A stretch of DNA of 54,313 nucleotides, taken from Dysgonamonadaceae bacterium (GTDB lineage Bacteria; Bacteroidota; Bacteroidia; Bacteroidales; Azobacteroidaceae). Both the position numbers and the translations under genes were made by a program. Each line of letters starts with the position of its first letter. Position 1 is the first letter of the stretch. Positions 1 through 54,313 of this stretch are shown piece after piece. Location: NCBI GenBank assembly GCA_031256775.1, contig JAIRPX010000021.1, positions 1-54,313 of the forward strand, given 5' to 3'. The notes beneath the pieces were generated by a model, which had not been told where the DNA came from, made no database searches, and saw only the letters and a program-made list of their open reading frames with translations.

Positions 1-66
1 CTAATTCATAATTCCTAATTGTAATGCTTTAGCTTACAGTTTTTTGAACATTTATTTTTTATAAAT

Positions 67-2445
67 ATGAAAAATTTAATTACATTATTCGCATCTGTTT
101 TCATACTTGCTTCATGCGGCGCTGAGGGACGGCAAAAGCTCTCGCTCCGCTACGAGCAGCCCGCAGCCGAATGGATGCAGGCTACCCCCGTCGGCAACGG
201 ACGCTTGGGAGCCATGATCTACGGTGGCGCGGACACTGAAACCGTTGCCCTGAACGAAATCACCTTATGGTCGGGACAGCCGGACGAAAATCAGGAACAG
301 GCTTGCGGAAAAGAACAACTCGCTAAAATACGCCAACTGTTTTTTGAAGGAAATATTCCCGAAGGAAACAATCTGGGAACGAAGTATTTATCGGGAACGC
401 CACATTCCTTTGGAACGCATCTTCCTTTCGGGGACTTGAAAATAAAATTCAATTATGCTTCCGACAGGATAACGGATTATAAACGGGAACTGAATATCGA
501 AAATTCCCTTACTACCGTTGATTACAAGGCAGGCGATACGCATTTTACCCGCGAATATTTCTGTTCCAATCCCGACAATGTATTGATTATCAAACTGTAT
601 GCCGACAAAAAGAACGCCTTGAATTTTGAAGTCGGATTAGACTTGCTGCGCAAATCCGAAATCACAGCTTGGGGCAATACCCTGTCGTTTAGCGGACAGG
701 CATTGTTTGAAAAACAGGGTCAGGGAGGCGTATATTATGCCGGTAATATCCGGATTGTCAGTAAAGACGGACAGGTTGCAGCAAAAGAAAATGCCCTGAC
801 GGTGGAAAATGCGCAGGAAGCGTTGATTATCATCGACTTGCGCACTGATTACAAAAATCCCGACTATGCAAGTCTGTGCAATCAATCCGTTGAACAGGCG
901 GCGCAAAAAACCTACGAGGAATTGAAGCAGGCGCATATTGCCGACTATACCCGCCTCTTTAACAGGACGCAAATATATCTGGGAAAAAGCGAGATGGACA
1001 AATTGCCTACCGACGTCCGCTGGAAACAGCTAAGAGAACAGGGCAAAGACGATCCGGGTCTGATGGCTCTTTTTTTCCAGTATGGGCGCTACCTGCTGAT
1101 TTCCTGCTCGCGCGAAAACTCGCCGTTGCCCGCCAATTTACAGGGCGTATGGAACGACAATCTTGCCTGCAACATGGGATGGACTTGCGATTATCATCTG
1201 GACATCAATACCGAACAGAACTACTGGCTGGCAAACGTCGGCAACCTTGCCGAATGTAACGCTCCGCTGTTCAGTTACGTGAAAGACCTTTCGGAAGCCG
1301 GAGAAAAAACGGCAATGAAAGTTTACGGAAGTCCGGGCTGGGTAGCGCATACCGTTGCCAACGTCTGGGGTTATACTGCTCCCGGACAGGGCGTAAACTG
1401 GGGATTAACGCCCTCGTCGGGCGCATGGCAGGCTTCCCATTTGTGGACTCATTACTGTTTCACGCAGGACAAACAATTTTTGCAGGAGCAGGCATACCCA
1501 ATCCTGAAAAAAGCGGCTGTCTTTTTCATGGACTATCTGACGCTCGATCCGCGTAACGGCTATCTGATGACGGGACCAAGCATTTCTCCCGAAAACTCGT
1601 TCAAAGCCGACGGAGGCGAATGGTGCATGTCGCTCACGCCAACTATCGACCGGATTATGGTGTATGAAACATTCAAAGCCTGCATCGAATCGTCGGAAAT
1701 ACTTGGTATCGACGCCGATTTTCGCCAGTCGCTGGAAGCCTCATTAGCCAAACTGCCGCCAATACAAATCGGGAAAGACGGCACGATTCAGGAATGGTTT
1801 GAAGATTACGAGCTGGCGCATCCCGAACATCGCCACGCCTCGCACCTGCTGTCGCTCTATCCCTACAACCAGATTTCGACGGAGCATACGCCCGAACTTG
1901 CGGAAGCCGCCTCGAAATCCATCTACCGCCGTACTCACGCGCCCAATTACGAAGATACGGAATGGAGCCGCGCAAACGACATTTGTTTTTATGCCCGCCT
2001 GAAACAGGCAGATAATGCTTACGGCAATATCAAGGGCTTGCTGACCGTGTTTTCGCGGGAAAACCTCTTTACCTGTTCGCCTGCAGGCGTAGCCGGAGCG
2101 AATGAAGATATTTTCTCGTTCGACGCCAACGAAGCCGCACCTGCCGGTATCGCAGAAATGCTGATACAGAGCCACGAAGGTTATATAGAGTTTCTTCCCG
2201 CCTTGCCTGCGCAATGGAAAACAGGCTATTTCAAGGGACTTTGCGTTCGCGGCGGCGCGGAAGTAGATTTGGAATGGCAGAACGGCACAGTGAAAAATGC
2301 GAAAATCACCGCAAAAGTAGATAATACATTTGCCGTGAAAATTCCTTCGGGAAAAAAACTGCTGAAAGACGGTAAAACCGTTAGGGCAGAACAGAATATA
2401 GTAAAGATTGATTTGAAAAAAGACGAATCTGTTATAATTAATTGA
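67..2445 (+). CDS. GH95-family glycosidase lipoprotein (alpha-L-fucosidase/galactosidase type)
   Basis: Predicted exo-glycosidase of family GH95, which removes terminal alpha-L-fucose or alpha-L-galactose by inversion. The first 17 residues form a lipoprotein signal ending at Cys17 (ILASCGAEG). The N-terminal motif around ATPVGNGRLGAMIYGG and LNEITLWSGQ, and the length of 792 residues, are typical of GH95. The candidate general acid is Glu509 in ISPENSF. The candidate base Asp686 lies in SFDANEAAPAGIAEML. The motif that carries two catalytic Asn in Bifidobacterium AfcA reads Asp379-Ile-Asn381 here, which is a departure. No acidic residues follow the lipobox Cys, so a periplasm-facing anchor is inferred. 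It is the first gene of a run of same-strand genes; the next begins 2 bases after its stop. The reading is visibly GC-richer than the following genes. Family call is strong; substrate is inferred. Confidence 0.9.
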   Translation: MKNLITLFASVFILASCGAEGRQKLSLRYEQPAAEWMQATPVGNGRLGAMIYGGADTETVALNEITLWSGQPDENQEQACGKEQLAKIRQLFFEGNIPEGNNLGTKYLSGTPHSFGTHLPFGDLKIKFNYASDRITDYKRELNIENSLTTVDYKAGDTHFTREYFCSNPDNVLIIKLYADKKNALNFEVGLDLLRKSEITAWGNTLSFSGQALFEKQGQGGVYYAGNIRIVSKDGQVAAKENALTVENAQEALIIIDLRTDYKNPDYASLCNQSVEQAAQKTYEELKQAHIADYTRLFNRTQIYLGKSEMDKLPTDVRWKQLREQGKDDPGLMALFFQYGRYLLISCSRENSPLPANLQGVWNDNLACNMGWTCDYHLDINTEQNYWLANVGNLAECNAPLFSYVKDLSEAGEKTAMKVYGSPGWVAHTVANVWGYTAPGQGVNWGLTPSSGAWQASHLWTHYCFTQDKQFLQEQAYPILKKAAVFFMDYLTLDPRNGYLMTGPSISPENSFKADGGEWCMSLTPTIDRIMVYETFKACIESSEILGIDADFRQSLEASLAKLPPIQIGKDGTIQEWFEDYELAHPEHRHASHLLSLYPYNQISTEHTPELAEAASKSIYRRTHAPNYEDTEWSRANDICFYARLKQADNAYGNIKGLLTVFSRENLFTCSPAGVAGANEDIFSFDANEAAPAGIAEMLIQSHEGYIEFLPALPAQWKTGYFKGLCVRGGAEVDLEWQNGTVKNAKITAKVDNTFAVKIPSGKKLLKDGKTVRAEQNIVKIDLKKDESVIIN

Positions 2446-2447
2446 AT

Positions 2448-5051
2448 ATGATAAAATATAAAAAAAATCCGGCTGTCAGGCTGTTCCTTTTCGCGGTGCT
2501 TGCAAACTTTTGTTTTGCGTCCTGCGAAGACGATTACATCTACGACAACAAAGGCGAGATTCCTGAAGGTTTAAACTCCAGCATCTACGAATACATGGAA
2601 AAAGACGGGAAATTTACTTATTTCATTCGCCTGATCAATGATTTGGGATACGCGGAAGTCTTGTCCCGAACAGGAAGCAAAACCCTTTTTCCTGCAAATG
2701 ACGCTGCCTTTGAACGCTTTTTCAAGAATAACGAATACGGCGTTGGCAGCTATGACGCCCTGAGTCTGGCGCAGAAAAAAAACATAATGAATGGCAGCAT
2801 GTTGAATATGGCTTACCTTGCCAATATGCTTTCAAATGTATCCAGCTCCAACGATAACGCAATAATGGGCGAAGGACGCGCTATCCGGAAACGAACCGAC
2901 AACTCATTTCTCGACAGCATTTCGTTTGTTGTCGGCAATTCGGCGCAGTTTCCGGAAAACAGCTACTGGAATCGTTTCAGCAACAAAGGTCTGTATCTCG
3001 TGGACGACGAAACGCAACGTTATATGACTTTCTTTACTCCCGCCAATATGGTTGTGAGGGGTATTTCACGGGAAGATTTTGCCATCATAACCAATAATGC
3101 AGTCTATGAAGACAAAGCCTATTACGTTAATGGAATCAAAATCGTTAACCCCGACATTATCTGTAAGAACGGTTATATCCACGAGGTTGAAGAAGTATTA
3201 ATTCCTGCCAAAAACATGGATCAGCTTATTCGCGAAAACGGAGAAACCAATCTGTTCAGTCATTTAATGGGCAAATTCAGCGCCCCCTATTTCTACTGGG
3301 ACATATCCAAGCAGGCAACTGATTTTTACGACGGTTCCACGCCGTTGCGTCCGGTATTGCCAAACGCGGATTCCATATTTGTGAAAAGATATTTCACCGA
3401 CGGATTAGCTTACGATCCTGAAGGCAATACGCTCAGTAACTACGGTTTACTTTACTACGATCCGGCAAACAACGCTTATGGAGGCGACGAAGATATGGGC
3501 GTGATGTTTGTGCCGACAGACGAAGCTATGGATCAGTTCTTTAACGGTTCCAGAGGAAGCTTTCTGAAAGATGCTTACGGAACATGGGACAATATTCCAA
3601 CTTCCATTCTGGCTCTGTTTATCAAAAATCACCAGAAAAAGTCATTTTTCAGTTCCTTGCCTCATGCGTGGGGAGAAATGAACGATGAAGCAAGTTTTGC
3701 CATGAACGTTAAAAGAGCAGACATTAAAAAAGCTTTAATAGCTGGCAACGGCGTGACTTATATTACAAATACAGTTTATCCTCCGGTTGATTATCAGTGC
3801 GTTTATGCTTCCACGCTAATCAGTAACGATACTAAAATCATGAATTGGAGTATTCAGGATAAATTAATGAAATTTTATCTCTATCTCCGATCTATGGAAA
3901 ACATGTATAACCTGATAATACCTGTTGATGAAGCATTTAAAAACTATCGCGATCCGCTGTCATGGGCAAACAATTCAACAGCCGAAGGTCGCGAAATATG
4001 GGATTTCTATTATTCGCCCGAATACGATATGGTATTCGCCAATATCTACAATGTTGATGAAAGCGGGAATAAATCAAGTTTGAAAACCACCTATACCTAT
4101 TCTGCCACTCACCAGGAATTAATCAAGAACAGGTTGGAGGATATTATCAACATGCACATCATAGTGGGCGACAAAAATAAATCCACAGGAGAAATGAACG
4201 GTTATATCGACGACGGTCAAACCAAGTATGCGCTGACTAAAATCGGCGCAACTGTGAAAATAGACGGGAACGGATTATCCACAACTATTTCCGGCGGAGG
4301 CGACATTGAACAGGCTATGCAACCGGCTTCCATCATCAAGGCTTTTGATTCCGATAACGGGAAAACGTTTTTTGTAGATAAGATTATTCACGATCCGATA
4401 AAATCTGTTTATCAGGTACTTGGCGAACACGAAGAATTTAAGGCATTTTTCGATCTGCTAACAGGCGGAGGCATTTTCAGTACAAAACAAGCTGCCGGTT
4501 CCAATATTGGCGGTTTGGGTTATGTGGTTAATTCTTTCAATAACTTCCGCTATACTGTTTTTGTGCCTACCAAAGAAGCTCTCGACGCTGTTTTCGCAGG
4601 CGACAAATCTTCCCGCGATTTGTGGACATGGGAAGAAATAGACGCTATAGATCCGAATTTGCCCAATTATGCACAGTTTAGGAAGGAAAAGGAAACTTTG
4701 CTTAGTGAATTTCTAAAATATCACTTTGCCGACAATTCGGCATATATCAATGGAAGAAATTATTCTGCCAACTATGAAACGGCTGCCCGTTACGAATCGC
4801 AGTACGGAGGCGGGAAATTCAGGAAAATTACTGTGAAATGCAACGGAGACAATATGGAAGTCATTGGCGGAGACAATAGGACAGCCAATGTGAAAAAAAT
4901 AAATAATCTCTACAATCTAATGGCTCGTGATTATATTGTAAGTTTTGTAACAAAAGGCGGAGCGCAGGTTCCTAACAAAATCGAATCATCTTCGCGTGCA
5001 GTTATTCATTTAATTGATAATGTTTTAAGATATGAAAAAGATGAAGATTAA
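2448..5051 (+). CDS. Multidomain fasciclin (FAS1) surface lipoprotein
   Basis: Large lipoprotein of 867 residues made of about four FAS1 domains. Signal peptide with lipobox FCFASCEDDY; the acidic residues after Cys resemble the Bacteroidetes export signal for surface lipoproteins. FAS1 H1-like motifs appear as TLFPANDAAFERFF, VMFVPTDEAMDQFF, LIIPVDEAFKNY and TVFVPTKEALDAVF. H2-like motifs appear as GYIHEVEEVLIP near residue 250 and AVIHLIDNVLRYE at the C-terminus. An upstream in-frame TTG at 2442 exists, but ATG at 2448 gives a normal signal peptide and avoids overlap with the GH95 stop. The 3' end overlaps the following susC start by 20 bases, so the two are translationally linked. Role inferred: glycan or protein-glycan binding together with SusC/D. 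No catalytic motif was seen. Confidence 0.82.
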   Translation: MIKYKKNPAVRLFLFAVLANFCFASCEDDYIYDNKGEIPEGLNSSIYEYMEKDGKFTYFIRLINDLGYAEVLSRTGSKTLFPANDAAFERFFKNNEYGVGSYDALSLAQKKNIMNGSMLNMAYLANMLSNVSSSNDNAIMGEGRAIRKRTDNSFLDSISFVVGNSAQFPENSYWNRFSNKGLYLVDDETQRYMTFFTPANMVVRGISREDFAIITNNAVYEDKAYYVNGIKIVNPDIICKNGYIHEVEEVLIPAKNMDQLIRENGETNLFSHLMGKFSAPYFYWDISKQATDFYDGSTPLRPVLPNADSIFVKRYFTDGLAYDPEGNTLSNYGLLYYDPANNAYGGDEDMGVMFVPTDEAMDQFFNGSRGSFLKDAYGTWDNIPTSILALFIKNHQKKSFFSSLPHAWGEMNDEASFAMNVKRADIKKALIAGNGVTYITNTVYPPVDYQCVYASTLISNDTKIMNWSIQDKLMKFYLYLRSMENMYNLIIPVDEAFKNYRDPLSWANNSTAEGREIWDFYYSPEYDMVFANIYNVDESGNKSSLKTTYTYSATHQELIKNRLEDIINMHIIVGDKNKSTGEMNGYIDDGQTKYALTKIGATVKIDGNGLSTTISGGGDIEQAMQPASIIKAFDSDNGKTFFVDKIIHDPIKSVYQVLGEHEEFKAFFDLLTGGGIFSTKQAAGSNIGGLGYVVNSFNNFRYTVFVPTKEALDAVFAGDKSSRDLWTWEEIDAIDPNLPNYAQFRKEKETLLSEFLKYHFADNSAYINGRNYSANYETAARYESQYGGGKFRKITVKCNGDNMEVIGGDNRTANVKKINNLYNLMARDYIVSFVTKGGAQVPNKIESSSRAVIHLIDNVLRYEKDED

Positions 5052-8000
5052 TTTGAAACGCATAGTTCTGGTTTTTTTCCTGTGTTTGCCCGTTGTGCTT
5101 GCCGCCCAGGAAGGCGCTCTTATTACCGGCAATGTTTATTCCGAGCAGGAAGGCGGTCTTGTTGGCGTAACCGTTCTTGAGATTGACAAGACAGACAGGA
5201 CTGTTTCTGCAACCACCAGCGATTTCAGCGGGAACTTTTCCCTGCAAATTAAAAACTCAAATAACAAGCTTAGCTTTTCTTACGTTGGCTTTAAGACGGC
5301 TGTTTTACAAATTGGCAGTCAGCGCAAGTTCAGCGTTAAACTGGATGAGAGTACAACCCTTGCAGAAGTTGTAATTGTTACGCAGGCAGTCCATAACGAC
5401 GGGACTTTTGCCATTCCCAAGCGGGAAATCGCAGGCGCCGTACAGCGAATCAATACTGCCGAACTCAAGGGGCTATCTGTTGCCTCTATCGACGACGCTC
5501 TTCAAGGACGTATTGCCGGTTTGGATATAGTAGGCGCATCGGGCAATCTTGGTGCAGGTTCCACGTTGCGTATTCGCGGCACAAGCTCGCTCAATGCCAA
5601 GTCTGAACCGTTAATTGTTGTGAACGACGTGCCTTTCGAGAACAATATCAGTTCGCTCGATTTGAACAACGCCACTGAGGAACAGTTTGCCAACCTGCTG
5701 AACATCAGCCCCGACGACATCGAAGAGATAACCGTCCTGAAAGACGGAGCATCTGCCGCTATCTGGGGAGCGCGCGGCGCTAACGGAGTTATCAGCATCC
5801 GCACGAAAAAGGGCGTTAAAGGTCCTACGCGGATTCAATATTCATATCGCTTTTCGGGCAAACAGCAACCTTCGGGAATACCCCTGCTTAACGGCGACGA
5901 ATATACAATGATGATGAAACAGGCTTATTTCAATCCCTATCAGCAAGAAAACAGCGCTGTTTTGCCGGAATTTAGCTACGATCCCAATTTCTACGAATAC
6001 GAAAATTTCAATAACAATACCGACTGGGTCAAGGAAATTACACAATACGGTTTCGACCACGATCATAATCTTACGGTTTCCGGCGGAGGTGAAAAAGCCA
6101 CGTTCCGCATGTCGCTTGGTTATCTGAGTCAGCGCGGCACCGTTATCAAGCAAAGCCTTGACAGAATTACCAGCCGTATGAATTTTGAATACAGACTCTC
6201 CGACAGGATTAGCTTTACGCCCGAATTTGCAGTTACATACGTTAACAATCATCAAAACCTGGCGTATGATCCGTCTGACGAATGGAATACAAATAATCTG
6301 CAAAGCATCGCCTACAAGAAAATGCCGAATGTATCTGTTTTCAGGCAAGATGCTTTCGGAAATAATACAGGTCAGTTTTATGCTATTCCAAATATTCGCC
6401 ATCAGTCTGCGTATGACGGCATTCCCCTGCTGGATGAGAAACAGAGACGTCTGGCTAATCCGGTAGCTTACGCCTATCTCGGAACAAACAATAATAAAAG
6501 TTTGCGCGTTACGCCAAAATTGAGTTTCCGTTTCGACTTTCTGGATCCAGCCTCAACCATGCTGCGATATAATGGTTATTTATCCTTAGATTATAACAGC
6601 GAGAATGATAACCGGTTCTATCCCCGCGAATTATTTCCCGACGACTGGACTGACGCATCCCTGCCCAACAGATCGTATATGGCTGACAAGGCAGCCCTGA
6701 CTGTCAATTCCGACCAGAATATAACATGGTCGCCCAAAATGGAAAACAACAGCAGTTTGCTTATTTATGCTTCGTGGCAGGTGGAAACGGTGAAAAATTA
6801 TTTTCAGGAACTGGGAAAATCCAGACTGGCGACTTCAAGCACTACCGACCCTTCTTTACCAGGCGATTACATCAATTTCGGTAACGGCTCGGAAGAACGC
6901 AGAATCATGGCTTTTCTGGGACGCGCCCACTATTCCCTATTTGGCAGATATATTCTTGACGCCAGTTTCAGGCGCGAAGGAGACAGCCGGTTTGGACGAA
7001 ACAACCTCTGGGGCAACTTCTACGGCGCTTCCGCCAAATGGATTATGTCGGATGAAGGATTTATGAAGGCGACGAAATCGTGGCTAACCGAACTGGGCTG
7101 GAGAATCGCTTATGGCGTTACCGGTAATCCGCCTGACAGGAACTACCTGTATTTCAGCCGTTACAATGGAAGCGGCTCATATATCGATCTTTCAGCTATA
7201 CGTCCTGTGTCCCTGCAACTTGCTAACCTGAAATGGGAAACGTCTTCCTCCTACAACGGCGGTTTCGACCTCAGCCTTTTCGATTATAAGTTTAATCTGG
7301 ACGCCAATATCTATAAAAAGCGCACCAAAGATTTGTTGCTCAAAGGATTGTCTATTCCCACAGCCAGCGGTTTTTCTTCTTTGGATTATGTTAATGCCGG
7401 TATCATTGATAACAACGGATGGGAATTGAATGTTAATACGCAGAAATTGATCACTTTCCACGACTGGTCGCTTGATTTCAATTTCAATATGGCAAACAAT
7501 GCCAATAAGTTTATTTCGCTGGATCCAAGCTTTGCCCGCTCGTATAACAAAGATTTTGTTTATGCCAACGATGCAGGTTATTTATCACGTATTCAGGAAA
7601 ATAACGCATTGGGATCTATTTATGGATTCCGCTATAAAGGGGTTTATCAATACGACAAATACAAAGACAGCGACGGAAATCCCAATCCCGGAACATCGCC
7701 TTTTGCCCGAAATGCCGACGGTAATATTATTCTGGACGGCAATGGCGACCCTGTTCCCATGACTTTTGCTTACGGTTCGTCTATGGCTTACACTTTTCGT
7801 GGAGGCGATGCAATTTATGAAGACATCAATCATGACGGCACTATCAATGAATTGGATATTGTTTATCTTGGCAACAGCAATCCAAAATTGAACGGCGGAT
7901 TCGGCGCTACCGTCCGGTACAAAAATTTCTCGGTCAACGCCTTTTTTAATTTCCGTTATGGAAACAAAATTATTAATCAGGCTCGCCGCGATTTGGAAAG

Positions 8001-8388
8001 CATGTATGGCAACAATAACCAGTCGATTGCTGTGAACTGGCGCTGGCTGAAAGACGGCGACCAGACTGAAATACCGCGCGCGCTCTATAACTTCGGCTAT
8101 AACAGTTTGCCGAGCGACCGGTTTGTTGAAGACGGATCATACGTCCGCTTCAAGTTCCTGACATTTATGTTCAATTTCGAGAAAAAACATATTAAAAACT
8201 TGGGATTGAATCAATTAGATCTGTATCTCACGCTTAATGACCTCTTTACTTTTACCAGCTACAGAGGTGTTGATCCTGAAATCATGCAAAACATGAACCA
8301 GCAGGATGGTTTGGTTGGTATCAGCGTTGATAAAAACAGGACTCCGCGCGCTCAGTATTTCACGCTGGGCATTACTGCAGGGTTTTGA
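5032..8388 (+). CDS. SusC/RagA-family TonB-dependent outer-membrane transporter (pair 1)
   Basis: Outer-membrane glycan importer energised by TonB, 1118 residues. A signal peptide of about 25 residues ends in VLAAQ. It is followed by a carboxypeptidase-regulatory-like beta-sandwich (about 27-110, ending LAEVVIV), a plug domain (about 125-265) with the SusC-type strings LRIRGTSSLNAKSEPLIVV and EEITVLKDGASAAIWGARG, and a 22-strand-type barrel ending in the aromatic-containing TLGITAGF. It overlaps the end of the FAS1 gene and is followed 34 bases later by susD, the standard pair order. An alternative ATG at 5041 would shorten it by 3 residues. It forms the transport complex with the SusD protein at 8423. 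Substrate is unknown; context suggests a fucose/galactose and xylose/arabinose-containing glycan. Confidence 0.95.
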   Translation: MKKMKINLKRIVLVFFLCLPVVLAAQEGALITGNVYSEQEGGLVGVTVLEIDKTDRTVSATTSDFSGNFSLQIKNSNNKLSFSYVGFKTAVLQIGSQRKFSVKLDESTTLAEVVIVTQAVHNDGTFAIPKREIAGAVQRINTAELKGLSVASIDDALQGRIAGLDIVGASGNLGAGSTLRIRGTSSLNAKSEPLIVVNDVPFENNISSLDLNNATEEQFANLLNISPDDIEEITVLKDGASAAIWGARGANGVISIRTKKGVKGPTRIQYSYRFSGKQQPSGIPLLNGDEYTMMMKQAYFNPYQQENSAVLPEFSYDPNFYEYENFNNNTDWVKEITQYGFDHDHNLTVSGGGEKATFRMSLGYLSQRGTVIKQSLDRITSRMNFEYRLSDRISFTPEFAVTYVNNHQNLAYDPSDEWNTNNLQSIAYKKMPNVSVFRQDAFGNNTGQFYAIPNIRHQSAYDGIPLLDEKQRRLANPVAYAYLGTNNNKSLRVTPKLSFRFDFLDPASTMLRYNGYLSLDYNSENDNRFYPRELFPDDWTDASLPNRSYMADKAALTVNSDQNITWSPKMENNSSLLIYASWQVETVKNYFQELGKSRLATSSTTDPSLPGDYINFGNGSEERRIMAFLGRAHYSLFGRYILDASFRREGDSRFGRNNLWGNFYGASAKWIMSDEGFMKATKSWLTELGWRIAYGVTGNPPDRNYLYFSRYNGSGSYIDLSAIRPVSLQLANLKWETSSSYNGGFDLSLFDYKFNLDANIYKKRTKDLLLKGLSIPTASGFSSLDYVNAGIIDNNGWELNVNTQKLITFHDWSLDFNFNMANNANKFISLDPSFARSYNKDFVYANDAGYLSRIQENNALGSIYGFRYKGVYQYDKYKDSDGNPNPGTSPFARNADGNIILDGNGDPVPMTFAYGSSMAYTFRGGDAIYEDINHDGTINELDIVYLGNSNPKLNGGFGATVRYKNFSVNAFFNFRYGNKIINQARRDLESMYGNNNQSIAVNWRWLKDGDQTEIPRALYNFGYNSLPSDRFVEDGSYVRFKFLTFMFNFEKKHIKNLGLNQLDLYLTLNDLFTFTSYRGVDPEIMQNMNQQDGLVGISVDKNRTPRAQYFTLGITAGF

Positions 8389-8422
8389 TTAATTAGGAAT
8401 TAAGAATTTAAGAATATGAATT

Positions 8423-10030
8423 ATGTGTAGAAAAAATATCATTAGAATTAAAAATACATTTAAGATAATGCTCATTGTTCTTGCAGCCGGTTTTGCTTCC
8501 TGCAATGACTGGTTTGATTTGCGTCCAATGTCGGATACTATCTCTGAAGACTTTTGGAAAGACGAAAAGGATGTAAGAAGCATGGTTGGCGCATGTTATC
8601 GCGCTATGAATGAGGGCGGTTTTCTCGACAGGCTAATGGTTTGGGGCGAAATTCGTTCCGACAATGTGATGAAAGGTCTGTCGGCTGCCGAAGAACGTAA
8701 TCGCGACGTAACGCGCATTTTGGATTTAACGCTTAATGCTACAAATCAATATGCTTCATGGACAGAGTATTATCAGGTTATCAATTATTGCAATACAGTG
8801 ATTGACTTTGCTCCTGCCGTACTGGAAAAAGATCCAAATTTCACGGAAGCTCAGCTGCACGCTTATCTGGCTGAAGTTAAAGGTATTCGCGCCCTGTGCT
8901 ATTTTATTTTGGTGCGCTCTTTTCGCAATATCCCCTTCTCAACGGAGGCTTTTGTCGATGACAACCGTCCTTTTAATATGCCTCAATCAAGCCCCGACGA
9001 AGTAATTAACTTCCTCATCAACGACTTGAAAGCCGTCGAAAACGATGCTGTTGTTGAATTTTTAGACAGGGCAAGCGACAAGGGTAGAATTACGCGGAAA
9101 GCAATCTGGTGCCTGATTGCAGACATGTTGCTGTGGCAAGGCGAATACGCCGAGTGTATATCATACTGCGACAAAATATTAAATATGTCTGCTGTTTCTG
9201 CAAAAAGCCGTCTTGAACTCGAAAAATCGCCGTCTGAATACTATAACCGTATCTTTATTCAGGGCAATTCTAACGAAAGTATTTTTGAACTGCAATTTGA
9301 ACCGAATTTAGTAATCGGAAATACCGCCGTCCATTCCATGTACAGCATTGGCGAATATAGAGGCTTTTCGGAAAATTACAGAACTTTCGACGCCAAACAT
9401 GAACGTGTTTGCTCCTTCGATTTCGTGACAAAAATTCCACTGTTCAGATCGGCTGACCTGCGATCGAAAGATTTTTACATGCAGGCGGGAAATAATGAAC
9501 GTTTTCCAATCGTGAAATATGTGGGATTGAGAAATACGCGCATGGAAAAACCGGTAACGGAAGCTTACAGCTCAACGCCTCTGCACAGCTGGATTTTCTA
9601 CCGTCTTCCGGATGTTTACCTGATGAAAGCTGAAGCTCTGGTGGAATCCGGCGGCGACCTTGACGAAGCATTAGCTTGCGTATCAAAAAGCTACGACAGG
9701 GCTAATCCCGATCTCGGCGAAAATTCTTTAGTACTGGGAACGAGAGAAGATACGAGAGAACTTGTATTTGAGGAACGTCAGCGGGAATTTCTCTTTGAAG
9801 GCAAACGATATTTCGACCTGCTGAGAAGAGTGAAACGCGAAGGCAACACAAACAGCGTCCTTCCCCTTCTGATACGGAAATATGAAGGCAACGGAATGAG
9901 TTCCAATACTGTTCGTGGTAAATTAAGCGACCTTGACGCCCTCTATATGCCAATCAGCGAGAATGAACTGAAAACAAATCCTCTGCTGCAACAAAATCCT
10001 TTTTATGTTTCAACTTCAATAATCAAATAA
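8423..10030 (+). CDS. SusD/RagB-family glycan-binding lipoprotein (pair 1)
   Basis: Surface lipoprotein of 535 residues that forms the lid of the SusC transporter and binds oligosaccharide. The lipobox is GFASCNDWFD, with Cys27. The N-terminal pattern LRPMSDTISEDFWKDEKDVRSMVGACYRAM, seen in parts here as SEDFWKDEKDV and GACYRAM, and the C-terminal FEGKRYFDLLRRVKR are SusD hallmarks. It starts 34 bases after susC; the short spacer carries an AT-rich AATTAGGAATTAAG-type sequence. Length is typical. It works with the product of 5032-8388. Confidence 0.95.
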   Translation: MCRKNIIRIKNTFKIMLIVLAAGFASCNDWFDLRPMSDTISEDFWKDEKDVRSMVGACYRAMNEGGFLDRLMVWGEIRSDNVMKGLSAAEERNRDVTRILDLTLNATNQYASWTEYYQVINYCNTVIDFAPAVLEKDPNFTEAQLHAYLAEVKGIRALCYFILVRSFRNIPFSTEAFVDDNRPFNMPQSSPDEVINFLINDLKAVENDAVVEFLDRASDKGRITRKAIWCLIADMLLWQGEYAECISYCDKILNMSAVSAKSRLELEKSPSEYYNRIFIQGNSNESIFELQFEPNLVIGNTAVHSMYSIGEYRGFSENYRTFDAKHERVCSFDFVTKIPLFRSADLRSKDFYMQAGNNERFPIVKYVGLRNTRMEKPVTEAYSSTPLHSWIFYRLPDVYLMKAEALVESGGDLDEALACVSKSYDRANPDLGENSLVLGTREDTRELVFEERQREFLFEGKRYFDLLRRVKREGNTNSVLPLLIRKYEGNGMSSNTVRGKLSDLDALYMPISENELKTNPLLQQNPFYVSTSIIK

Positions 10031-10042
10031 ATTTTTATATTC

Positions 10043-11884
10043 ATGAAAATAAAATATATTACTGTTTTCGTCGCGGGACTTGTTTCCCTTTCTCTGTATT
10101 TTTCCTGCACAGACGACGAAGTAAACAACGACGCTTTTTATACATTTACAGGCGAGAGTGTTGCGTCTTTTTGCGAAGGCAATCAGAACTTGTCTTTGTT
10201 TACCCGCCTGATAGAGGAAAGCGGTTACAAATCGCTTCTGTCGCTCTATGGTCATTTTACCTGTTTCGCTCCAACCGATTCGGCTTTCCAAGCCTACTTC
10301 AAGGCAAATAATATTACGTATGAAGATTTAACTGACGCAGACAAGAAAGCCATTGTCAATGACCATGTTATCAAAGATGTGTCGAGGGAGTATATCTCCG
10401 ACGAATTTCAGGACGGCGCTTTGCCTACCCCAAACATGGGTGGTCGCTATCTGGTTGTTTCATACTCCAATTCCGACAGTAAACAGGTGATTTGGATCAA
10501 CAGGTCGTCTCCTGTTGTGTCGAAAGATAATAAACTGCACAATGGCGTTGTTCATGTCGTGGGAAATGTCATTATATTTTCGCAGGAAACACTGCTTGCG
10601 ATATTGAAATCCAACGATAATTTCAAAATGTTTGCAAACGCTTTTGAATTAACCGGTTTGAATGATTCGGTTTCAAATCTGTACGATGTTTCCTACAATG
10701 ATCCAAGTCCCGGAAGAGATTTTGTTAATGTTGTCGGTTATGATAATATCAAAGTCATTCACGCTAAAAAATTGGGCTACACGCTTTTTGCCGAAACGGA
10801 CAAAGTGTTTGCCGATGCTGGCATAACCACCATAAATCAATTGGTTGAGTATGCGGAAAAATATTATGGCACAGCAGACAGGGATAATTATGCAAGTCGC
10901 GAAAATGCGCTGAACAAGTTTGTTTCCTACCATTTGCTTGATCGCCAGATGCCTTCCAATGAATTACTTTATTCCGGCGGGAATACTGCTCCTTCGGCAA
11001 TTAATAAACGCCACGAATATTATGAAACTATGCTCAAAATGCGCCTGATGGAAATCAAAGCTCCTGATGTGGGTTCTTCGGCGGGAAATCAGATTAACAC
11101 TACCCGGTCGGGCAAATTTGTAGGCATTGATTATTCCCTGACCGATATTGAAGCTTTTAACGGTTATATTCACGCCCTGACAGACATCCTTGTTTATGAC
11201 GAAAACGTTATGAGGCAAGACGTGCTTCACAAAAGGATACGTCTTGACGCTTACGCAATTCCTTCTGCACTGACTAACAATAATATTCGATGGAAAAATG
11301 TTGGTCAGTCCTTCACTATTACTCCTGAATTGTGCGGCGAAAGTTTCACATTCAATCCTGCCTGCAAGATAATCCTGTGGGCTTCGCTTGGGTGGGACGA
11401 TTATCAGGGCGATGAAATCAGTATTCGCGGCTGGTATGATTTTACGCTTAGATTGCCGCCTGTTCCTCCCGGCACATGGGAACTCCGGCTGGGATACAGC
11501 GCCGTATGGTGGAGAGGTATTGCTCAATTGTTTATTGATGGACAGATTCAGGGGATTCCTGTTGATCTGAGCTTGAATGGCGAAAGCCCGCAAATCGGCT
11601 GGATTGCCGACGACCAGTCTGTTGATAATGGCGTGGAAAACGACAAAATGATGCGTAACAGGGGCTATATGAAAAGTGGCGCCGATATAATCAACGAAAG
11701 TTACAAGCATATTTTGCGTAATGGCAAAAACGATATTCGCATTATCGTCGGTAAATTCGACTTCCAGGACTACGACTATCACTATTTCAGAGCTAAAAAT
11801 GTTGAAAGGGAAGATGGCGAGTTTCATCTGGATTTTATAGAGCTGGTTCCTGTCAGCTTCCTTGATGATGAAGACAGGGGGTAG
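10043..11884 (+). CDS. FAS1 lipoprotein with C-terminal beta-sandwich (carbohydrate-binding-like)
   Basis: Lipoprotein of 613 residues. Lipobox LYFSCTDDEVN carries the acidic export-like residues. FAS1 domain 1 (about 35-177) contains HFTCFAPTDSAFQAYF and NGVVHVVGNVIIF. FAS1 domain 2 (about 180-392) contains YTLFAETDKVFADAG and FNGYIHALTDILVYD. The last 220 residues are a different fold rich in beta strands with Trp and Tyr (PPGTWELRLGYSAVWWRG) and end HLDFIELVPVS, an ending common in galactose-binding-fold carbohydrate-binding modules. It starts 12 bases after susD and belongs to the same operon. Inference: an extra surface glycan-binding protein of the PUL. A catalytic role cannot be excluded but no active-site pattern was recognised. 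Confidence 0.8.
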   Translation: MKIKYITVFVAGLVSLSLYFSCTDDEVNNDAFYTFTGESVASFCEGNQNLSLFTRLIEESGYKSLLSLYGHFTCFAPTDSAFQAYFKANNITYEDLTDADKKAIVNDHVIKDVSREYISDEFQDGALPTPNMGGRYLVVSYSNSDSKQVIWINRSSPVVSKDNKLHNGVVHVVGNVIIFSQETLLAILKSNDNFKMFANAFELTGLNDSVSNLYDVSYNDPSPGRDFVNVVGYDNIKVIHAKKLGYTLFAETDKVFADAGITTINQLVEYAEKYYGTADRDNYASRENALNKFVSYHLLDRQMPSNELLYSGGNTAPSAINKRHEYYETMLKMRLMEIKAPDVGSSAGNQINTTRSGKFVGIDYSLTDIEAFNGYIHALTDILVYDENVMRQDVLHKRIRLDAYAIPSALTNNNIRWKNVGQSFTITPELCGESFTFNPACKIILWASLGWDDYQGDEISIRGWYDFTLRLPPVPPGTWELRLGYSAVWWRGIAQLFIDGQIQGIPVDLSLNGESPQIGWIADDQSVDNGVENDKMMRNRGYMKSGADIINESYKHILRNGKNDIRIIVGKFDFQDYDYHYFRAKNVEREDGEFHLDFIELVPVSFLDDEDRG

Positions 11885-11955
11885 TTAGATATTAGAGTTT
11901 AGATATTAGATATTAGAGTTTAGTTTTTAGTTATCAGTTTATAGTTTTTAATATT

Positions 11956-13557
11956 ATGATACGGAATAAAAATATATTACTTGTTTCATTATTTATCGTC
12001 TGTTTTTCATATTCTTGCGAGGATGCGAAAGATGAACATTTTAATCGGTCGGATGCTCTGCCTCTGCAAAATTTAGTGGAGCTGATTGCCGAAGACAGCG
12101 ATTTGTCGGTCTTCTCGGAGTTGATAAGTATTGCAGCCTGCGACACCTTGTTGGCTTCTACCCAGTCTTTTACTGTTTGGGCGCCCAACAACAGCGCTCT
12201 GTCGTCTGTCAATATAAAATCAATTACCCAAGATGAAGCTCGTCTGATTGTCGAGAATCATATTGCCCGCCACATACATACAACGTCCGACAATCCTGAA
12301 AGAGGCGTCAGGATGAAAAGTAATAAGGTGTATTTTTTTGCAGAAGGGGGTAGTTCTTTTGGGAATGTAGATATGCAAAAGCATGATATACTGGCGAAAA
12401 ACGGCGTTTTGCATACTCTCAAATCGCAAATACAGTTTTTTCCCAATATCTACGAATACATTTTGACGTCGCCAAATACATCCAAACTGGCGCAGTTTAT
12501 CAGTCAGTTTGATGAGGAAATAATAGATCCACTGTCGATAGACGCCGATGGAACTATTCGCGATACGGTATATATCCGCTACAACCGGCTGTTCGATGCA
12601 ACTGAAACATGGAACTGGTATGGAACAGTTCATACGGGTCTGGGGGCAGTCAGTGTTGAAGATTCAATCTACACGGCGCTAATTCCTGATAATGCAGCTT
12701 GGGATGCAGCTTATGAACGTATATCGCCGCTATTCAAAACGACAAAAGGCAACGATTCAATTCAGCGCCTGCAAACATATCTGGCTATCGTCGAAGATTT
12801 GATTTTTAGAGGAGAAACAGATAATCCCGCAGGTAAGGATTCGATGGTTTCTACTTCTCCAAGTATAATCCATCAGCCTGCATACTTATTCAGTGGCGCT
12901 CAAAAGATTAAAACTTCCAATGGATTTGTTTTTCTTGCGGAAAATACGATAAACTTCCCTGCGTTGGAAACTTTTCAGAAGCCAATATTCGTTGAAGCAG
13001 ATGAACAGGACGGTAGAAAAACCGCTGCCAATACAACTATTATTCCAAGAATTATAGATGGCGATACAGCAGGTCTGGCTACTGATTCCCGCTTCCTGGA
13101 AGTATATCAAACTACTTTGGACGATAATATGGAAAATCAGCCCAAAATAACGTTTAATATCCCTCAAACGCTCTCTGGAAAGTATAATATTTTCGTCGAA
13201 TTTTTGCCCGGAGAAATGGCTCAGCAAGGTCAGCCCCGCGCTACAAAACTCCGCTGCACACTGAATTATCAGAATGTGAACGGTAATATAACAACTGCCA
13301 TTGCAAACAATTTGCAAACCAGCGCAACAGATAAAGTTAAACTCTTACTGTTCAAGGATTTTACTTTTCCTGTTGCAAACTATTACGACAGGCTTTGGCA
13401 AATCGACTTTGTAAGGGGTTTACATTCAGTAGACGAGCGGGTAGTTGCCACCAAACTGGATATTGCCGTAAGGGTCAGCGCTTCGGAATTTAATTCCAGA
13501 CAGTTTGGTCGCAGTTTTTGTGTGGATAGAATCATTTTTGAACCTGTAGAAAATTAA
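11956..13557 (+). CDS. FAS1 lipoprotein with C-terminal beta-sandwich, second paralogue
   Basis: Lipoprotein of 533 residues with lipobox FSYSCEDAKDE. FAS1 domain 1 (about 30-155) has SFTVWAPNNSALSS and NGVLHTLKSQIQFFP. A second, divergent FAS1-like region (about 160-335) has YTALIPDNAAWDAAY. The C-terminal part (about 340-533) has the same ending logic as its neighbour (FCVDRIIFEPVEN) and is likely a galactose-binding-type beta-sandwich. It is separated from the previous gene by 71 bases of AT-rich tandem sequence and lies 6 bases before the next susC. Its role is inferred as accessory binding to SusC/D pair 2. Confidence 0.75.
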   Translation: MIRNKNILLVSLFIVCFSYSCEDAKDEHFNRSDALPLQNLVELIAEDSDLSVFSELISIAACDTLLASTQSFTVWAPNNSALSSVNIKSITQDEARLIVENHIARHIHTTSDNPERGVRMKSNKVYFFAEGGSSFGNVDMQKHDILAKNGVLHTLKSQIQFFPNIYEYILTSPNTSKLAQFISQFDEEIIDPLSIDADGTIRDTVYIRYNRLFDATETWNWYGTVHTGLGAVSVEDSIYTALIPDNAAWDAAYERISPLFKTTKGNDSIQRLQTYLAIVEDLIFRGETDNPAGKDSMVSTSPSIIHQPAYLFSGAQKIKTSNGFVFLAENTINFPALETFQKPIFVEADEQDGRKTAANTTIIPRIIDGDTAGLATDSRFLEVYQTTLDDNMENQPKITFNIPQTLSGKYNIFVEFLPGEMAQQGQPRATKLRCTLNYQNVNGNITTAIANNLQTSATDKVKLLLFKDFTFPVANYYDRLWQIDFVRGLHSVDERVVATKLDIAVRVSASEFNSRQFGRSFCVDRIIFEPVEN

Positions 13558-13563
13558 AAAGAT

Positions 13564-16500
13564 ATGAAAAATAAATTAAATATAAAGAGAATACTTATCA
13601 TGTTTGCCGCGCTTTTATCCTGTATACCAAATATTTGCGCTCAAAAAACGCTTACGGGACAGGTAGTGGATTCCAACGGCGAACCTGTAATTGGCGCGCT
13701 GGTACGCATAACAGGAACCGACGCCAAATCAAGTACTAATTTAGACGGTTATTATTTTCTTAACAATATCGCGCTCGACAGCGAAATAGAAATCGCCAAT
13801 ATCGGTTATGCTAAAAAGAAAATCAAATATCAGGGTCAGGATACGATAAATGTTGTTTTAACGGATAGCCGCCAGGTTGCAGGAAAGGCTTTCGATTCTG
13901 CCACCGGATTGGGTTTTGCAGGCGTGAGGATTAGCGTTGCCGGTAGCAGGATTACCGCCATGTCGTCCGACGACGGATCATTCGTTATCGAAACTCCTGA
14001 TTTGGATGTTACTTTTCTGGTCGAAGCTCCAGGTTATTACAGCCAGACAGTTGCCCTGAAAGGAAAATCCCAGATAGATATTTTCCTGTTGCAGAAAACA
14101 GGCGCTTCAGCTTTTTACGACGAAACGGCATTTAAGGCGAACAGTCAGGTTTCCGTTTCCGACTTTTCGATTCATGGACTGTCTGTTGACGAAGATATTA
14201 ACTCCAGCCTTAATGGACAGGCAAGAACCGTTGCTCATTCCGGAACTCCTGCAAACGGACAAGCTATGTTTATAAGGGGATTCCATTCGCTTAATGCTTC
14301 TTCTCAACCACTTTATGTAGTTGACGGTATTATCTGGCAACCGCAGGACGTGCCTTCAATAATTGATGGACTGTATTTGAATCCATTGTCTGTTATTGAT
14401 CCGGAAGATGTGGAAAAGATTACAGTATTGAAAAACGGAACATCTCTTTACGGGAGCAAAGGAGCAAACGGCGTTATCCTGATCGACACAAAACGCAGCA
14501 AAAGTCCCGCAACTTCAATTTCTTTAGATTTGGGTATGAGTTATCGTGCGCCGTTTTCTTCCATGCCGCTCATGAACGCCGGAGAATATCGAATCTACGC
14601 TTCCGATATTTTAAGTGGAAAATACGACAAACAGAGCCTGCTCGAAAGACTTAAATTTCTGGACGACAATACTTCAAAATCATATTACAATGCCAATCAC
14701 AATACGACGGACTGGCTTGGACTGATGAACAAGGGAGCTTACAGTCAAAACTATGGTATTCGCGTGGAAGGCGGCGATGACGTTGCTTTATATGCCGTTT
14801 CTCTGGGATATGTTCAAAGCGCGGCTAACGTTCCAAATACAGGTTTCGACAGACTTAATTTCCGCGTCAATTCCGATATTTTCATGTCGAAACAGTTCAA
14901 GACCTCTTTCGATGTGGCTTTTACACAGACAAACAGCCGTGCGTTGAATGACGGTATCGACAGCGTTTCTGCTCCACTGTATCTTGCCATGATCAAATCG
15001 CCCGTGTACAGCCCATACGAATATGATTTGTATGGAAATCAAAGCCAGCGTTTAAGCAATTACGATGAACTTGGCGTTGGAAACCCTTTGTCGCTGACAG
15101 AAAACGGGTTAGGTCAGTCTAAACAGTATGCCTTAAATGTCAGCCTGTTACCTGCCTATACCTTCAAAGGAGACAAGGTAAAAGCCAAAATGCTGTTTTC
15201 CTACGGCTGGCGTAAACTGAACGAAAATCAGTTTATTCCGGATCTCGGTATTATCGAACAGCCTTTGCTGAACGCTATGGGTGAAATTTATGGCGAATCG
15301 CAGAATTTCGTGCAGGACAGAATGACCACCCACACATCCATCATCGCCGATGCGCATGTAGAGTGGGAAGCCATTAAAAACGAAACAAATGATTTGAGCG
15401 CTTTCGGCGGCTACCGCTTCCATGCCGACAGTTATAAGGGTCATTTGCTGTCGGGACATAACACCGGCTCCGACAATCTGTTGCAACTGTCTAATACGCA
15501 GTCATATACAAGAACAACTATTGGGATAGACGATAACTGGCGCTCCATGTCGTGGTATGCCGTTGCAGATTATGCTTACAGAAAAAAATATCTGGTTAAT
15601 GTATCTGCGGCAACAGACCTTTCATCCCGTTTCGGGAAAAATGTTGGTTGGGGTATTTTCCCGTCTGTTTCAGGCGGATGGATTATATCCTCCGAAAAAT
15701 TCATGAAAAATATTGATTTTATTAATTTCCTGAAAATAACTGCCGCTTACGATGTGTCCGGTAACGACAATATTCCCAACAGCGCTTCACGCACATATTT
15801 TTCGGCTTCTCATGGCAGCGGTTTACTGCTGGAGAATATTGGAAATCCTGATTTGCAGTGGGAAACAACGGCAACAACATCCGCCGGTTTGAATTTCAGC
15901 ATGTTCAACAACAGATGGACAATGAATGTAAATCTTTATTCATCCAGGACATACGATTTGCTGATTCAAAAACAGCTGAACGATATTGCGGGAGTAAAAT
16001 ACTACTGGAGCAACGGAGGCGAACTGCAAAACAATGGTCTGGAAATTAAAACAGGCGTCCGTGTTTTGAATATGCGTAATTTGAAATTAGACTGCGAAGC
16101 TTCTATCGGTAATTATAAAAACAAAATCGTTTCGTTAGCCGACGGCTCTTTTGTTTCGGAAGTTGCAGGCGCTCAAATCCTGACTCAGGTGGGACAGCCC
16201 GCAGGAGTATTCTTCGGTTATAAAACTCAGGGAGTATTTTCAACAGCCGACGAAGCGCTTGACGCCAATTTGTCGATACGAAACAAATCAGGACAATTAA
16301 TCCCGTTTGAAGCAGGCGATATGCACTTCGCTCAAGTCGTGGACGATGGGGTAATAGACGATAAAGACCGTCAGATTATTGGCGACCCCAATCCTGATTT
16401 TTATGGCAGTTTCAATTTCAGACTGTCGTGGAAGCGCCTCACTTTTGAAGCCATGTTTAATTATACATACGGAAACGATGTGTATAACGCTTTGAGAGCA

Positions 16501-16881
16501 AATCTGGAAGCTGGATCAAACTCAAATAATCAGACAACAGCCATGCAAAACCGTTGGGTTGTTGCCGGTCAGAAAACAGATATTCCCCGCGCCGTTTACG
16601 ACGATCCCACAGGAAATTCCCGTTTTTCAGACAGATGGATTGAAGACGGTTCTTTTTTGCGTTTCAAGTCGCTGGTTCTGGCTTACAAATTGCCGTTTCA
16701 AATGACTTTCCTGCAAGAAATATCTATTTGGGCGTCAATTAACAATATCTTTACCCTGACCAAATATCTGGGTAACGATCCTGAAAGCGCTTTTGGTAAT
16801 TCAGTACTGTATCAGGGCATTGATGCGGGACTTATTCCTCAGACCCGATCATACAGCATCGGAATAAAGATTAATTTGTAG
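13564..16881 (+). CDS. SusC/RagA-family TonB-dependent transporter (pair 2) with duplicated N-terminal domain
   Basis: Outer-membrane transporter of 1105 residues. After the signal peptide (PNICAQ) there appear to be two successive carboxypeptidase-regulatory-like domains. The first is LTGQVVDSNGEPVIGALVRI (about 27-97). The second is VAGKAFDSATGLGFAGVRIS (about 101-180). The plug follows with ANGQAMFIRGFHSLNASSQP and EKITVLKNGTSLYGSKGANG, then the barrel ending TRSYSIGIKINL. Most SusC proteins carry one such N-terminal domain. It pairs with the susD gene 24 bases downstream. Presumably it handles a different product of the same glycan from pair 1; this is inference. Confidence 0.93.
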   Translation: MKNKLNIKRILIMFAALLSCIPNICAQKTLTGQVVDSNGEPVIGALVRITGTDAKSSTNLDGYYFLNNIALDSEIEIANIGYAKKKIKYQGQDTINVVLTDSRQVAGKAFDSATGLGFAGVRISVAGSRITAMSSDDGSFVIETPDLDVTFLVEAPGYYSQTVALKGKSQIDIFLLQKTGASAFYDETAFKANSQVSVSDFSIHGLSVDEDINSSLNGQARTVAHSGTPANGQAMFIRGFHSLNASSQPLYVVDGIIWQPQDVPSIIDGLYLNPLSVIDPEDVEKITVLKNGTSLYGSKGANGVILIDTKRSKSPATSISLDLGMSYRAPFSSMPLMNAGEYRIYASDILSGKYDKQSLLERLKFLDDNTSKSYYNANHNTTDWLGLMNKGAYSQNYGIRVEGGDDVALYAVSLGYVQSAANVPNTGFDRLNFRVNSDIFMSKQFKTSFDVAFTQTNSRALNDGIDSVSAPLYLAMIKSPVYSPYEYDLYGNQSQRLSNYDELGVGNPLSLTENGLGQSKQYALNVSLLPAYTFKGDKVKAKMLFSYGWRKLNENQFIPDLGIIEQPLLNAMGEIYGESQNFVQDRMTTHTSIIADAHVEWEAIKNETNDLSAFGGYRFHADSYKGHLLSGHNTGSDNLLQLSNTQSYTRTTIGIDDNWRSMSWYAVADYAYRKKYLVNVSAATDLSSRFGKNVGWGIFPSVSGGWIISSEKFMKNIDFINFLKITAAYDVSGNDNIPNSASRTYFSASHGSGLLLENIGNPDLQWETTATTSAGLNFSMFNNRWTMNVNLYSSRTYDLLIQKQLNDIAGVKYYWSNGGELQNNGLEIKTGVRVLNMRNLKLDCEASIGNYKNKIVSLADGSFVSEVAGAQILTQVGQPAGVFFGYKTQGVFSTADEALDANLSIRNKSGQLIPFEAGDMHFAQVVDDGVIDDKDRQIIGDPNPDFYGSFNFRLSWKRLTFEAMFNYTYGNDVYNALRANLEAGSNSNNQTTAMQNRWVVAGQKTDIPRAVYDDPTGNSRFSDRWIEDGSFLRFKSLVLAYKLPFQMTFLQEISIWASINNIFTLTKYLGNDPESAFGNSVLYQGIDAGLIPQTRSYSIGIKINL

Positions 16882-16905
16882 AATTTAAATTAAATATTTA
16901 GAAAT

Positions 16906-18540
16906 ATGAAAATTATAAAATTATTATTTGCCGTCAGCCTGATTTTTACATTAAATTCATGCAGAGATATGCTTGATACCAATTCGAGCCTGGTTGCAAT
17001 GGAAGACGAATATGTGATAAGTAACGAAACGGAAGCTACTAACGCATTAAACGGAATCATATACGAATGTGTGTCTGTTGCAGACCGTTATGTGCTGGCG
17101 GGAGAATTGCGCGGCGACCTGATGACTGCCTCTGAATTTGCGTCAAGCGAATTGCAGGATGTGAACCGGTTTCAGGTTAATTCCGAAAATGCCTTTGCCT
17201 CGAAACGCGATTATTACAATATCATTAACAACTGTAATGTCCTGCTTCAAAAATTAGATACTTCGATGGTTATGCAAAACCAGAAAGTAATGCTGCCATG
17301 TTATGTGTGGACTAAAACGCTACGTTCATGGGCGTATTTCCAGTTGGGACTGACCTACGGTAAAGTTAATTATATCACAGAACCGGTTCTTGATCTCTTT
17401 GCTTCGCAGAAGGAATATCCGGAATTTTCATTGGACGATTTGGCGTCTGTTTTAATTGACGAATTAAAACCATTTGTAGCTCTTTATGCAGACAACCGAC
17501 ATTCGTCAGTTATTCCATTAAAACTGCTGCTGGGAGATTTGTATTTATATAAAAACAATTACATCTCTGCTGCAAATTTTTATTACGATGAAATACAGAG
17601 CAGGGAAATTACCGTACCGGATAATGCCAATCGCTGGGCGAATACGAATATGCTGGATCTCGCTTCCAATGCCCATGTTTCCACCTACGACAGGGAAGCA
17701 ATTACGTCAATTCCAGGCATGACTTCCGTTCAAAGCAATCACAGTCAGTTAGTTAATCTGTCGTATAACGATAAGCCTTCCATTGTTCCTTCCACCAACT
17801 ATGTCCGGTTTATGTCTGAAGCTCTTTATATGTTCACCGTTAACAGTGGCGTAGTTGCCACTCCTTCCGGCGATTTAAGAGGTAATATTAAAAATATTCA
17901 GGCTGGCGACGCCTATAACTACGTAGATATAAAAGGATTTCAAAACTGTTTGATATACAAGTATTACAATGGCTCTAACGTTGAAACGGGCTACGATCCT
18001 GGCAACGGTTTGCTCGTCAACGCGCTGTATATCAGGTCGAGTATTCCCGTTTACAGGATTCCGCACCTTTACCTGCGTTTTGCAGAAGCTCTTAACCGGC
18101 TGGGCAAGCCAACTTTAGCTTTTGCCGTTCTGAAATACGGACTTACTTACGCCAATGTTAGCGATCCCCTTACCCACAAAGTGAATCCTGATGAATTGAG
18201 CGATGAGCTTTTCCGGTTTCCACAGGCTTCTTTCTTCGATAATAACAGGTCTATGTCTGCTCGCGGACGCGGAGACGGTATTCCTGTGGATACGGCATTT
18301 TTCATCATCCCCGATTTACCAAACAAACAGGATTCCATCAACTGGGTAGAAGACCGTATTCTTGATGAAATGGCTGCTGAAACTGCTTTTGAAGGAAACC
18401 GTTTCTTCGATCTGTTGAGGATTTCGCGCCGGCGCGATAACCATCCGGAATTTATGGCTGAAAAAGTAGCCGCCAAATATCAGGACGCAGATGCGATGAA
18501 AACGAGATTGATGAATATTGATAACTGGTTTTTACCCTGA
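16906..18540 (+). CDS. SusD/RagB-family lipoprotein (pair 2)
   Basis: Glycan-binding lipoprotein of 544 residues. Signal peptide with lipobox LNSCRDMLD (Cys19). The C-terminal FEGNRFFDLLRISRRRDN is the SusD signature and central helices fit the TPR-like core, for example RSWAYFQLGLTYGKV. It is quite diverged from the pair 1 SusD. It sits directly downstream of susC pair 2 and 12 bases before the GH43 gene, so transcription is probably continuous. Confidence 0.93.
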   Translation: MKIIKLLFAVSLIFTLNSCRDMLDTNSSLVAMEDEYVISNETEATNALNGIIYECVSVADRYVLAGELRGDLMTASEFASSELQDVNRFQVNSENAFASKRDYYNIINNCNVLLQKLDTSMVMQNQKVMLPCYVWTKTLRSWAYFQLGLTYGKVNYITEPVLDLFASQKEYPEFSLDDLASVLIDELKPFVALYADNRHSSVIPLKLLLGDLYLYKNNYISAANFYYDEIQSREITVPDNANRWANTNMLDLASNAHVSTYDREAITSIPGMTSVQSNHSQLVNLSYNDKPSIVPSTNYVRFMSEALYMFTVNSGVVATPSGDLRGNIKNIQAGDAYNYVDIKGFQNCLIYKYYNGSNVETGYDPGNGLLVNALYIRSSIPVYRIPHLYLRFAEALNRLGKPTLAFAVLKYGLTYANVSDPLTHKVNPDELSDELFRFPQASFFDNNRSMSARGRGDGIPVDTAFFIIPDLPNKQDSINWVEDRILDEMAAETAFEGNRFFDLLRISRRRDNHPEFMAEKVAAKYQDADAMKTRLMNIDNWFLP

Positions 18541-18552
18541 TAAATAAATGAT

Positions 18553-21500
18553 ATGAAAATTAAATATTTTACAGTAGCGTTGCTATTGCTTGCATGGAAT
18601 TTTCAGGCGCAAACTCCAAGCTCATTTAACCGAATTGGCAGTCATGATGAAAAAATTCAGGATTTGTTTCCAGGCTCGCACAGGGCGCGTCCGGTAATGG
18701 CAGACTTCACAAATAACGGCTACATGGATTTGTTTTATGGCGGTCAGGATTTGGGATCTGCCGCCGTAAATTTCTATCTGAAAGAAATTAACAGGGATAC
18801 CCGCTGGGGCGATCAGGAAGACGGAACGTATGTCAATCCGATTCTAAATTCCGACTATTCCGATCCCGACGTTATCAGGGTTGGTAATAAATACTATATG
18901 GTTTGCTCGGATTTTCATTTTATGGGAATGCAGGTTCTGGAATCGGACGATATGGTCAACTGGAAACTGTGCGGACAGATTTATAACAGCATCGACTTTC
19001 CCAAATACTATATCAATGAACGTTATGGCGGAGGTTCGTGGGCGCCTTCCATTCGATTTCATGACGGAAAGTTCTGGGTATTCTTCTGTACGCCTGACGA
19101 AGGTTTGTTCATGTCTAATACAACTGACCCTGCCGGAACATGGTCTCCACTGCTTAATGTGAAAAATATAAGCGGATGGGAAGATCCATGCCCATTGTGG
19201 GACGACGATGGCACTGCTTATCTTGGACGAAGTCAGTTGGGCGGCGGTCCTATAATTATCCATAAAATGAAACCCGATGGAACTCAACTGCTCGACAATG
19301 GCGTAAAAGTTTATGAAGGCAGTGTTTCCGAAGGTGTAAAATTATTCAAAAAAGACGGTTTCTATTATATCAGTATTCCGGAAGGAGGCGTTTCAACAGG
19401 CTGGCAAACCGTTTTGCGGTCTTCAAATATTTATGGACCGTATGAAAAAAGAATAGTTTTGGAGCAGGGATCAACCAAGATAAATGGACCTCATCAGGGC
19501 GCTCTGGTTGATACCCCCGATGGCGAATGGTGGTTTTATCATTTCCAGTCGAAAGACCCTCAGGGACGTATTGTGCATCTGCAACCGGCAACATGGATAG
19601 ACGGATTCCCCGTAATCGGTCAGGATTTCGACATGAATGGAATTGGCGAACCGGTTAAAGAATGGTCTAAACCGGCAATCAGCGCCACTTTCCCTGTTTC
19701 CTGCCCACAGTCAGACGACGAGTTCTCTTCCGACAAATTGGGTTTGCAGTGGCAATTCAATCATAATCCTGACAACGATTACTGGTCGCTTACAGAACGC
19801 CCCGACTATTTGGTAATTAAAGCTCAAAAAGCAGACAGGCTCAAAAGCGCTAAGAATATGTTTTCGCAAAAAGTTACGGGCTATTATGGCGAAGCCTCTT
19901 CCGAACTGGATTGCAGTAAAATGACAAACGGACAGCGGGCAGGTCTTTTTTGCACCGGTAATCATTACAATGCTGTTGGATGCCTCAAAAATGCAGATAA
20001 AAAATATATTTACGTCGAAATGGAGGGCGTTGTGGAAAACATAATCGAAACAGTTTCCGATACTGTTTATTTTAAAGTTTTTATTAATGGAAACATGAAC
20101 GAGCATCAATTTTATTACAGCTTTGATAACAGCGAATTTATCGCCTGCGGCAGACCTTACTCCCTGCAATCGGGCGACTGGAAAGGTTCTCGTGTTGGAA
20201 TCTTCACATATAATAAGGAAGAAACATCAGGTCAGGCTGATTTCAACTGGTTTCATTATAAGTTTGATGGACCCGGAAAATATATTTGTAACGTAACAGA
20301 AACAGACAAGCCTGCCGACTGGCATGTTTGGAACGAAATGTCGGCTCTTGTCAAAAATAACGGCGACGGATCTTTTACGGTAGTACAGGAATACGACGCT
20401 GATATTCAGGTTTCTATATGGACTAACGCCGTTTTTTTCGATTTCAATAACGATGGCAATCTCGACTTGCTGATTGTTGGTAAAGGCGGCGACTGGCGTT
20501 TTCCGATGAGCCAAAAATATGCGCGCCTGTATCGCAATTTGGGAGCTGACGGCAATTATCTGTTTCAGGAGGTATATAACACCGGCTTGAAACAGTACTG
20601 CGACGAGGAATATCTAAATACAATTTCCGTTGGAGATTATGACCACGACGGTTTCAACGACCTGCTGATTATGAGCAGGGAAGAAAACGAAAACCGCAGC
20701 ATTAACCTGTACAGGAACCTGAACGGAAGCGGGAAATTTGAATTACAGGCGAATGTTTTGCCTGCTAATTATAAGCCAACTGCAAATGGCTCCGTCATGT
20801 TTGGCGACCTGAATAACGATGGGTGGCTTGACATTTTTCATACGGGCTACAGCAATATTGCGCGCGGAATAGGAATATATAAAAACATGCAAGATGGAAC
20901 TTTCCAGGATATGACGCCTGCAAATATGCCCGGAGCCTGGCAAAGTCAGTCTGTTCTGGCAGATGTTAACGGCGATGGCACTTTGGACGTTTTCATTACA
21001 GGTCACGGAGATAACTGGGCGAGATATTCCCAGCTGTATTATAATACGATAAACCCGAATACGGGAAATCGTGAGTTTGAACTTCACGATACGGGCGCAA
21101 CAGGCATTGACCCCATTAATCTGGCTAACATCCTCGTTGCCGATTTTAATAACGACGGTTATATGGATATGATCATGAACGGTTATGACGGTTCAAAATA
21201 TTTAACCAGAGTATATTATCAGAACGAGCAAGGTAGATTTATCAAGGACGGACAGCGCCCCATTTTTCCCGTTAAAGACGGAGGTATTAATATGGGCGAC
21301 GTCAACGGCGACGGAAATATGGACGTAATCATTGCTGGCTCAAAAGGTTCGGATATGGATTATGCCTATAATTCCCCTGTCAGGATATATGAAAACAATC
21401 CTGCCGAAGCCGGTTTGCAAAACAATCAGCCGCCTTCCCCGCCTGATTTCGTAAACGCAGAATATAAAGACGGCAAGCTAACAATTTCATGGGGAGAGGC

Positions 21501-21984
21501 AACCGATGATATATCTCTCCAAAGCGCTCTCAGATACAATATTTTTGTAAAAAACATTGATACGGAAGCTGTCTGGATGCTGATCCCTGCCGACGTCAAT
21601 ACCGGTCGAATTAAAGTGGGAACAGATTTGCAAACGGCTCTGTCATCCCATATAAAGGAATATGTGATGGATATTCCCGAAAAAGGTAATTATTCTATTG
21701 GCGTACAGGCTATTGACCAGTCGTATGCCGGAGGACGCTTCACAACTGTCGATAAATATTTTACATCTTCTCCGAAAATCGCCGGAGAAACAGATTTTCA
21801 CGTACAGACTTTCAATAACGGTTTCATTATTAAAAGTCTGTACGAAAAAAACATAACTGTATTCAACATTTTTGGGCAAAAAATTGCCTCCGGATTTACA
21901 AATAAATTCATTCATCTAAGCGGGGAAGGCGTTCATATTGTGAAAGTTGCAGAGAAAGCGATTAAGTTGGGGGCTGTTAAATAA
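18553..21984 (+). CDS. Secreted GH43-family glycosidase nested in a VCBS/FG-GAP protein, with Fn3-like and T9SS-type C-terminal domain
   Basis: Secreted enzyme of 1143 residues; GH43 enzymes are mainly beta-xylosidases and alpha-L-arabinofuranosidases. Signal peptide ends about residue 19 (WNFQAQ). Residues 36-80 are the start of an FG-GAP blade (MADFTNNGYMDLFYGGQDLG). GH43 follows at about 93-385 with catalytic candidates Asp104 (SDPDV), Asp211 (GWEDPCP) and Glu260 (SVSEGVKL). A concanavalin-like domain lies at about 389-575. The FG-GAP propeller then resumes at about 589-950 with repeated DFNNDGNLDLL, DYDHDGFNDLL and DVNGDGTLDVF calcium-loop motifs. An Fn3-like segment (about 958-1070) and a short C-terminal domain (ITVFNIFGQKIASG...GEGVHIVKV) like type IX secretion sorting domains follow. 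Its place after SusD pair 2 suggests extracellular depolymerisation before import. Confidence 0.88.
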   Translation: MKIKYFTVALLLLAWNFQAQTPSSFNRIGSHDEKIQDLFPGSHRARPVMADFTNNGYMDLFYGGQDLGSAAVNFYLKEINRDTRWGDQEDGTYVNPILNSDYSDPDVIRVGNKYYMVCSDFHFMGMQVLESDDMVNWKLCGQIYNSIDFPKYYINERYGGGSWAPSIRFHDGKFWVFFCTPDEGLFMSNTTDPAGTWSPLLNVKNISGWEDPCPLWDDDGTAYLGRSQLGGGPIIIHKMKPDGTQLLDNGVKVYEGSVSEGVKLFKKDGFYYISIPEGGVSTGWQTVLRSSNIYGPYEKRIVLEQGSTKINGPHQGALVDTPDGEWWFYHFQSKDPQGRIVHLQPATWIDGFPVIGQDFDMNGIGEPVKEWSKPAISATFPVSCPQSDDEFSSDKLGLQWQFNHNPDNDYWSLTERPDYLVIKAQKADRLKSAKNMFSQKVTGYYGEASSELDCSKMTNGQRAGLFCTGNHYNAVGCLKNADKKYIYVEMEGVVENIIETVSDTVYFKVFINGNMNEHQFYYSFDNSEFIACGRPYSLQSGDWKGSRVGIFTYNKEETSGQADFNWFHYKFDGPGKYICNVTETDKPADWHVWNEMSALVKNNGDGSFTVVQEYDADIQVSIWTNAVFFDFNNDGNLDLLIVGKGGDWRFPMSQKYARLYRNLGADGNYLFQEVYNTGLKQYCDEEYLNTISVGDYDHDGFNDLLIMSREENENRSINLYRNLNGSGKFELQANVLPANYKPTANGSVMFGDLNNDGWLDIFHTGYSNIARGIGIYKNMQDGTFQDMTPANMPGAWQSQSVLADVNGDGTLDVFITGHGDNWARYSQLYYNTINPNTGNREFELHDTGATGIDPINLANILVADFNNDGYMDMIMNGYDGSKYLTRVYYQNEQGRFIKDGQRPIFPVKDGGINMGDVNGDGNMDVIIAGSKGSDMDYAYNSPVRIYENNPAEAGLQNNQPPSPPDFVNAEYKDGKLTISWGEATDDISLQSALRYNIFVKNIDTEAVWMLIPADVNTGRIKVGTDLQTALSSHIKEYVMDIPEKGNYSIGVQAIDQSYAGGRFTTVDKYFTSSPKIAGETDFHVQTFNNGFIIKSLYEKNITVFNIFGQKIASGFTNKFIHLSGEGVHIVKVAEKAIKLGAVK

Positions 21985-22971
21985 ATGAAAACGATGGACG
22001 TCAGGACTTTCCGCCTTGAAAATTCAAGCGGCGCTTATGTGGAAGTAACAAATTATGGTGCAACGCTACTGTCGGTAGTAGTTCCTGATAAATCTGGTCG
22101 GATGGATAATATCATTCTGCGCTACGACAGAATAGAAGATTATTTTTCCGACCGGTTTTATACAGGCTCAACTATTGGACGAATTGCCAATCGCATTGCT
22201 CGCGCACAGTTCAAACTAAACGGAAAAACTTATCTCTTAGATAAAAACGACGGTAAAAATACCAATCATGGCGGGTTTACAGGGTTTAATTCCCGAATAT
22301 TCGATTATCAGGCAAATGATGATCAGGTAATATTTAAATTATTGAGTAAGAATGGAGAAAACGGTTTCCCAGGAAATATCTTCCTCACGGTTAGTTACTC
22401 TTTTTCAGACGCTAATGAGTTGCGCATCGAATATAGCGCCGTTTCGGACATGGACACTCCTTTCAATCCGACAAATCACGCCTATTTCAACTTAAACGGC
22501 TGTAAAACAAATATTTTAAGCCATGAACTCAAAGTTTTCGCCGACCATTATCTTGAAACGGACAATGAATATATTCCCACCGGAAAAATTTTACCGCTTG
22601 CAGGTTCGGCTTTCGATTTCAGTGATTACAGAAATCTTTTTCCAACAATAAACACTTATTTCATCGGTAATTCCAGCGAAAGGCTCAACTGTTTGGCTTC
22701 ACTCAGGGAATCGTCTTCGGGTCGCATACTGAACGTATATTCGTCCATGCCTGGAATACAGATTTATACAGGCGATTTTCTTGCCAACCCATTTTTCCCT
22801 CTGAACGGAATAGCATTGGAAGCGCAATTTTATCCGGACTTTTTAAACCAAAGCCATTTCCCTTCCTGCATGATTTTACGGGGAGAAGAAATGAAGCAAT
22901 GGATTGTATTTGAATTAGGAATTATGAATTATGAATTGGCTGGCGCGAGCGTTAGCGAAGCAATGTCCTGA
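21985..22971 (+). CDS. galM: Aldose 1-epimerase (galactose mutarotase) with repeat-derived tail
   Basis: Interconverts alpha and beta anomers of free hexoses and pentoses after uptake. There is no signal peptide, so it is cytoplasmic. 328 residues. Family motifs are TNHGGFTGFN with His95, NPTNHAYFNLNG with His165 as acid, and ALEAQFYPD with Glu279 as base. The ATG directly abuts the stop of the GH43 gene (zero-base gap), indicating translational coupling. The recognisable fold ends near residue 311 (EEMKQWIVFEL); the last 17 residues (GIMNYELAGASVSEAMS) are translated from an AT-rich heptamer tract and a piece of the dispersed palindromic repeat. It is the last gene of the PUL run and a terminator overlaps its stop. 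Confidence 0.9.
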   Translation: MKTMDVRTFRLENSSGAYVEVTNYGATLLSVVVPDKSGRMDNIILRYDRIEDYFSDRFYTGSTIGRIANRIARAQFKLNGKTYLLDKNDGKNTNHGGFTGFNSRIFDYQANDDQVIFKLLSKNGENGFPGNIFLTVSYSFSDANELRIEYSAVSDMDTPFNPTNHAYFNLNGCKTNILSHELKVFADHYLETDNEYIPTGKILPLAGSAFDFSDYRNLFPTINTYFIGNSSERLNCLASLRESSSGRILNVYSSMPGIQIYTGDFLANPFFPLNGIALEAQFYPDFLNQSHFPSCMILRGEEMKQWIVFELGIMNYELAGASVSEAMS

Positions 22972-22984
22972 AAGGGACATTTTT
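22962..22984 (+). terminator. Rho-independent terminator overlapping the galM stop
   Basis: AATGTCC (22962-22968) pairs with GGACATT (22975-22981), a 7-bp perfect stem with a 6-base loop, followed by T residues. The galM stop TGA is at the start of the loop. It closes the long PUL transcript. Confidence 0.65.
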
Positions 22985-23026
22985 ACTTCTGATTCGCATT
23001 ATCAATATCTAAACTCTAATATCTAA

Positions 23027-23054
23027 TTTTTTTAGCTCATTCGGGCTAAAAAAA
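23027..23054. terminator. Second hairpin, bidirectional in form
   Basis: TTTTTTTAGC (23027-23036) and GCTAAAAAAA (23045-23054) are a perfect 10-bp inverted repeat with an 8-base loop. The T and A tracts on both sides would let it work in either direction. It lies between the PUL and the next receptor gene. Confidence 0.5.
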
Positions 23055-23082
23055 CGTTTTCAACCCCCGATTCGCATGAATT

Positions 23083-23113
23083 AGCTTTCGAGCTTTCGAG
23101 CTTTCGAGCTTTT
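23083..23113. repeat. AGCTTTCG tandem repeat
   Basis: Three complete copies of the 8-base unit AGCTTTCG (23083-23106) and a fourth partial copy running into a T tract. No gene function was seen; it is a simple repeat between the PUL terminators and the next gene. Confidence 0.75.
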
Positions 23114-23153
23114 TTTCTTCACAATTATACGTAATGTTTACATTTTTCGTTAA

Positions 23154-23216
23154 TATACTCTGCACGGCATGGTTTTGTGCAACGTCATTACACAAAATTA
23201 AACCGCGTAAAGTATA
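23154..23216. repeat. Minimal copy of the dispersed inverted repeat (box 3 arms only)
   Basis: Left arm TATACTCTGCACGG...TTTTGTGCAACGTCATT and right arm ACACAAAATTAAACCGCG...AGTATA match the outer arms of the core in the large repeat at 30860-31030, but the interior (GCAATCC-type arms and spacer) is missing. It is a deletion derivative or a simpler relative of that family, 24 bases upstream of the receptor gene. Confidence 0.75.
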
Positions 23217-23239
23217 GAATAATTGTGTTTTAAAAATAT

Positions 23240-25624
23240 ATGAACATTCGTTTTTTTGCAGTCTTCTTTTTTGTTATGTTTTCCTGTTTTACATTTGCGC
23301 AGCAAGTGAAAATTTCAGGCGTGGTATCAGATCCCGACGGATTTCCCGTTGAGCTGGTAAATGTTTGGGTGAAAGGTACTGCTATCGGAACTTTCACTAA
23401 TGAAAAAGGCAAATATTCCCTGTCGTTGAACGCTAAAGATTCCATAACCCTGACGTTTTCCTGTCTTGGATATAATACAACTCAGGTAAAACTCTTTGCG
23501 TCGGAAGGACATGTAGCAGTAAATGTTAAAATGCAGATAGAAACTTATGAACTTGAGGAGGCTGTCGTTACAAGAAACAGAATACAAACCGGCGCAATGA
23601 AAGAAATTAAAGCCGACCAGATGCGTCTTGCTGTCGATGCTACGGGCGGCAGCGTTGAATCGTTTATCATGACTGCCGGACAGGGCGTTTCATCCGTCAA
23701 TGAATTGAGTTCGCAGTATTCCGTCAGGGGCGGCAGTTATAATGAAAATATGGTATATGTCAACGGGATAGAAATTTATCGTCCTTTATTGATTCGTAGC
23801 GGGCAGCAGGAAGGGTTGAGCTTTATCAATCCCGACCTGACAGGACGTATCCGCTTTTCTTCCGGTGGATTTGAACCTTGCTATGGCGACAAAATGTCGT
23901 CGGTTTTGGATGTAACCTATAAAACGCCTAAAAGACTTGAAGGAGGAGTTACTGCCAGTATGCTGGGCGGAAATATTTATCTTGGAAGCGCTACGGGAAA
24001 ATTTTCCCAAATCACGGGATTTCGCTATAAAAGAGGAACAACGCTCCTGAAAACCTTAGATACGAGGGGCGATTACAATCCGTCGGCAATGGATATGCAA
24101 ACGTTTATGACTTATGCTTTTACCCCGAATTTAAGTTTAAGTTTACATGGATACTATTCAAATAATACTTATGATTTTAATCCAAGCGAGAGGGTAACTT
24201 CTTATGGAACGATGAACGATCCGCGCCGGTTCAGGGTTTATTACGATGGAAAAGAACGCGACCGTTTCCGGACTTTATTCGGCGCTGCTACATTGAAATA
24301 TGCTCTTGGCGAAAGAAGCGATATTTCCCTGCAATTTTCAGGTTTCCAGTCGAGAGAGGAAGAAACCTACGACATCACAGGCGAATACTGGATAAGCAAC
24401 GTAGTGGGAAAAGACGAAGAAAACATAGGTACGGGACTGTTTCATCAACATTCCCGCGATTTTCTGAATGCAGAGGTGACAAATGCTTCTGTTACGGGCA
24501 ATATTGGTATTGCGCGACATGCCCTGCGATGGTCGCTTGGATTACAGAAGGAAGGCATTAAAGACCGTAACAAAGAATGGGAATTGCATGATTCGTTAGG
24601 TTATTCGCTACCGCTTAACGATGATAAATTAATGGTATTCAGTAATTTACATTCTAAAAACGAAATTTTTTCCCGTCGCTATTCAGGATATATTCAGGAT
24701 ACGTACAAGTTCAGGGTCAATGAAGGAATATTGTCAATAACCGCAGGATTAAGAGGAAGTTATTGGAATTACAACGATGAATGGGTTGTCAGTCCGCGCC
24801 TGTCGCTGGGATTTATTCCTTCAAAACATCAGAATATCACATTGCGCTTTGCAACAGGTTTTTATTATCAACCTCCTTTCTACAAGGAATTTAGAAAAGT
24901 AGTTACGGACGATGCCGCCAATTCTTCCATAGTCCTGAATAAAAATATACGGTCGCAACGCTCGCTTCATTTTGTCTTGGGAGGCGATTACGAATTTAAA
25001 GTTTACCAGCGTCCATTCAAGTTCACTGTCGAAATGTATTATAAAAAATTAGATAATCTGGTGCCATATACGATAGACAACGTAAAAGTTTGGTATTACG
25101 GAGAAAATATTTCAAAAGGCTATACAATGGGATTCGACGCAAAGCTGTTCGGACAGTTCGTACCTGGAACCGATTCATGGATAGGGTTTTCGCTGATGCA
25201 GGCTAAACAATACATAAATGGGAAAAAAGTTTCTTTGCCTACCGATCAGCCATATAATTTCACATTTTACTATACGGAAATTTACAAAAAATGTCAGGGT
25301 AATCTGCGGGTAATCTGGTCGGCAGGACTGCCATTCAGCGCACCCGGCGACAGTTACAATTTCGCACTGACTGCTCCGCCTTACCGCAGGGTTGATTTAG
25401 GCTTCTCGTATTGCTTACTGAGCGAAAAAGAAATTGAATACAGGGACAATTCCATACTGCGCCATTTGCGCAACGTATGGGTAGGCGTCGATTGTTTCAA
25501 TTTATTTGACATTCGTAATGTCAGTTCCTATTCCTGGTTTACGGATGTGAACGGCTACAAGAATGCCGTTCCTGATAAATTAACCGGACGCCAACTAAAT
25601 GTTAAATTGATAGTTGAATTTTAA
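23240..25624 (+). CDS. TonB-dependent receptor with carboxypeptidase-regulatory-like N-terminal domain
   Basis: Outer-membrane receptor of 794 residues. Signal peptide ends CFTFAQ. A carboxypeptidase-regulatory-like domain occupies about 23-108 (ISGVVSDPDGFPVELVNVWV). The plug (about 120-225) includes ELSSQYSVRGGSYNENMVYV and YGDKMSSVLDVTYKTP, and a barrel follows to the C-terminus QLNVKLIVEF. It is shorter than SusC, lacks SusC plug signatures and has no SusD partner, so it is more likely a siderophore, cofactor or peptide-type receptor than a polysaccharide importer. It is flanked by repeats on both sides, so it is probably transcribed alone. No consensus promoter was found in the 270 bases upstream. 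Ligand unknown. Confidence 0.9.
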   Translation: MNIRFFAVFFFVMFSCFTFAQQVKISGVVSDPDGFPVELVNVWVKGTAIGTFTNEKGKYSLSLNAKDSITLTFSCLGYNTTQVKLFASEGHVAVNVKMQIETYELEEAVVTRNRIQTGAMKEIKADQMRLAVDATGGSVESFIMTAGQGVSSVNELSSQYSVRGGSYNENMVYVNGIEIYRPLLIRSGQQEGLSFINPDLTGRIRFSSGGFEPCYGDKMSSVLDVTYKTPKRLEGGVTASMLGGNIYLGSATGKFSQITGFRYKRGTTLLKTLDTRGDYNPSAMDMQTFMTYAFTPNLSLSLHGYYSNNTYDFNPSERVTSYGTMNDPRRFRVYYDGKERDRFRTLFGAATLKYALGERSDISLQFSGFQSREEETYDITGEYWISNVVGKDEENIGTGLFHQHSRDFLNAEVTNASVTGNIGIARHALRWSLGLQKEGIKDRNKEWELHDSLGYSLPLNDDKLMVFSNLHSKNEIFSRRYSGYIQDTYKFRVNEGILSITAGLRGSYWNYNDEWVVSPRLSLGFIPSKHQNITLRFATGFYYQPPFYKEFRKVVTDDAANSSIVLNKNIRSQRSLHFVLGGDYEFKVYQRPFKFTVEMYYKKLDNLVPYTIDNVKVWYYGENISKGYTMGFDAKLFGQFVPGTDSWIGFSLMQAKQYINGKKVSLPTDQPYNFTFYYTEIYKKCQGNLRVIWSAGLPFSAPGDSYNFALTAPPYRRVDLGFSYCLLSEKEIEYRDNSILRHLRNVWVGVDCFNLFDIRNVSSYSWFTDVNGYKNAVPDKLTGRQLNVKLIVEF

Positions 25625-25990
25625 TCCGTTTTTGACGGTTTACGAGACACGTAGCGCGAAAGTTGCGCCAGCCAATTCATAATTCATAATTTTTTCTGGA
25701 TTGCTTCGCTATCGCTCGGATGACGAGACACGCTTTCGTGCCTTTTTTATCATCATTCATAGTGTCTCTTATATTGAATTTGAATGATTATTGAACAAAA
25801 AAAGACTTATTTGTATGATAAATTTCTATTTTTGGGGTTTAAAGTGAAATTTCCCGATTATTTTTTCTGTTTTTTGAAATTTATTGTACTTTTGCGTTTT
25901 ATTTCAGTAATTGTCTGATTTAATCAATTATTTATTTGTATACAAAAAAGTTTATATAATTTCAATTTTAATTTTAAACCGATATTGTTT
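25625..25990. other. Gene-free spacer with repeat fragments and promoter of the glycan-synthesis operon
   Basis: A 366-base spacer. Its first part holds a small hairpin CCGT/ACGG (25626-25638), an AATTCATA duplication, and a half arm of the dispersed repeat (CTGGATTGCTTCGCTATCGCTCGGATGACG, split across 25696-25725). A CACG/CGTG hairpin followed by a T run at about 25729-25747 may terminate transcription. The AT-rich second half carries the promoter of the next operon. No coding potential was seen. Confidence 0.7.
25887..25894 (+). promoter_or_regulatory. Bacteroidetes -7 element TACTTTTG before the glycan-synthesis operon
   Basis: The octamer fits TAnnTTTG. The position 20 bases upstream is TTTT rather than TTTG, so the -33 element is weak. 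The leader to the ATG at 25991 would be about 90 bases. Confidence 0.5.
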
Positions 25991-27178
25991 ATGAAATTTG
26001 ATATATGCGTGATTGGTGGTTGTGGACATGTGGGATTGCCTCTGGCAATAATGCTCGCCGTCAAAGGTAAAAATGTCTGCATTTATGATACGAATGATGC
26101 TAACATTGCTGTTGTTCAGTCGGGAACTATTCCATTTTTTGAAGAAGGTGCAGAACCGTTGTTGAAACAGGTTTTGAAAGAAGGAAGGCTTCATTTCTCT
26201 AACAAACCTGATGTAGTTTCCGAAAGCGAAACGGCTATCCTGATTATTGGTACGCCGGTTGACGAACATCTGAACCCGATGTTCCGTGTGATGAAAAAGG
26301 TTATAGACGACCTGTTGCCTTATTTTTACGAAGGACAGTTGCTGATTTTGCGGAGTACCGTTTATCCGGGACTGAGCAAACGCATCAACGACTGGTTCTG
26401 TGAGGCAGGAAAAAATATTCACCTGTCGTTCTGCCCTGAAAGGATACTGGAAGGCAAAGCTATAGAAGAACTTGAAAGTCTTCCCCAGATCATTTCTTCG
26501 TTTACGAAAGAAGGCGTTGAACGCTCGTCGGAACTGTTTTCCCTGCTTACAAAAGATCTGATTGTCGTTGAACCGATGGAAGCTGAACTGGCAAAACTTT
26601 TTACCAATTCGTGGCGCTACATGAAATTTGCCGTAGCAAACCAGTTTTACATGATGGCAAACGACTATCATCTTGATTTCTACAATATTTATCACGCCAT
26701 GACGCATAATTACAGCCGAACCAAAGATTTCCCGCGTCCTGGCTTTGCAGCCGGTCCCTGCCTGTTCAAGGATACGATGCAGCTGGCAGCATTCAACAAT
26801 AATAATTTCCATTTAGGACATACGGCAATGCTTATAAATGAAGGTTTGCCCAACTATGTGGTTTCCTGCCTTAAAAAAGAGTATGATCTGTCCGAAATGA
26901 AAGTTGGAATTTTAGGTATGGCTTTCAAGGCGGAAAGCGACGATATACGCGAATCGCTTTCATATAAGTTGAAAAAGATTCTGGAAATTGAAGCAGGACT
27001 GGTGCTGTGCGCCGATCCATACGTGAAAGATCGTTCGCTTGTAAGCGAAGAAACAGTTTTGCAGGAAAGCGACATAATAATCATCGCCGCTCCGCACAAA
27101 CGGTATAAACAGCTGAGTATCGCAAATAAAAAAGTAATTGACATCTGGAATATATTAAACAGAGGAGGAAAAATATGA
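25991..27178 (+). CDS. Nucleotide-sugar dehydrogenase (UDP-Glc/GDP-Man/UDP-ManNAc dehydrogenase family)
   Basis: Oxidises the C6 hydroxyl of a nucleotide sugar to a uronate with two NAD+. 395 residues from ATG 25991; an in-frame TTG at 25985 would add two residues and is less likely. The N-terminal Rossmann motif is CVIGGCGHVGLPLA. The central domain has NSWRYMKFAVANQFY with the usual Lys region, and the catalytic Cys257 lies in AAGPCLFKD. The C-terminal domain has GILGMAFKAESDDIRESLS, typical of the family. The specific substrate cannot be read from motifs. It overlaps the next gene by 4 bases (ATGA) after a clear AGAGGAGG sequence, and begins an operon of sugar-nucleotide and glycosyltransferase genes. 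Confidence 0.9.
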   Translation: MKFDICVIGGCGHVGLPLAIMLAVKGKNVCIYDTNDANIAVVQSGTIPFFEEGAEPLLKQVLKEGRLHFSNKPDVVSESETAILIIGTPVDEHLNPMFRVMKKVIDDLLPYFYEGQLLILRSTVYPGLSKRINDWFCEAGKNIHLSFCPERILEGKAIEELESLPQIISSFTKEGVERSSELFSLLTKDLIVVEPMEAELAKLFTNSWRYMKFAVANQFYMMANDYHLDFYNIYHAMTHNYSRTKDFPRPGFAAGPCLFKDTMQLAAFNNNNFHLGHTAMLINEGLPNYVVSCLKKEYDLSEMKVGILGMAFKAESDDIRESLSYKLKKILEIEAGLVLCADPYVKDRSLVSEETVLQESDIIIIAAPHKRYKQLSIANKKVIDIWNILNRGGKI

Positions 27179-28194
27179 AAATATTAGTTACCGGTTCTGC
27201 CGGATTTATAGCAGGTTATTTGGTCGAGGAATTGCTGAAACATGGACATCATGTTGTTGGTATCGACAATTACAGTAAATATGGATTCGTTGAAAAAAGT
27301 TATGATAATCACCCCAATTACAGTATCGTAAAGGGCGATGTGAAAGACATGCCCCTGATGCGCGAACTGATTGCCGACTGCGACCAGGTTGTGGCAATTG
27401 CGGCAATGATAGGCGGCATCACTTATTTTCACGAATATGCTTATGATTTACTGGCTGAAAATGAGCGCATTACTGCTTCCACTTTTGACGCCGCAATCTG
27501 GGCTTTCAAAGAAAAAAAACTAAAAAAAATCAATGTGCTTTCTTCGTCAATGGTGTTTGAAAGCGCAAGTCTTTATCCGACGCCCGAAGGAGAACAGCTG
27601 AAATGTCCGCCGCCACTTTCCACTTACGGGTTTCAGAAATTAGCCTGCGAATATTTCGCCAAAGGAGCTTACGAGCAATATAAACTCCCTTACACCATTA
27701 TCCGCCCGTTCAATTGCGTCGGTACGGGTGAGCAGCGGGCTAAAAATGAAAAGGAAATCATGTCGGGCAATGTGAAATTGGCTATGAGCCACGTAGTTCC
27801 CGATTTGGTGCAAAAAGTTGTCAAGGGACAGGATCCTCTGCATATACTCGGATCTGGCGAACAGATTCGTCATTATACCTACGGCGGCGATTTGGCGCGC
27901 GGCATCCGTTTATGTATCGAAAGCGAAAAGGCGATTAACAACGATTTCAACCTTTCCACGCCGGTTTCAACTACCGTCAAGGAGTTATCTACTTTGATTT
28001 GGAAGAAACTCAACGGCGATAAACCATTGAAATTTGTTCATGACAAAGCCTTTGAATACGATGTACAGAAGCGGGTACCGTCGGTTGAGAAAGCAAAGAA
28101 AGTTTTGGGCTTCGAAGCGAATACCGATTTGAGCGCTACGCTCGACGAGGTAATACCCTGGGTAAAACAGCAAATCGAACTGGGAAATATTTGA
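27175..28194 (+). CDS. NAD-dependent epimerase/dehydratase (extended SDR) acting on a nucleotide sugar
   Basis: 339 residues. The N-terminal Rossmann motif is TGSAGFIAGYLVEEL. The catalytic Ser is in NVLSSSMVFES and the Tyr-x-x-x-Lys pair in STYGFQKLACE. These define an extended short-chain dehydrogenase that changes a nucleotide sugar, with RPFNCVGTGEQ as a substrate-loop motif. It overlaps the upstream dehydrogenase by 4 bases and is preceded by a purine-rich AGAGGAGG, unusual in this genome. Probably it acts on the same sugar pathway. Exact reaction (epimerase, decarboxylase or dehydratase) is unresolved. Confidence 0.88.
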   Translation: MKILVTGSAGFIAGYLVEELLKHGHHVVGIDNYSKYGFVEKSYDNHPNYSIVKGDVKDMPLMRELIADCDQVVAIAAMIGGITYFHEYAYDLLAENERITASTFDAAIWAFKEKKLKKINVLSSSMVFESASLYPTPEGEQLKCPPPLSTYGFQKLACEYFAKGAYEQYKLPYTIIRPFNCVGTGEQRAKNEKEIMSGNVKLAMSHVVPDLVQKVVKGQDPLHILGSGEQIRHYTYGGDLARGIRLCIESEKAINNDFNLSTPVSTTVKELSTLIWKKLNGDKPLKFVHDKAFEYDVQKRVPSVEKAKKVLGFEANTDLSATLDEVIPWVKQQIELGNI

Positions 28195-28199
28195 TATAG

Positions 28200-28931
28200 A
28201 TGAATAGGTTAACTATAGTCATCCCCGTTTATAATGAAGCGGGAAATATTAAAACTGCTCTTGACAGGATTGAAGCGCAAGTGAATATACCACGCGAAAT
28301 CCTGATAGTATATGATATGGAAGAAGATACTACGGTTCCGGTAGTTCGCGAAATTTCAGGCAGTTATTCAAATCCTGTCCATCTGTTGAAAAACAAATAC
28401 GGGCGTGGAGTGTTATATGCTATAAAGACAGGATTGGAAGAAGCGCGTGGCGAATTTGTGATTGTTACGATGGCTGATTTGTCTGATCCGCCAGAAATAA
28501 TGAATGATATGTATGCAAAAACAGTAAACGAAAACGCCGATCTGGTGTGTGCTTCACGCTACATGAAAGGTGGCAAACAATACGGAGGTCCTTTCCTGAA
28601 GGGGCTGTTTTCTCGTGTAGCCGGTTTGTCTCTGCACGTGCTTACAAACATTCCCACACACGATATTTCAAACAGTTTCAAAATGTACCGCAAATCAATG
28701 CTTGATACAATCGGAATTGAAAGTAAAGGCGGTTTTGAAATCGGCATGGAAATTACCGTGAAAGCGTTTATTGCAGGTTTCAAAATTTCGGAAGTCCCCA
28801 CAGCATGGCACGACCGTTCGGACGGACAGTCAAACTTTAAATTGTGGAAATGGTTGCCTAATTATTTGCACTGGTACTGGCTGTGCGTAAAATGTAAATG
28901 GAGCGGAAAAGTTAAAAATAACAAACAGTAA
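28200..28931 (+). CDS. Family 2 glycosyltransferase, dolichol/polyprenyl-phosphate sugar synthase type
   Basis: 243 residues. The fold begins LTIVIPVYNEAGNIKTALDR and contains a metal-binding acidic motif MADLSDPPE (ADxSD type) and FKMYRKSML, the pattern of dolichyl-phosphate mannose synthase-like GT2 enzymes. No C-terminal membrane helices are present, so it is a short membrane-associated form. It starts 5 bases after the epimerase. Inference: it loads a sugar on polyprenyl phosphate, which the membrane protein encoded next could use as donor. Confidence 0.88.
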   Translation: MNRLTIVIPVYNEAGNIKTALDRIEAQVNIPREILIVYDMEEDTTVPVVREISGSYSNPVHLLKNKYGRGVLYAIKTGLEEARGEFVIVTMADLSDPPEIMNDMYAKTVNENADLVCASRYMKGGKQYGGPFLKGLFSRVAGLSLHVLTNIPTHDISNSFKMYRKSMLDTIGIESKGGFEIGMEITVKAFIAGFKISEVPTAWHDRSDGQSNFKLWKWLPNYLHWYWLCVKCKWSGKVKNNKQ

Positions 28932-28950
28932 TATTTATTACTTTGATTGG

Positions 28951-30567
28951 ATGAAACAGGTTTTTATAAAATACCGTTTGCTGTGGTTTTGGTTAATTGG
29001 CTGTCTGATTATTGTTTTACGGCGTACCGATGCTTTGTTTTACCCGCAGTTCTGGTCTGAAGACGGATTTGAGTTTTTTTACGAAGCTTTTAAATCCGGA
29101 TGGTCTTCTTTTATAACGCCTTACGCCGGATATCTTCATATTATTCCCCGTTCAATCACTTATTTAGCTTTCTTTATAAGTGAAAATTCAGCGGGAATAG
29201 CCCTGATGCCTCTCATTATGAATATATGCGCCATTGCAATTAACAGTATCTGCGCTGTTGCTGTTTGTTCCGACAGATTCAAATGGCTTGGTAGCATCTA
29301 TTTACGAATGACGCTGGGCTTTTTCATCCTTCTCTTTCCCGATTGTCATGAAGTGCTTGGTAATGTAACAAATATTCACTGGTGGCTTGGAGCACTTACG
29401 TTTTTGCTGTTGTGGGATTTGATTCGGAATCGGAAAATGCCGGACTGGACAGATACGGTTATTCTCTCTCTCGTCGTCCTTACAACTCCCAATGGATTGC
29501 TGATACTGCCTGTAATTCTTGTCTGTTATTGGCTGAAACACAGATTCCGGCTGACATTCGATGCGTTGAAAATTCTTCCTGTTTTTATATTTTTTTCCAT
29601 ACAGCTTTTCTTGATGCTGGAATCCCGCGTTCCGAAAGATAAAGATTTGATAATGTTGATTTACAATGCGGTTGATTATGTTTTTGTCCAGCTGTTCGCT
29701 CATTTAATTTTCGGTCAGCTTCTAAATCAGACAGGACTGTTTATTACCGGTATTCTATTTTTTGTTTTCTTTTGCTTTCTTGCGGCGAAATTATTCAAAA
29801 GCTTGTATTTTCCGGTTATTTTTCTGTTTTTACTGACAGGACTATACGTTTTTGGAGCAGAAGTTGCTGAACCTGCATATCGCTATGGACGCTATATCTT
29901 TTTACCGGTCATAATTATTTTCCTTGTTTTACTGTTGGGATTTGTTTATTTCCTGCAACAGAAAAGAAGTGCATTTAAAGTGTTGAATATTAGCGTTCTT
30001 TGTATTATTTTCCTGTTTATGTCGTTTCGTATTATCCGTAATTATAAAACTCCTGATTTTGAACGTTTTCCATGGAAAGAGGAGGCGTCCCTGTATGCTT
30101 CTGATGGAAAAAGCTTTTTCCATTTTCCTATCAATAATGATTACTGGACAGTAAGCATCCCAACATCCCAAGACAGGGGAACTTACCTTTCCGGATACGA
30201 CATGTTTTCCATTGATGCGGACACCTTGCGCGGCGCTCAAAATTTCAGGATAAAAAACAGTTCGGAAAATACATCGCGCATCTACAATCCTGGAATAAGC
30301 TATCAGCTTCCTGACGCTATGTTTATTGATTATTGCTGCATTGATTTTGAATCGTTTTTCGGAGTAAAAAGAATCAGGTTGTGTTTTTTTGAGGATGAAA
30401 ATGCAGGAGCTTCAATCGTGTTTAATGTGGAAAATGAAAACCTCATTCAGGTAAATTCACGCATGTCTGCCTTGAAAACAAAGTTTATCCGCATTGACTT
30501 TTTAGAAAAATCCGCATTGGATAATCCTTTAATAATCAAATCGATTACTTATTATTCCAGACAATAG
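28951..30567 (+). CDS. Polytopic membrane protein, GT-C glycosyltransferase-like
   Basis: 538 residues with about ten hydrophobic helices in the first 355 residues and a soluble C-terminal domain of about 180 residues. The first loop after helix 1 has acidic FWSEDGFEFFYEAF, resembling the metal/catalytic acidic loop of GT-C enzymes that use polyprenyl-phosphate sugars; this is the main reason for the call. No family was firmly recognised. It lies 19 bases downstream of the GT2 gene and is the last gene before a repeat-rich spacer. An alternative is a generic membrane protein of unknown function in the same pathway. Confidence 0.6.
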   Translation: MKQVFIKYRLLWFWLIGCLIIVLRRTDALFYPQFWSEDGFEFFYEAFKSGWSSFITPYAGYLHIIPRSITYLAFFISENSAGIALMPLIMNICAIAINSICAVAVCSDRFKWLGSIYLRMTLGFFILLFPDCHEVLGNVTNIHWWLGALTFLLLWDLIRNRKMPDWTDTVILSLVVLTTPNGLLILPVILVCYWLKHRFRLTFDALKILPVFIFFSIQLFLMLESRVPKDKDLIMLIYNAVDYVFVQLFAHLIFGQLLNQTGLFITGILFFVFFCFLAAKLFKSLYFPVIFLFLLTGLYVFGAEVAEPAYRYGRYIFLPVIIIFLVLLLGFVYFLQQKRSAFKVLNISVLCIIFLFMSFRIIRNYKTPDFERFPWKEEASLYASDGKSFFHFPINNDYWTVSIPTSQDRGTYLSGYDMFSIDADTLRGAQNFRIKNSSENTSRIYNPGISYQLPDAMFIDYCCIDFESFFGVKRIRLCFFEDENAGASIVFNVENENLIQVNSRMSALKTKFIRIDFLEKSALDNPLIIKSITYYSRQ

Positions 30568-30634
30568 CAAACTCTCATAATTTTAGAGGACAGAGAATTA
30601 TAAATTATGAATTATGAATTATGAATTAAGCTGG

Positions 30635-31139
30635 CGCGGCTTTATATTTATAAGCCGTGCCTTCATGCTTTGCACCACGTGTCTCGTTTAAAAAACTTTT
30701 CTCGCGTTACTTCGTAAAACAGCTACTCTGCAAATTCTGTTAAACCGTGCTGAACAAAAGCAGCGTAGCTGCAACATCTTTGTAGCCGTGTGCGTAAGCG
30801 CACGGTTGGAAAACACAGACCTTTCCCTGAGCAGCGTAGCTGCGACATCTTTTTTAACAGTAAATTATACTCTGCACGGCATGGTTTTGTGCAACGTCAT
30901 TGCGAAGGCGAAGCCTGAAGCAATCCAGTACTAAAAAACTGACAACTGACAACTGACAACTGACAACTAATTTTTGGATTGCTTCGCTAACGCTCGCAAT
31001 GACGTTGCACAAAATTAAACCGCGTAAAGTTATAATTCATAAACATGAAATGAATAAAAATTAAGGTATCGCAGCTACGCTGCTCTATTTATATTATATA
31101 CATCCTTTACCGTGCGCTTACGCACACGGCTACAAAGAT
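30635..31139. repeat. About 500-bp dispersed repeat, copy A: concentric inverted repeats
   Basis: The element is built as nested palindromes around a tandem spacer. The outermost arms are 30776-30806 and 31109-31139, a perfect 31-bp inverted repeat containing CCGTGTGCGTAAGCGCACGG. Next are GAGCAGCGTAGCTGCGA (about 30829-30845) against the box at 31067-31085. Then come arms TATACTCTGCACGG...GCAACGTCATTGCGAAGGCG...GCAATCC (30867-30926) against 30975-31032. The centre has about four tandem ACTGACA units (30938-30969). It is over 90 percent identical by eye to 53823-54313. It has no ORF and no transposase, so it fits a MITE-like or REP-composite element. Confidence 0.88.
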
Positions 31140-31394
31140 ACTGGCGCTACGCGCCTATTAAATTCTTCCTTTTTAGACTCGCTAACATTTATGCTTAACA
31201 CAGGTTTTTGCAGGTGAGCCTAAAACACACTATAACTCAACAAAATCAACATTCATTTTGTTATTAGGATAATGAGAACTAAAAAAAAGAATGACTGCAC
31301 TGAGAAAAAGTTGAACATGAACAAAATAAAAAACCAGGAATCTCAGCAACAGCCATTCTATACGTATATCAAAACTGTGCGATGATATTTAAAA

Positions 31395-31592
31395 ATGAAA
31401 AAGCGTGGGACTTTAACTTTATCTGGTTTAGAGGTCTTAGACAACCTTGGTACAAACAAGCCAGCCCACGCCCTAAGGCGTGAGCGTTGACTATTTACCC
31501 TTGTACCATTTTGAAATTGTCTAAGTTTCCAAACCAAGAATATTAGCTAACGCTTTCTAAAAAAACATTTTCCAAACGGAGTTAATTCCGAT
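31395..31592 (-). ncRNA. Structured small RNA candidate, 6S-RNA-like in shape
   Basis: A promoter of exact Bacteroidetes consensus (31600-31631) reads into a region that folds as one long interrupted hairpin. Pairs, from outside in: 31550-31557 with 31397-31406 (closing stem GAAAGCGT); 31531-31536 with 31424-31429 (TGGTTT); 31517-31525 with 31436-31444 (9 perfect bp, CTTAGACAA); 31501-31508 with 31447-31455; and an apical 9-bp stem GCTCACGCC/GGCGTGGGC with loop TTAG. A large internal bubble separates the closing stem from the rest, as in 6S RNA. The transcript would end in CGCTTTTTCATTTTT, a T-rich terminator. Predicted size about 195-200 nt. Identity as 6S is inference. Confidence 0.6.
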
Positions 31593-31599
31593 TAGACCA

Positions 31600-31631
31600 C
31601 AAATGTAATTATAATTATGCGATTATACAAA
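31600..31631 (-). promoter_or_regulatory. Consensus promoter for the small RNA
   Basis: On the minus strand TTTG (31628-31631) is followed by exactly 20 bases and TACATTTG (31600-31607), the full TTTG-N20-TAnnTTTG consensus. The start point would be near 31592, just before the structured RNA. Confidence 0.7.
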
Positions 31632-31650
31632 TATCAGGTTAAAAAAAATT

Positions 31651-32106
31651 GTGTTGGCAGAAATAAAACGATTAAATCATTTTTTAAGGCGATATATTTT
31701 TCAGAAAAAAACCTGTTTGACGGTCGTTATATGGGATTATGAAATATACGTACATCCACTGCATGGCGAAAAGGAGATGGAAAAAAATATCGAAAGCTGC
31801 AACGTACTGTTGAAGCACGACCCAGAAGCCAAGCTGAAACTGTTACCTGTCTTGGACGTAAATATAAATACAGAACTTGCTGACATCGCAACGCGAGAAA
31901 GATTTTATCCGAAATCCTATTTGGAAAAATTTCCTTTGAAAAATGCCGACTGTATGTATGGTAAAAAAGTGGTAGAGTTTGATGTGTGGGGTATGAACCC
32001 TTTTTCTGCACGGGTTGCAAACCCACGCCAGTGCGTGTCTCCGTTTGCTGGCGCTTTGCGCCACGTGTCTCGTTTAAATCATCAAATCGCTCATTATTCC
32101 GTCTGA
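31651..32106 (+). pseudogene. Decayed ORF, possible remnant of a nuclease-toxin-like domain
   Basis: An open frame of 151 codons starting at a GTG. Residues about 38-116 look like protein (EKEMEKNIESCNVLLKHD, KNADCMYGKKVVEFDVWG). This recalls, weakly, CdiA-type or phage-associated nuclease domains that carry a NAD-x-x-x-GK-x-VEF core. After residue about 118 the frame runs through palindromic repeat DNA (GGCGCTTTGCGCC, CACGTGTCTCGTTTAAA) and then antisense into the end of hemW. No good start or upstream part is present, so it is read as a fragment truncated by the repeat. Confidence 0.35.
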
Positions 32107-33189
32107 AACAAACAAGCCCTTTCGTGTAAGGCGCAAATGCCCACCAGTAGATTCCAGCATTTGATTTTTGATATATTTTTCTGCCTGCTTCAGGCAGTAT
32201 TTTTCTTTTTCATTTCCAAAAAGAGAAATCAGTTTTTTCAAGTTAATACCTTCTTTTGTTCGCAAGCCTGTGATAATTAAGTCATTATAAGCTGTTTTCT
32301 CATCCAGGACTTCAACTTCCCAGTCAGACATTGCATAGTCTGCGTCGTGCGATTTCCTGTTCCATCGCCGTTCAAAACCGTTGTAAGAATGAGCTGCAGC
32401 GCCTATTCCCAAATAATGTTCGCCATTCCAATAGGAAGTATTATGCATGGAACGATACCCCTGCCTTGCAAAATTTGATATTTCGTAGTGTTCAAATCCC
32501 GATATTGACAAAGTATCAATCAATACGTTAAAAAACTGAACGCTAAGCTCTTCGCTTACAGGACAAACATTTCCCCGTAGCATTAATTCAAATAGTTGCG
32601 TATCCTCTTCATAGCTCAAATGATAGGCTGAAATATGTTGCACATTTAAATCAACTGCCTGTTGGAGAGTTTTTTCCCATATCGACAACGTTTGCCCCGG
32701 CAAGCCATACATCAGATCGATGCTTATATTCCCGAATCCAGCCTCTTGCAAACGTTTAACCACATTCACGGCAGATGCAGAATCGTGTCTGCGGCGCAAA
32801 AATTGCAGTTCTGAATCGTTAAAACTCTGTATGCCGAGACTTATCCTGTTGAAAGGCAAATCTTTAATTGAATCTAAATAAGGCAATGTTATATCGTCGG
32901 GATTAGCTTCAAGGGTTATTTCTAAAGATTCCAGATATGTTGCTGGAAAGCAATGATTGAATGTTTGAAAAATTTTTTCAAAATCGCTTGCAGATAATAA
33001 AGACGGAGTGCCGCCGCCAAAATATACAGTCCTGATAATTTGTCCTTTCAGGTAATCCTTCCTGCATTTCAGTTCTTCACACAGTGCATCTACATATTTT
33101 TCCTTTTCTGTCAATGAGGTAGAGGAAAAAAAATCGCAATAGATACACCTTGAACGACAAAAAGGAATATGAAAATAAACGCCTGCCAT
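32074..33189 (-). CDS. hemW: Radical SAM heme chaperone HemW (HemN-like)
   Basis: 371 residues. The N-terminus GVYFHIPFCRSRCIYCDF gives the CxxxCxxC [4Fe-4S] cluster of radical SAM proteins, Phe after the third Cys pair as in HemW rather than HemN. VYFGGGTPSLL, EANPD and the C-terminal HemN-like region follow. The protein is thought to insert heme in respiratory enzymes; it is often misnamed coproporphyrinogen oxidase. The stop codon TAA is formed by the CTCGTTTAAA end of a repeat, so the last residues MSDLMI may be modified from the ancestral end. The gene is divergent from the small gene at 33297, with a -7 element TAACTTTG at 33215-33222. Confidence 0.92.
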   Translation of the reverse strand: MAGVYFHIPFCRSRCIYCDFFSSTSLTEKEKYVDALCEELKCRKDYLKGQIIRTVYFGGGTPSLLSASDFEKIFQTFNHCFPATYLESLEITLEANPDDITLPYLDSIKDLPFNRISLGIQSFNDSELQFLRRRHDSASAVNVVKRLQEAGFGNISIDLMYGLPGQTLSIWEKTLQQAVDLNVQHISAYHLSYEEDTQLFELMLRGNVCPVSEELSVQFFNVLIDTLSISGFEHYEISNFARQGYRSMHNTSYWNGEHYLGIGAAAHSYNGFERRWNRKSHDADYAMSDWEVEVLDEKTAYNDLIITGLRTKEGINLKKLISLFGNEKEKYCLKQAEKYIKNQMLESTGGHLRLTRKGLFVSDGIMSDLMI

Positions 33190-33214
33190 ATTTGACTGTT
33201 AGCCGAATAAAGTG

Positions 33215-33222
33215 CAAAGTTA
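33215..33222 (-). promoter_or_regulatory. -7 element TAACTTTG of hemW
   Basis: Minus-strand octamer fits TAnnTTTG, 26 bases before the hemW ATG. No clear TTTG lies 20 bases further upstream. Confidence 0.45.
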
Positions 33223-33240
33223 ATATTTTTTGTTCATTTA

Positions 33241-33272
33241 TTTGCTGCTGTCAATATTTTTATCTAAATTTG
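33241..33272 (+). promoter_or_regulatory. Consensus promoter of the 33297 gene and tRNA-Thr
   Basis: TTTG at 33241-33244, a 20-base spacer and TAAATTTG at 33265-33272 match the Bacteroidetes sigma consensus exactly. The start point would be near 33280, giving a short leader to the ATG at 33297. This also argues for that start over the upstream one. Confidence 0.75.
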
Positions 33273-33296
33273 CACCGCAAAAACGAATATTTTTTG

Positions 33297-33719
33297 ATGA
33301 AACAAATCAACAAATCTTTATTCCCGATATTTGAAACAGCTATTCAGGAAAGTTTGAAGAATTATGAATCGAACAGCGACGGACATTCTTTAACTGATTT
33401 ATATTTGTTTCATGATAAAGAAGATATTAAGATTTCCATTTACGACGATATGGAAAATCTTTTGAACGAGATTTCGTTACAAAAGAGAGAAATGCTTAAT
33501 TCCGCCACGCTCCGTCATATTTTTCAACGGTTGGCGCAAGGTAAGATGTTTGATCGGGACTACATTTCTAAACCGTTTACTGTTAGCCTCATAGATGAAG
33601 GCTTCGTTGTAGTGGAAGAATTGATTTTCGTTGATGACGATACTTTGAAATTGGATGAAGATATTTGGGTGCATCTTGATAAGGAATTAGATGATTTCCT
33701 GAAAGATCTGCTTAAATGA
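33297..33719 (+). CDS. Conserved hypothetical protein, 140 residues
   Basis: Cytoplasmic, acidic protein (LLKDL C-terminus, many Asp/Glu) without signal or membrane helices. No known domain was recognised; the sequence has YLFHDKEDIKISIYDD near the start and FVDDDTLKLDEDIWVHLDKE near the end. An in-frame ATG at 33150 would add 49 residues, but that segment overlaps hemW and the promoter, so ATG 33297 is preferred. Its stop is 5 bases before tRNA-Thr and both probably share one transcript. Confidence 0.7.
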   Translation: MKQINKSLFPIFETAIQESLKNYESNSDGHSLTDLYLFHDKEDIKISIYDDMENLLNEISLQKREMLNSATLRHIFQRLAQGKMFDRDYISKPFTVSLIDEGFVVVEELIFVDDDTLKLDEDIWVHLDKELDDFLKDLLK

Positions 33720-33724
33720 AATAA

Positions 33725-33797
33725 GCCACTGTAGCTCAGTCGGTAGAGCAACGCATTCGTAACGCGTAGGTCACCAGTTCGAATCTGGTCAGTGGCT
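33725..33797 (+). tRNA. tRNA-Thr (anticodon CGT)
   Basis: 73-base cloverleaf without encoded CCA. Acceptor arms GCCACTG and CAGTGGC pair perfectly, the D arm is GCTCAGTCGGTAGAGC, the anticodon loop TTCGTAA holds CGT at 33758-33760, and the T arm is ACCAGTTCGAATCTGGT. The anticodon stem ends with an A-C mismatch next to the loop. It reads ACG threonine codons. Confidence 0.95.
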
Positions 33798-33805
33798 CAA
33801 AAAGC

Positions 33806-35530
33806 TCAATACATTCTTGGTAATTTAAATAAAAATTCCAGTCCTCCTCCCGCTCTGTTTTTTGCAACAATAGTTCCCCGATGAAAAGAAACGGCGTTTT
33901 TTACTATCGACAAGCCCAGACCCGATCCGCCGGTGTCGCGTGTGCGACCTTCATTAATCCGATAAAAACGTTCAAATAAACGGTTCAGATGCTGTTCTTC
34001 TGAAATGCCAATACCTGTATCGGCATACGAAAAATAATAGAAGTCCTTGTCTTCGTTATATTTATTTATCAGGATAGATATATTGGTTCCCGCATAGCGT
34101 ATAACATTGTCAGTCAGATTTCTGAAAATTGAATAAAGCAGATTACGGTTTCCCTTTACGGTTATATCTTCGAGTACGTCCCATTCCATACTGATATTTT
34201 TTTCATTTAGCTGTATTTCAAGATCGTTTCTCAGGTTTTTAAGTAACTCGCTGATATTTACCTTTTCCAGCTTGAAAGAATGAGGTGCTTCTTCTATTTT
34301 GGTAATCAGGCTCATATCCTGAATCAGTTCAGAAAGAGCCAATACCTGATTATAAGCGCTTTCAATAAAATACTGTTTTTTCTCAGGATCCATTCGATGC
34401 TCCAGGATTGTTTCCAGGCATCCCCGTATTCCGGTTACTGGCGTTCTCAGTTCGTGAGTGATATTTCCTGTCATTTCCTGTTTCAGTCGTCGCGTTTTTT
34501 CCTGTTTAGTAACATTATTGATAATTATTTCAAAGCTGTTATCATCAAAAATGTTAACTCTGACAGTAAAAATTTTCCCCTGTTTATTAATTTGAGTTTC
34601 AAAATAATTATCCTGTTTTCCACGATTTGTCAAAAACGAAGCGATTTTTTCAAACGATGCATCTCTGAACAGATTGGCAGGATTGCTGTTTGCTGTGTCA
34701 ATAATAATATTCAAATATTGAATAAACAGTCCGTTATAAAATTCTACGGATTTGCCGGAAGAGAAAAAACACAATCCTTCTTCGGAGCTGTAAACGTGTT
34801 GCAGGAGTTTTTCACGTTCAAGCGCTATTTCTTTTTTACTATCTTTCAGGTGTTTATAGTTTTCAGCTATTTTTGCGCCTATTTCTCCCAGTTCATCCTG
34901 CGGGAAATTTATTTCATGAACATTGGGATTACCCTGTTCGACTGCGCGTGTAAAATCCTGCAACTGTTTGATTGATTTACTGAAACGTCCAGCCGCCCAG
35001 TTAATCAAGACCAGCATTATAATAAAAAGCGCTATGATATAATACAGGAACAGATTGTCGGGTTTCAGGAAATGCCTGACCTGAATGTCGTAAGGCAAAG
35101 CTACTCTGACATAATATGCCGTAAACAGTTTGGCATAATAAAGGTATTCCTTTTCATTTGATACAGAAGTTCTTATATCCGTTCCCCTGCCTTTTTCATA
35201 AGCCTTGATTATTTCCGGACGTTTGGCGTGATTTTCCAGCTTGTAAGCCTCTACTGCGTTGTCATATAATACTTTTCCCTGCCTGTTAACCAGCGTCAAA
35301 CGTATATTGTCGGGAAACAGGGTGAGCAAACTGTCGATACCTGAAATCTGTTCGCTCTGTCCTTTTAAAATTTTGTCTATCAGGTTTGCATAAGCATCAA
35401 GTTTTTCTTCCAGAGCTTCCGTTTTTTGTTCCTTTTCCCGCGATTGCTCCAAAAATAGAACACCTATGGCGAACAGGAAAAAAATAACGACAAAGTATAA
35501 AAAAAGTTTCTGTTTGTAATTTGTTTTCAT
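33806..35530 (-). CDS. phoR: PhoR-like sensor histidine kinase
   Basis: 574 residues. Two membrane helices (about 8-28 and 160-180) flank a periplasmic sensor of about 130 residues. A HAMP-like linker, a PAS-like region and the kinase core follow. The phosphoacceptor His is in GNITHELRTPV, the N box is NLTDNVIRYA, and G boxes DTGIGIS and GGSGLGLSIV bind ATP. The response-regulator gene lies 43 bases upstream on the same strand, followed by phoU and pstB, which supports a phosphate-sensing role; this is inference from context. The 3' end is 8 bases from tRNA-Thr, convergent. Confidence 0.88.
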   Translation of the reverse strand: MKTNYKQKLFLYFVVIFFLFAIGVLFLEQSREKEQKTEALEEKLDAYANLIDKILKGQSEQISGIDSLLTLFPDNIRLTLVNRQGKVLYDNAVEAYKLENHAKRPEIIKAYEKGRGTDIRTSVSNEKEYLYYAKLFTAYYVRVALPYDIQVRHFLKPDNLFLYYIIALFIIMLVLINWAAGRFSKSIKQLQDFTRAVEQGNPNVHEINFPQDELGEIGAKIAENYKHLKDSKKEIALEREKLLQHVYSSEEGLCFFSSGKSVEFYNGLFIQYLNIIIDTANSNPANLFRDASFEKIASFLTNRGKQDNYFETQINKQGKIFTVRVNIFDDNSFEIIINNVTKQEKTRRLKQEMTGNITHELRTPVTGIRGCLETILEHRMDPEKKQYFIESAYNQVLALSELIQDMSLITKIEEAPHSFKLEKVNISELLKNLRNDLEIQLNEKNISMEWDVLEDITVKGNRNLLYSIFRNLTDNVIRYAGTNISILINKYNEDKDFYYFSYADTGIGISEEQHLNRLFERFYRINEGRTRDTGGSGLGLSIVKNAVSFHRGTIVAKNRAGGGLEFLFKLPRMY

Positions 35531-35573
35531 TTGTTCATGATTTATTTTAGCTTTTGGATATTATATTTAGCAA

Positions 35574-36263
35574 TTAAATATTAGAAACGTTGAACCTGTA
35601 ACCAAATCCGGCGCGATTTGAAATAAGAGATGCTTTTTCTCCCAGTTTTTTCCGCAGTCGGGTAATATGCACATCAACCGTTCGTTCAGTGATATATGGT
35701 GTATCTTTCCACACCCTGTCGATGATTTCTTCCCGCGAATATATTCTTTCGGGATTTTCTGACAGCAACACAACAAGTTCAAATTCGGTTTTTGTCAGCA
35801 GGATTTTATTTTCGCCTATAATCAGTTCTTTCAGTTCCATGTCAATAACAATGTCGTTGAATACGAGTTTCCGGTTTGGTCTTTCGCCCTGAGTTTCAGT
35901 CCTTTTCAATACAGCTTTCACACGGGCAACTACTTCCTTGATTGAGAATGGCTTGGATATATAATCGTCGCCGCCGACCGAAAAACCTGTTAACATATCG
36001 TTTTCACTGTCTTTTGCCGTTAAAAATATTATTGGAATCTGATTTTTCTTTTGCCTCAGTTTTTCCGTCAATTTATAACCCGACATGCCACCCATCATCA
36101 CATCCAGCAGGATAAGTGAATGGTCGGGGGTAAGTTTTCTGATTGCTTCTTCAGCAGAACCTGCGCAGTCAATATCGAAACCTTCGTTTGCAAGATTAAA
36201 CTTAAGAACCTCGCATATAACGGCTTCGTCATCAACAATGAGTATTTTTTGTGGCATAATCAT
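35574..36263 (-). CDS. phoB: PhoB-like OmpR-family response regulator
   Basis: 229 residues. Receiver domain: ILIVDDEAVIC with acidic pair, phospho-Asp in LILLDVMMGGMSG, FLTAKDS with Thr, and SKPFSIKE with Lys. C-terminal winged helix of the OmpR class: EFELVVLLSENPERIYSREEI, in parts, and TERTVDVHITRLRKKLG. Two ATGs two codons apart (36263 and 36257) are possible starts. It precedes the kinase gene in transcription and follows phoU and pstB, so it probably activates phosphate genes at low phosphate. Confidence 0.9.
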   Translation of the reverse strand: MIMPQKILIVDDEAVICEVLKFNLANEGFDIDCAGSAEEAIRKLTPDHSLILLDVMMGGMSGYKLTEKLRQKKNQIPIIFLTAKDSENDMLTGFSVGGDDYISKPFSIKEVVARVKAVLKRTETQGERPNRKLVFNDIVIDMELKELIIGENKILLTKTEFELVVLLSENPERIYSREEIIDRVWKDTPYITERTVDVHITRLRKKLGEKASLISNRAGFGYRFNVSNI

Positions 36264-36293
36264 TGTGCAAATGTATGAAATTCTTTATAAAAA

Positions 36294-36959
36294 CTATTTA
36301 TGTTTTCCATGCTTTAACACTTTAGCGTCTACGTAAAAAACAATTTCCTCCACGATATTGCTGCAATGATCTCCTATACGTTCCAGTTTTCGGACAAGCA
36401 GTATTGTTTTTAATCCGCAGCGGATATATGCAGGATTTTGCTGTAAATAATCTGTTAAAATATCAATTGAACGGCGATAAATCATGTCTATTTCATCGTC
36501 TTTCGACATGATTCTTCCCGATATTCTTGTATTTTCCGATTCGAGTATCACATAACTGTCTGACAGCATTGAAATTAGTGTATCGAATATTTTTTCGATC
36601 TGCAATTCTTCCAGCAGAGCAGCGTCCATTCTAATGCAGTCTTCGTCGATTACGTGGCGGGCAATGCCTTCTGCAAAGTCGGCAATACGTTCAAGCGTTA
36701 TACTTATTTTTATTAGCGACAGCGCCAGTCTCAAATCAACGGCAACAGGGCTGAACAGAGCAATATAGTTTTCGCAGTCGCTGTCGATTTTCAATTCAAA
36801 AGCATCGACACGCTTTTCGCGGCTGGCTATTTCGCGAGCCACTTCTATGTCGCCGTTCAGGAACGCCTGTTTTGCTTTTTCGAGTTGCGACAACACTAAT
36901 CTCCACATTTCGCTCACTTCATCTTTGAGCGTCTGAAGCTCTTTTTCTGTATGTTTCAT
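36294..36959 (-). CDS. phoU: Phosphate transport regulator PhoU
   Basis: 221 residues, all alpha, two PhoU repeats. Family traits: REIASREKRVDAFELKID, ALSLIKISITLERIADFAEG and LLVRKLERIGDHCSNIVEEI with the E/D-rich metal-binding helices. PhoU damps PhoR signalling with the Pst transporter. It sits between pstB and phoB, in one minus-strand operon, with spacings of 60 and 30 bases. Confidence 0.93.
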   Translation of the reverse strand: MKHTEKELQTLKDEVSEMWRLVLSQLEKAKQAFLNGDIEVAREIASREKRVDAFELKIDSDCENYIALFSPVAVDLRLALSLIKISITLERIADFAEGIARHVIDEDCIRMDAALLEELQIEKIFDTLISMLSDSYVILESENTRISGRIMSKDDEIDMIYRRSIDILTDYLQQNPAYIRCGLKTILLVRKLERIGDHCSNIVEEIVFYVDAKVLKHGKHK

Positions 36960-37019
36960 ATTTTTTTATTATTAAAACGGTGATTGGTGAAACAAATTAT
37001 GTTCTATGTATTCTCCGTT

Positions 37020-37766
37020 TTATCCGAATCTTCCTGTAATATAATTTTGTGTCTGTTCTTTTTCAGGATTTAAAAACATTTTTCTTGTATCGCTAAATTC
37101 AATCAGTTCGCCCAGCATAAAAAAGCCTGTTTTATCACTAACGCGAGCAGCCTGTTGCATATTGTGCGTTACGATAACAATAGTATAATCCTTTTTCAGG
37201 GAATAAATTAATTCTTCGATTTTTGAAGTGGAAATGGGGTCAAGCGCCGAAGCCGGTTCGTCCATCAGAAGAATTGATGGTGAAATTGCTAAAGCGCGGG
37301 CAATGCAAAGGCGCTGCTGCTGACCGCCCGACAATTCAAATGCCGATTTTTTCAGCTTGTCTTTAACTTCTTCCCAAAGAGCGGCTGCTTTGAGCGATTC
37401 TTCCACCCTCTGAGCAATAAACGATTTATCTCTTATATCGTTGACTCTAAGTCCGTATGCAACATTTTCAAAGATAGATTTCGGAAAAGGATTAGGTTTT
37501 TGAAACACCATTCCTACTTTTTTCCTCAGGTCATCTACCTGTACGGATTTATGATAGATATTTTCCTCATCAATCAAACATTCGCCTGTCAGTCGGGTTC
37601 CGTCTATCAAATCATTCATTCTGTTAAAAAGACGCAGAAAAGTAGATTTTCCACATCCGGACGGACCTATAAACGCTGTCACGGAATAATTCTCCATCTT
37701 CATGCTGATGTCTTTCAACGCATGGAAATCACTGTAATAAAAATTTATATTTTTCGCTTCAATCAT
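37020..37766 (-). CDS. pstB: Phosphate ABC transporter ATP-binding protein PstB
   Basis: 248 residues. Walker [22 protein letters not shown] with the RLFNRMND sequence characteristic of PstB, Q-loop [19 protein letters not shown], signature LSGGQQQR and Walker [14 protein letters not shown]. It energises the PstSCA phosphate importer. The genes pstS, pstC and pstA are not in this window; upstream of pstB is a repeat and a divergent gene, so the permease is encoded elsewhere or beyond. First gene of the pstB-phoU-phoB-phoR run. Confidence 0.96.
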
Positions 37767-37782
37767 ATTTAATTGATTTCTG

Positions 37783-37790
37783 CAAAAGTA
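37783..37790 (-). promoter_or_regulatory. -7 element TACTTTTG of the pstB-phoUBR operon
   Basis: Minus-strand octamer fits TAnnTTTG, 16 bases before the pstB ATG. The -33 position is TTTA-like, weak, as expected for an activator-dependent promoter. Confidence 0.5.
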
Positions 37791-37822
37791 GGTCTGAAAT
37801 ATTACGGTCGTAAAACAAAACT

Positions 37823-37862
37823 GTTACAATTTTGTTAAGAATGTGAATTAACTCATTTTAAC
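37823..37862. promoter_or_regulatory. Possible PhoB binding region
   Basis: GTTAC at 37823 and GTTAA at 37834 are 11 bases apart; TTAAC at 37848 and TTAAC at 37858 are the inverted form 10 bases apart. This arrangement of half-sites with helical-turn spacing, upstream of the weak pstB promoter, fits an OmpR-class regulator site. No experimental Bacteroidetes Pho box was used for the call. Confidence 0.35.
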
Positions 37863-37900
37863 CTCTTCCGGATTGAGTGAACCACTTGAAAAGATATACA

Positions 37901-37976
37901 GGATTGCTTCGCTAACGCTTGCAATGACGAATACAAATCAACAACGTCATTGCGAAGGCGAAGCCTGAAGCAATCC
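37901..37976. repeat. Short copy of the dispersed repeat (inner arms)
   Basis: GGATTGCTTCGCTAACGC...GCAATGACG (37901-37929) and CGTCATTGCGAAGGCG...GAAGCAATCC (37945-37976) are inverted arms equal to the innermost box of the 500-bp element, here with an unrelated 15-base spacer. It lies between pstB and the DUF3667-like gene. Confidence 0.75.
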
Positions 37977-38020
37977 AGAGATTTTTTTATTCGTCTGTGT
38001 GTAAATCGAAAATTTTCATG

Positions 38021-38028
38021 TATTTTTG
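38021..38028 (+). promoter_or_regulatory. -7 element TATTTTTG upstream of the 38046 gene
   Basis: Fits TAnnTTTG, 17 bases before the ATG; the -33 area reads GTGTGT and is poor. Confidence 0.4.
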
Positions 38029-38045
38029 TAAGCAAAATTCATCTT

Positions 38046-39071
38046 ATGAGTCATTCGAAAATCAGAAAAGACAGGCGTTGCCAGAATTGCGGACGTTTTG
38101 TGAATGAGAGGTTTTGTCCTTGCTGTGGACAGGAAAACGTAGAAATCCGTAAGCGTTTTCATTATTTGTTTTTACACTTCTGGGCAGACTTCATCCACTA
38201 CGACAGCCTGTTCTGGAAAACTGTCCTGTCGCTGTTTGTTCCAGCCAAATTGACAAGGCAATATCTTGCAGGTAAACGGAAAAGTCAAGTCAATCCTGTT
38301 CAGTTATATATATTTATCAGTTTTATTGTTTTTTTCATTCCGCATATTCTTCCCGATTTTGACACTTCATCAAAAAAACATTCCCACAAAAAAAGTCATA
38401 CGGAACAGCATAAAAGCGAAGACGAAATATTTTCCATTTCTGCTGTCGTCAAGTCAGACGAACCCCAACAGAATCAAGGTGAAGCCTTGAAGAATAATGA
38501 TAATATTATATTCAAATTCGGGCTGGGTAATATCAAGACAGTAGAAGAACTGGATTCTATTCAGTTTGCTATTCCGGGAGAAAAAAAGATGTCGATAATT
38601 AAATATGCGTTCCTGAAAAAGTTATTGGCTGTTAAACAAATGGAAAACTATAAAGAAAAACTGAAGGAATCTGTAGTTCATAATTTTCCTAAAGCCATAT
38701 TCCTTTACATGCCTGTTTTTGCTTTCTGGCTCTGGCTGCTGCACAGCAAGAAAAAATGGCTTTATTTCGATCACGGTATTTATACTCTTCACTACTTTTC
38801 GTTTATTCTGCTTGTCATTCTGATATACATTATTCTTGGCTGGCTGCTTTCGCTTTTCCATCTGGAAGTTCACGGTTTTGTGACGACATCTATGTTTCTG
38901 TATTTTATTTACTATTTTTTTCATTCGCATCGGCGTATGTATATGGAAACCAAAACCATATCACGACTTACATGCACAGCTCTATTTTTTATCAATACAG
39001 TTTGCATGATTATTTTCCTGGCGGTTTTCAGTCTGGCGGTTGTGTGGATTTCAGCGGCGTCGCTTCATTAG
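38046..39071 (+). CDS. Zinc-ribbon membrane protein, DUF3667-like
   Basis: 341 residues. The N-terminus has two CxxC pairs (RRCQNCGRF and FCPCCGQEN), a small zinc ribbon, followed by LLHFWADFIHYDSLFWKTVLSLFVPAKLTRQYLAGKR, seen in parts, and about five hydrophobic helices, with a charged Lys/His/Gln-rich segment at about 105-145. This layout matches the Bacteroidetes family DUF3667, function unknown. The reading frame is open upstream to 37950, but that part is repeat DNA, so ATG 38046 is chosen. The stop is 9 bases from the rodA stop, convergent. Confidence 0.72.
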   Translation: MSHSKIRKDRRCQNCGRFVNERFCPCCGQENVEIRKRFHYLFLHFWADFIHYDSLFWKTVLSLFVPAKLTRQYLAGKRKSQVNPVQLYIFISFIVFFIPHILPDFDTSSKKHSHKKSHTEQHKSEDEIFSISAVVKSDEPQQNQGEALKNNDNIIFKFGLGNIKTVEELDSIQFAIPGEKKMSIIKYAFLKKLLAVKQMENYKEKLKESVVHNFPKAIFLYMPVFAFWLWLLHSKKKWLYFDHGIYTLHYFSFILLVILIYIILGWLLSLFHLEVHGFVTTSMFLYFIYYFFHSHRRMYMETKTISRLTCTALFFINTVCMIIFLAVFSLAVVWISAASLH

Positions 39072-39080
39072 CAAAATATA

Positions 39081-40535
39081 TCACAGGTGAGCATTCCGTG
39101 ATGCGTCTAATCGTAAAAATATAAACAGTAAGATAGTGAATGCCCAGAGCGACGATCCTCCATAGCTGAAAAAAGGCAGTGGAATACCTATAACAGGCGT
39201 GATGCCAATAACCATACCGATATTTATAGCTGTATGGAAAAAAATAATGGCGGCAACGCTATAACCATATATCCTGTTGAAAACGCGGCGTTGTCGCTCT
39301 GCAAGGAAAATTATCCGTAATATTAAAGCAAGAAACAGAAACAGGACAAAACATGAGCCAATAAATCCGCGCTCTTCTCCTATTGTGCAAAAAATAAAAT
39401 CTGTGTCCTGTTCAGGCACGTATTTCAACTTGGTTTGCGTACCGTTCATATAGCCTTTCCCAATTACTCCTCCCGATCCGATGGCTATTTTCGACTGGTT
39501 TACATTGTAACCGGCGCCGCTTGGATCGTCAATAACTCCCAACGCTACTTCAATCCTCACTCTCTGGTGAGGCTCCAGAACATTGTCGAAAACATAATCG
39601 ACCGAATACAGGAACATCACGGAACAAACAGCAAAAATAACAATCATTAAGTAACGGAAAACCCTGTATTTTACATAAAGGAAACAGAGATAAAGGATTA
39701 GCAAAATGATAATTGCCAGAGCAACCCATGTTAACTGATAGCCGGAAATATATTTAGCGGCAATATATGAAATCAGCAAAATCCCCGCAATAGAAGGCAA
39801 AAGATATTTCAACTGGTTTTTCCTTTGTTTGCCGCCCGGAAGCATAGCCAGCATAATGATAATAACCAGCAACATAACAATATATTCGCCTATTGAAGTA
39901 TTGTTAATCCAAAATGTATTTCCATAACGGACAGACAGGATGAAAAACAAAACTGTGCAAAAGCCTGAAAAAAGGAAAAAGCCAGACATTCCTTCCCTGT
40001 ACAGTATCATGAAAAGAGCCAGGAAAACCAGCGCCGATCCCGTTTCATTCTGGAGGAGGATGATTATCATTGGCAGGAATATGATACTTAAAATTCTTGT
40101 AAAATTGCGAATTTCAAGCAAATAGAAGCGATAGGCGCTCATAGCTTTTGCTATTGCCAGAGCTGTGGCGAATTTGGCAAATTCGGCAGGTTGCAAACTC
40201 ACCGGACCAAAAATCAGCCACGAGCGGGAGCCTTTAATATTGGTTGCTATAAAAACTGTGACTATGAGGAGCGCAACTACAAGGAAATAAATCCAGTAAG
40301 AAAATACGTCATACCAGTCGCTTTCAATCATTAAAAGAAGGAAAGCCAGAACCATAGACGTCAAAATCCACATCATCTGTTTTCCAGAACGTCCGGAGAG
40401 ATCCATCAATTCTGTTTGGTCGTAATCGTATGATGCAGCATAAATGCTTAGCCATCCGCCAATTACCATAACCAAGTAGATAGAAATAGTCCACCAGTCA
40501 ATAGTAGTCCAAATGTTAATTCTTCTGTACGACAC
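39081..40535 (-). CDS. rodA: Rod-shape SEDS glycosyltransferase RodA
   Basis: 484 residues, about ten membrane helices. Polymerises lipid II glycan strands in the elongasome with PBP2. Family motifs: SWLIFGPVSLQPAEFAKFATALA, split here as GPVSLQPAEFAKF; QSKIAIGSGGVIGKG; and the C-terminal IPLPFFSYGGSSLWAF. The start overlaps the pbp2 end by 20 bases. It is the last gene of the purH-mre operon. RodA rather than FtsW is supported by the partner PBP2 and MreBCD. Confidence 0.93.
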   Translation of the reverse strand: MSYRRINIWTTIDWWTISIYLVMVIGGWLSIYAASYDYDQTELMDLSGRSGKQMMWILTSMVLAFLLLMIESDWYDVFSYWIYFLVVALLIVTVFIATNIKGSRSWLIFGPVSLQPAEFAKFATALAIAKAMSAYRFYLLEIRNFTRILSIIFLPMIIILLQNETGSALVFLALFMILYREGMSGFFLFSGFCTVLFFILSVRYGNTFWINNTSIGEYIVMLLVIIIMLAMLPGGKQRKNQLKYLLPSIAGILLISYIAAKYISGYQLTWVALAIIILLILYLCFLYVKYRVFRYLMIVIFAVCSVMFLYSVDYVFDNVLEPHQRVRIEVALGVIDDPSGAGYNVNQSKIAIGSGGVIGKGYMNGTQTKLKYVPEQDTDFIFCTIGEERGFIGSCFVLFLFLALILRIIFLAERQRRVFNRIYGYSVAAIIFFHTAINIGMVIGITPVIGIPLPFFSYGGSSLWAFTILLFIFLRLDASRNAHL

Positions 40536-42360
40536 TTCTTAATATTATTGCACTTTTCATTTTTTCTTCCAGAAGCAATTCCGAATCTGGGATTTTTCCT
40601 TTAATTGCTTTTTGAATCATCAGTCTCCCAATAGGCACAGCATAATCCGCACCGAATCCGCCATTTTCAACAATCACGGCAAGAGCTACTTGTGGGTCGT
40701 TTTTTGGGGCGAATGCTATAAAAACAGAGTGGTCTTTTCCCTTGTTTTGAGCAGTTCCAGTTTTGCCGCAAACTTCTATATCATGTATATTTGCCTTACC
40801 GCAAGTGCCGCCTGTAACGGCAAGTCTCATTCCGTCGGCAATTGAAGCATAATGTTTTGCATCTATACCTGTTTTTCTTGGGAAAATATACAAACTGTCT
40901 AACAGTTCGTCTTTAATTTCTTTTACTACATGCGGGGTATAGAAATAGCCTTGATTTGCAACCGTAGCGGCGAAATTGCATATTTGCAGTGGCGTAACCG
41001 TTATTTCACCCTGTCCGATAGCAACAGAGATTATGGTTAAGGCGTTCCATCTGTCTTTATAGGATTTTGTATAGTACCCGCTGTTTGGAATTACACCTCT
41101 TTTTTCACCAGGCAAATCAATTCCCAGAGGATAGCCAAATCCCTGGTCAACCATATAATCTCTCCATTTGTCCATAGCTGCATCTCGCGAGCCGTATTTT
41201 TTGTTTTCCAACATTCCTTTCAGTCCCCAGCAAAAATATGCGTTGCATGAAGTTCCTATCGCGGGAATCAGCGATAAGGGCGACCCGTGAGGATGGCAGT
41301 TAGGATGTCCGCCTATGGGAAATCCATGATAGCATGAATAAGCCGTACTGGGCATAATGATATTTTCTTGCAGAAAAATAAGTCCCTGACTGGGTTTGAA
41401 AGTTGATCCGGGCGGGTATGTTCCATTTAAAGCTCTGTTTAATAATGGAGTATATGGATTTTTAGTCAGTTCTTTAAAATTTGAGCTGAATTGTCGTCCG
41501 CCAACCAGAATTGACGGATTGTAAGTTGGAGAAGACACCATGCACAAAATTTCGCCTGTTTTAGGCTGAATCATAATAATGGAACCCAGCTTGTTTTTCA
41601 TCAATTCTTCTCCATAAGCCTGTAAATCAATATCTATAGACAGGGTCAGATCTTTTCCGGAAACAGGCGCTACATCAAGTTCGCCTTCCTTGTATCTTCC
41701 TTTGATTCGTCCATGTGCGTCGCGTAATAAAATTTCAGCGCCTTTTTCCCCTCTTAAATATTTCTCGTAGGATTTTTCCACGCCTGATTTTCCGATATTG
41801 TCGCCCCTGACATAATAACTGTCGTCGGCAATATTCTGTTTGTCGGCTTCGGCGATATAGCCCAGCAAATGCGCGGCATTAGAATAGTCGTATTGTCTTA
41901 CGGTACGGTTTTGAATATAAAATCCTGGAAATTTATAGAGTAATTCCTGAAGTATGCCACATTCCTGATTTCCCAGCTGGTTCAGGAAAGTTTGTGGAGT
42001 ATAAGGGGAATAACCTGGATTTAGCGTTCTGTTTTTTATTTCCGCCATGCGGTTTCTGAATTTTTCTATTGAAAGTCCAGTAGCATTACAAAAAGATGCA
42101 GTATCAAAAGCGCTTGTTTCTCTCATTACGACCATCACGTCGTAAGCCGGTTGATTATAAACAAGCAGTTTACCGTTTCTATCGTATAAAACACCGCGTG
42201 AAGGATAAATTGTTTTTTTCAGAAAGGCATTAGAGTCTGCCCATGTTTTGTAGTCGTTATTCAAAACCTGGAGGCTAAAAAGGCGGACGATATAAATTAA
42301 AATGATCAGGCTTATAAAAATAATGATCATTCTCCTCCGTATGTCGAAATCCATGTTCAT
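40516..42360 (-). CDS. mrdA: Penicillin-binding protein 2, elongasome transpeptidase
   Basis: 614 residues. One N-terminal membrane helix (about 10-30), then a dimerisation domain starting YPSRGVLYDRNGKLLVYNQP and the transpeptidase domain. The active-site Ser is in PPGSTFKPSQG (SxxK), SxN is in GTSCNAYF, and KTG is in VCGKTGTAQNKG. Start is either ATG 42360 or 42354. It crosslinks peptidoglycan made by RodA and is positioned by MreC. Gap to mreD is 5 bases. Confidence 0.95.
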   Translation of the reverse strand: MNMDFDIRRRMIIIFISLIILIYIVRLFSLQVLNNDYKTWADSNAFLKKTIYPSRGVLYDRNGKLLVYNQPAYDVMVVMRETSAFDTASFCNATGLSIEKFRNRMAEIKNRTLNPGYSPYTPQTFLNQLGNQECGILQELLYKFPGFYIQNRTVRQYDYSNAAHLLGYIAEADKQNIADDSYYVRGDNIGKSGVEKSYEKYLRGEKGAEILLRDAHGRIKGRYKEGELDVAPVSGKDLTLSIDIDLQAYGEELMKNKLGSIIMIQPKTGEILCMVSSPTYNPSILVGGRQFSSNFKELTKNPYTPLLNRALNGTYPPGSTFKPSQGLIFLQENIIMPSTAYSCYHGFPIGGHPNCHPHGSPLSLIPAIGTSCNAYFCWGLKGMLENKKYGSRDAAMDKWRDYMVDQGFGYPLGIDLPGEKRGVIPNSGYYTKSYKDRWNALTIISVAIGQGEITVTPLQICNFAATVANQGYFYTPHVVKEIKDELLDSLYIFPRKTGIDAKHYASIADGMRLAVTGGTCGKANIHDIEVCGKTGTAQNKGKDHSVFIAFAPKNDPQVALAVIVENGGFGADYAVPIGRLMIQKAIKGKIPDSELLLEEKMKSAIILRSVVQKN

Positions 42361-42365
42361 GTTTT

Positions 42366-42878
42366 TCAGGTTTTGAATTTCTCGAATTTAATACTTTCAA
42401 AAGCAAATACAAGAAGCGCTGTGATGGTAAAACTTCCGGCAATGCGCAGGAACAGGTGCAAAGCGTCGAAAAAAGATAACGATTCGACCATAAACAGAAC
42501 AAATTGATGCATCAGAATCATCAAACTTGCATAGCGCATAAACATGGCTTTGCCGAAAGCGCTGAAAGAAGGCATGTATGATTCAAATATATCTCGTGGA
42601 GCAAACAGTTTAAGGAAATAGGATCTCAGAAAACCAATCACTACAGACGCCAGCATGTTCATGCCCAGGGTGAAGGAAAACATATCAATGGTTAATCCCA
42701 GCAATGCCGACAATACTAACGTCAGGTTCCTGTTTGCGTCCACCGGCAATTTCACAATAAAATAGACGTAGAGCAACGGGGTGGCAACTCCTTCGATGTG
42801 GATTTTATTAAATAGCCATACCTGCAAAAAAACAAGCATGATGAACAGTAATATTAATTTAGTCCAAGTATTCGACAT
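42366..42878 (-). CDS. mreD: Rod-shape determining protein MreD
   Basis: 170 residues, five hydrophobic helices, no conserved catalytic residue. Identified by position between mreC and pbp2 and by the membrane topology, with VKLPVDANRNLTLVLSALLGLTIDMFS, in part LLGLTIDMFS, typical of Bacteroidetes MreD. It links MreC and MreB in the elongasome membrane complex. Confidence 0.88.
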   Translation of the reverse strand: MSNTWTKLILLFIMLVFLQVWLFNKIHIEGVATPLLYVYFIVKLPVDANRNLTLVLSALLGLTIDMFSFTLGMNMLASVVIGFLRSYFLKLFAPRDIFESYMPSFSAFGKAMFMRYASLMILMHQFVLFMVESLSFFDALHLFLRIAGSFTITALLVFAFESIKFEKFKT

Positions 42879-42894
42879 TTTTATTTCCTGTTAT

Positions 42895-43737
42895 TTAATT
42901 AGATAATATGTTCGCCGATTTCAAAAGGTCTTTTTGTTCTTCTTTATTTTTGTTATTAATAATCAGAACGTCCATTAGCGTATTGAAATTAGTGAACAGT
43001 TTCACTTTTAAAGAAGTATAATCATCGTTTTTCTGTTTACGTGAATCAACGACAGTGCCGATGGGCAATCCTTCTGGAAAAATAGTTGAGTATCCGCTTG
43101 TTACAACAGTATCGCCTATTTCGAAATTGATATGGCGCGGAAGTTCCTGTAAATAAGCAAATCGCGTATCCTGACCGTCCCATACTAACGGACCAAAATA
43201 ATTGTTGTTTTTAACCTTGCTACTCAGCGGTATAATTGGGTTAAGTACGGGTATTGCCAGCGAATAATTCGGAGAAACTGCTACTATAACGCCCACAATG
43301 CCAGTGGACGACATAACGCCCATGTCAACTCCAATACCGTCATTTGAACCTTTATCCAGTTCAATGTAATTTTCCAGACTTGAAACGCTGTTATATACTA
43401 CCCGTGCAGGCGTGAATGTATAAAGAGAATCTATTGCCGATTTCCACACGCTGTTTGTATCTGCAAGCGATTCCATGCGCTGTTTATATGCGTAAACAGT
43501 ATTTTCCAGTTCTGCTACTTTCTTCATCAGGTCGGCATTGGTATTTCTGAGGTTTATATATGATTCTATATTGCTTGAAACAGAATATACGCTTCCGGTA
43601 ACTTCCTGTGCGACAATCAAGTACTTGCTTCTTAAAAAACGATTGTTATTCACAATCAGTATGATTGAAAGAAAAACAAGTATAAAAAAAAGTAACCAGC
43701 AGGTATTCTTAAGAATGAAATTAATTAAATTTTTCAC
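42895..43737 (-). CDS. mreC: Rod-shape determining protein MreC
   Basis: 280 residues. One N-terminal membrane helix (about 12-31), a coiled coil (about 65-95), and a periplasmic beta domain with DKGSNDGIGVDMGVMSSTGIVG, in part NDGIGVDMGV, and DTVVTSGYSTIFPEGLPIG, the common MreC signatures. It starts 1 base after the mreB stop. Anchors PBP2 and RodA to MreB. Confidence 0.93.
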   Translation of the reverse strand: MKNLINFILKNTCWLLFFILVFLSIILIVNNNRFLRSKYLIVAQEVTGSVYSVSSNIESYINLRNTNADLMKKVAELENTVYAYKQRMESLADTNSVWKSAIDSLYTFTPARVVYNSVSSLENYIELDKGSNDGIGVDMGVMSSTGIVGVIVAVSPNYSLAIPVLNPIIPLSSKVKNNNYFGPLVWDGQDTRFAYLQELPRHINFEIGDTVVTSGYSTIFPEGLPIGTVVDSRKQKNDDYTSLKVKLFTNFNTLMDVLIINNKNKEEQKDLLKSANILSN

Positions 43738-43738
43738 C

Positions 43739-44755
43739 TCACCTTATAAGGAAGTTAAATTTATTTATATTCTTCAATGCTATTCCCGTACCTTTAGCTA
43801 CTGCGTGCAAAGGATCGTCTGCTATATGGAAGTGGATATTTATTTTATCGCTCAGGCGTTTATCCAGTCCTTTGAGTAAAGCTCCGCCTCCGGCAAGATA
43901 TATTCCGTTGCGAACAATGTCGGCATACAGTTCAGGCGGCGTATTTTCAAGTGCGCTTAATATAGCCATTTCTATTTTTGAAATTGACTTGTCGAGGCAA
44001 TGCGCTATTTCCTGATAAGATACCGGCACTTCCATTGGCAGTGCGGTCATACGGTTCGGACCATAAACGGGATAATCTTCAGGGGGATCTTCCAGGTTAA
44101 CCAAAGCTGAGCCTACATTTATTTTAATCAATTCAGCGGTGCGTTCGCCAACTTTCATGTTGTGCTGTCGTCCCATGTATTCAATAATATCCTGCGTCAG
44201 ATCGTCGCCTGCAATTCTAATAGATTTATTAGACACGATGCCGCCCAAAGATATAATTGCGATTTCAGTTGTACCGCCGCCTATGTCCACAATCATGTTT
44301 CCGTCAGGCGCTTCCACGTCTAATCCTATACCGATAGCCGCCGCCATTGGTTCGTATATCATATATACGTCGCGTCCTCCTGCATGTTCGGCGGAATCGC
44401 GAACGGCACGTATTTCAACTTCCGTACTGCCGGAAGGGATACAGATAACTATTCTCAGGGATGGAGAGAAGAAACGATTTTTGTTGTTTATCATCTTAAT
44501 CATGCCCCTGATCATTTGTTCTGCGGCATAGAAGTCTGCAATTACACCATCTCTTAACGGTCTTATAGTCCGCAATTTATCCGGTACTTTACCTTCCATT
44601 TGCTGAGCAACTCTGCCTATTGCCACTATTTTGTCCTGGCGGTCAAGCGCAACTACCGAAGGCTCGTCAACTACGATTTTGCCGTTATTAATTATTATGG
44701 TATTTGCAGTACCTAAGTCTATAGCTATTTCTTGTGTGAAAGAAAATAATCCCAT
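43739..44755 (-). CDS. mreB: Bacterial actin MreB
   Basis: 338 residues. Phosphate-1 loop IAIDLGTANT, phosphate-2 MIVDIGGGTTEIAI, and adenosine loop GIYLAGGGALLKGLD define the actin fold. Forms membrane filaments that guide cell-wall elongation. It is encoded between purH (6-base gap) and mreC. Confidence 0.97.
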   Translation of the reverse strand: MGLFSFTQEIAIDLGTANTIIINNGKIVVDEPSVVALDRQDKIVAIGRVAQQMEGKVPDKLRTIRPLRDGVIADFYAAEQMIRGMIKMINNKNRFFSPSLRIVICIPSGSTEVEIRAVRDSAEHAGGRDVYMIYEPMAAAIGIGLDVEAPDGNMIVDIGGGTTEIAIISLGGIVSNKSIRIAGDDLTQDIIEYMGRQHNMKVGERTAELIKINVGSALVNLEDPPEDYPVYGPNRMTALPMEVPVSYQEIAHCLDKSISKIEMAILSALENTPPELYADIVRNGIYLAGGGALLKGLDKRLSDKINIHFHIADDPLHAVAKGTGIALKNINKFNFLIR

Positions 44756-44761
44756 ATATTT

Positions 44762-46285
44762 TTAATGTTTAAAGTGACGGATACCCGTCATTACCATAGA
44801 TATGTTGTTTTTATTGCAATATTCAACTGAAAGATTGTCTTTTATTGACCCGCCGGGCTGAATTATTGCTGTTATACCGGCATTATGAGCTATTTCCACG
44901 CAATCAGGGAATGGAAAAAATGCGTCGGAAGCCATTACAGCTCCATTCAAGTCGAAATTGAACATTTTAGCTTTTTCAATAGCCTGTTTCAGGGCGTCCA
45001 CTCTTGATGTTTGTCCTGTTCCGCTGGCGCAAAGCTGTTTGTTTTTTGCCAATACGATTGCATTCGACTTTGTATTTTTCACTATTTTGTTTGCAAATAG
45101 CAAATCGTCTATTTCCCTGTTTGAAGGAGATTTTTCCGTAACAGTTTTCAAATCCGTTTCTGTTTGAATACTCAAATCTTTGTCCTGCGCCAGTACGCCA
45201 TTCAGTAAGGAACGGAATTGTAGCGAGCTTGTCGGATTTTGTTTTTGAAGCAGGATTATCCGGTTTTTTTTCTGGTTCAATATTTCCAGAGCGTCATCGT
45301 CGTAATCCGGCGCAATTATTATTTCAAAGAAAATCTTTGTAATTTCATCTGCTGCCGCCTTGTCTATACGGGCGTTAGCGATTAGAACGCCTCCAAAAGC
45401 CGAAACGGGGTCGGCAGCCAGAGCAGCTTTCCATGCGTCCACTACTGTTGGGCGCGATGCTATTCCGCAGGCATTATTATGTTTTAACACTGCAAAAGTT
45501 AGTTCATTAAATTCTGCTATCAAATCTGTTGCAGCATTAATGTCAAGTAAATTATTATATGAGATTTCCTTTCCTTGCAGTTGTTCGAATATTTCTTCGA
45601 GTTTGCCGTAGAAAAAACCTTTTTGATGTGGATTTTCCCCGTATCTAAGCATTTGCGGATAATCGCATGTTTGACGGAAATAAGTTTTCGCGTCTTCGTC
45701 GAAATAATTAAAGATAGCGCAGTCGTAAGCTGAAGAAACGGCAAAAGCTTCTTTTGCAAACCATTTGCGTTCCTGCAGCGAAGATTTTGCGCCTTGTTTT
45801 GAAAGCAAATCATTCAGCGCAGGATATTGGTTTTTAGAAGCAACAATCAGCACGTCGTTATAGTTTTTTGCTGCCGCCCTGATCAGCGATATGCCGCCAA
45901 TATCAATTTTTTCGATTATATCCTGTTCGTCTGCGCCGGAGGCTAACGTTTCGCGGAAAGGATAGAGATCAACAATAACCAGGTCTATTTCAGGTATTTC
46001 ATATTGTGTAATCTGTTCCTTATCCATTTCGTTATCGCGGCGGTTCAATATTGCGCCGAATACTTTTGGATGCAAAGTTTTCACTCTGCCTCCCAGAATT
46101 GAAGGATAGCCTGTTAAAGACTCGACAGAACGGCATGGAAAACCCGACGATTCAATAAACGCCTGCGTTCCCCCCGTAGAAAAAAAAGTCACTCCTTCCT
46201 GATGCAATTTTGCCAGGATTTCATCCAGTCCATCTTTATAATATACTGAAACAAGCGCATTTTTTACTGCTTTCAGATTGGGCAT
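44762..46285 (-). CDS. purH: Bifunctional AICAR formyltransferase/IMP cyclohydrolase
   Basis: 507 residues, last two steps of purine synthesis. N-terminal IMP cyclohydrolase (FFSTGGTQAFIE, GGRVKTLHPKVFGAIL) and C-terminal AICAR transformylase (LKHNNACGIA with catalytic Lys-His, DPVSAFGGVL, SDAFFPFPDCVE, IQPGGSIKD). Length is typical. First gene of the mre operon; the purH-mreB link is common in Bacteroidetes. Confidence 0.97.
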   Translation of the reverse strand: MPNLKAVKNALVSVYYKDGLDEILAKLHQEGVTFFSTGGTQAFIESSGFPCRSVESLTGYPSILGGRVKTLHPKVFGAILNRRDNEMDKEQITQYEIPEIDLVIVDLYPFRETLASGADEQDIIEKIDIGGISLIRAAAKNYNDVLIVASKNQYPALNDLLSKQGAKSSLQERKWFAKEAFAVSSAYDCAIFNYFDEDAKTYFRQTCDYPQMLRYGENPHQKGFFYGKLEEIFEQLQGKEISYNNLLDINAATDLIAEFNELTFAVLKHNNACGIASRPTVVDAWKAALAADPVSAFGGVLIANARIDKAAADEITKIFFEIIIAPDYDDDALEILNQKKNRIILLQKQNPTSSLQFRSLLNGVLAQDKDLSIQTETDLKTVTEKSPSNREIDDLLFANKIVKNTKSNAIVLAKNKQLCASGTGQTSRVDALKQAIEKAKMFNFDLNGAVMASDAFFPFPDCVEIAHNAGITAIIQPGGSIKDNLSVEYCNKNNISMVMTGIRHFKH

Positions 46286-46323
46286 AATATCTTATTTTTA
46301 TGTTATAACTAATTTTGAGGACA

Positions 46324-46356
46324 CAAAATTAAGCAAATTGTTTGAAAAAAAACAAG
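46324..46356 (-). promoter_or_regulatory. Promoter of the purH-mreBCD-mrdA-rodA operon
   Basis: Minus-strand TAATTTTG (46324-46331) fits TAnnTTTG. CTTG (46353-46356) lies 21 bases upstream as a partial -33. The leader to the purH ATG is about 30 bases. Confidence 0.5.
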
Positions 46357-46399
46357 GCAATTGAAGGAAATATTACATATTAACAAAGTTTATGTAAGA

Positions 46400-46462
46400 A
46401 AAAAGTGTTTCAAATAGATTTTCCCTGTTTAAATTGGGATAAAACTTGTTGAAACACTTTTT
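46400..46462 (-). terminator. Terminator downstream of the ferredoxin gene
   Basis: AAAAAGTGTTTCAA (46400-46413) and TTGAAACACTTTTT (46449-46462) are a perfect 14-bp inverted repeat. The 35-base interior also pairs in part (TTTTCCC with GGGATAAAA). On the minus strand a T run follows, fitting termination of the ferredoxin transcript, just before the purH promoter. Confidence 0.65.
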
Positions 46463-46464
46463 GT

Positions 46465-46481
46465 GGCTTAAAAAATAAGCC
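46465..46481. terminator. Small hairpin preceding the main ferredoxin terminator
   Basis: GGCTTA (46465-46470) and TAAGCC (46476-46481) pair with a five-base A loop, in tandem with the larger hairpin at 46400-46462. Confidence 0.45.
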
Positions 46482-46502
46482 GCTTCTGGATTTGAGGATA
46501 AA

Positions 46503-46670
46503 TTATCCCTGCGATATTGCTTCGGAAGGACAAACATCGGCGCACGTACCGCAATCGGTACACATTTCCGGATCAATCTTATAAATGTCGCCTTCGGAGA
46601 TGGCGCCTACCGGACATTCGTCAATACAGCTTCCACAAGCAATACAATCATCTGAAATTACATAAGCCAT
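46503..46670 (-). CDS. Ferredoxin with two [4Fe-4S] clusters, 55 residues
   Basis: Small electron carrier. The translation starts MAYVISDDCIACGSCIDECP and continues to CTDCGTCADVCPSEAISQG, giving two complete CxxCxxCxxxCP motifs, the clostridial-type 2[4Fe-4S] ferredoxin. The frame is 56 codons including the TAA. Cytoplasmic donor or acceptor for anaerobic enzymes such as pyruvate:ferredoxin oxidoreductase. Monocistronic, with its own -7 element at 46713-46720 and a terminator downstream. Confidence 0.96.
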   Translation of the reverse strand: MAYVISDDCIACGSCIDECPVGAISEGDIYKIDPEMCTDCGTCADVCPSEAISQG

Positions 46671-46712
46671 TTTCGTTCAATTTTAAATATAAATTTTTTG
46701 ATAATAACGCGG

Positions 46713-46720
46713 CAAAGATA
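46713..46720 (-). promoter_or_regulatory. -7 element TATCTTTG of the ferredoxin gene
   Basis: Minus-strand octamer fits TAnnTTTG, 42 bases before the ATG. No clear TTTG lies 20 bases upstream. Confidence 0.5.
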
Positions 46721-46854
46721 GAAATAAGAATGAAATTATTCATAATATTTCAGGAAATTTTTTACTCTTATTTAATTTGATGTGTTTATGACTTGAAAAA
46801 TAATGATGTGTTGAGGCGCGAAAGCACGAAGGCAAGAAGGCTGCGCCAGCTACA

Positions 46855-46934
46855 ACTTTAAGCGTTTTAATTTTGTGCAACGTCATTGAGAGCGTTAGCT
46901 ATGACGTTGCTCAAAACCATACCGTGCAGAGTAT
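46855..46934. repeat. Short copy of the dispersed repeat (reverse orientation)
   Basis: CTTTAAGCGTTTTAATTTTG... and GCAACGTCATTGAGAGCGTTAGC correspond to the right arm of the 500-bp element, and ATGACGTTGCTCAAAACC...CCGTGCAGAGTATA is the left arm inverted. The order of arms is flipped compared with 23154-23216. Confidence 0.7.
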
Positions 46935-46981
46935 AATTCATAATTTATAATTCCTAATTAAAAATAAAGCGCCGTATCGCT

Positions 46982-47038
46982 ACAGTAAACTGTTTGAAAT
47001 GTTATTGATCTAAAAAACAGACTGTTAACAGACTGTTA
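46982..47038. promoter_or_regulatory. Clustered short palindromes, possible operator
   Basis: ACAGTAAACTGT (46982-46993) and two abutting copies of AACAGACTGTT (47016-47026 and 47027-47037) are near-identical small palindromes. They stand 200 bases upstream of the secreted-protein promoter. A regulator binding array is possible but unproven. Confidence 0.3.
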
Positions 47039-47234
47039 ATCTAATACGTTTTCGTTTATTTTTAACACTTTCATGGCTAACATGTTAGGCTATAAAATTT
47101 TAAATTTTATATATTTAATGATATTGTAATCAATAATTTATATACAATATATATAAAAACAAAAAATGTTCTTATCTTAAAAAATATGACAAAAATTTTG
47201 GGATATTTATTGATATAAAATTTGTAAATACATA

Positions 47235-47242
47235 TAACTTTG
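47235..47242 (+). promoter_or_regulatory. -7 element TAACTTTG of the secreted-protein pair
   Basis: Fits TAnnTTTG, with TTG about 22 bases upstream as a partial -33. The AT-rich leader to the ATG is about 80 bases. Confidence 0.5.
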
Positions 47243-47331
47243 TAGCGAATTTCGACATTAATTTTAGTATTACTTTAATTAAAGAGGTTTAAGTTGTTAT
47301 TAAAAAATAAATTTATCATTAAAACAGAATT

Positions 47332-48345
47332 ATGGAAAAGCTTAAAAAAAACCTAAGTTTACTGTTTTTACTATCGACGGCGTTATTCTTTCTAAGAGGG
47401 AATGCGCAGGTAACAATTGGTACGCAAGATGATCCAGCTGTTGGAGCATTACTTGAAATCAAATCGCAGGATTCTACTAAAGGCGTACTGATTCCAAAAG
47501 TATTTTTAATAAAATACGATTCTTTGGCTCCTTTACGGACAGGAAATGTTTCCACATCTGAAAAAATTAAAGCAACAGGTATGGTTGTATACAATGTTAA
47601 TCCTGCAGCTAAAGGAATAAATCTTGGCATTGTGGAATGGAATGGCAAAGAATGGGTAACGGTTGGCGAAAAAATGCGAGTTTCGGAACTGTCGCTTTCT
47701 CCGACATGGTGCAGCAACATAACAGTTGGCGGTTATTACAACAGCGGAAGAGTATTGCAGCCTTACTACAACACTCTTATCATGCCTGTTGAAGTGGATT
47801 TGCCTGGCGATTATACCATACACGTCAGGGCGCTCAGAAAAAACGGCGACTATGCAGGCTTTTTATACAGCGCTACAGGCGAATTTAACTCAACCGGATC
47901 TAAAAAAATTACATTGAAAGGAGAAGGGAAGCCACTCGCAAGCGACACATGTTCTCTTCTGGTTATACTGAATGGAAAAGCCACAACTGATACATGTAAA
48001 CTGTCTGTAAGGGTGGACGGACCGGAAGCCAAGTTTAAAACCAACTGCTCTTCGATTCAGAATTATGTAGGCAATCCTACGCATGGTTCTCTAATAACGC
48101 AATTGCACAACAGGACTGTTCTCATGGATATTGTCTCTACTGAGAAAGGCGGAGAATTTGTTATCGAATCCGACCTTATTAATGGAGTGAGATTAAGCGG
48201 TAGAGGCATTTTGGAAGGTAATATCCAGACGGTTACGCTCTATGCTACAGGAACGCCAACGCAGGCTGGTGAATTTACATACACAATAAAGAGCAACAGT
48301 ACGAGTTCTACGTCTGTCTGTACGGTAACAATCAAGTACTTATAG
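47332..48345 (+). CDS. Modular secreted protein of unknown function, paralogue 1
   Basis: 337 residues with a signal peptide ending RGNAQ and no lipobox. Domain 1 (about 25-125) has QVTIGTQDDPAVGALLEIKS, KGVLIPKVFL, TGMVVYNVNP and GIVEWNGKEWV, a pattern seen in secreted surface proteins of Bacteroidales (each element anchors a beta hairpin). Then two Ig-like segments follow; the second ends GEFTYTIKSNSTSSTSVCTVTIKYL, read in part. The protein next to it has the same three-part order. No named family was recognised. It may be a surface or fibre component. Confidence 0.6.
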   Translation: MEKLKKNLSLLFLLSTALFFLRGNAQVTIGTQDDPAVGALLEIKSQDSTKGVLIPKVFLIKYDSLAPLRTGNVSTSEKIKATGMVVYNVNPAAKGINLGIVEWNGKEWVTVGEKMRVSELSLSPTWCSNITVGGYYNSGRVLQPYYNTLIMPVEVDLPGDYTIHVRALRKNGDYAGFLYSATGEFNSTGSKKITLKGEGKPLASDTCSLLVILNGKATTDTCKLSVRVDGPEAKFKTNCSSIQNYVGNPTHGSLITQLHNRTVLMDIVSTEKGGEFVIESDLINGVRLSGRGILEGNIQTVTLYATGTPTQAGEFTYTIKSNSTSSTSVCTVTIKYL

Positions 48346-48353
48346 CATAAAAA

Positions 48354-50306
48354 ATGAAGCAATATTTTAAGAAAACAGCGCTGCTATTAGCGGCGATAGC
48401 GCTTGGCATTTCAGTCTACGGTCAGGTGCTTGTAGGTGTTAACGGTACGCCTTTAGAAGGCGCCGCCTTAGAAGTAAGGAGTAAAGATTGGGCGCAAAAT
48501 CCACCTAACACCCTGACTGATCTGGAAAATTCGGATAAAGGAATACTGTTTCCGAAAGTGAAACTGGTAGCCGTTGATTCGCTGCATCCCATCTACAAGG
48601 GCAATGTCAATCTGTCGGAAATTAAACAAAAATTGACAGGGATGACAGTCTATAACGTTGACAGCATTGAAGGTCTCAATGCTGGATTATCTTTGTGGAA
48701 CGGTTCACAATGGACATCAATAACGCGAATTGGCAGTTTTGCCGTAGTAGAATGTATAGCAGGAACGTTTCCTGTTTTAAGCGGTAATTATACAAAAGGA
48801 GAACCTCTTGATCCTCAGTCGTGTACTATACTTGTTCCGGTCAATGTGAAAAAACCTGGCATCTACAGCGCGAAGGTTATTGTTCGCGAAGGTAATACAT
48901 CGACAGAGGCTCCATTTTCGTTTTCCGGTTCGGGCGACTTCACTAAGACTGGGCTTAACTATCTAACTTTGAGAGGCTACGGTATTCCTTCGAGATCAAC
49001 GTCAGAGCCATCTGGTCAGGGTAATAATGGAACAGAAAACAAAATTGAACTCTACTGTAATGAAGATCCGTTGACTTGCAGTAATATGCCAACAGTTTTT
49101 GTTAATAAAAAGGTAGCTAATTTTTCCTTTATTTGCGATTCAATCAGCGTTAACTACTCTTCCGGCAGTACATCCAGAAAGTCGATTAATCAAAATGAAG
49201 ATATTAGTCCTTCCAATGACGTAAAAATCATTCTGAAAGCAATGGGATCGTTAGAAGGCGCTGGCGCAGAATATCATATCCAGACAGATTCTATTAACGG
49301 AATACGTTTTTCGAGCAAGGGTATAATGGGAACAGGCAGTAACACAATAGTTTTGGAAGGACGCGGAAAGCCTCTAAAGGCAGGAAATTATACCTACACC
49401 ATAACAGGCAACGATGTAAATCAGGCTGCCATCTGCGCAGTAAATGTCACTGTGAGCTATAATGGTAAGGGCATAAAAATTCTTACATTCAGTAGCTCCA
49501 ACAGTAATCAAGGCTGGAATATGGGAGATCAACATTCCGCAATTCGGTCAATGTTAAATTCTCCTAAGATGTTTGATTACGGACAGTATCCTGATGCGCC
49601 TTTTCACATAACATCATTGTCTAATGTGTCTGTGTACATACAAACTGAAAACGATATTAATAACTACATTAGTTTTGCTGACTTTAAAGATTATCAAACA
49701 GTGTTTGTGTCATATCCAGCATACGCAAGTGATACGAGAACAGCAGACGCATTATGCGATTATGTAAAAGACGGTAAAACATGTCTTTATTCTGTTGATT
49801 ATGGTCATAGACCGAATATAAACAGAATTATACAAACATTATCAGGACTCCCTATCGACCCCAACGCTAATTATATATCATCTACGGATCAAAATACCGA
49901 CGGAAAAGATACTATAACGTTTCTTGGTGGCAACCTTGCCGTAAACGGTCAGTATATGGACTTGACAGGAAAAATATTAGGAAGAGATGGCGGTTATAAT
50001 TTCCTGTTCGCAAATCTGCCCCCCGACTGGATTGTGCTGGCAAGCAACGACGCCACAGATCCGCGTAACAACGCAAAACTTATAATGCACAAAAAATACC
50101 GCATGTTCCTGGCTGCAGACGGCGGCATATTCACAGGCGGCAACCCCAGTTCTAAAGATTATGGTTCAAATAATATCTGTCCTTCAAGGGTGGATGCAGA
50201 TGGTGTTCCGCAGGTTTGTACCAAAACTCCCTATGGAACAGGAGTTTATAATGCACATTTTCTTGCCAATCTGCTAATCTGGGCTTTTGAGGCGATAGAC
50301 GAATAG
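48354..50306 (+). CDS. Modular secreted protein of unknown function, paralogue 2 with extra C-terminal domain
   Basis: 650 residues, signal peptide ending ISVYGQ. Residues 22-375 repeat the plan of its neighbour: VLVGVNGTPLEGAALEVRS, KGILFPKVKL, TGMTVYNVDS, then Ig-like segments with GSLEGAGAEYHIQTDSINGIRFSSKG, seen in part. Residues about 376-650 are a globular domain (ILTFSSSNSNQGWNMGDQHS, FADFKDYQTVFVSYPAYASD, YGTGVYNAHFLANLLIWAFE) with alpha/beta character that recalls class I glutamine-amidotransferase-like (ThuA-type) folds. It starts 8 bases after the previous gene, so they form an operon. Confidence 0.6.
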   Translation: MKQYFKKTALLLAAIALGISVYGQVLVGVNGTPLEGAALEVRSKDWAQNPPNTLTDLENSDKGILFPKVKLVAVDSLHPIYKGNVNLSEIKQKLTGMTVYNVDSIEGLNAGLSLWNGSQWTSITRIGSFAVVECIAGTFPVLSGNYTKGEPLDPQSCTILVPVNVKKPGIYSAKVIVREGNTSTEAPFSFSGSGDFTKTGLNYLTLRGYGIPSRSTSEPSGQGNNGTENKIELYCNEDPLTCSNMPTVFVNKKVANFSFICDSISVNYSSGSTSRKSINQNEDISPSNDVKIILKAMGSLEGAGAEYHIQTDSINGIRFSSKGIMGTGSNTIVLEGRGKPLKAGNYTYTITGNDVNQAAICAVNVTVSYNGKGIKILTFSSSNSNQGWNMGDQHSAIRSMLNSPKMFDYGQYPDAPFHITSLSNVSVYIQTENDINNYISFADFKDYQTVFVSYPAYASDTRTADALCDYVKDGKTCLYSVDYGHRPNINRIIQTLSGLPIDPNANYISSTDQNTDGKDTITFLGGNLAVNGQYMDLTGKILGRDGGYNFLFANLPPDWIVLASNDATDPRNNAKLIMHKKYRMFLAADGGIFTGGNPSSKDYGSNNICPSRVDADGVPQVCTKTPYGTGVYNAHFLANLLIWAFEAIDE

Positions 50307-50333
50307 TGTCTAAAATTTTTCATTGTCTAAGGA

Positions 50334-50362
50334 GTAGGGACGTTGCATGGCAACGTCTCTAT
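50334..50362. repeat. GTAGGGACG-type palindrome, intergenic copy
   Basis: Left arm 50334-50346 (GTAGGGACGTTGC) and right arm 50350-50362 (GCAACGTCTCTAT) with a 3-base loop and two mismatched positions. It lies between the secreted-protein operon and the AraC regulator, and shares its GTAGAGACG ends with 51849-51877 and 52249-52276. Confidence 0.75.
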
Positions 50363-50449
50363 ATGCTTCCAGAAACCTGCATCGGTGAAAATGAACTTAA
50401 AATTGCAACTGTCTGAAGCATTTAATGATGCTATTTCACGATTTTTCAC

Positions 50450-50457
50450 TACCTTTG
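50450..50457 (+). promoter_or_regulatory. -7 element TACCTTTG of the AraC regulator gene
   Basis: Fits TAnnTTTG, 26 bases before the ATG; -33 is not clear. Confidence 0.45.
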
Positions 50458-50483
50458 CCCTCAAAATTTTATAAAAAACAGAT

Positions 50484-52238
50484 ATGCGTTTATCATGTAA
50501 ATTCACTGTCATCTATTGCGTCTTCGCAACATTGATTGTGACACCAACAGTTGCGCAAACTTCAGCCGATTCACTTCTGACAGTTCTTCCCCATCAATCA
50601 GATAGCGTTAAACTGGAATCTATCAACAAGTTAATCAAACTGAGCGCCGGACAGAGCGTCAGGAAAACTTACATCGACATGCTGCTCGACGAAGCGCACA
50701 GGCAGAGCAACAGTCGCTACGAAGGACGCGCCTTAGCGTTGCTTGTGGAATGGTATTATCCGCAGTTCGACAGCGACAGCGTTTTCATTGTCGGGAAAAA
50801 AGCCGAAGATTTTACTCGCAGGCATCAACTCTACAATTTCCTGTTCACTATTCAGCAAACGTTGATTCAGCGCTATGTCGATCAGCATCAATTGCTTACG
50901 GGACTGAGGAAGTCGGAAGAGGCTTATGCTGAAGCCAAATCCATAGGCGACAATATGGCTATTGCCCGGATGCTGGCTGCGATAGCAAGCATTTATGAAA
51001 CCATGAGTCAGCAGTCCGAAGCATTTAAATATTACAGGGAAAGTCTTGATTATGCAAACAAGGCGAATAATCCGGCATCCTATCTTATTATTGAAAACTA
51101 TATGAACATGGCGGCAACTGCGTTTAGTATCAAACAGTACGAAACAGCAATAGCTTATGCCGACAGCATGATGAATCATCCTAAAGGCGGATCTGAGGAA
51201 TTTCTCTATCTGGCAAATTATTTCAAAGCCCATGCCTACGGACGTCTTAATCGCTCGGCGGAAGCATTGAAGTATCTTCGCTCGGCGGAAGCTCTGTATT
51301 CTCCTGAATTTGGAGAGAACTATGGCATATATCTTGATGAAGCAAGCTCTGACTACTACTATTCGATACACGATTATGACAAGGCGCTGGAATATGCGGA
51401 CAAGACAATGCGGTTTTATTTGCAAAACGAGCTATTGGACGTGGGATACTTTGGTGCTTTGCTAAACAAAGCCGAAATATTCTCGGCAATGGGCAACGAA
51501 AAAGAGACAGTCGCTTGTTTGCGAAAAATTCTGCAATTAAAAGATTCGCTGAACACGCAGCAGTTTTACAGTCAGATAAACGAATTACGCACCATCTACG
51601 AATTAGACAAGTCCGAACTGAAAGCAGAGCAGCATCGCATGGAAAAGGAGCGCAACCGCAACTACTTCATTTTCGCAGCCATCGCCTGTATTCTTGTCAT
51701 CGTCGGCTGGATTTTCCACTCGCGCCGGATGACGCAGAAAAATCGTGGATTGTACCGACAAATCAAGGAACAGGACAGGCTGGCAGAAGAAATCGAACAA
51801 CTGCGCCAACGTTATGCCGCCGCTCCGTGCGACACCGCCAACGCAACCGTAGAGACGCCTAATTTGGGCGTTTCTACAATGCAAACCGCCGACGAACATC
51901 AGACACGGTTAGTCGCTCGCCTGCGCGAATATCTTCTCGCCGACAAGCATTTTACCAACCCCAACATTGATACGTCCAAACTCATCTCTGCAATAGGCGC
52001 TAACCGCACCTATCTGTTTGAAGCCATGAAAACAGTTACCGGTCAAACGCCGCAGGATTATATCAACGCCATGCGCCTCGAAGAAGGCAAACGCCTGCTC
52101 GAATCTACCAACGAACTGATTGACAGTATCGCCGAAATGTGCGGATACAAAACGTCCCGTACCTTCTACCGCCTCTTCCGTGAAAGATACAACATTTCTC
52201 CTGCGGAATATCGCAAAATGGCGGGCGAGAAATCATAA
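50484..52238 (+). CDS. Membrane-anchored TPR sensor with AraC-type DNA-binding domain
   Basis: 584 residues. A signal/N-terminal hydrophobic segment (1-25), then about ten helical TPR-like repeats in the periplasm (about 40-385; for example SEAFKYYRESLDYANKANNP). One membrane helix (about 396-416, YFIFAAIACILVIVGWIF) follows and a short coiled coil (about 425-450). The C-terminal AraC helix-turn-helix (about 480-584) has the second-helix region TVTGQTPQDYINAMRLEEGK, MCGYKTSRTFYRLFRERYN and SPAEYRK. Bacteroidetes use this plan for one-component regulators. The linker (455-466) is partly coded by a palindromic element. It follows the secreted-protein pair, which it may control; this is inference. 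Confidence 0.88.
   Translation: MRLSCKFTVIYCVFATLIVTPTVAQTSADSLLTVLPHQSDSVKLESINKLIKLSAGQSVRKTYIDMLLDEAHRQSNSRYEGRALALLVEWYYPQFDSDSVFIVGKKAEDFTRRHQLYNFLFTIQQTLIQRYVDQHQLLTGLRKSEEAYAEAKSIGDNMAIARMLAAIASIYETMSQQSEAFKYYRESLDYANKANNPASYLIIENYMNMAATAFSIKQYETAIAYADSMMNHPKGGSEEFLYLANYFKAHAYGRLNRSAEALKYLRSAEALYSPEFGENYGIYLDEASSDYYYSIHDYDKALEYADKTMRFYLQNELLDVGYFGALLNKAEIFSAMGNEKETVACLRKILQLKDSLNTQQFYSQINELRTIYELDKSELKAEQHRMEKERNRNYFIFAAIACILVIVGWIFHSRRMTQKNRGLYRQIKEQDRLAEEIEQLRQRYAAAPCDTANATVETPNLGVSTMQTADEHQTRLVARLREYLLADKHFTNPNIDTSKLISAIGANRTYLFEAMKTVTGQTPQDYINAMRLEEGKRLLESTNELIDSIAEMCGYKTSRTFYRLFRERYNISPAEYRKMAGEKS
51849..51877. repeat. Palindromic element in frame within the AraC regulator gene
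   Basis: Arms GTAGAGACGCC (51849-51859) and GGCGTTTCTAC (51867-51877) pair with one mismatch around a 7-base loop. It adds about ten residues (VETPNLGVST) to the linker between coiled coil and DNA-binding domain without breaking the frame. Confidence 0.75.
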
Positions 52239-52248
52239 ACACCGCACC

Positions 52249-52276
52249 GTAGATACGCGATTAATCGCGTATCTAC
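52249..52276. repeat. Perfect 28-bp palindrome after the AraC regulator gene
   Basis: GTAGATACGCGATT and AATCGCGTATCTAC form a perfect palindrome 10 bases after the stop codon. It may terminate transcription, although no strong T run follows. Its ends resemble those of the palindromes at 50334 and 51849. Confidence 0.85.
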
Positions 52277-52324
52277 CGCAGGCAACGAAATTTCGTGCGT
52301 TTGCCATGTCTTTTTATTTTTCCC

Positions 52325-52356
52325 TTTGCTATTTCAAAAAAAATATTGTACCTTTG
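52325..52356 (+). promoter_or_regulatory. Consensus promoter of the AbiE-type operon
   Basis: TTTG (52325-52328), a 20-base spacer and TACCTTTG (52349-52356). Exact TTTG-N20-TAnnTTTG. The start point would be near 52363, inside the operator. Confidence 0.8.
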
Positions 52357-52360
52357 CAGG

Positions 52361-52389
52361 CTGATAATAGTAAAAATAACTATTATCAG
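52361..52389. promoter_or_regulatory. Operator-like inverted repeat of the AbiE operon
   Basis: CTGATAATAGT (52361-52371) and ACTATTATCAG (52379-52389) are perfect 11-bp arms with a 7-base spacer. It overlaps the predicted transcription start and lies 11 bases before the antitoxin ATG. AbiEi antitoxins repress their own promoter by binding inverted repeats, so this is the probable site. Confidence 0.7.
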
Positions 52390-52400
52390 TTCTCATTACG

Positions 52401-52964
52401 ATGAAAGAATTGATTTATACGATATTTGCAGATAGCCGTACAGTATTCAGGCTCAATGATATAGCATTGTTATTGAATAGTGTAGATATTTTTTTGTCCC
52501 AAAAACTGAATAAGTTGGTCAATGAGGGCTTGCTGCTCAATTTGCGCAAGGGCATTTACGCGAAAAAGAACTACAAGCACGAAGAATTGGCTTGCATTCT
52601 CTACACGCCGACCTATATTTCGCTGAATTATGTGTTGGCTCGCAACAGCGTTGTCTTTCAGTTCGATAGCGCGATAACCAGCATCAGTTACCTTACGCGC
52701 GAAATTACAGTTGATAATCAGCGTATTGAGTATCGAAAAATCAAAAAAGAAATCTTATTGAATACCACAGGAATAATTTGCAAAGACAATATCAACATTG
52801 CCACGCCCGAACGCGCTTTTTTAGATGCGCTCTACCTGTTTGGCGATGTGTATTTCGACAATCTTCACGCTCTGAATTATAAGATGATAAAGGAACTTTT
52901 GCCTGTTTATAAGTCCAAAAGGATAGAGAATTATATTAAACGAAATTTTGAAGAAAATGGATAA
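52401..52964 (+). CDS. AbiEi-type antitoxin, winged-helix autorepressor
   Basis: 187 residues. N-terminal winged helix (about 10-60: FRLNDIALLLNSVDIFLSQ, LVNEGLLLNLRKGIYAKK), then the AbiEi antitoxin region TPTYISLNYVLARNSVV and ATPERAFLDALYLF. It represses its operon and, in the known type IV systems, counteracts the nucleotidyltransferase toxin without direct binding. The end overlaps the toxin start by 8 bases (ATGGATAA). The family call is from motif order. Confidence 0.82.
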   Translation: MKELIYTIFADSRTVFRLNDIALLLNSVDIFLSQKLNKLVNEGLLLNLRKGIYAKKNYKHEELACILYTPTYISLNYVLARNSVVFQFDSAITSISYLTREITVDNQRIEYRKIKKEILLNTTGIICKDNINIATPERAFLDALYLFGDVYFDNLHALNYKMIKELLPVYKSKRIENYIKRNFEENG

Positions 52965-53652
52965 CCAAAAGCACAAAATGTATCTGACCCAGATTTTGAT
53001 GGATATTTATTCCGACCGCGAACTGTCTGTCGTTTTGGGATTTAAGGGTGGAACGGCGGCGATGCTGTTCTACAATTTGCCGCGTTTTTCGGTCGATTTG
53101 GATTTCAATTTGCTGGATAAAACGTATGCCGAAAAAGCGTATCAAAAAGTGCGGAAAATCATTTTGAAATACGGCAAAATACATGATGAGCAAAAGTTTT
53201 TCGGTGATTTGCTCTCGCTTGATTACGAATCCGGCGAGCGAAACCTTAAAATTGATATTTCGCATCGTGAGGAAAATTATGATGAATACGTAATCAAAAA
53301 CCTGCTCGGCATTAACATTAAGACAATGGAAATCAGCGATATGTTTTCACACAAATTAGTTGCGTTGCTTGGGCGCAAAGAATTTGCCGAGCGCGATATT
53401 TTCGATTGCTGGTATTTTATGAAAGAAAAAACGCCCGTCAATCGACAAATTGTGGAAACCCTGACGCAAAAGCCGCTTTCGGACTATTTGCAGGACTGCA
53501 TCAACCAAATGGAAACCGTACCTAAACGCAGTTTGCTTTTTGGGCTTGGCGAATTGCTTGCTGACGATATGAAAACCTTTGTCCGCAAAAAGTTACAGCA
53601 GGAAACGGCGTTGTTGCTGAAAATGTATCAGCAGTTTCCAATAGTGAAATAA
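52957..53652 (+). CDS. AbiEii-type nucleotidyltransferase toxin
   Basis: 231 residues from ATG 52957; an in-frame TTG at 52948 would add three residues. The nucleotidyltransferase core is FKGGTAAMLFYNLPRFSVDLDFNLL, seen in parts as KGGTAAML and SVDLDFNLL, i.e. the G-S/T...DxD metal and NTP site; a third acidic residue is in KIDISHRE. In AbiE systems it transfers nucleotides to a target (tRNA acceptor ends in studied members) and halts growth, acting as phage defence. The antitoxin lies upstream with an 8-base overlap. No terminator was identified before the repeats. Confidence 0.87.
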   Translation: MDNQKHKMYLTQILMDIYSDRELSVVLGFKGGTAAMLFYNLPRFSVDLDFNLLDKTYAEKAYQKVRKIILKYGKIHDEQKFFGDLLSLDYESGERNLKIDISHREENYDEYVIKNLLGINIKTMEISDMFSHKLVALLGRKEFAERDIFDCWYFMKEKTPVNRQIVETLTQKPLSDYLQDCINQMETVPKRSLLFGLGELLADDMKTFVRKKLQQETALLLKMYQQFPIVK

Positions 53653-54313
53653 CGAAAAACGTAACACATTTCCAAAAGTATCAAAAGAAAATGTATTTTT
53701 TGCCATTAAAAAAAAAGAAATGTTGAAAAAGAGATGAAAATTTAATTCTTGTGTCGGCAGTTGAGCAATATGCAAACTAAAGGCTCACCCGCAAAACCCT
53801 GTGTCTATGGCTTTCCTGCTGACGCGGCTTTATAAGCCGTGCCTTCATGCTTTGCGCCACGTGTCTCGTTTAAAAAACTTTTCTCGCGTTACTTAGTAAA
53901 ACAGCTACTCTGCAAATTCTTTTAAATCGTGCTGAACAAAAGCAGCGTAGCTGCAACATCTTTGTAGCCGTGTGCGTAAGCGCACGGTTGGAAAACACAG
54001 ACCTTTCCCTGAGCAGCGTAGCTGCAACATCTTTTTTTAACAGCAAATTATACTCTGCACGGCATGGTTTTGTGCAACGTCATTGCGAAGGCAAAGCCTG
54101 AAGCAATCCAGTACTAAAAAACTGACAACTGACAACTGACAACTGATAACTAATTTCTGGATTGCTTCGCTAACGCTCGGATGACGATGCACAAAATTAA
54201 ACCGCGTAAAGTATAATTCATAAACATGAAATGAATAAAAATTAAGGTATCGCAGCTACGCTGCTCTGTTTATATTCCGTACATCTTTACCGTGCGCTTA
54301 CGCACACGGCTAC
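53653..54313. other. Gene-free right end with repeat copy B
   Basis: 661 bases. The first 130 bases have A/T tracts without an ORF. At 53782-53804 the sequence AGGCTCACCCGCAAAACCCTGTGT is the reverse complement, with few changes, of 31198-31221 next to repeat copy A. The 500-bp element starts at 53823 and continues beyond the window. Confidence 0.75.
53823..54313. repeat. About 500-bp dispersed repeat, copy B (cut by the window end)
   Basis: Same direction and order of boxes as copy A at 30635-31139: GGCTTTATAAGCC palindrome, two GCAGCGTAGCTGC boxes, TATACTCTGCACGG arm, central ACTGACA tandem (54121-54152), right arm and the CGTGCGCTTACGCACACGG box at the very end. It differs from copy A at scattered positions, for example the spacer unit ACTGATA and GGATGACGATG in place of GCAATGACGTTG. 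Confidence 0.9.

Follow-up and report, generated by a model that had tools for sequence, protein, structure and literature searches.

The locus and its RNA element

The window, which is the whole analysed stretch of 54,313 nucleotides from a Dysgonamonadaceae bacterium (contig JAIRPX010000021.1, assembly GCA_031256775.1), carries on its minus strand a structured RNA element. As a sequence-only reading of the same DNA had described, the element lies between a repeat (30740-31165) on one side and an open reading frame on the other (32074-33189, minus strand, putative hemW). The repeat, about 400 bp in length, occurs twice in the window (30740-31165 and 53922-54313, 96% identity), with the second copy reaching the contig end; it is itself partly palindromic (67% inverted) and is adjoined by a heptanucleotide tandem, AACTGAC, present about four times at 30937-30971. 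A similar short tandem (AAGAACT/AGTTAAG-like) is seen between the RNA and the gene in copies from another genome, G013.

The perfect promoter of the sequence-only reading matches the sequence exactly, with TTTG-N20-TACATTTG at 31600-31631 of the minus strand; we take this arrangement to be the Bacteroidota housekeeping-type promoter consensus. The long interrupted hairpin is also real, covering 31402-31554 of the minus strand and a few flanking bases, and the U-rich 3' end is seen at the end of the element. The hairpin had been placed about 8 bases from the promoter, but it starts about 45 bases past the -7 box, and it is the expected transcription start that the distance of about 8 bases fits. 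On the minus strand, positions 31395-31602 fold at -75.7 kcal/mol, while their shuffles average -45.9 (z -7.1; none of 200 does as well), whereas the plus strand of the same stretch reaches only -52.7 kcal/mol (z -3.6). The minus strand is therefore the likely RNA strand. The parts of the window copy are as follows.

31628..31631, minus strand: -33 promoter element TTTG, from the sequence
31600..31607, minus strand: -7 promoter element TACATTTG, from the sequence
31402..31554, minus strand: conserved RNA core, matched by covariance model R1 at 150.6 bits
31535..31554, minus strand: segment 1 (E-arm), partner of segment 2 in the twin-hairpin fold or of segment 4 in the rod (P1)
31482..31505, minus strand: segment 2 (A-arm), partner of segment 1, or of segment 3 (P5)
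31452..31472, minus strand: segment 3 (B-arm), partner of segment 2 (P5), or of segment 4 (terminator-like H2)
31402..31426, minus strand: segment 4 (C-arm), containing AAGUCCC
31464..31485, minus strand: apical hairpin P5, whose U-G pair is kept by 18 of 19 sequences from the genus
31519..31525, minus strand: P3 5' strand, CUUAGAC
31436..31442, minus strand: P3 3' strand, GUCUAAG
31391..31402, minus strand: U-rich tail (UUUUUCAUUUUU), at and beyond the end of segment 4, from the sequence

Distribution and copy number

A DNA search of 97 genomes found the core at many places in relatives, with strong matches that lack the promoter part. Model R1 was built from 19 copies, the window's included, which bears on the finding that the window copy is the top match in its own genome (150.6 bits, E 4e-36). 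At E <= 0.01, R1 finds the element in at least 32 of 38 genomes of the genus, and three of these hold at least 78, 79 and 80 matches; the window's own genome has six copies at this threshold and seven at E <= 1. Across the class, at least 73 of 295 genomes have a match to R1 at E <= 1e-4, and a second model, R2, finds the element in at least 39 of 296 genomes at the phylum level, of which ten do not belong to the class. The window's own genome is part of each of these three counts, and all are lower bounds, the best 80 candidates per genome having been scored in the genus and the best 10 in the class and phylum. Among the candidates scored, no match came from six genomes of the genus or from most of those in the class and phylum, where the filters were stricter. 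Strict-pattern matches on 18 named contigs belong to Bacteroidales metagenome-assembled genomes (Dysgonamonadaceae, Prevotellaceae, Tannerella and Alistipes) and to one record of Bacteroidia bacterium MS502-62.

For the comparisons below, 152 model matches, less three that repeat a copy already counted (two in L075/L076, and L125, which equals L026), leave 149 copies; L077 and L078, two of one group of 83 sources, have no match at E <= 1e-4 and fall outside this set. Searches by blastn of a plasmid collection with one leader (L080) and of a phage collection with another (L097) gave no match. Viral contigs yielded 36 pattern matches, of which two were confirmed by the model, at 2610-2769 of L192 (80.9 bits) and 10279-10439 of L217 (68.8 bits). 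The element may thus ride on prophages, or these may be bacterial contigs that are mislabelled. Contig ends were counted at 142 places in three genomes (G002, G013 and G033) among the matches listed. On the downstream side the contig stops less than 1 kb from the RNA at 37 of 68 places, on the upstream side at 5 of 74; repetitive paralogous genes and spacers behind the RNA may be the reason.

Two mutually exclusive folds

In the rod fold (P1 to P5), segment 2 pairs with segment 3 and segment 1 with segment 4, while stems P2-P4 join the two halves. Forcing segment 3 onto segment 4 exposes instead two complete tandem hairpins, 1:2 and 3:4. Compensatory changes in relatives, which had been named as a check on the hairpin, were found: 21 of the 45 rod pairs changed on both sides among the 19 copies, where rod covariation is 0.431 compared to 0.166 when shuffled and at most 0.067 when slid. 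When each strand was scored with its own rather than permuted partners, in a class set of 56 of the 149 copies, both hairpins of the alternative fold stood out (1:2, z -15.5; 3:4, z -13.3; all 149 copies behave similarly), as did P2 (z -23), P3 (z -24), P5 (z -5.3) and the downstream pseudoknot described below (z -7.0). P1, pairing segments 1 and 4, hardly varies and covaries weakly in the class-level set (z -2.7). Shared ancestry can inflate z values obtained by shuffling or permutation, an effect that five wrong-arm controls in the same 56 copies (z -1.1 to 2.0) lessen without fully removing.

A structure-blind alignment, which takes in 63 of the 149 copies, gives the same picture for the outer pairs of each fold. 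Of these, 13 were counted in one fold and 12 in the other; they are paired in 94.6% and 93.9% of cases, respectively, and in both folds double changes exceed those in any of 500 shuffles. For instance, AGCGU/ACGCU in 1:2 becomes AGCAU/AUGCU in L174 and L175, and GCGUGGG/CCCACGC in 3:4 becomes GCGGGCUUAC/GUAAGUCCGC in L068. The U-G pair of P5, retained in 18 of 19 sequences at the genus level, is kept in 51 of 62 in a wider alignment. Since segment 4 offers a C at the position where P5 has this U-G pair, the 3:4 helix is the stronger one at this point. Around each of the P3 strands, small local hairpins also outscore shuffles (9.6 versus 6.7 and 9.5 versus 6.2), a result that suggests, at most, that loops touch each other in the twin-hairpin fold.

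When the sequence is cut off after segment 2, the predicted fold is 1:2 in 147 of 149 copies, and for the complete core it is the rod, again in 147 of 149; a kinetic switch would be expected to show its folds in this order. With 3:4 imposed, the fold is less stable than the rod by a median of 13.5 kcal/mol (117 of 149 copies), and given so large a difference the terminator fold could win only by kinetics. For the window copy, the prefix folds no more stably than its shuffles (z -1.24).

A leader with promoter, U-run and pseudoknot

An exact TANNTTTG occurs within 160 nt upstream of the core in 124 of 148 copies, as against 12.5% of Markov controls and 31 of 148 on the reverse strand; at 45-110 nt before the core the counts are 115 of 148 and, on the reverse strand, 14 of 148. 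Gene direction was assessed in the 110 copies that have 1200 nt or more of downstream sequence, using as control the opposite strand leaving the 5' side of the 80 copies with at least 1200 nt upstream. In 100 of the 110 it is the RNA strand that carries the longest open frame, and in 10 it is the other strand. In 65 of 110 copies, an ORF of 60 or more codons begins no more than 100 nt from the core, and in 36 it does so at 40-70 nt, compared to 9 of 80 and 3 of 80 in the control. Hydrophobic N-terminal stretches are found in 68 of 108 downstream ORFs versus 11 of 62 on the opposite strand. Judged by these sequence patterns, the element is a 5' leader RNA, in which a promoter, a core of about 155 nt, a U-run and usually a pseudoknot partner precede a gene.

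The U-run directly abuts the core. In 143 of 149 copies, the 10 nt that begin with the last core base contain at least 6 T, versus 7% of control windows. As in an attenuator, then, a terminator-like helix is followed by a U-run and excludes another conserved helix. A consensus terminator scan of the window listed the apical hairpin P5 but not 3:4, which has a longer loop than the scan allows. Beyond the U-run, a strong partner for a pseudoknot lies 12-48 nt past the core in 103 of 148 copies and is often near the start codon; at a distance of 100-136 nt, used as control, 17 of 144 have one. In such intact relatives, the AAGUCCC of segment 4 makes its additional pairing with this strand. The partner covaries with the core (own 14.48, permuted 12.43, sd 0.19, 148 copies).

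The pseudoknot is missing in some copies, including the window's and methylase-linked ones. In a variant that has U as the first and A as the last base of P1 (9 of 63 aligned copies show this U-A), a hairpin of the form U-run/GUG...CAC/A-run, seen by eye just 5' of the start codon, replaces it. DNA methylase or restriction genes lie behind five of the ten scanned copies of this type (L087, L089, L097, L173 and L180); the other five proteins have no Pfam match.

Downstream genes

When 96 of 121 downstream ORFs were submitted to Pfam and PADLOC, 67 Pfam families had a hit among the 96 proteins, and 11 of these families were found in more than one protein. The most frequent were Fib_succ_major (6), TonB plug (4), CarbopepD_reg_2 (4), HlyD_3 (4) and DNA methylase (3); Eco57I and HsdR N-terminal domains occur once each. 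The genes behind the leader are mixed, with secreted proteins, exporters, TonB receptors and DNA methylases among them, and suggest no ligand. Where the gene encodes a TonB receptor, 234-498 nt separate it from the leader. In L023, the leader is followed by a HlyD/C39-peptidase transporter frame (assigned by Pfam) and, after it, by a small helix-turn-helix protein and a GG-type peptide, a layout that L024 and L034 resemble by eye. The window's own genome has an exporter homologue (C156, 36% identity), and inspection by eye of the 162 nt available upstream of it revealed no leader. In L040, two leaders about 800 nt apart (8092-8247 and 8909-9064) each lie directly 5' of a near-identical small helix-turn-helix gene.

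Short ORFs are not generally enriched in the 70 nt upstream of the core (59 of 149 copies, 65.2 in shuffled sequence). A minimal ORF, AUG-N3-UAA/UAG, is found there in 34 of 149 copies versus 11.4 in shuffles, perhaps because of a motif, GAYATAA, that occurs just before the core in the same 70 nt (44 of 149 versus 6.4). Given the enriched minimal ORF, a link to translation may exist; control by a leader peptide, against which the short ORFs in general speak, keeps a small chance.

The window copy itself is nearest to the exporter-locus leaders of relatives (87% to L002 and 81% to L003 in the DNA search); exporter genes lie behind such related leaders in L023 and L024. Its U-run is followed by no pseudoknot strand, and 30241-31401 is free of minus-strand ORFs that reach 60 codons. 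It thus looks like a cut-off leader, which keeps promoter, core and U-run and has lost both the pseudoknot partner and the following gene, and as such it is probably an orphan that gives only a short transcript. A gene remnant downstream was considered and rejected, 31161-31400 having no blastn match in the fetched loci; the remaining downstream flank matches short or repeated stretches.

Comparison with 6S RNA and other Rfam families

The sequence-only reading had proposed the 6S RNA or another regulatory RNA of this lineage. The second half of this proposal is supported and the first is not. Covariance models for 6S and 6S-Flavo, run as that reading had suggested, have no match in 31380-31640 at E up to 10. 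In the whole genome, the best score for 6S-Flavo (RF01685) is 20.4 bits, elsewhere than at the window element and far from the gathering cut-off of 85, and 6S (RF00013, cut-off 46.4 bits) has no match at E up to 10. Neither model gives a match over its cut-off in this genome, whose own 6S RNA is therefore either unrecognised or missing from the assembly. A 6S RNA is present in one or a few free-standing copies and is not the leader of unrelated genes, whereas the element has six copies in its own genome and at least 80 in relatives, mostly before genes. It does share with 6S and 6S-Flavo RNAs a long, irregular, interrupted hairpin of similar length, but it differs from them in its leader context and in its alternative fold with a U-run. 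With no model match here or over the cut-off genome-wide, and with a multi-copy leader in hand, we reject 6S RNA, its chance of being the right identification being practically nil.

No family of Rfam 15 matches the window core (31380-31640, E up to 10), and a wider stretch of 521 bases has only four sub-threshold matches, to unrelated families and all outside the core. Over the cores of 18 relatives (E up to 1) and 20 further loci (E up to 0.1), none reaches its gathering score; the sole overlap with any core is rli51 in L006, at 31.2 bits against a cut-off of 48.

Mechanism and alternative explanations

From the sequence comparisons, we propose that the element is a cis-acting, two-state leader RNA of Bacteroidota and most likely a transcription attenuator, a reading that we hold with somewhat more confidence than doubt. 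In this scheme, hairpin 1:2 would form first during transcription. By default 3:4 would follow, transcription would stop and a short RNA would be made, of about 195 nt for the window copy. A signal, which could be a ligand, a protein, or a pausing or elongation factor, would favour rearrangement to the rod, which would keep segment 4 from segment 3 and let the polymerase read on; the pseudoknot would then form and the downstream gene be expressed. In a trp-type attenuator, likewise, 1:2 and 3:4 (with its U-run) compete against 2:3, with a leader peptide ahead of or over segment 1. The four-segment scheme is the same, and read-through would decide expression here too. The element differs in that short leader ORFs are generally unenriched apart from AUG-N3-stop (34 of 149 versus 11.4), segment 1 also pairs with segment 4, the internal loops are conserved and a pseudoknot lies downstream. 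Riboswitches with terminator expression platforms, which are 5' leaders that bind a specific small-molecule ligand, resemble it in leader position, in conserved internal loops amid variable stems and in the alternative terminator-like helix; the heterogeneous targets that suggest no ligand, the at least 80 copies per genome and the lack of any Rfam match to the core at cut-off set the element apart.

In a different role, the main target of the RNA would be translation or mRNA stability, with pseudoknot and rod protecting the 5' end or gating ribosomes and the U-run being incidental. The covariation of the partner (14.48 versus 12.43 permuted, 148 copies) and its position (12-48 nt past the core in 103 of 148 versus 17 of 144, often near the start codon) agree with such a role. 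Nevertheless, it leaves unexplained both the covariation of 1:2 and 3:4 and the U-run right behind 3:4 in 143 of 149 copies, and the five methylase or restriction copies have no partner near the core by eye, with the exception of a shorter-spaced one in L173; we think this role unlikely, if the least so among the alternatives. Processive antitermination, for which put, EAR and LoaP are the natural comparisons, would have the RNA recruit an antitermination machinery (put/EAR-like, or as a loading site for a NusG paralogue) on horizontally moved operons. Accessory genes such as exporters, surface proteins and DNA methylases do lie downstream, and some head operons, but several targets look like single short genes and the alternative 3:4 helix is not predicted by this model, which makes it improbable.

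Slightly more improbable still is that the element is a small RNA acting in trans, whose typical form would be that of the window copy, with promoter, core and U-run but no gene. This copy does have a promoter and U-run with no minus-strand ORF of at least 60 codons in 30241-31401, and it is the best-scoring copy in its genome, although R1 was partly built from it; other copies precede a same-strand gene far above control (100 of 110 longest frames). Multiple copies, finally, had been named in the sequence-only reading as a sign of a mobile palindrome. The element is indeed multi-copy in relatives, but the copies covary and sit before genes, which argues for a multi-copy RNA and against a plain palindrome. 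MITEs and attC sites work as DNA, with pairing that is indifferent to strand and with site duplications at the ends. That it is a mobile palindrome or recombination site (MITE or attC-like) with no RNA function, to which its dispersal in at least 80 copies in one genome, the adjoining repeats and the contig breaks downstream (37 of 68 versus 5 of 74) would be congenial, is very improbable, because folding is strand-specific, U-G pairs are conserved, promoter and orientation to genes are kept, and the stems have diverged yet remain paired. A plain palindrome or attC site was discarded as the main reading on the grounds of strand-specific folding, U-G pairs, the promoter and genes on the RNA strand.

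Relation to described RNAs and significance

Other structured RNAs have been reported from the same phylum. In the accessible part of a study of Flavobacterium psychrophilum (PMC9723704), 64 structured 5' regions are described, some conserved in the family Flavobacteriaceae and without Rfam hits, and Flavo-1 is said to occur in either orientation. These regions resemble the element as structured 5' elements; as they are known here by description, overlap with it is possible. Flavo-1 has no match in the scanned loci (the window, 18 relatives and 20 further loci). Candidate RNAs of human-microbiome Bacteroidetes, as far as the accessible text of PMC8040213 describes them, are palindromic with predicted terminators, and one of them, HMP2_1032 (106 bp), is commonly near TonB protein genes. 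They share these features, the phylum and the TonB genes with the element and differ in being shorter; known by description alone, they could also be identical with it. No description that could be equated with the element was found in the full-text literature or in the accessible parts of PMC9723704, PMC8040213 and PMC11109978, a scope that leaves subscription papers and preprints outside. By the Rfam 15 and literature searches, and leaving aside the RNAs listed in PMC9723704 and PMC8040213, the element appears to be undescribed.

The attenuator reading may be extended, though here our doubts outweigh our confidence, to a single RNA switch of a new class, in which kinetic competition between rod and twin hairpins would control dispersed accessory genes across Bacteroidota in response to one shared cue, with at least 80 copies per genome and with gene and leader moving as a cassette. 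The accessory genes meant are those for surface and secreted proteins, bacteriocin-type exporters, TonB receptors and DNA methylases. In any event, this is a large leader RNA whose two folds are both kept by compensatory change, which is present in tens of copies in some genomes and which has no match in Rfam 15. Its many natural variants are available for finding the signal and for studies of kinetic RNA switching. Such an RNA would place surface, export and DNA-methylase genes under shared control in a phylum common in gut and soil.
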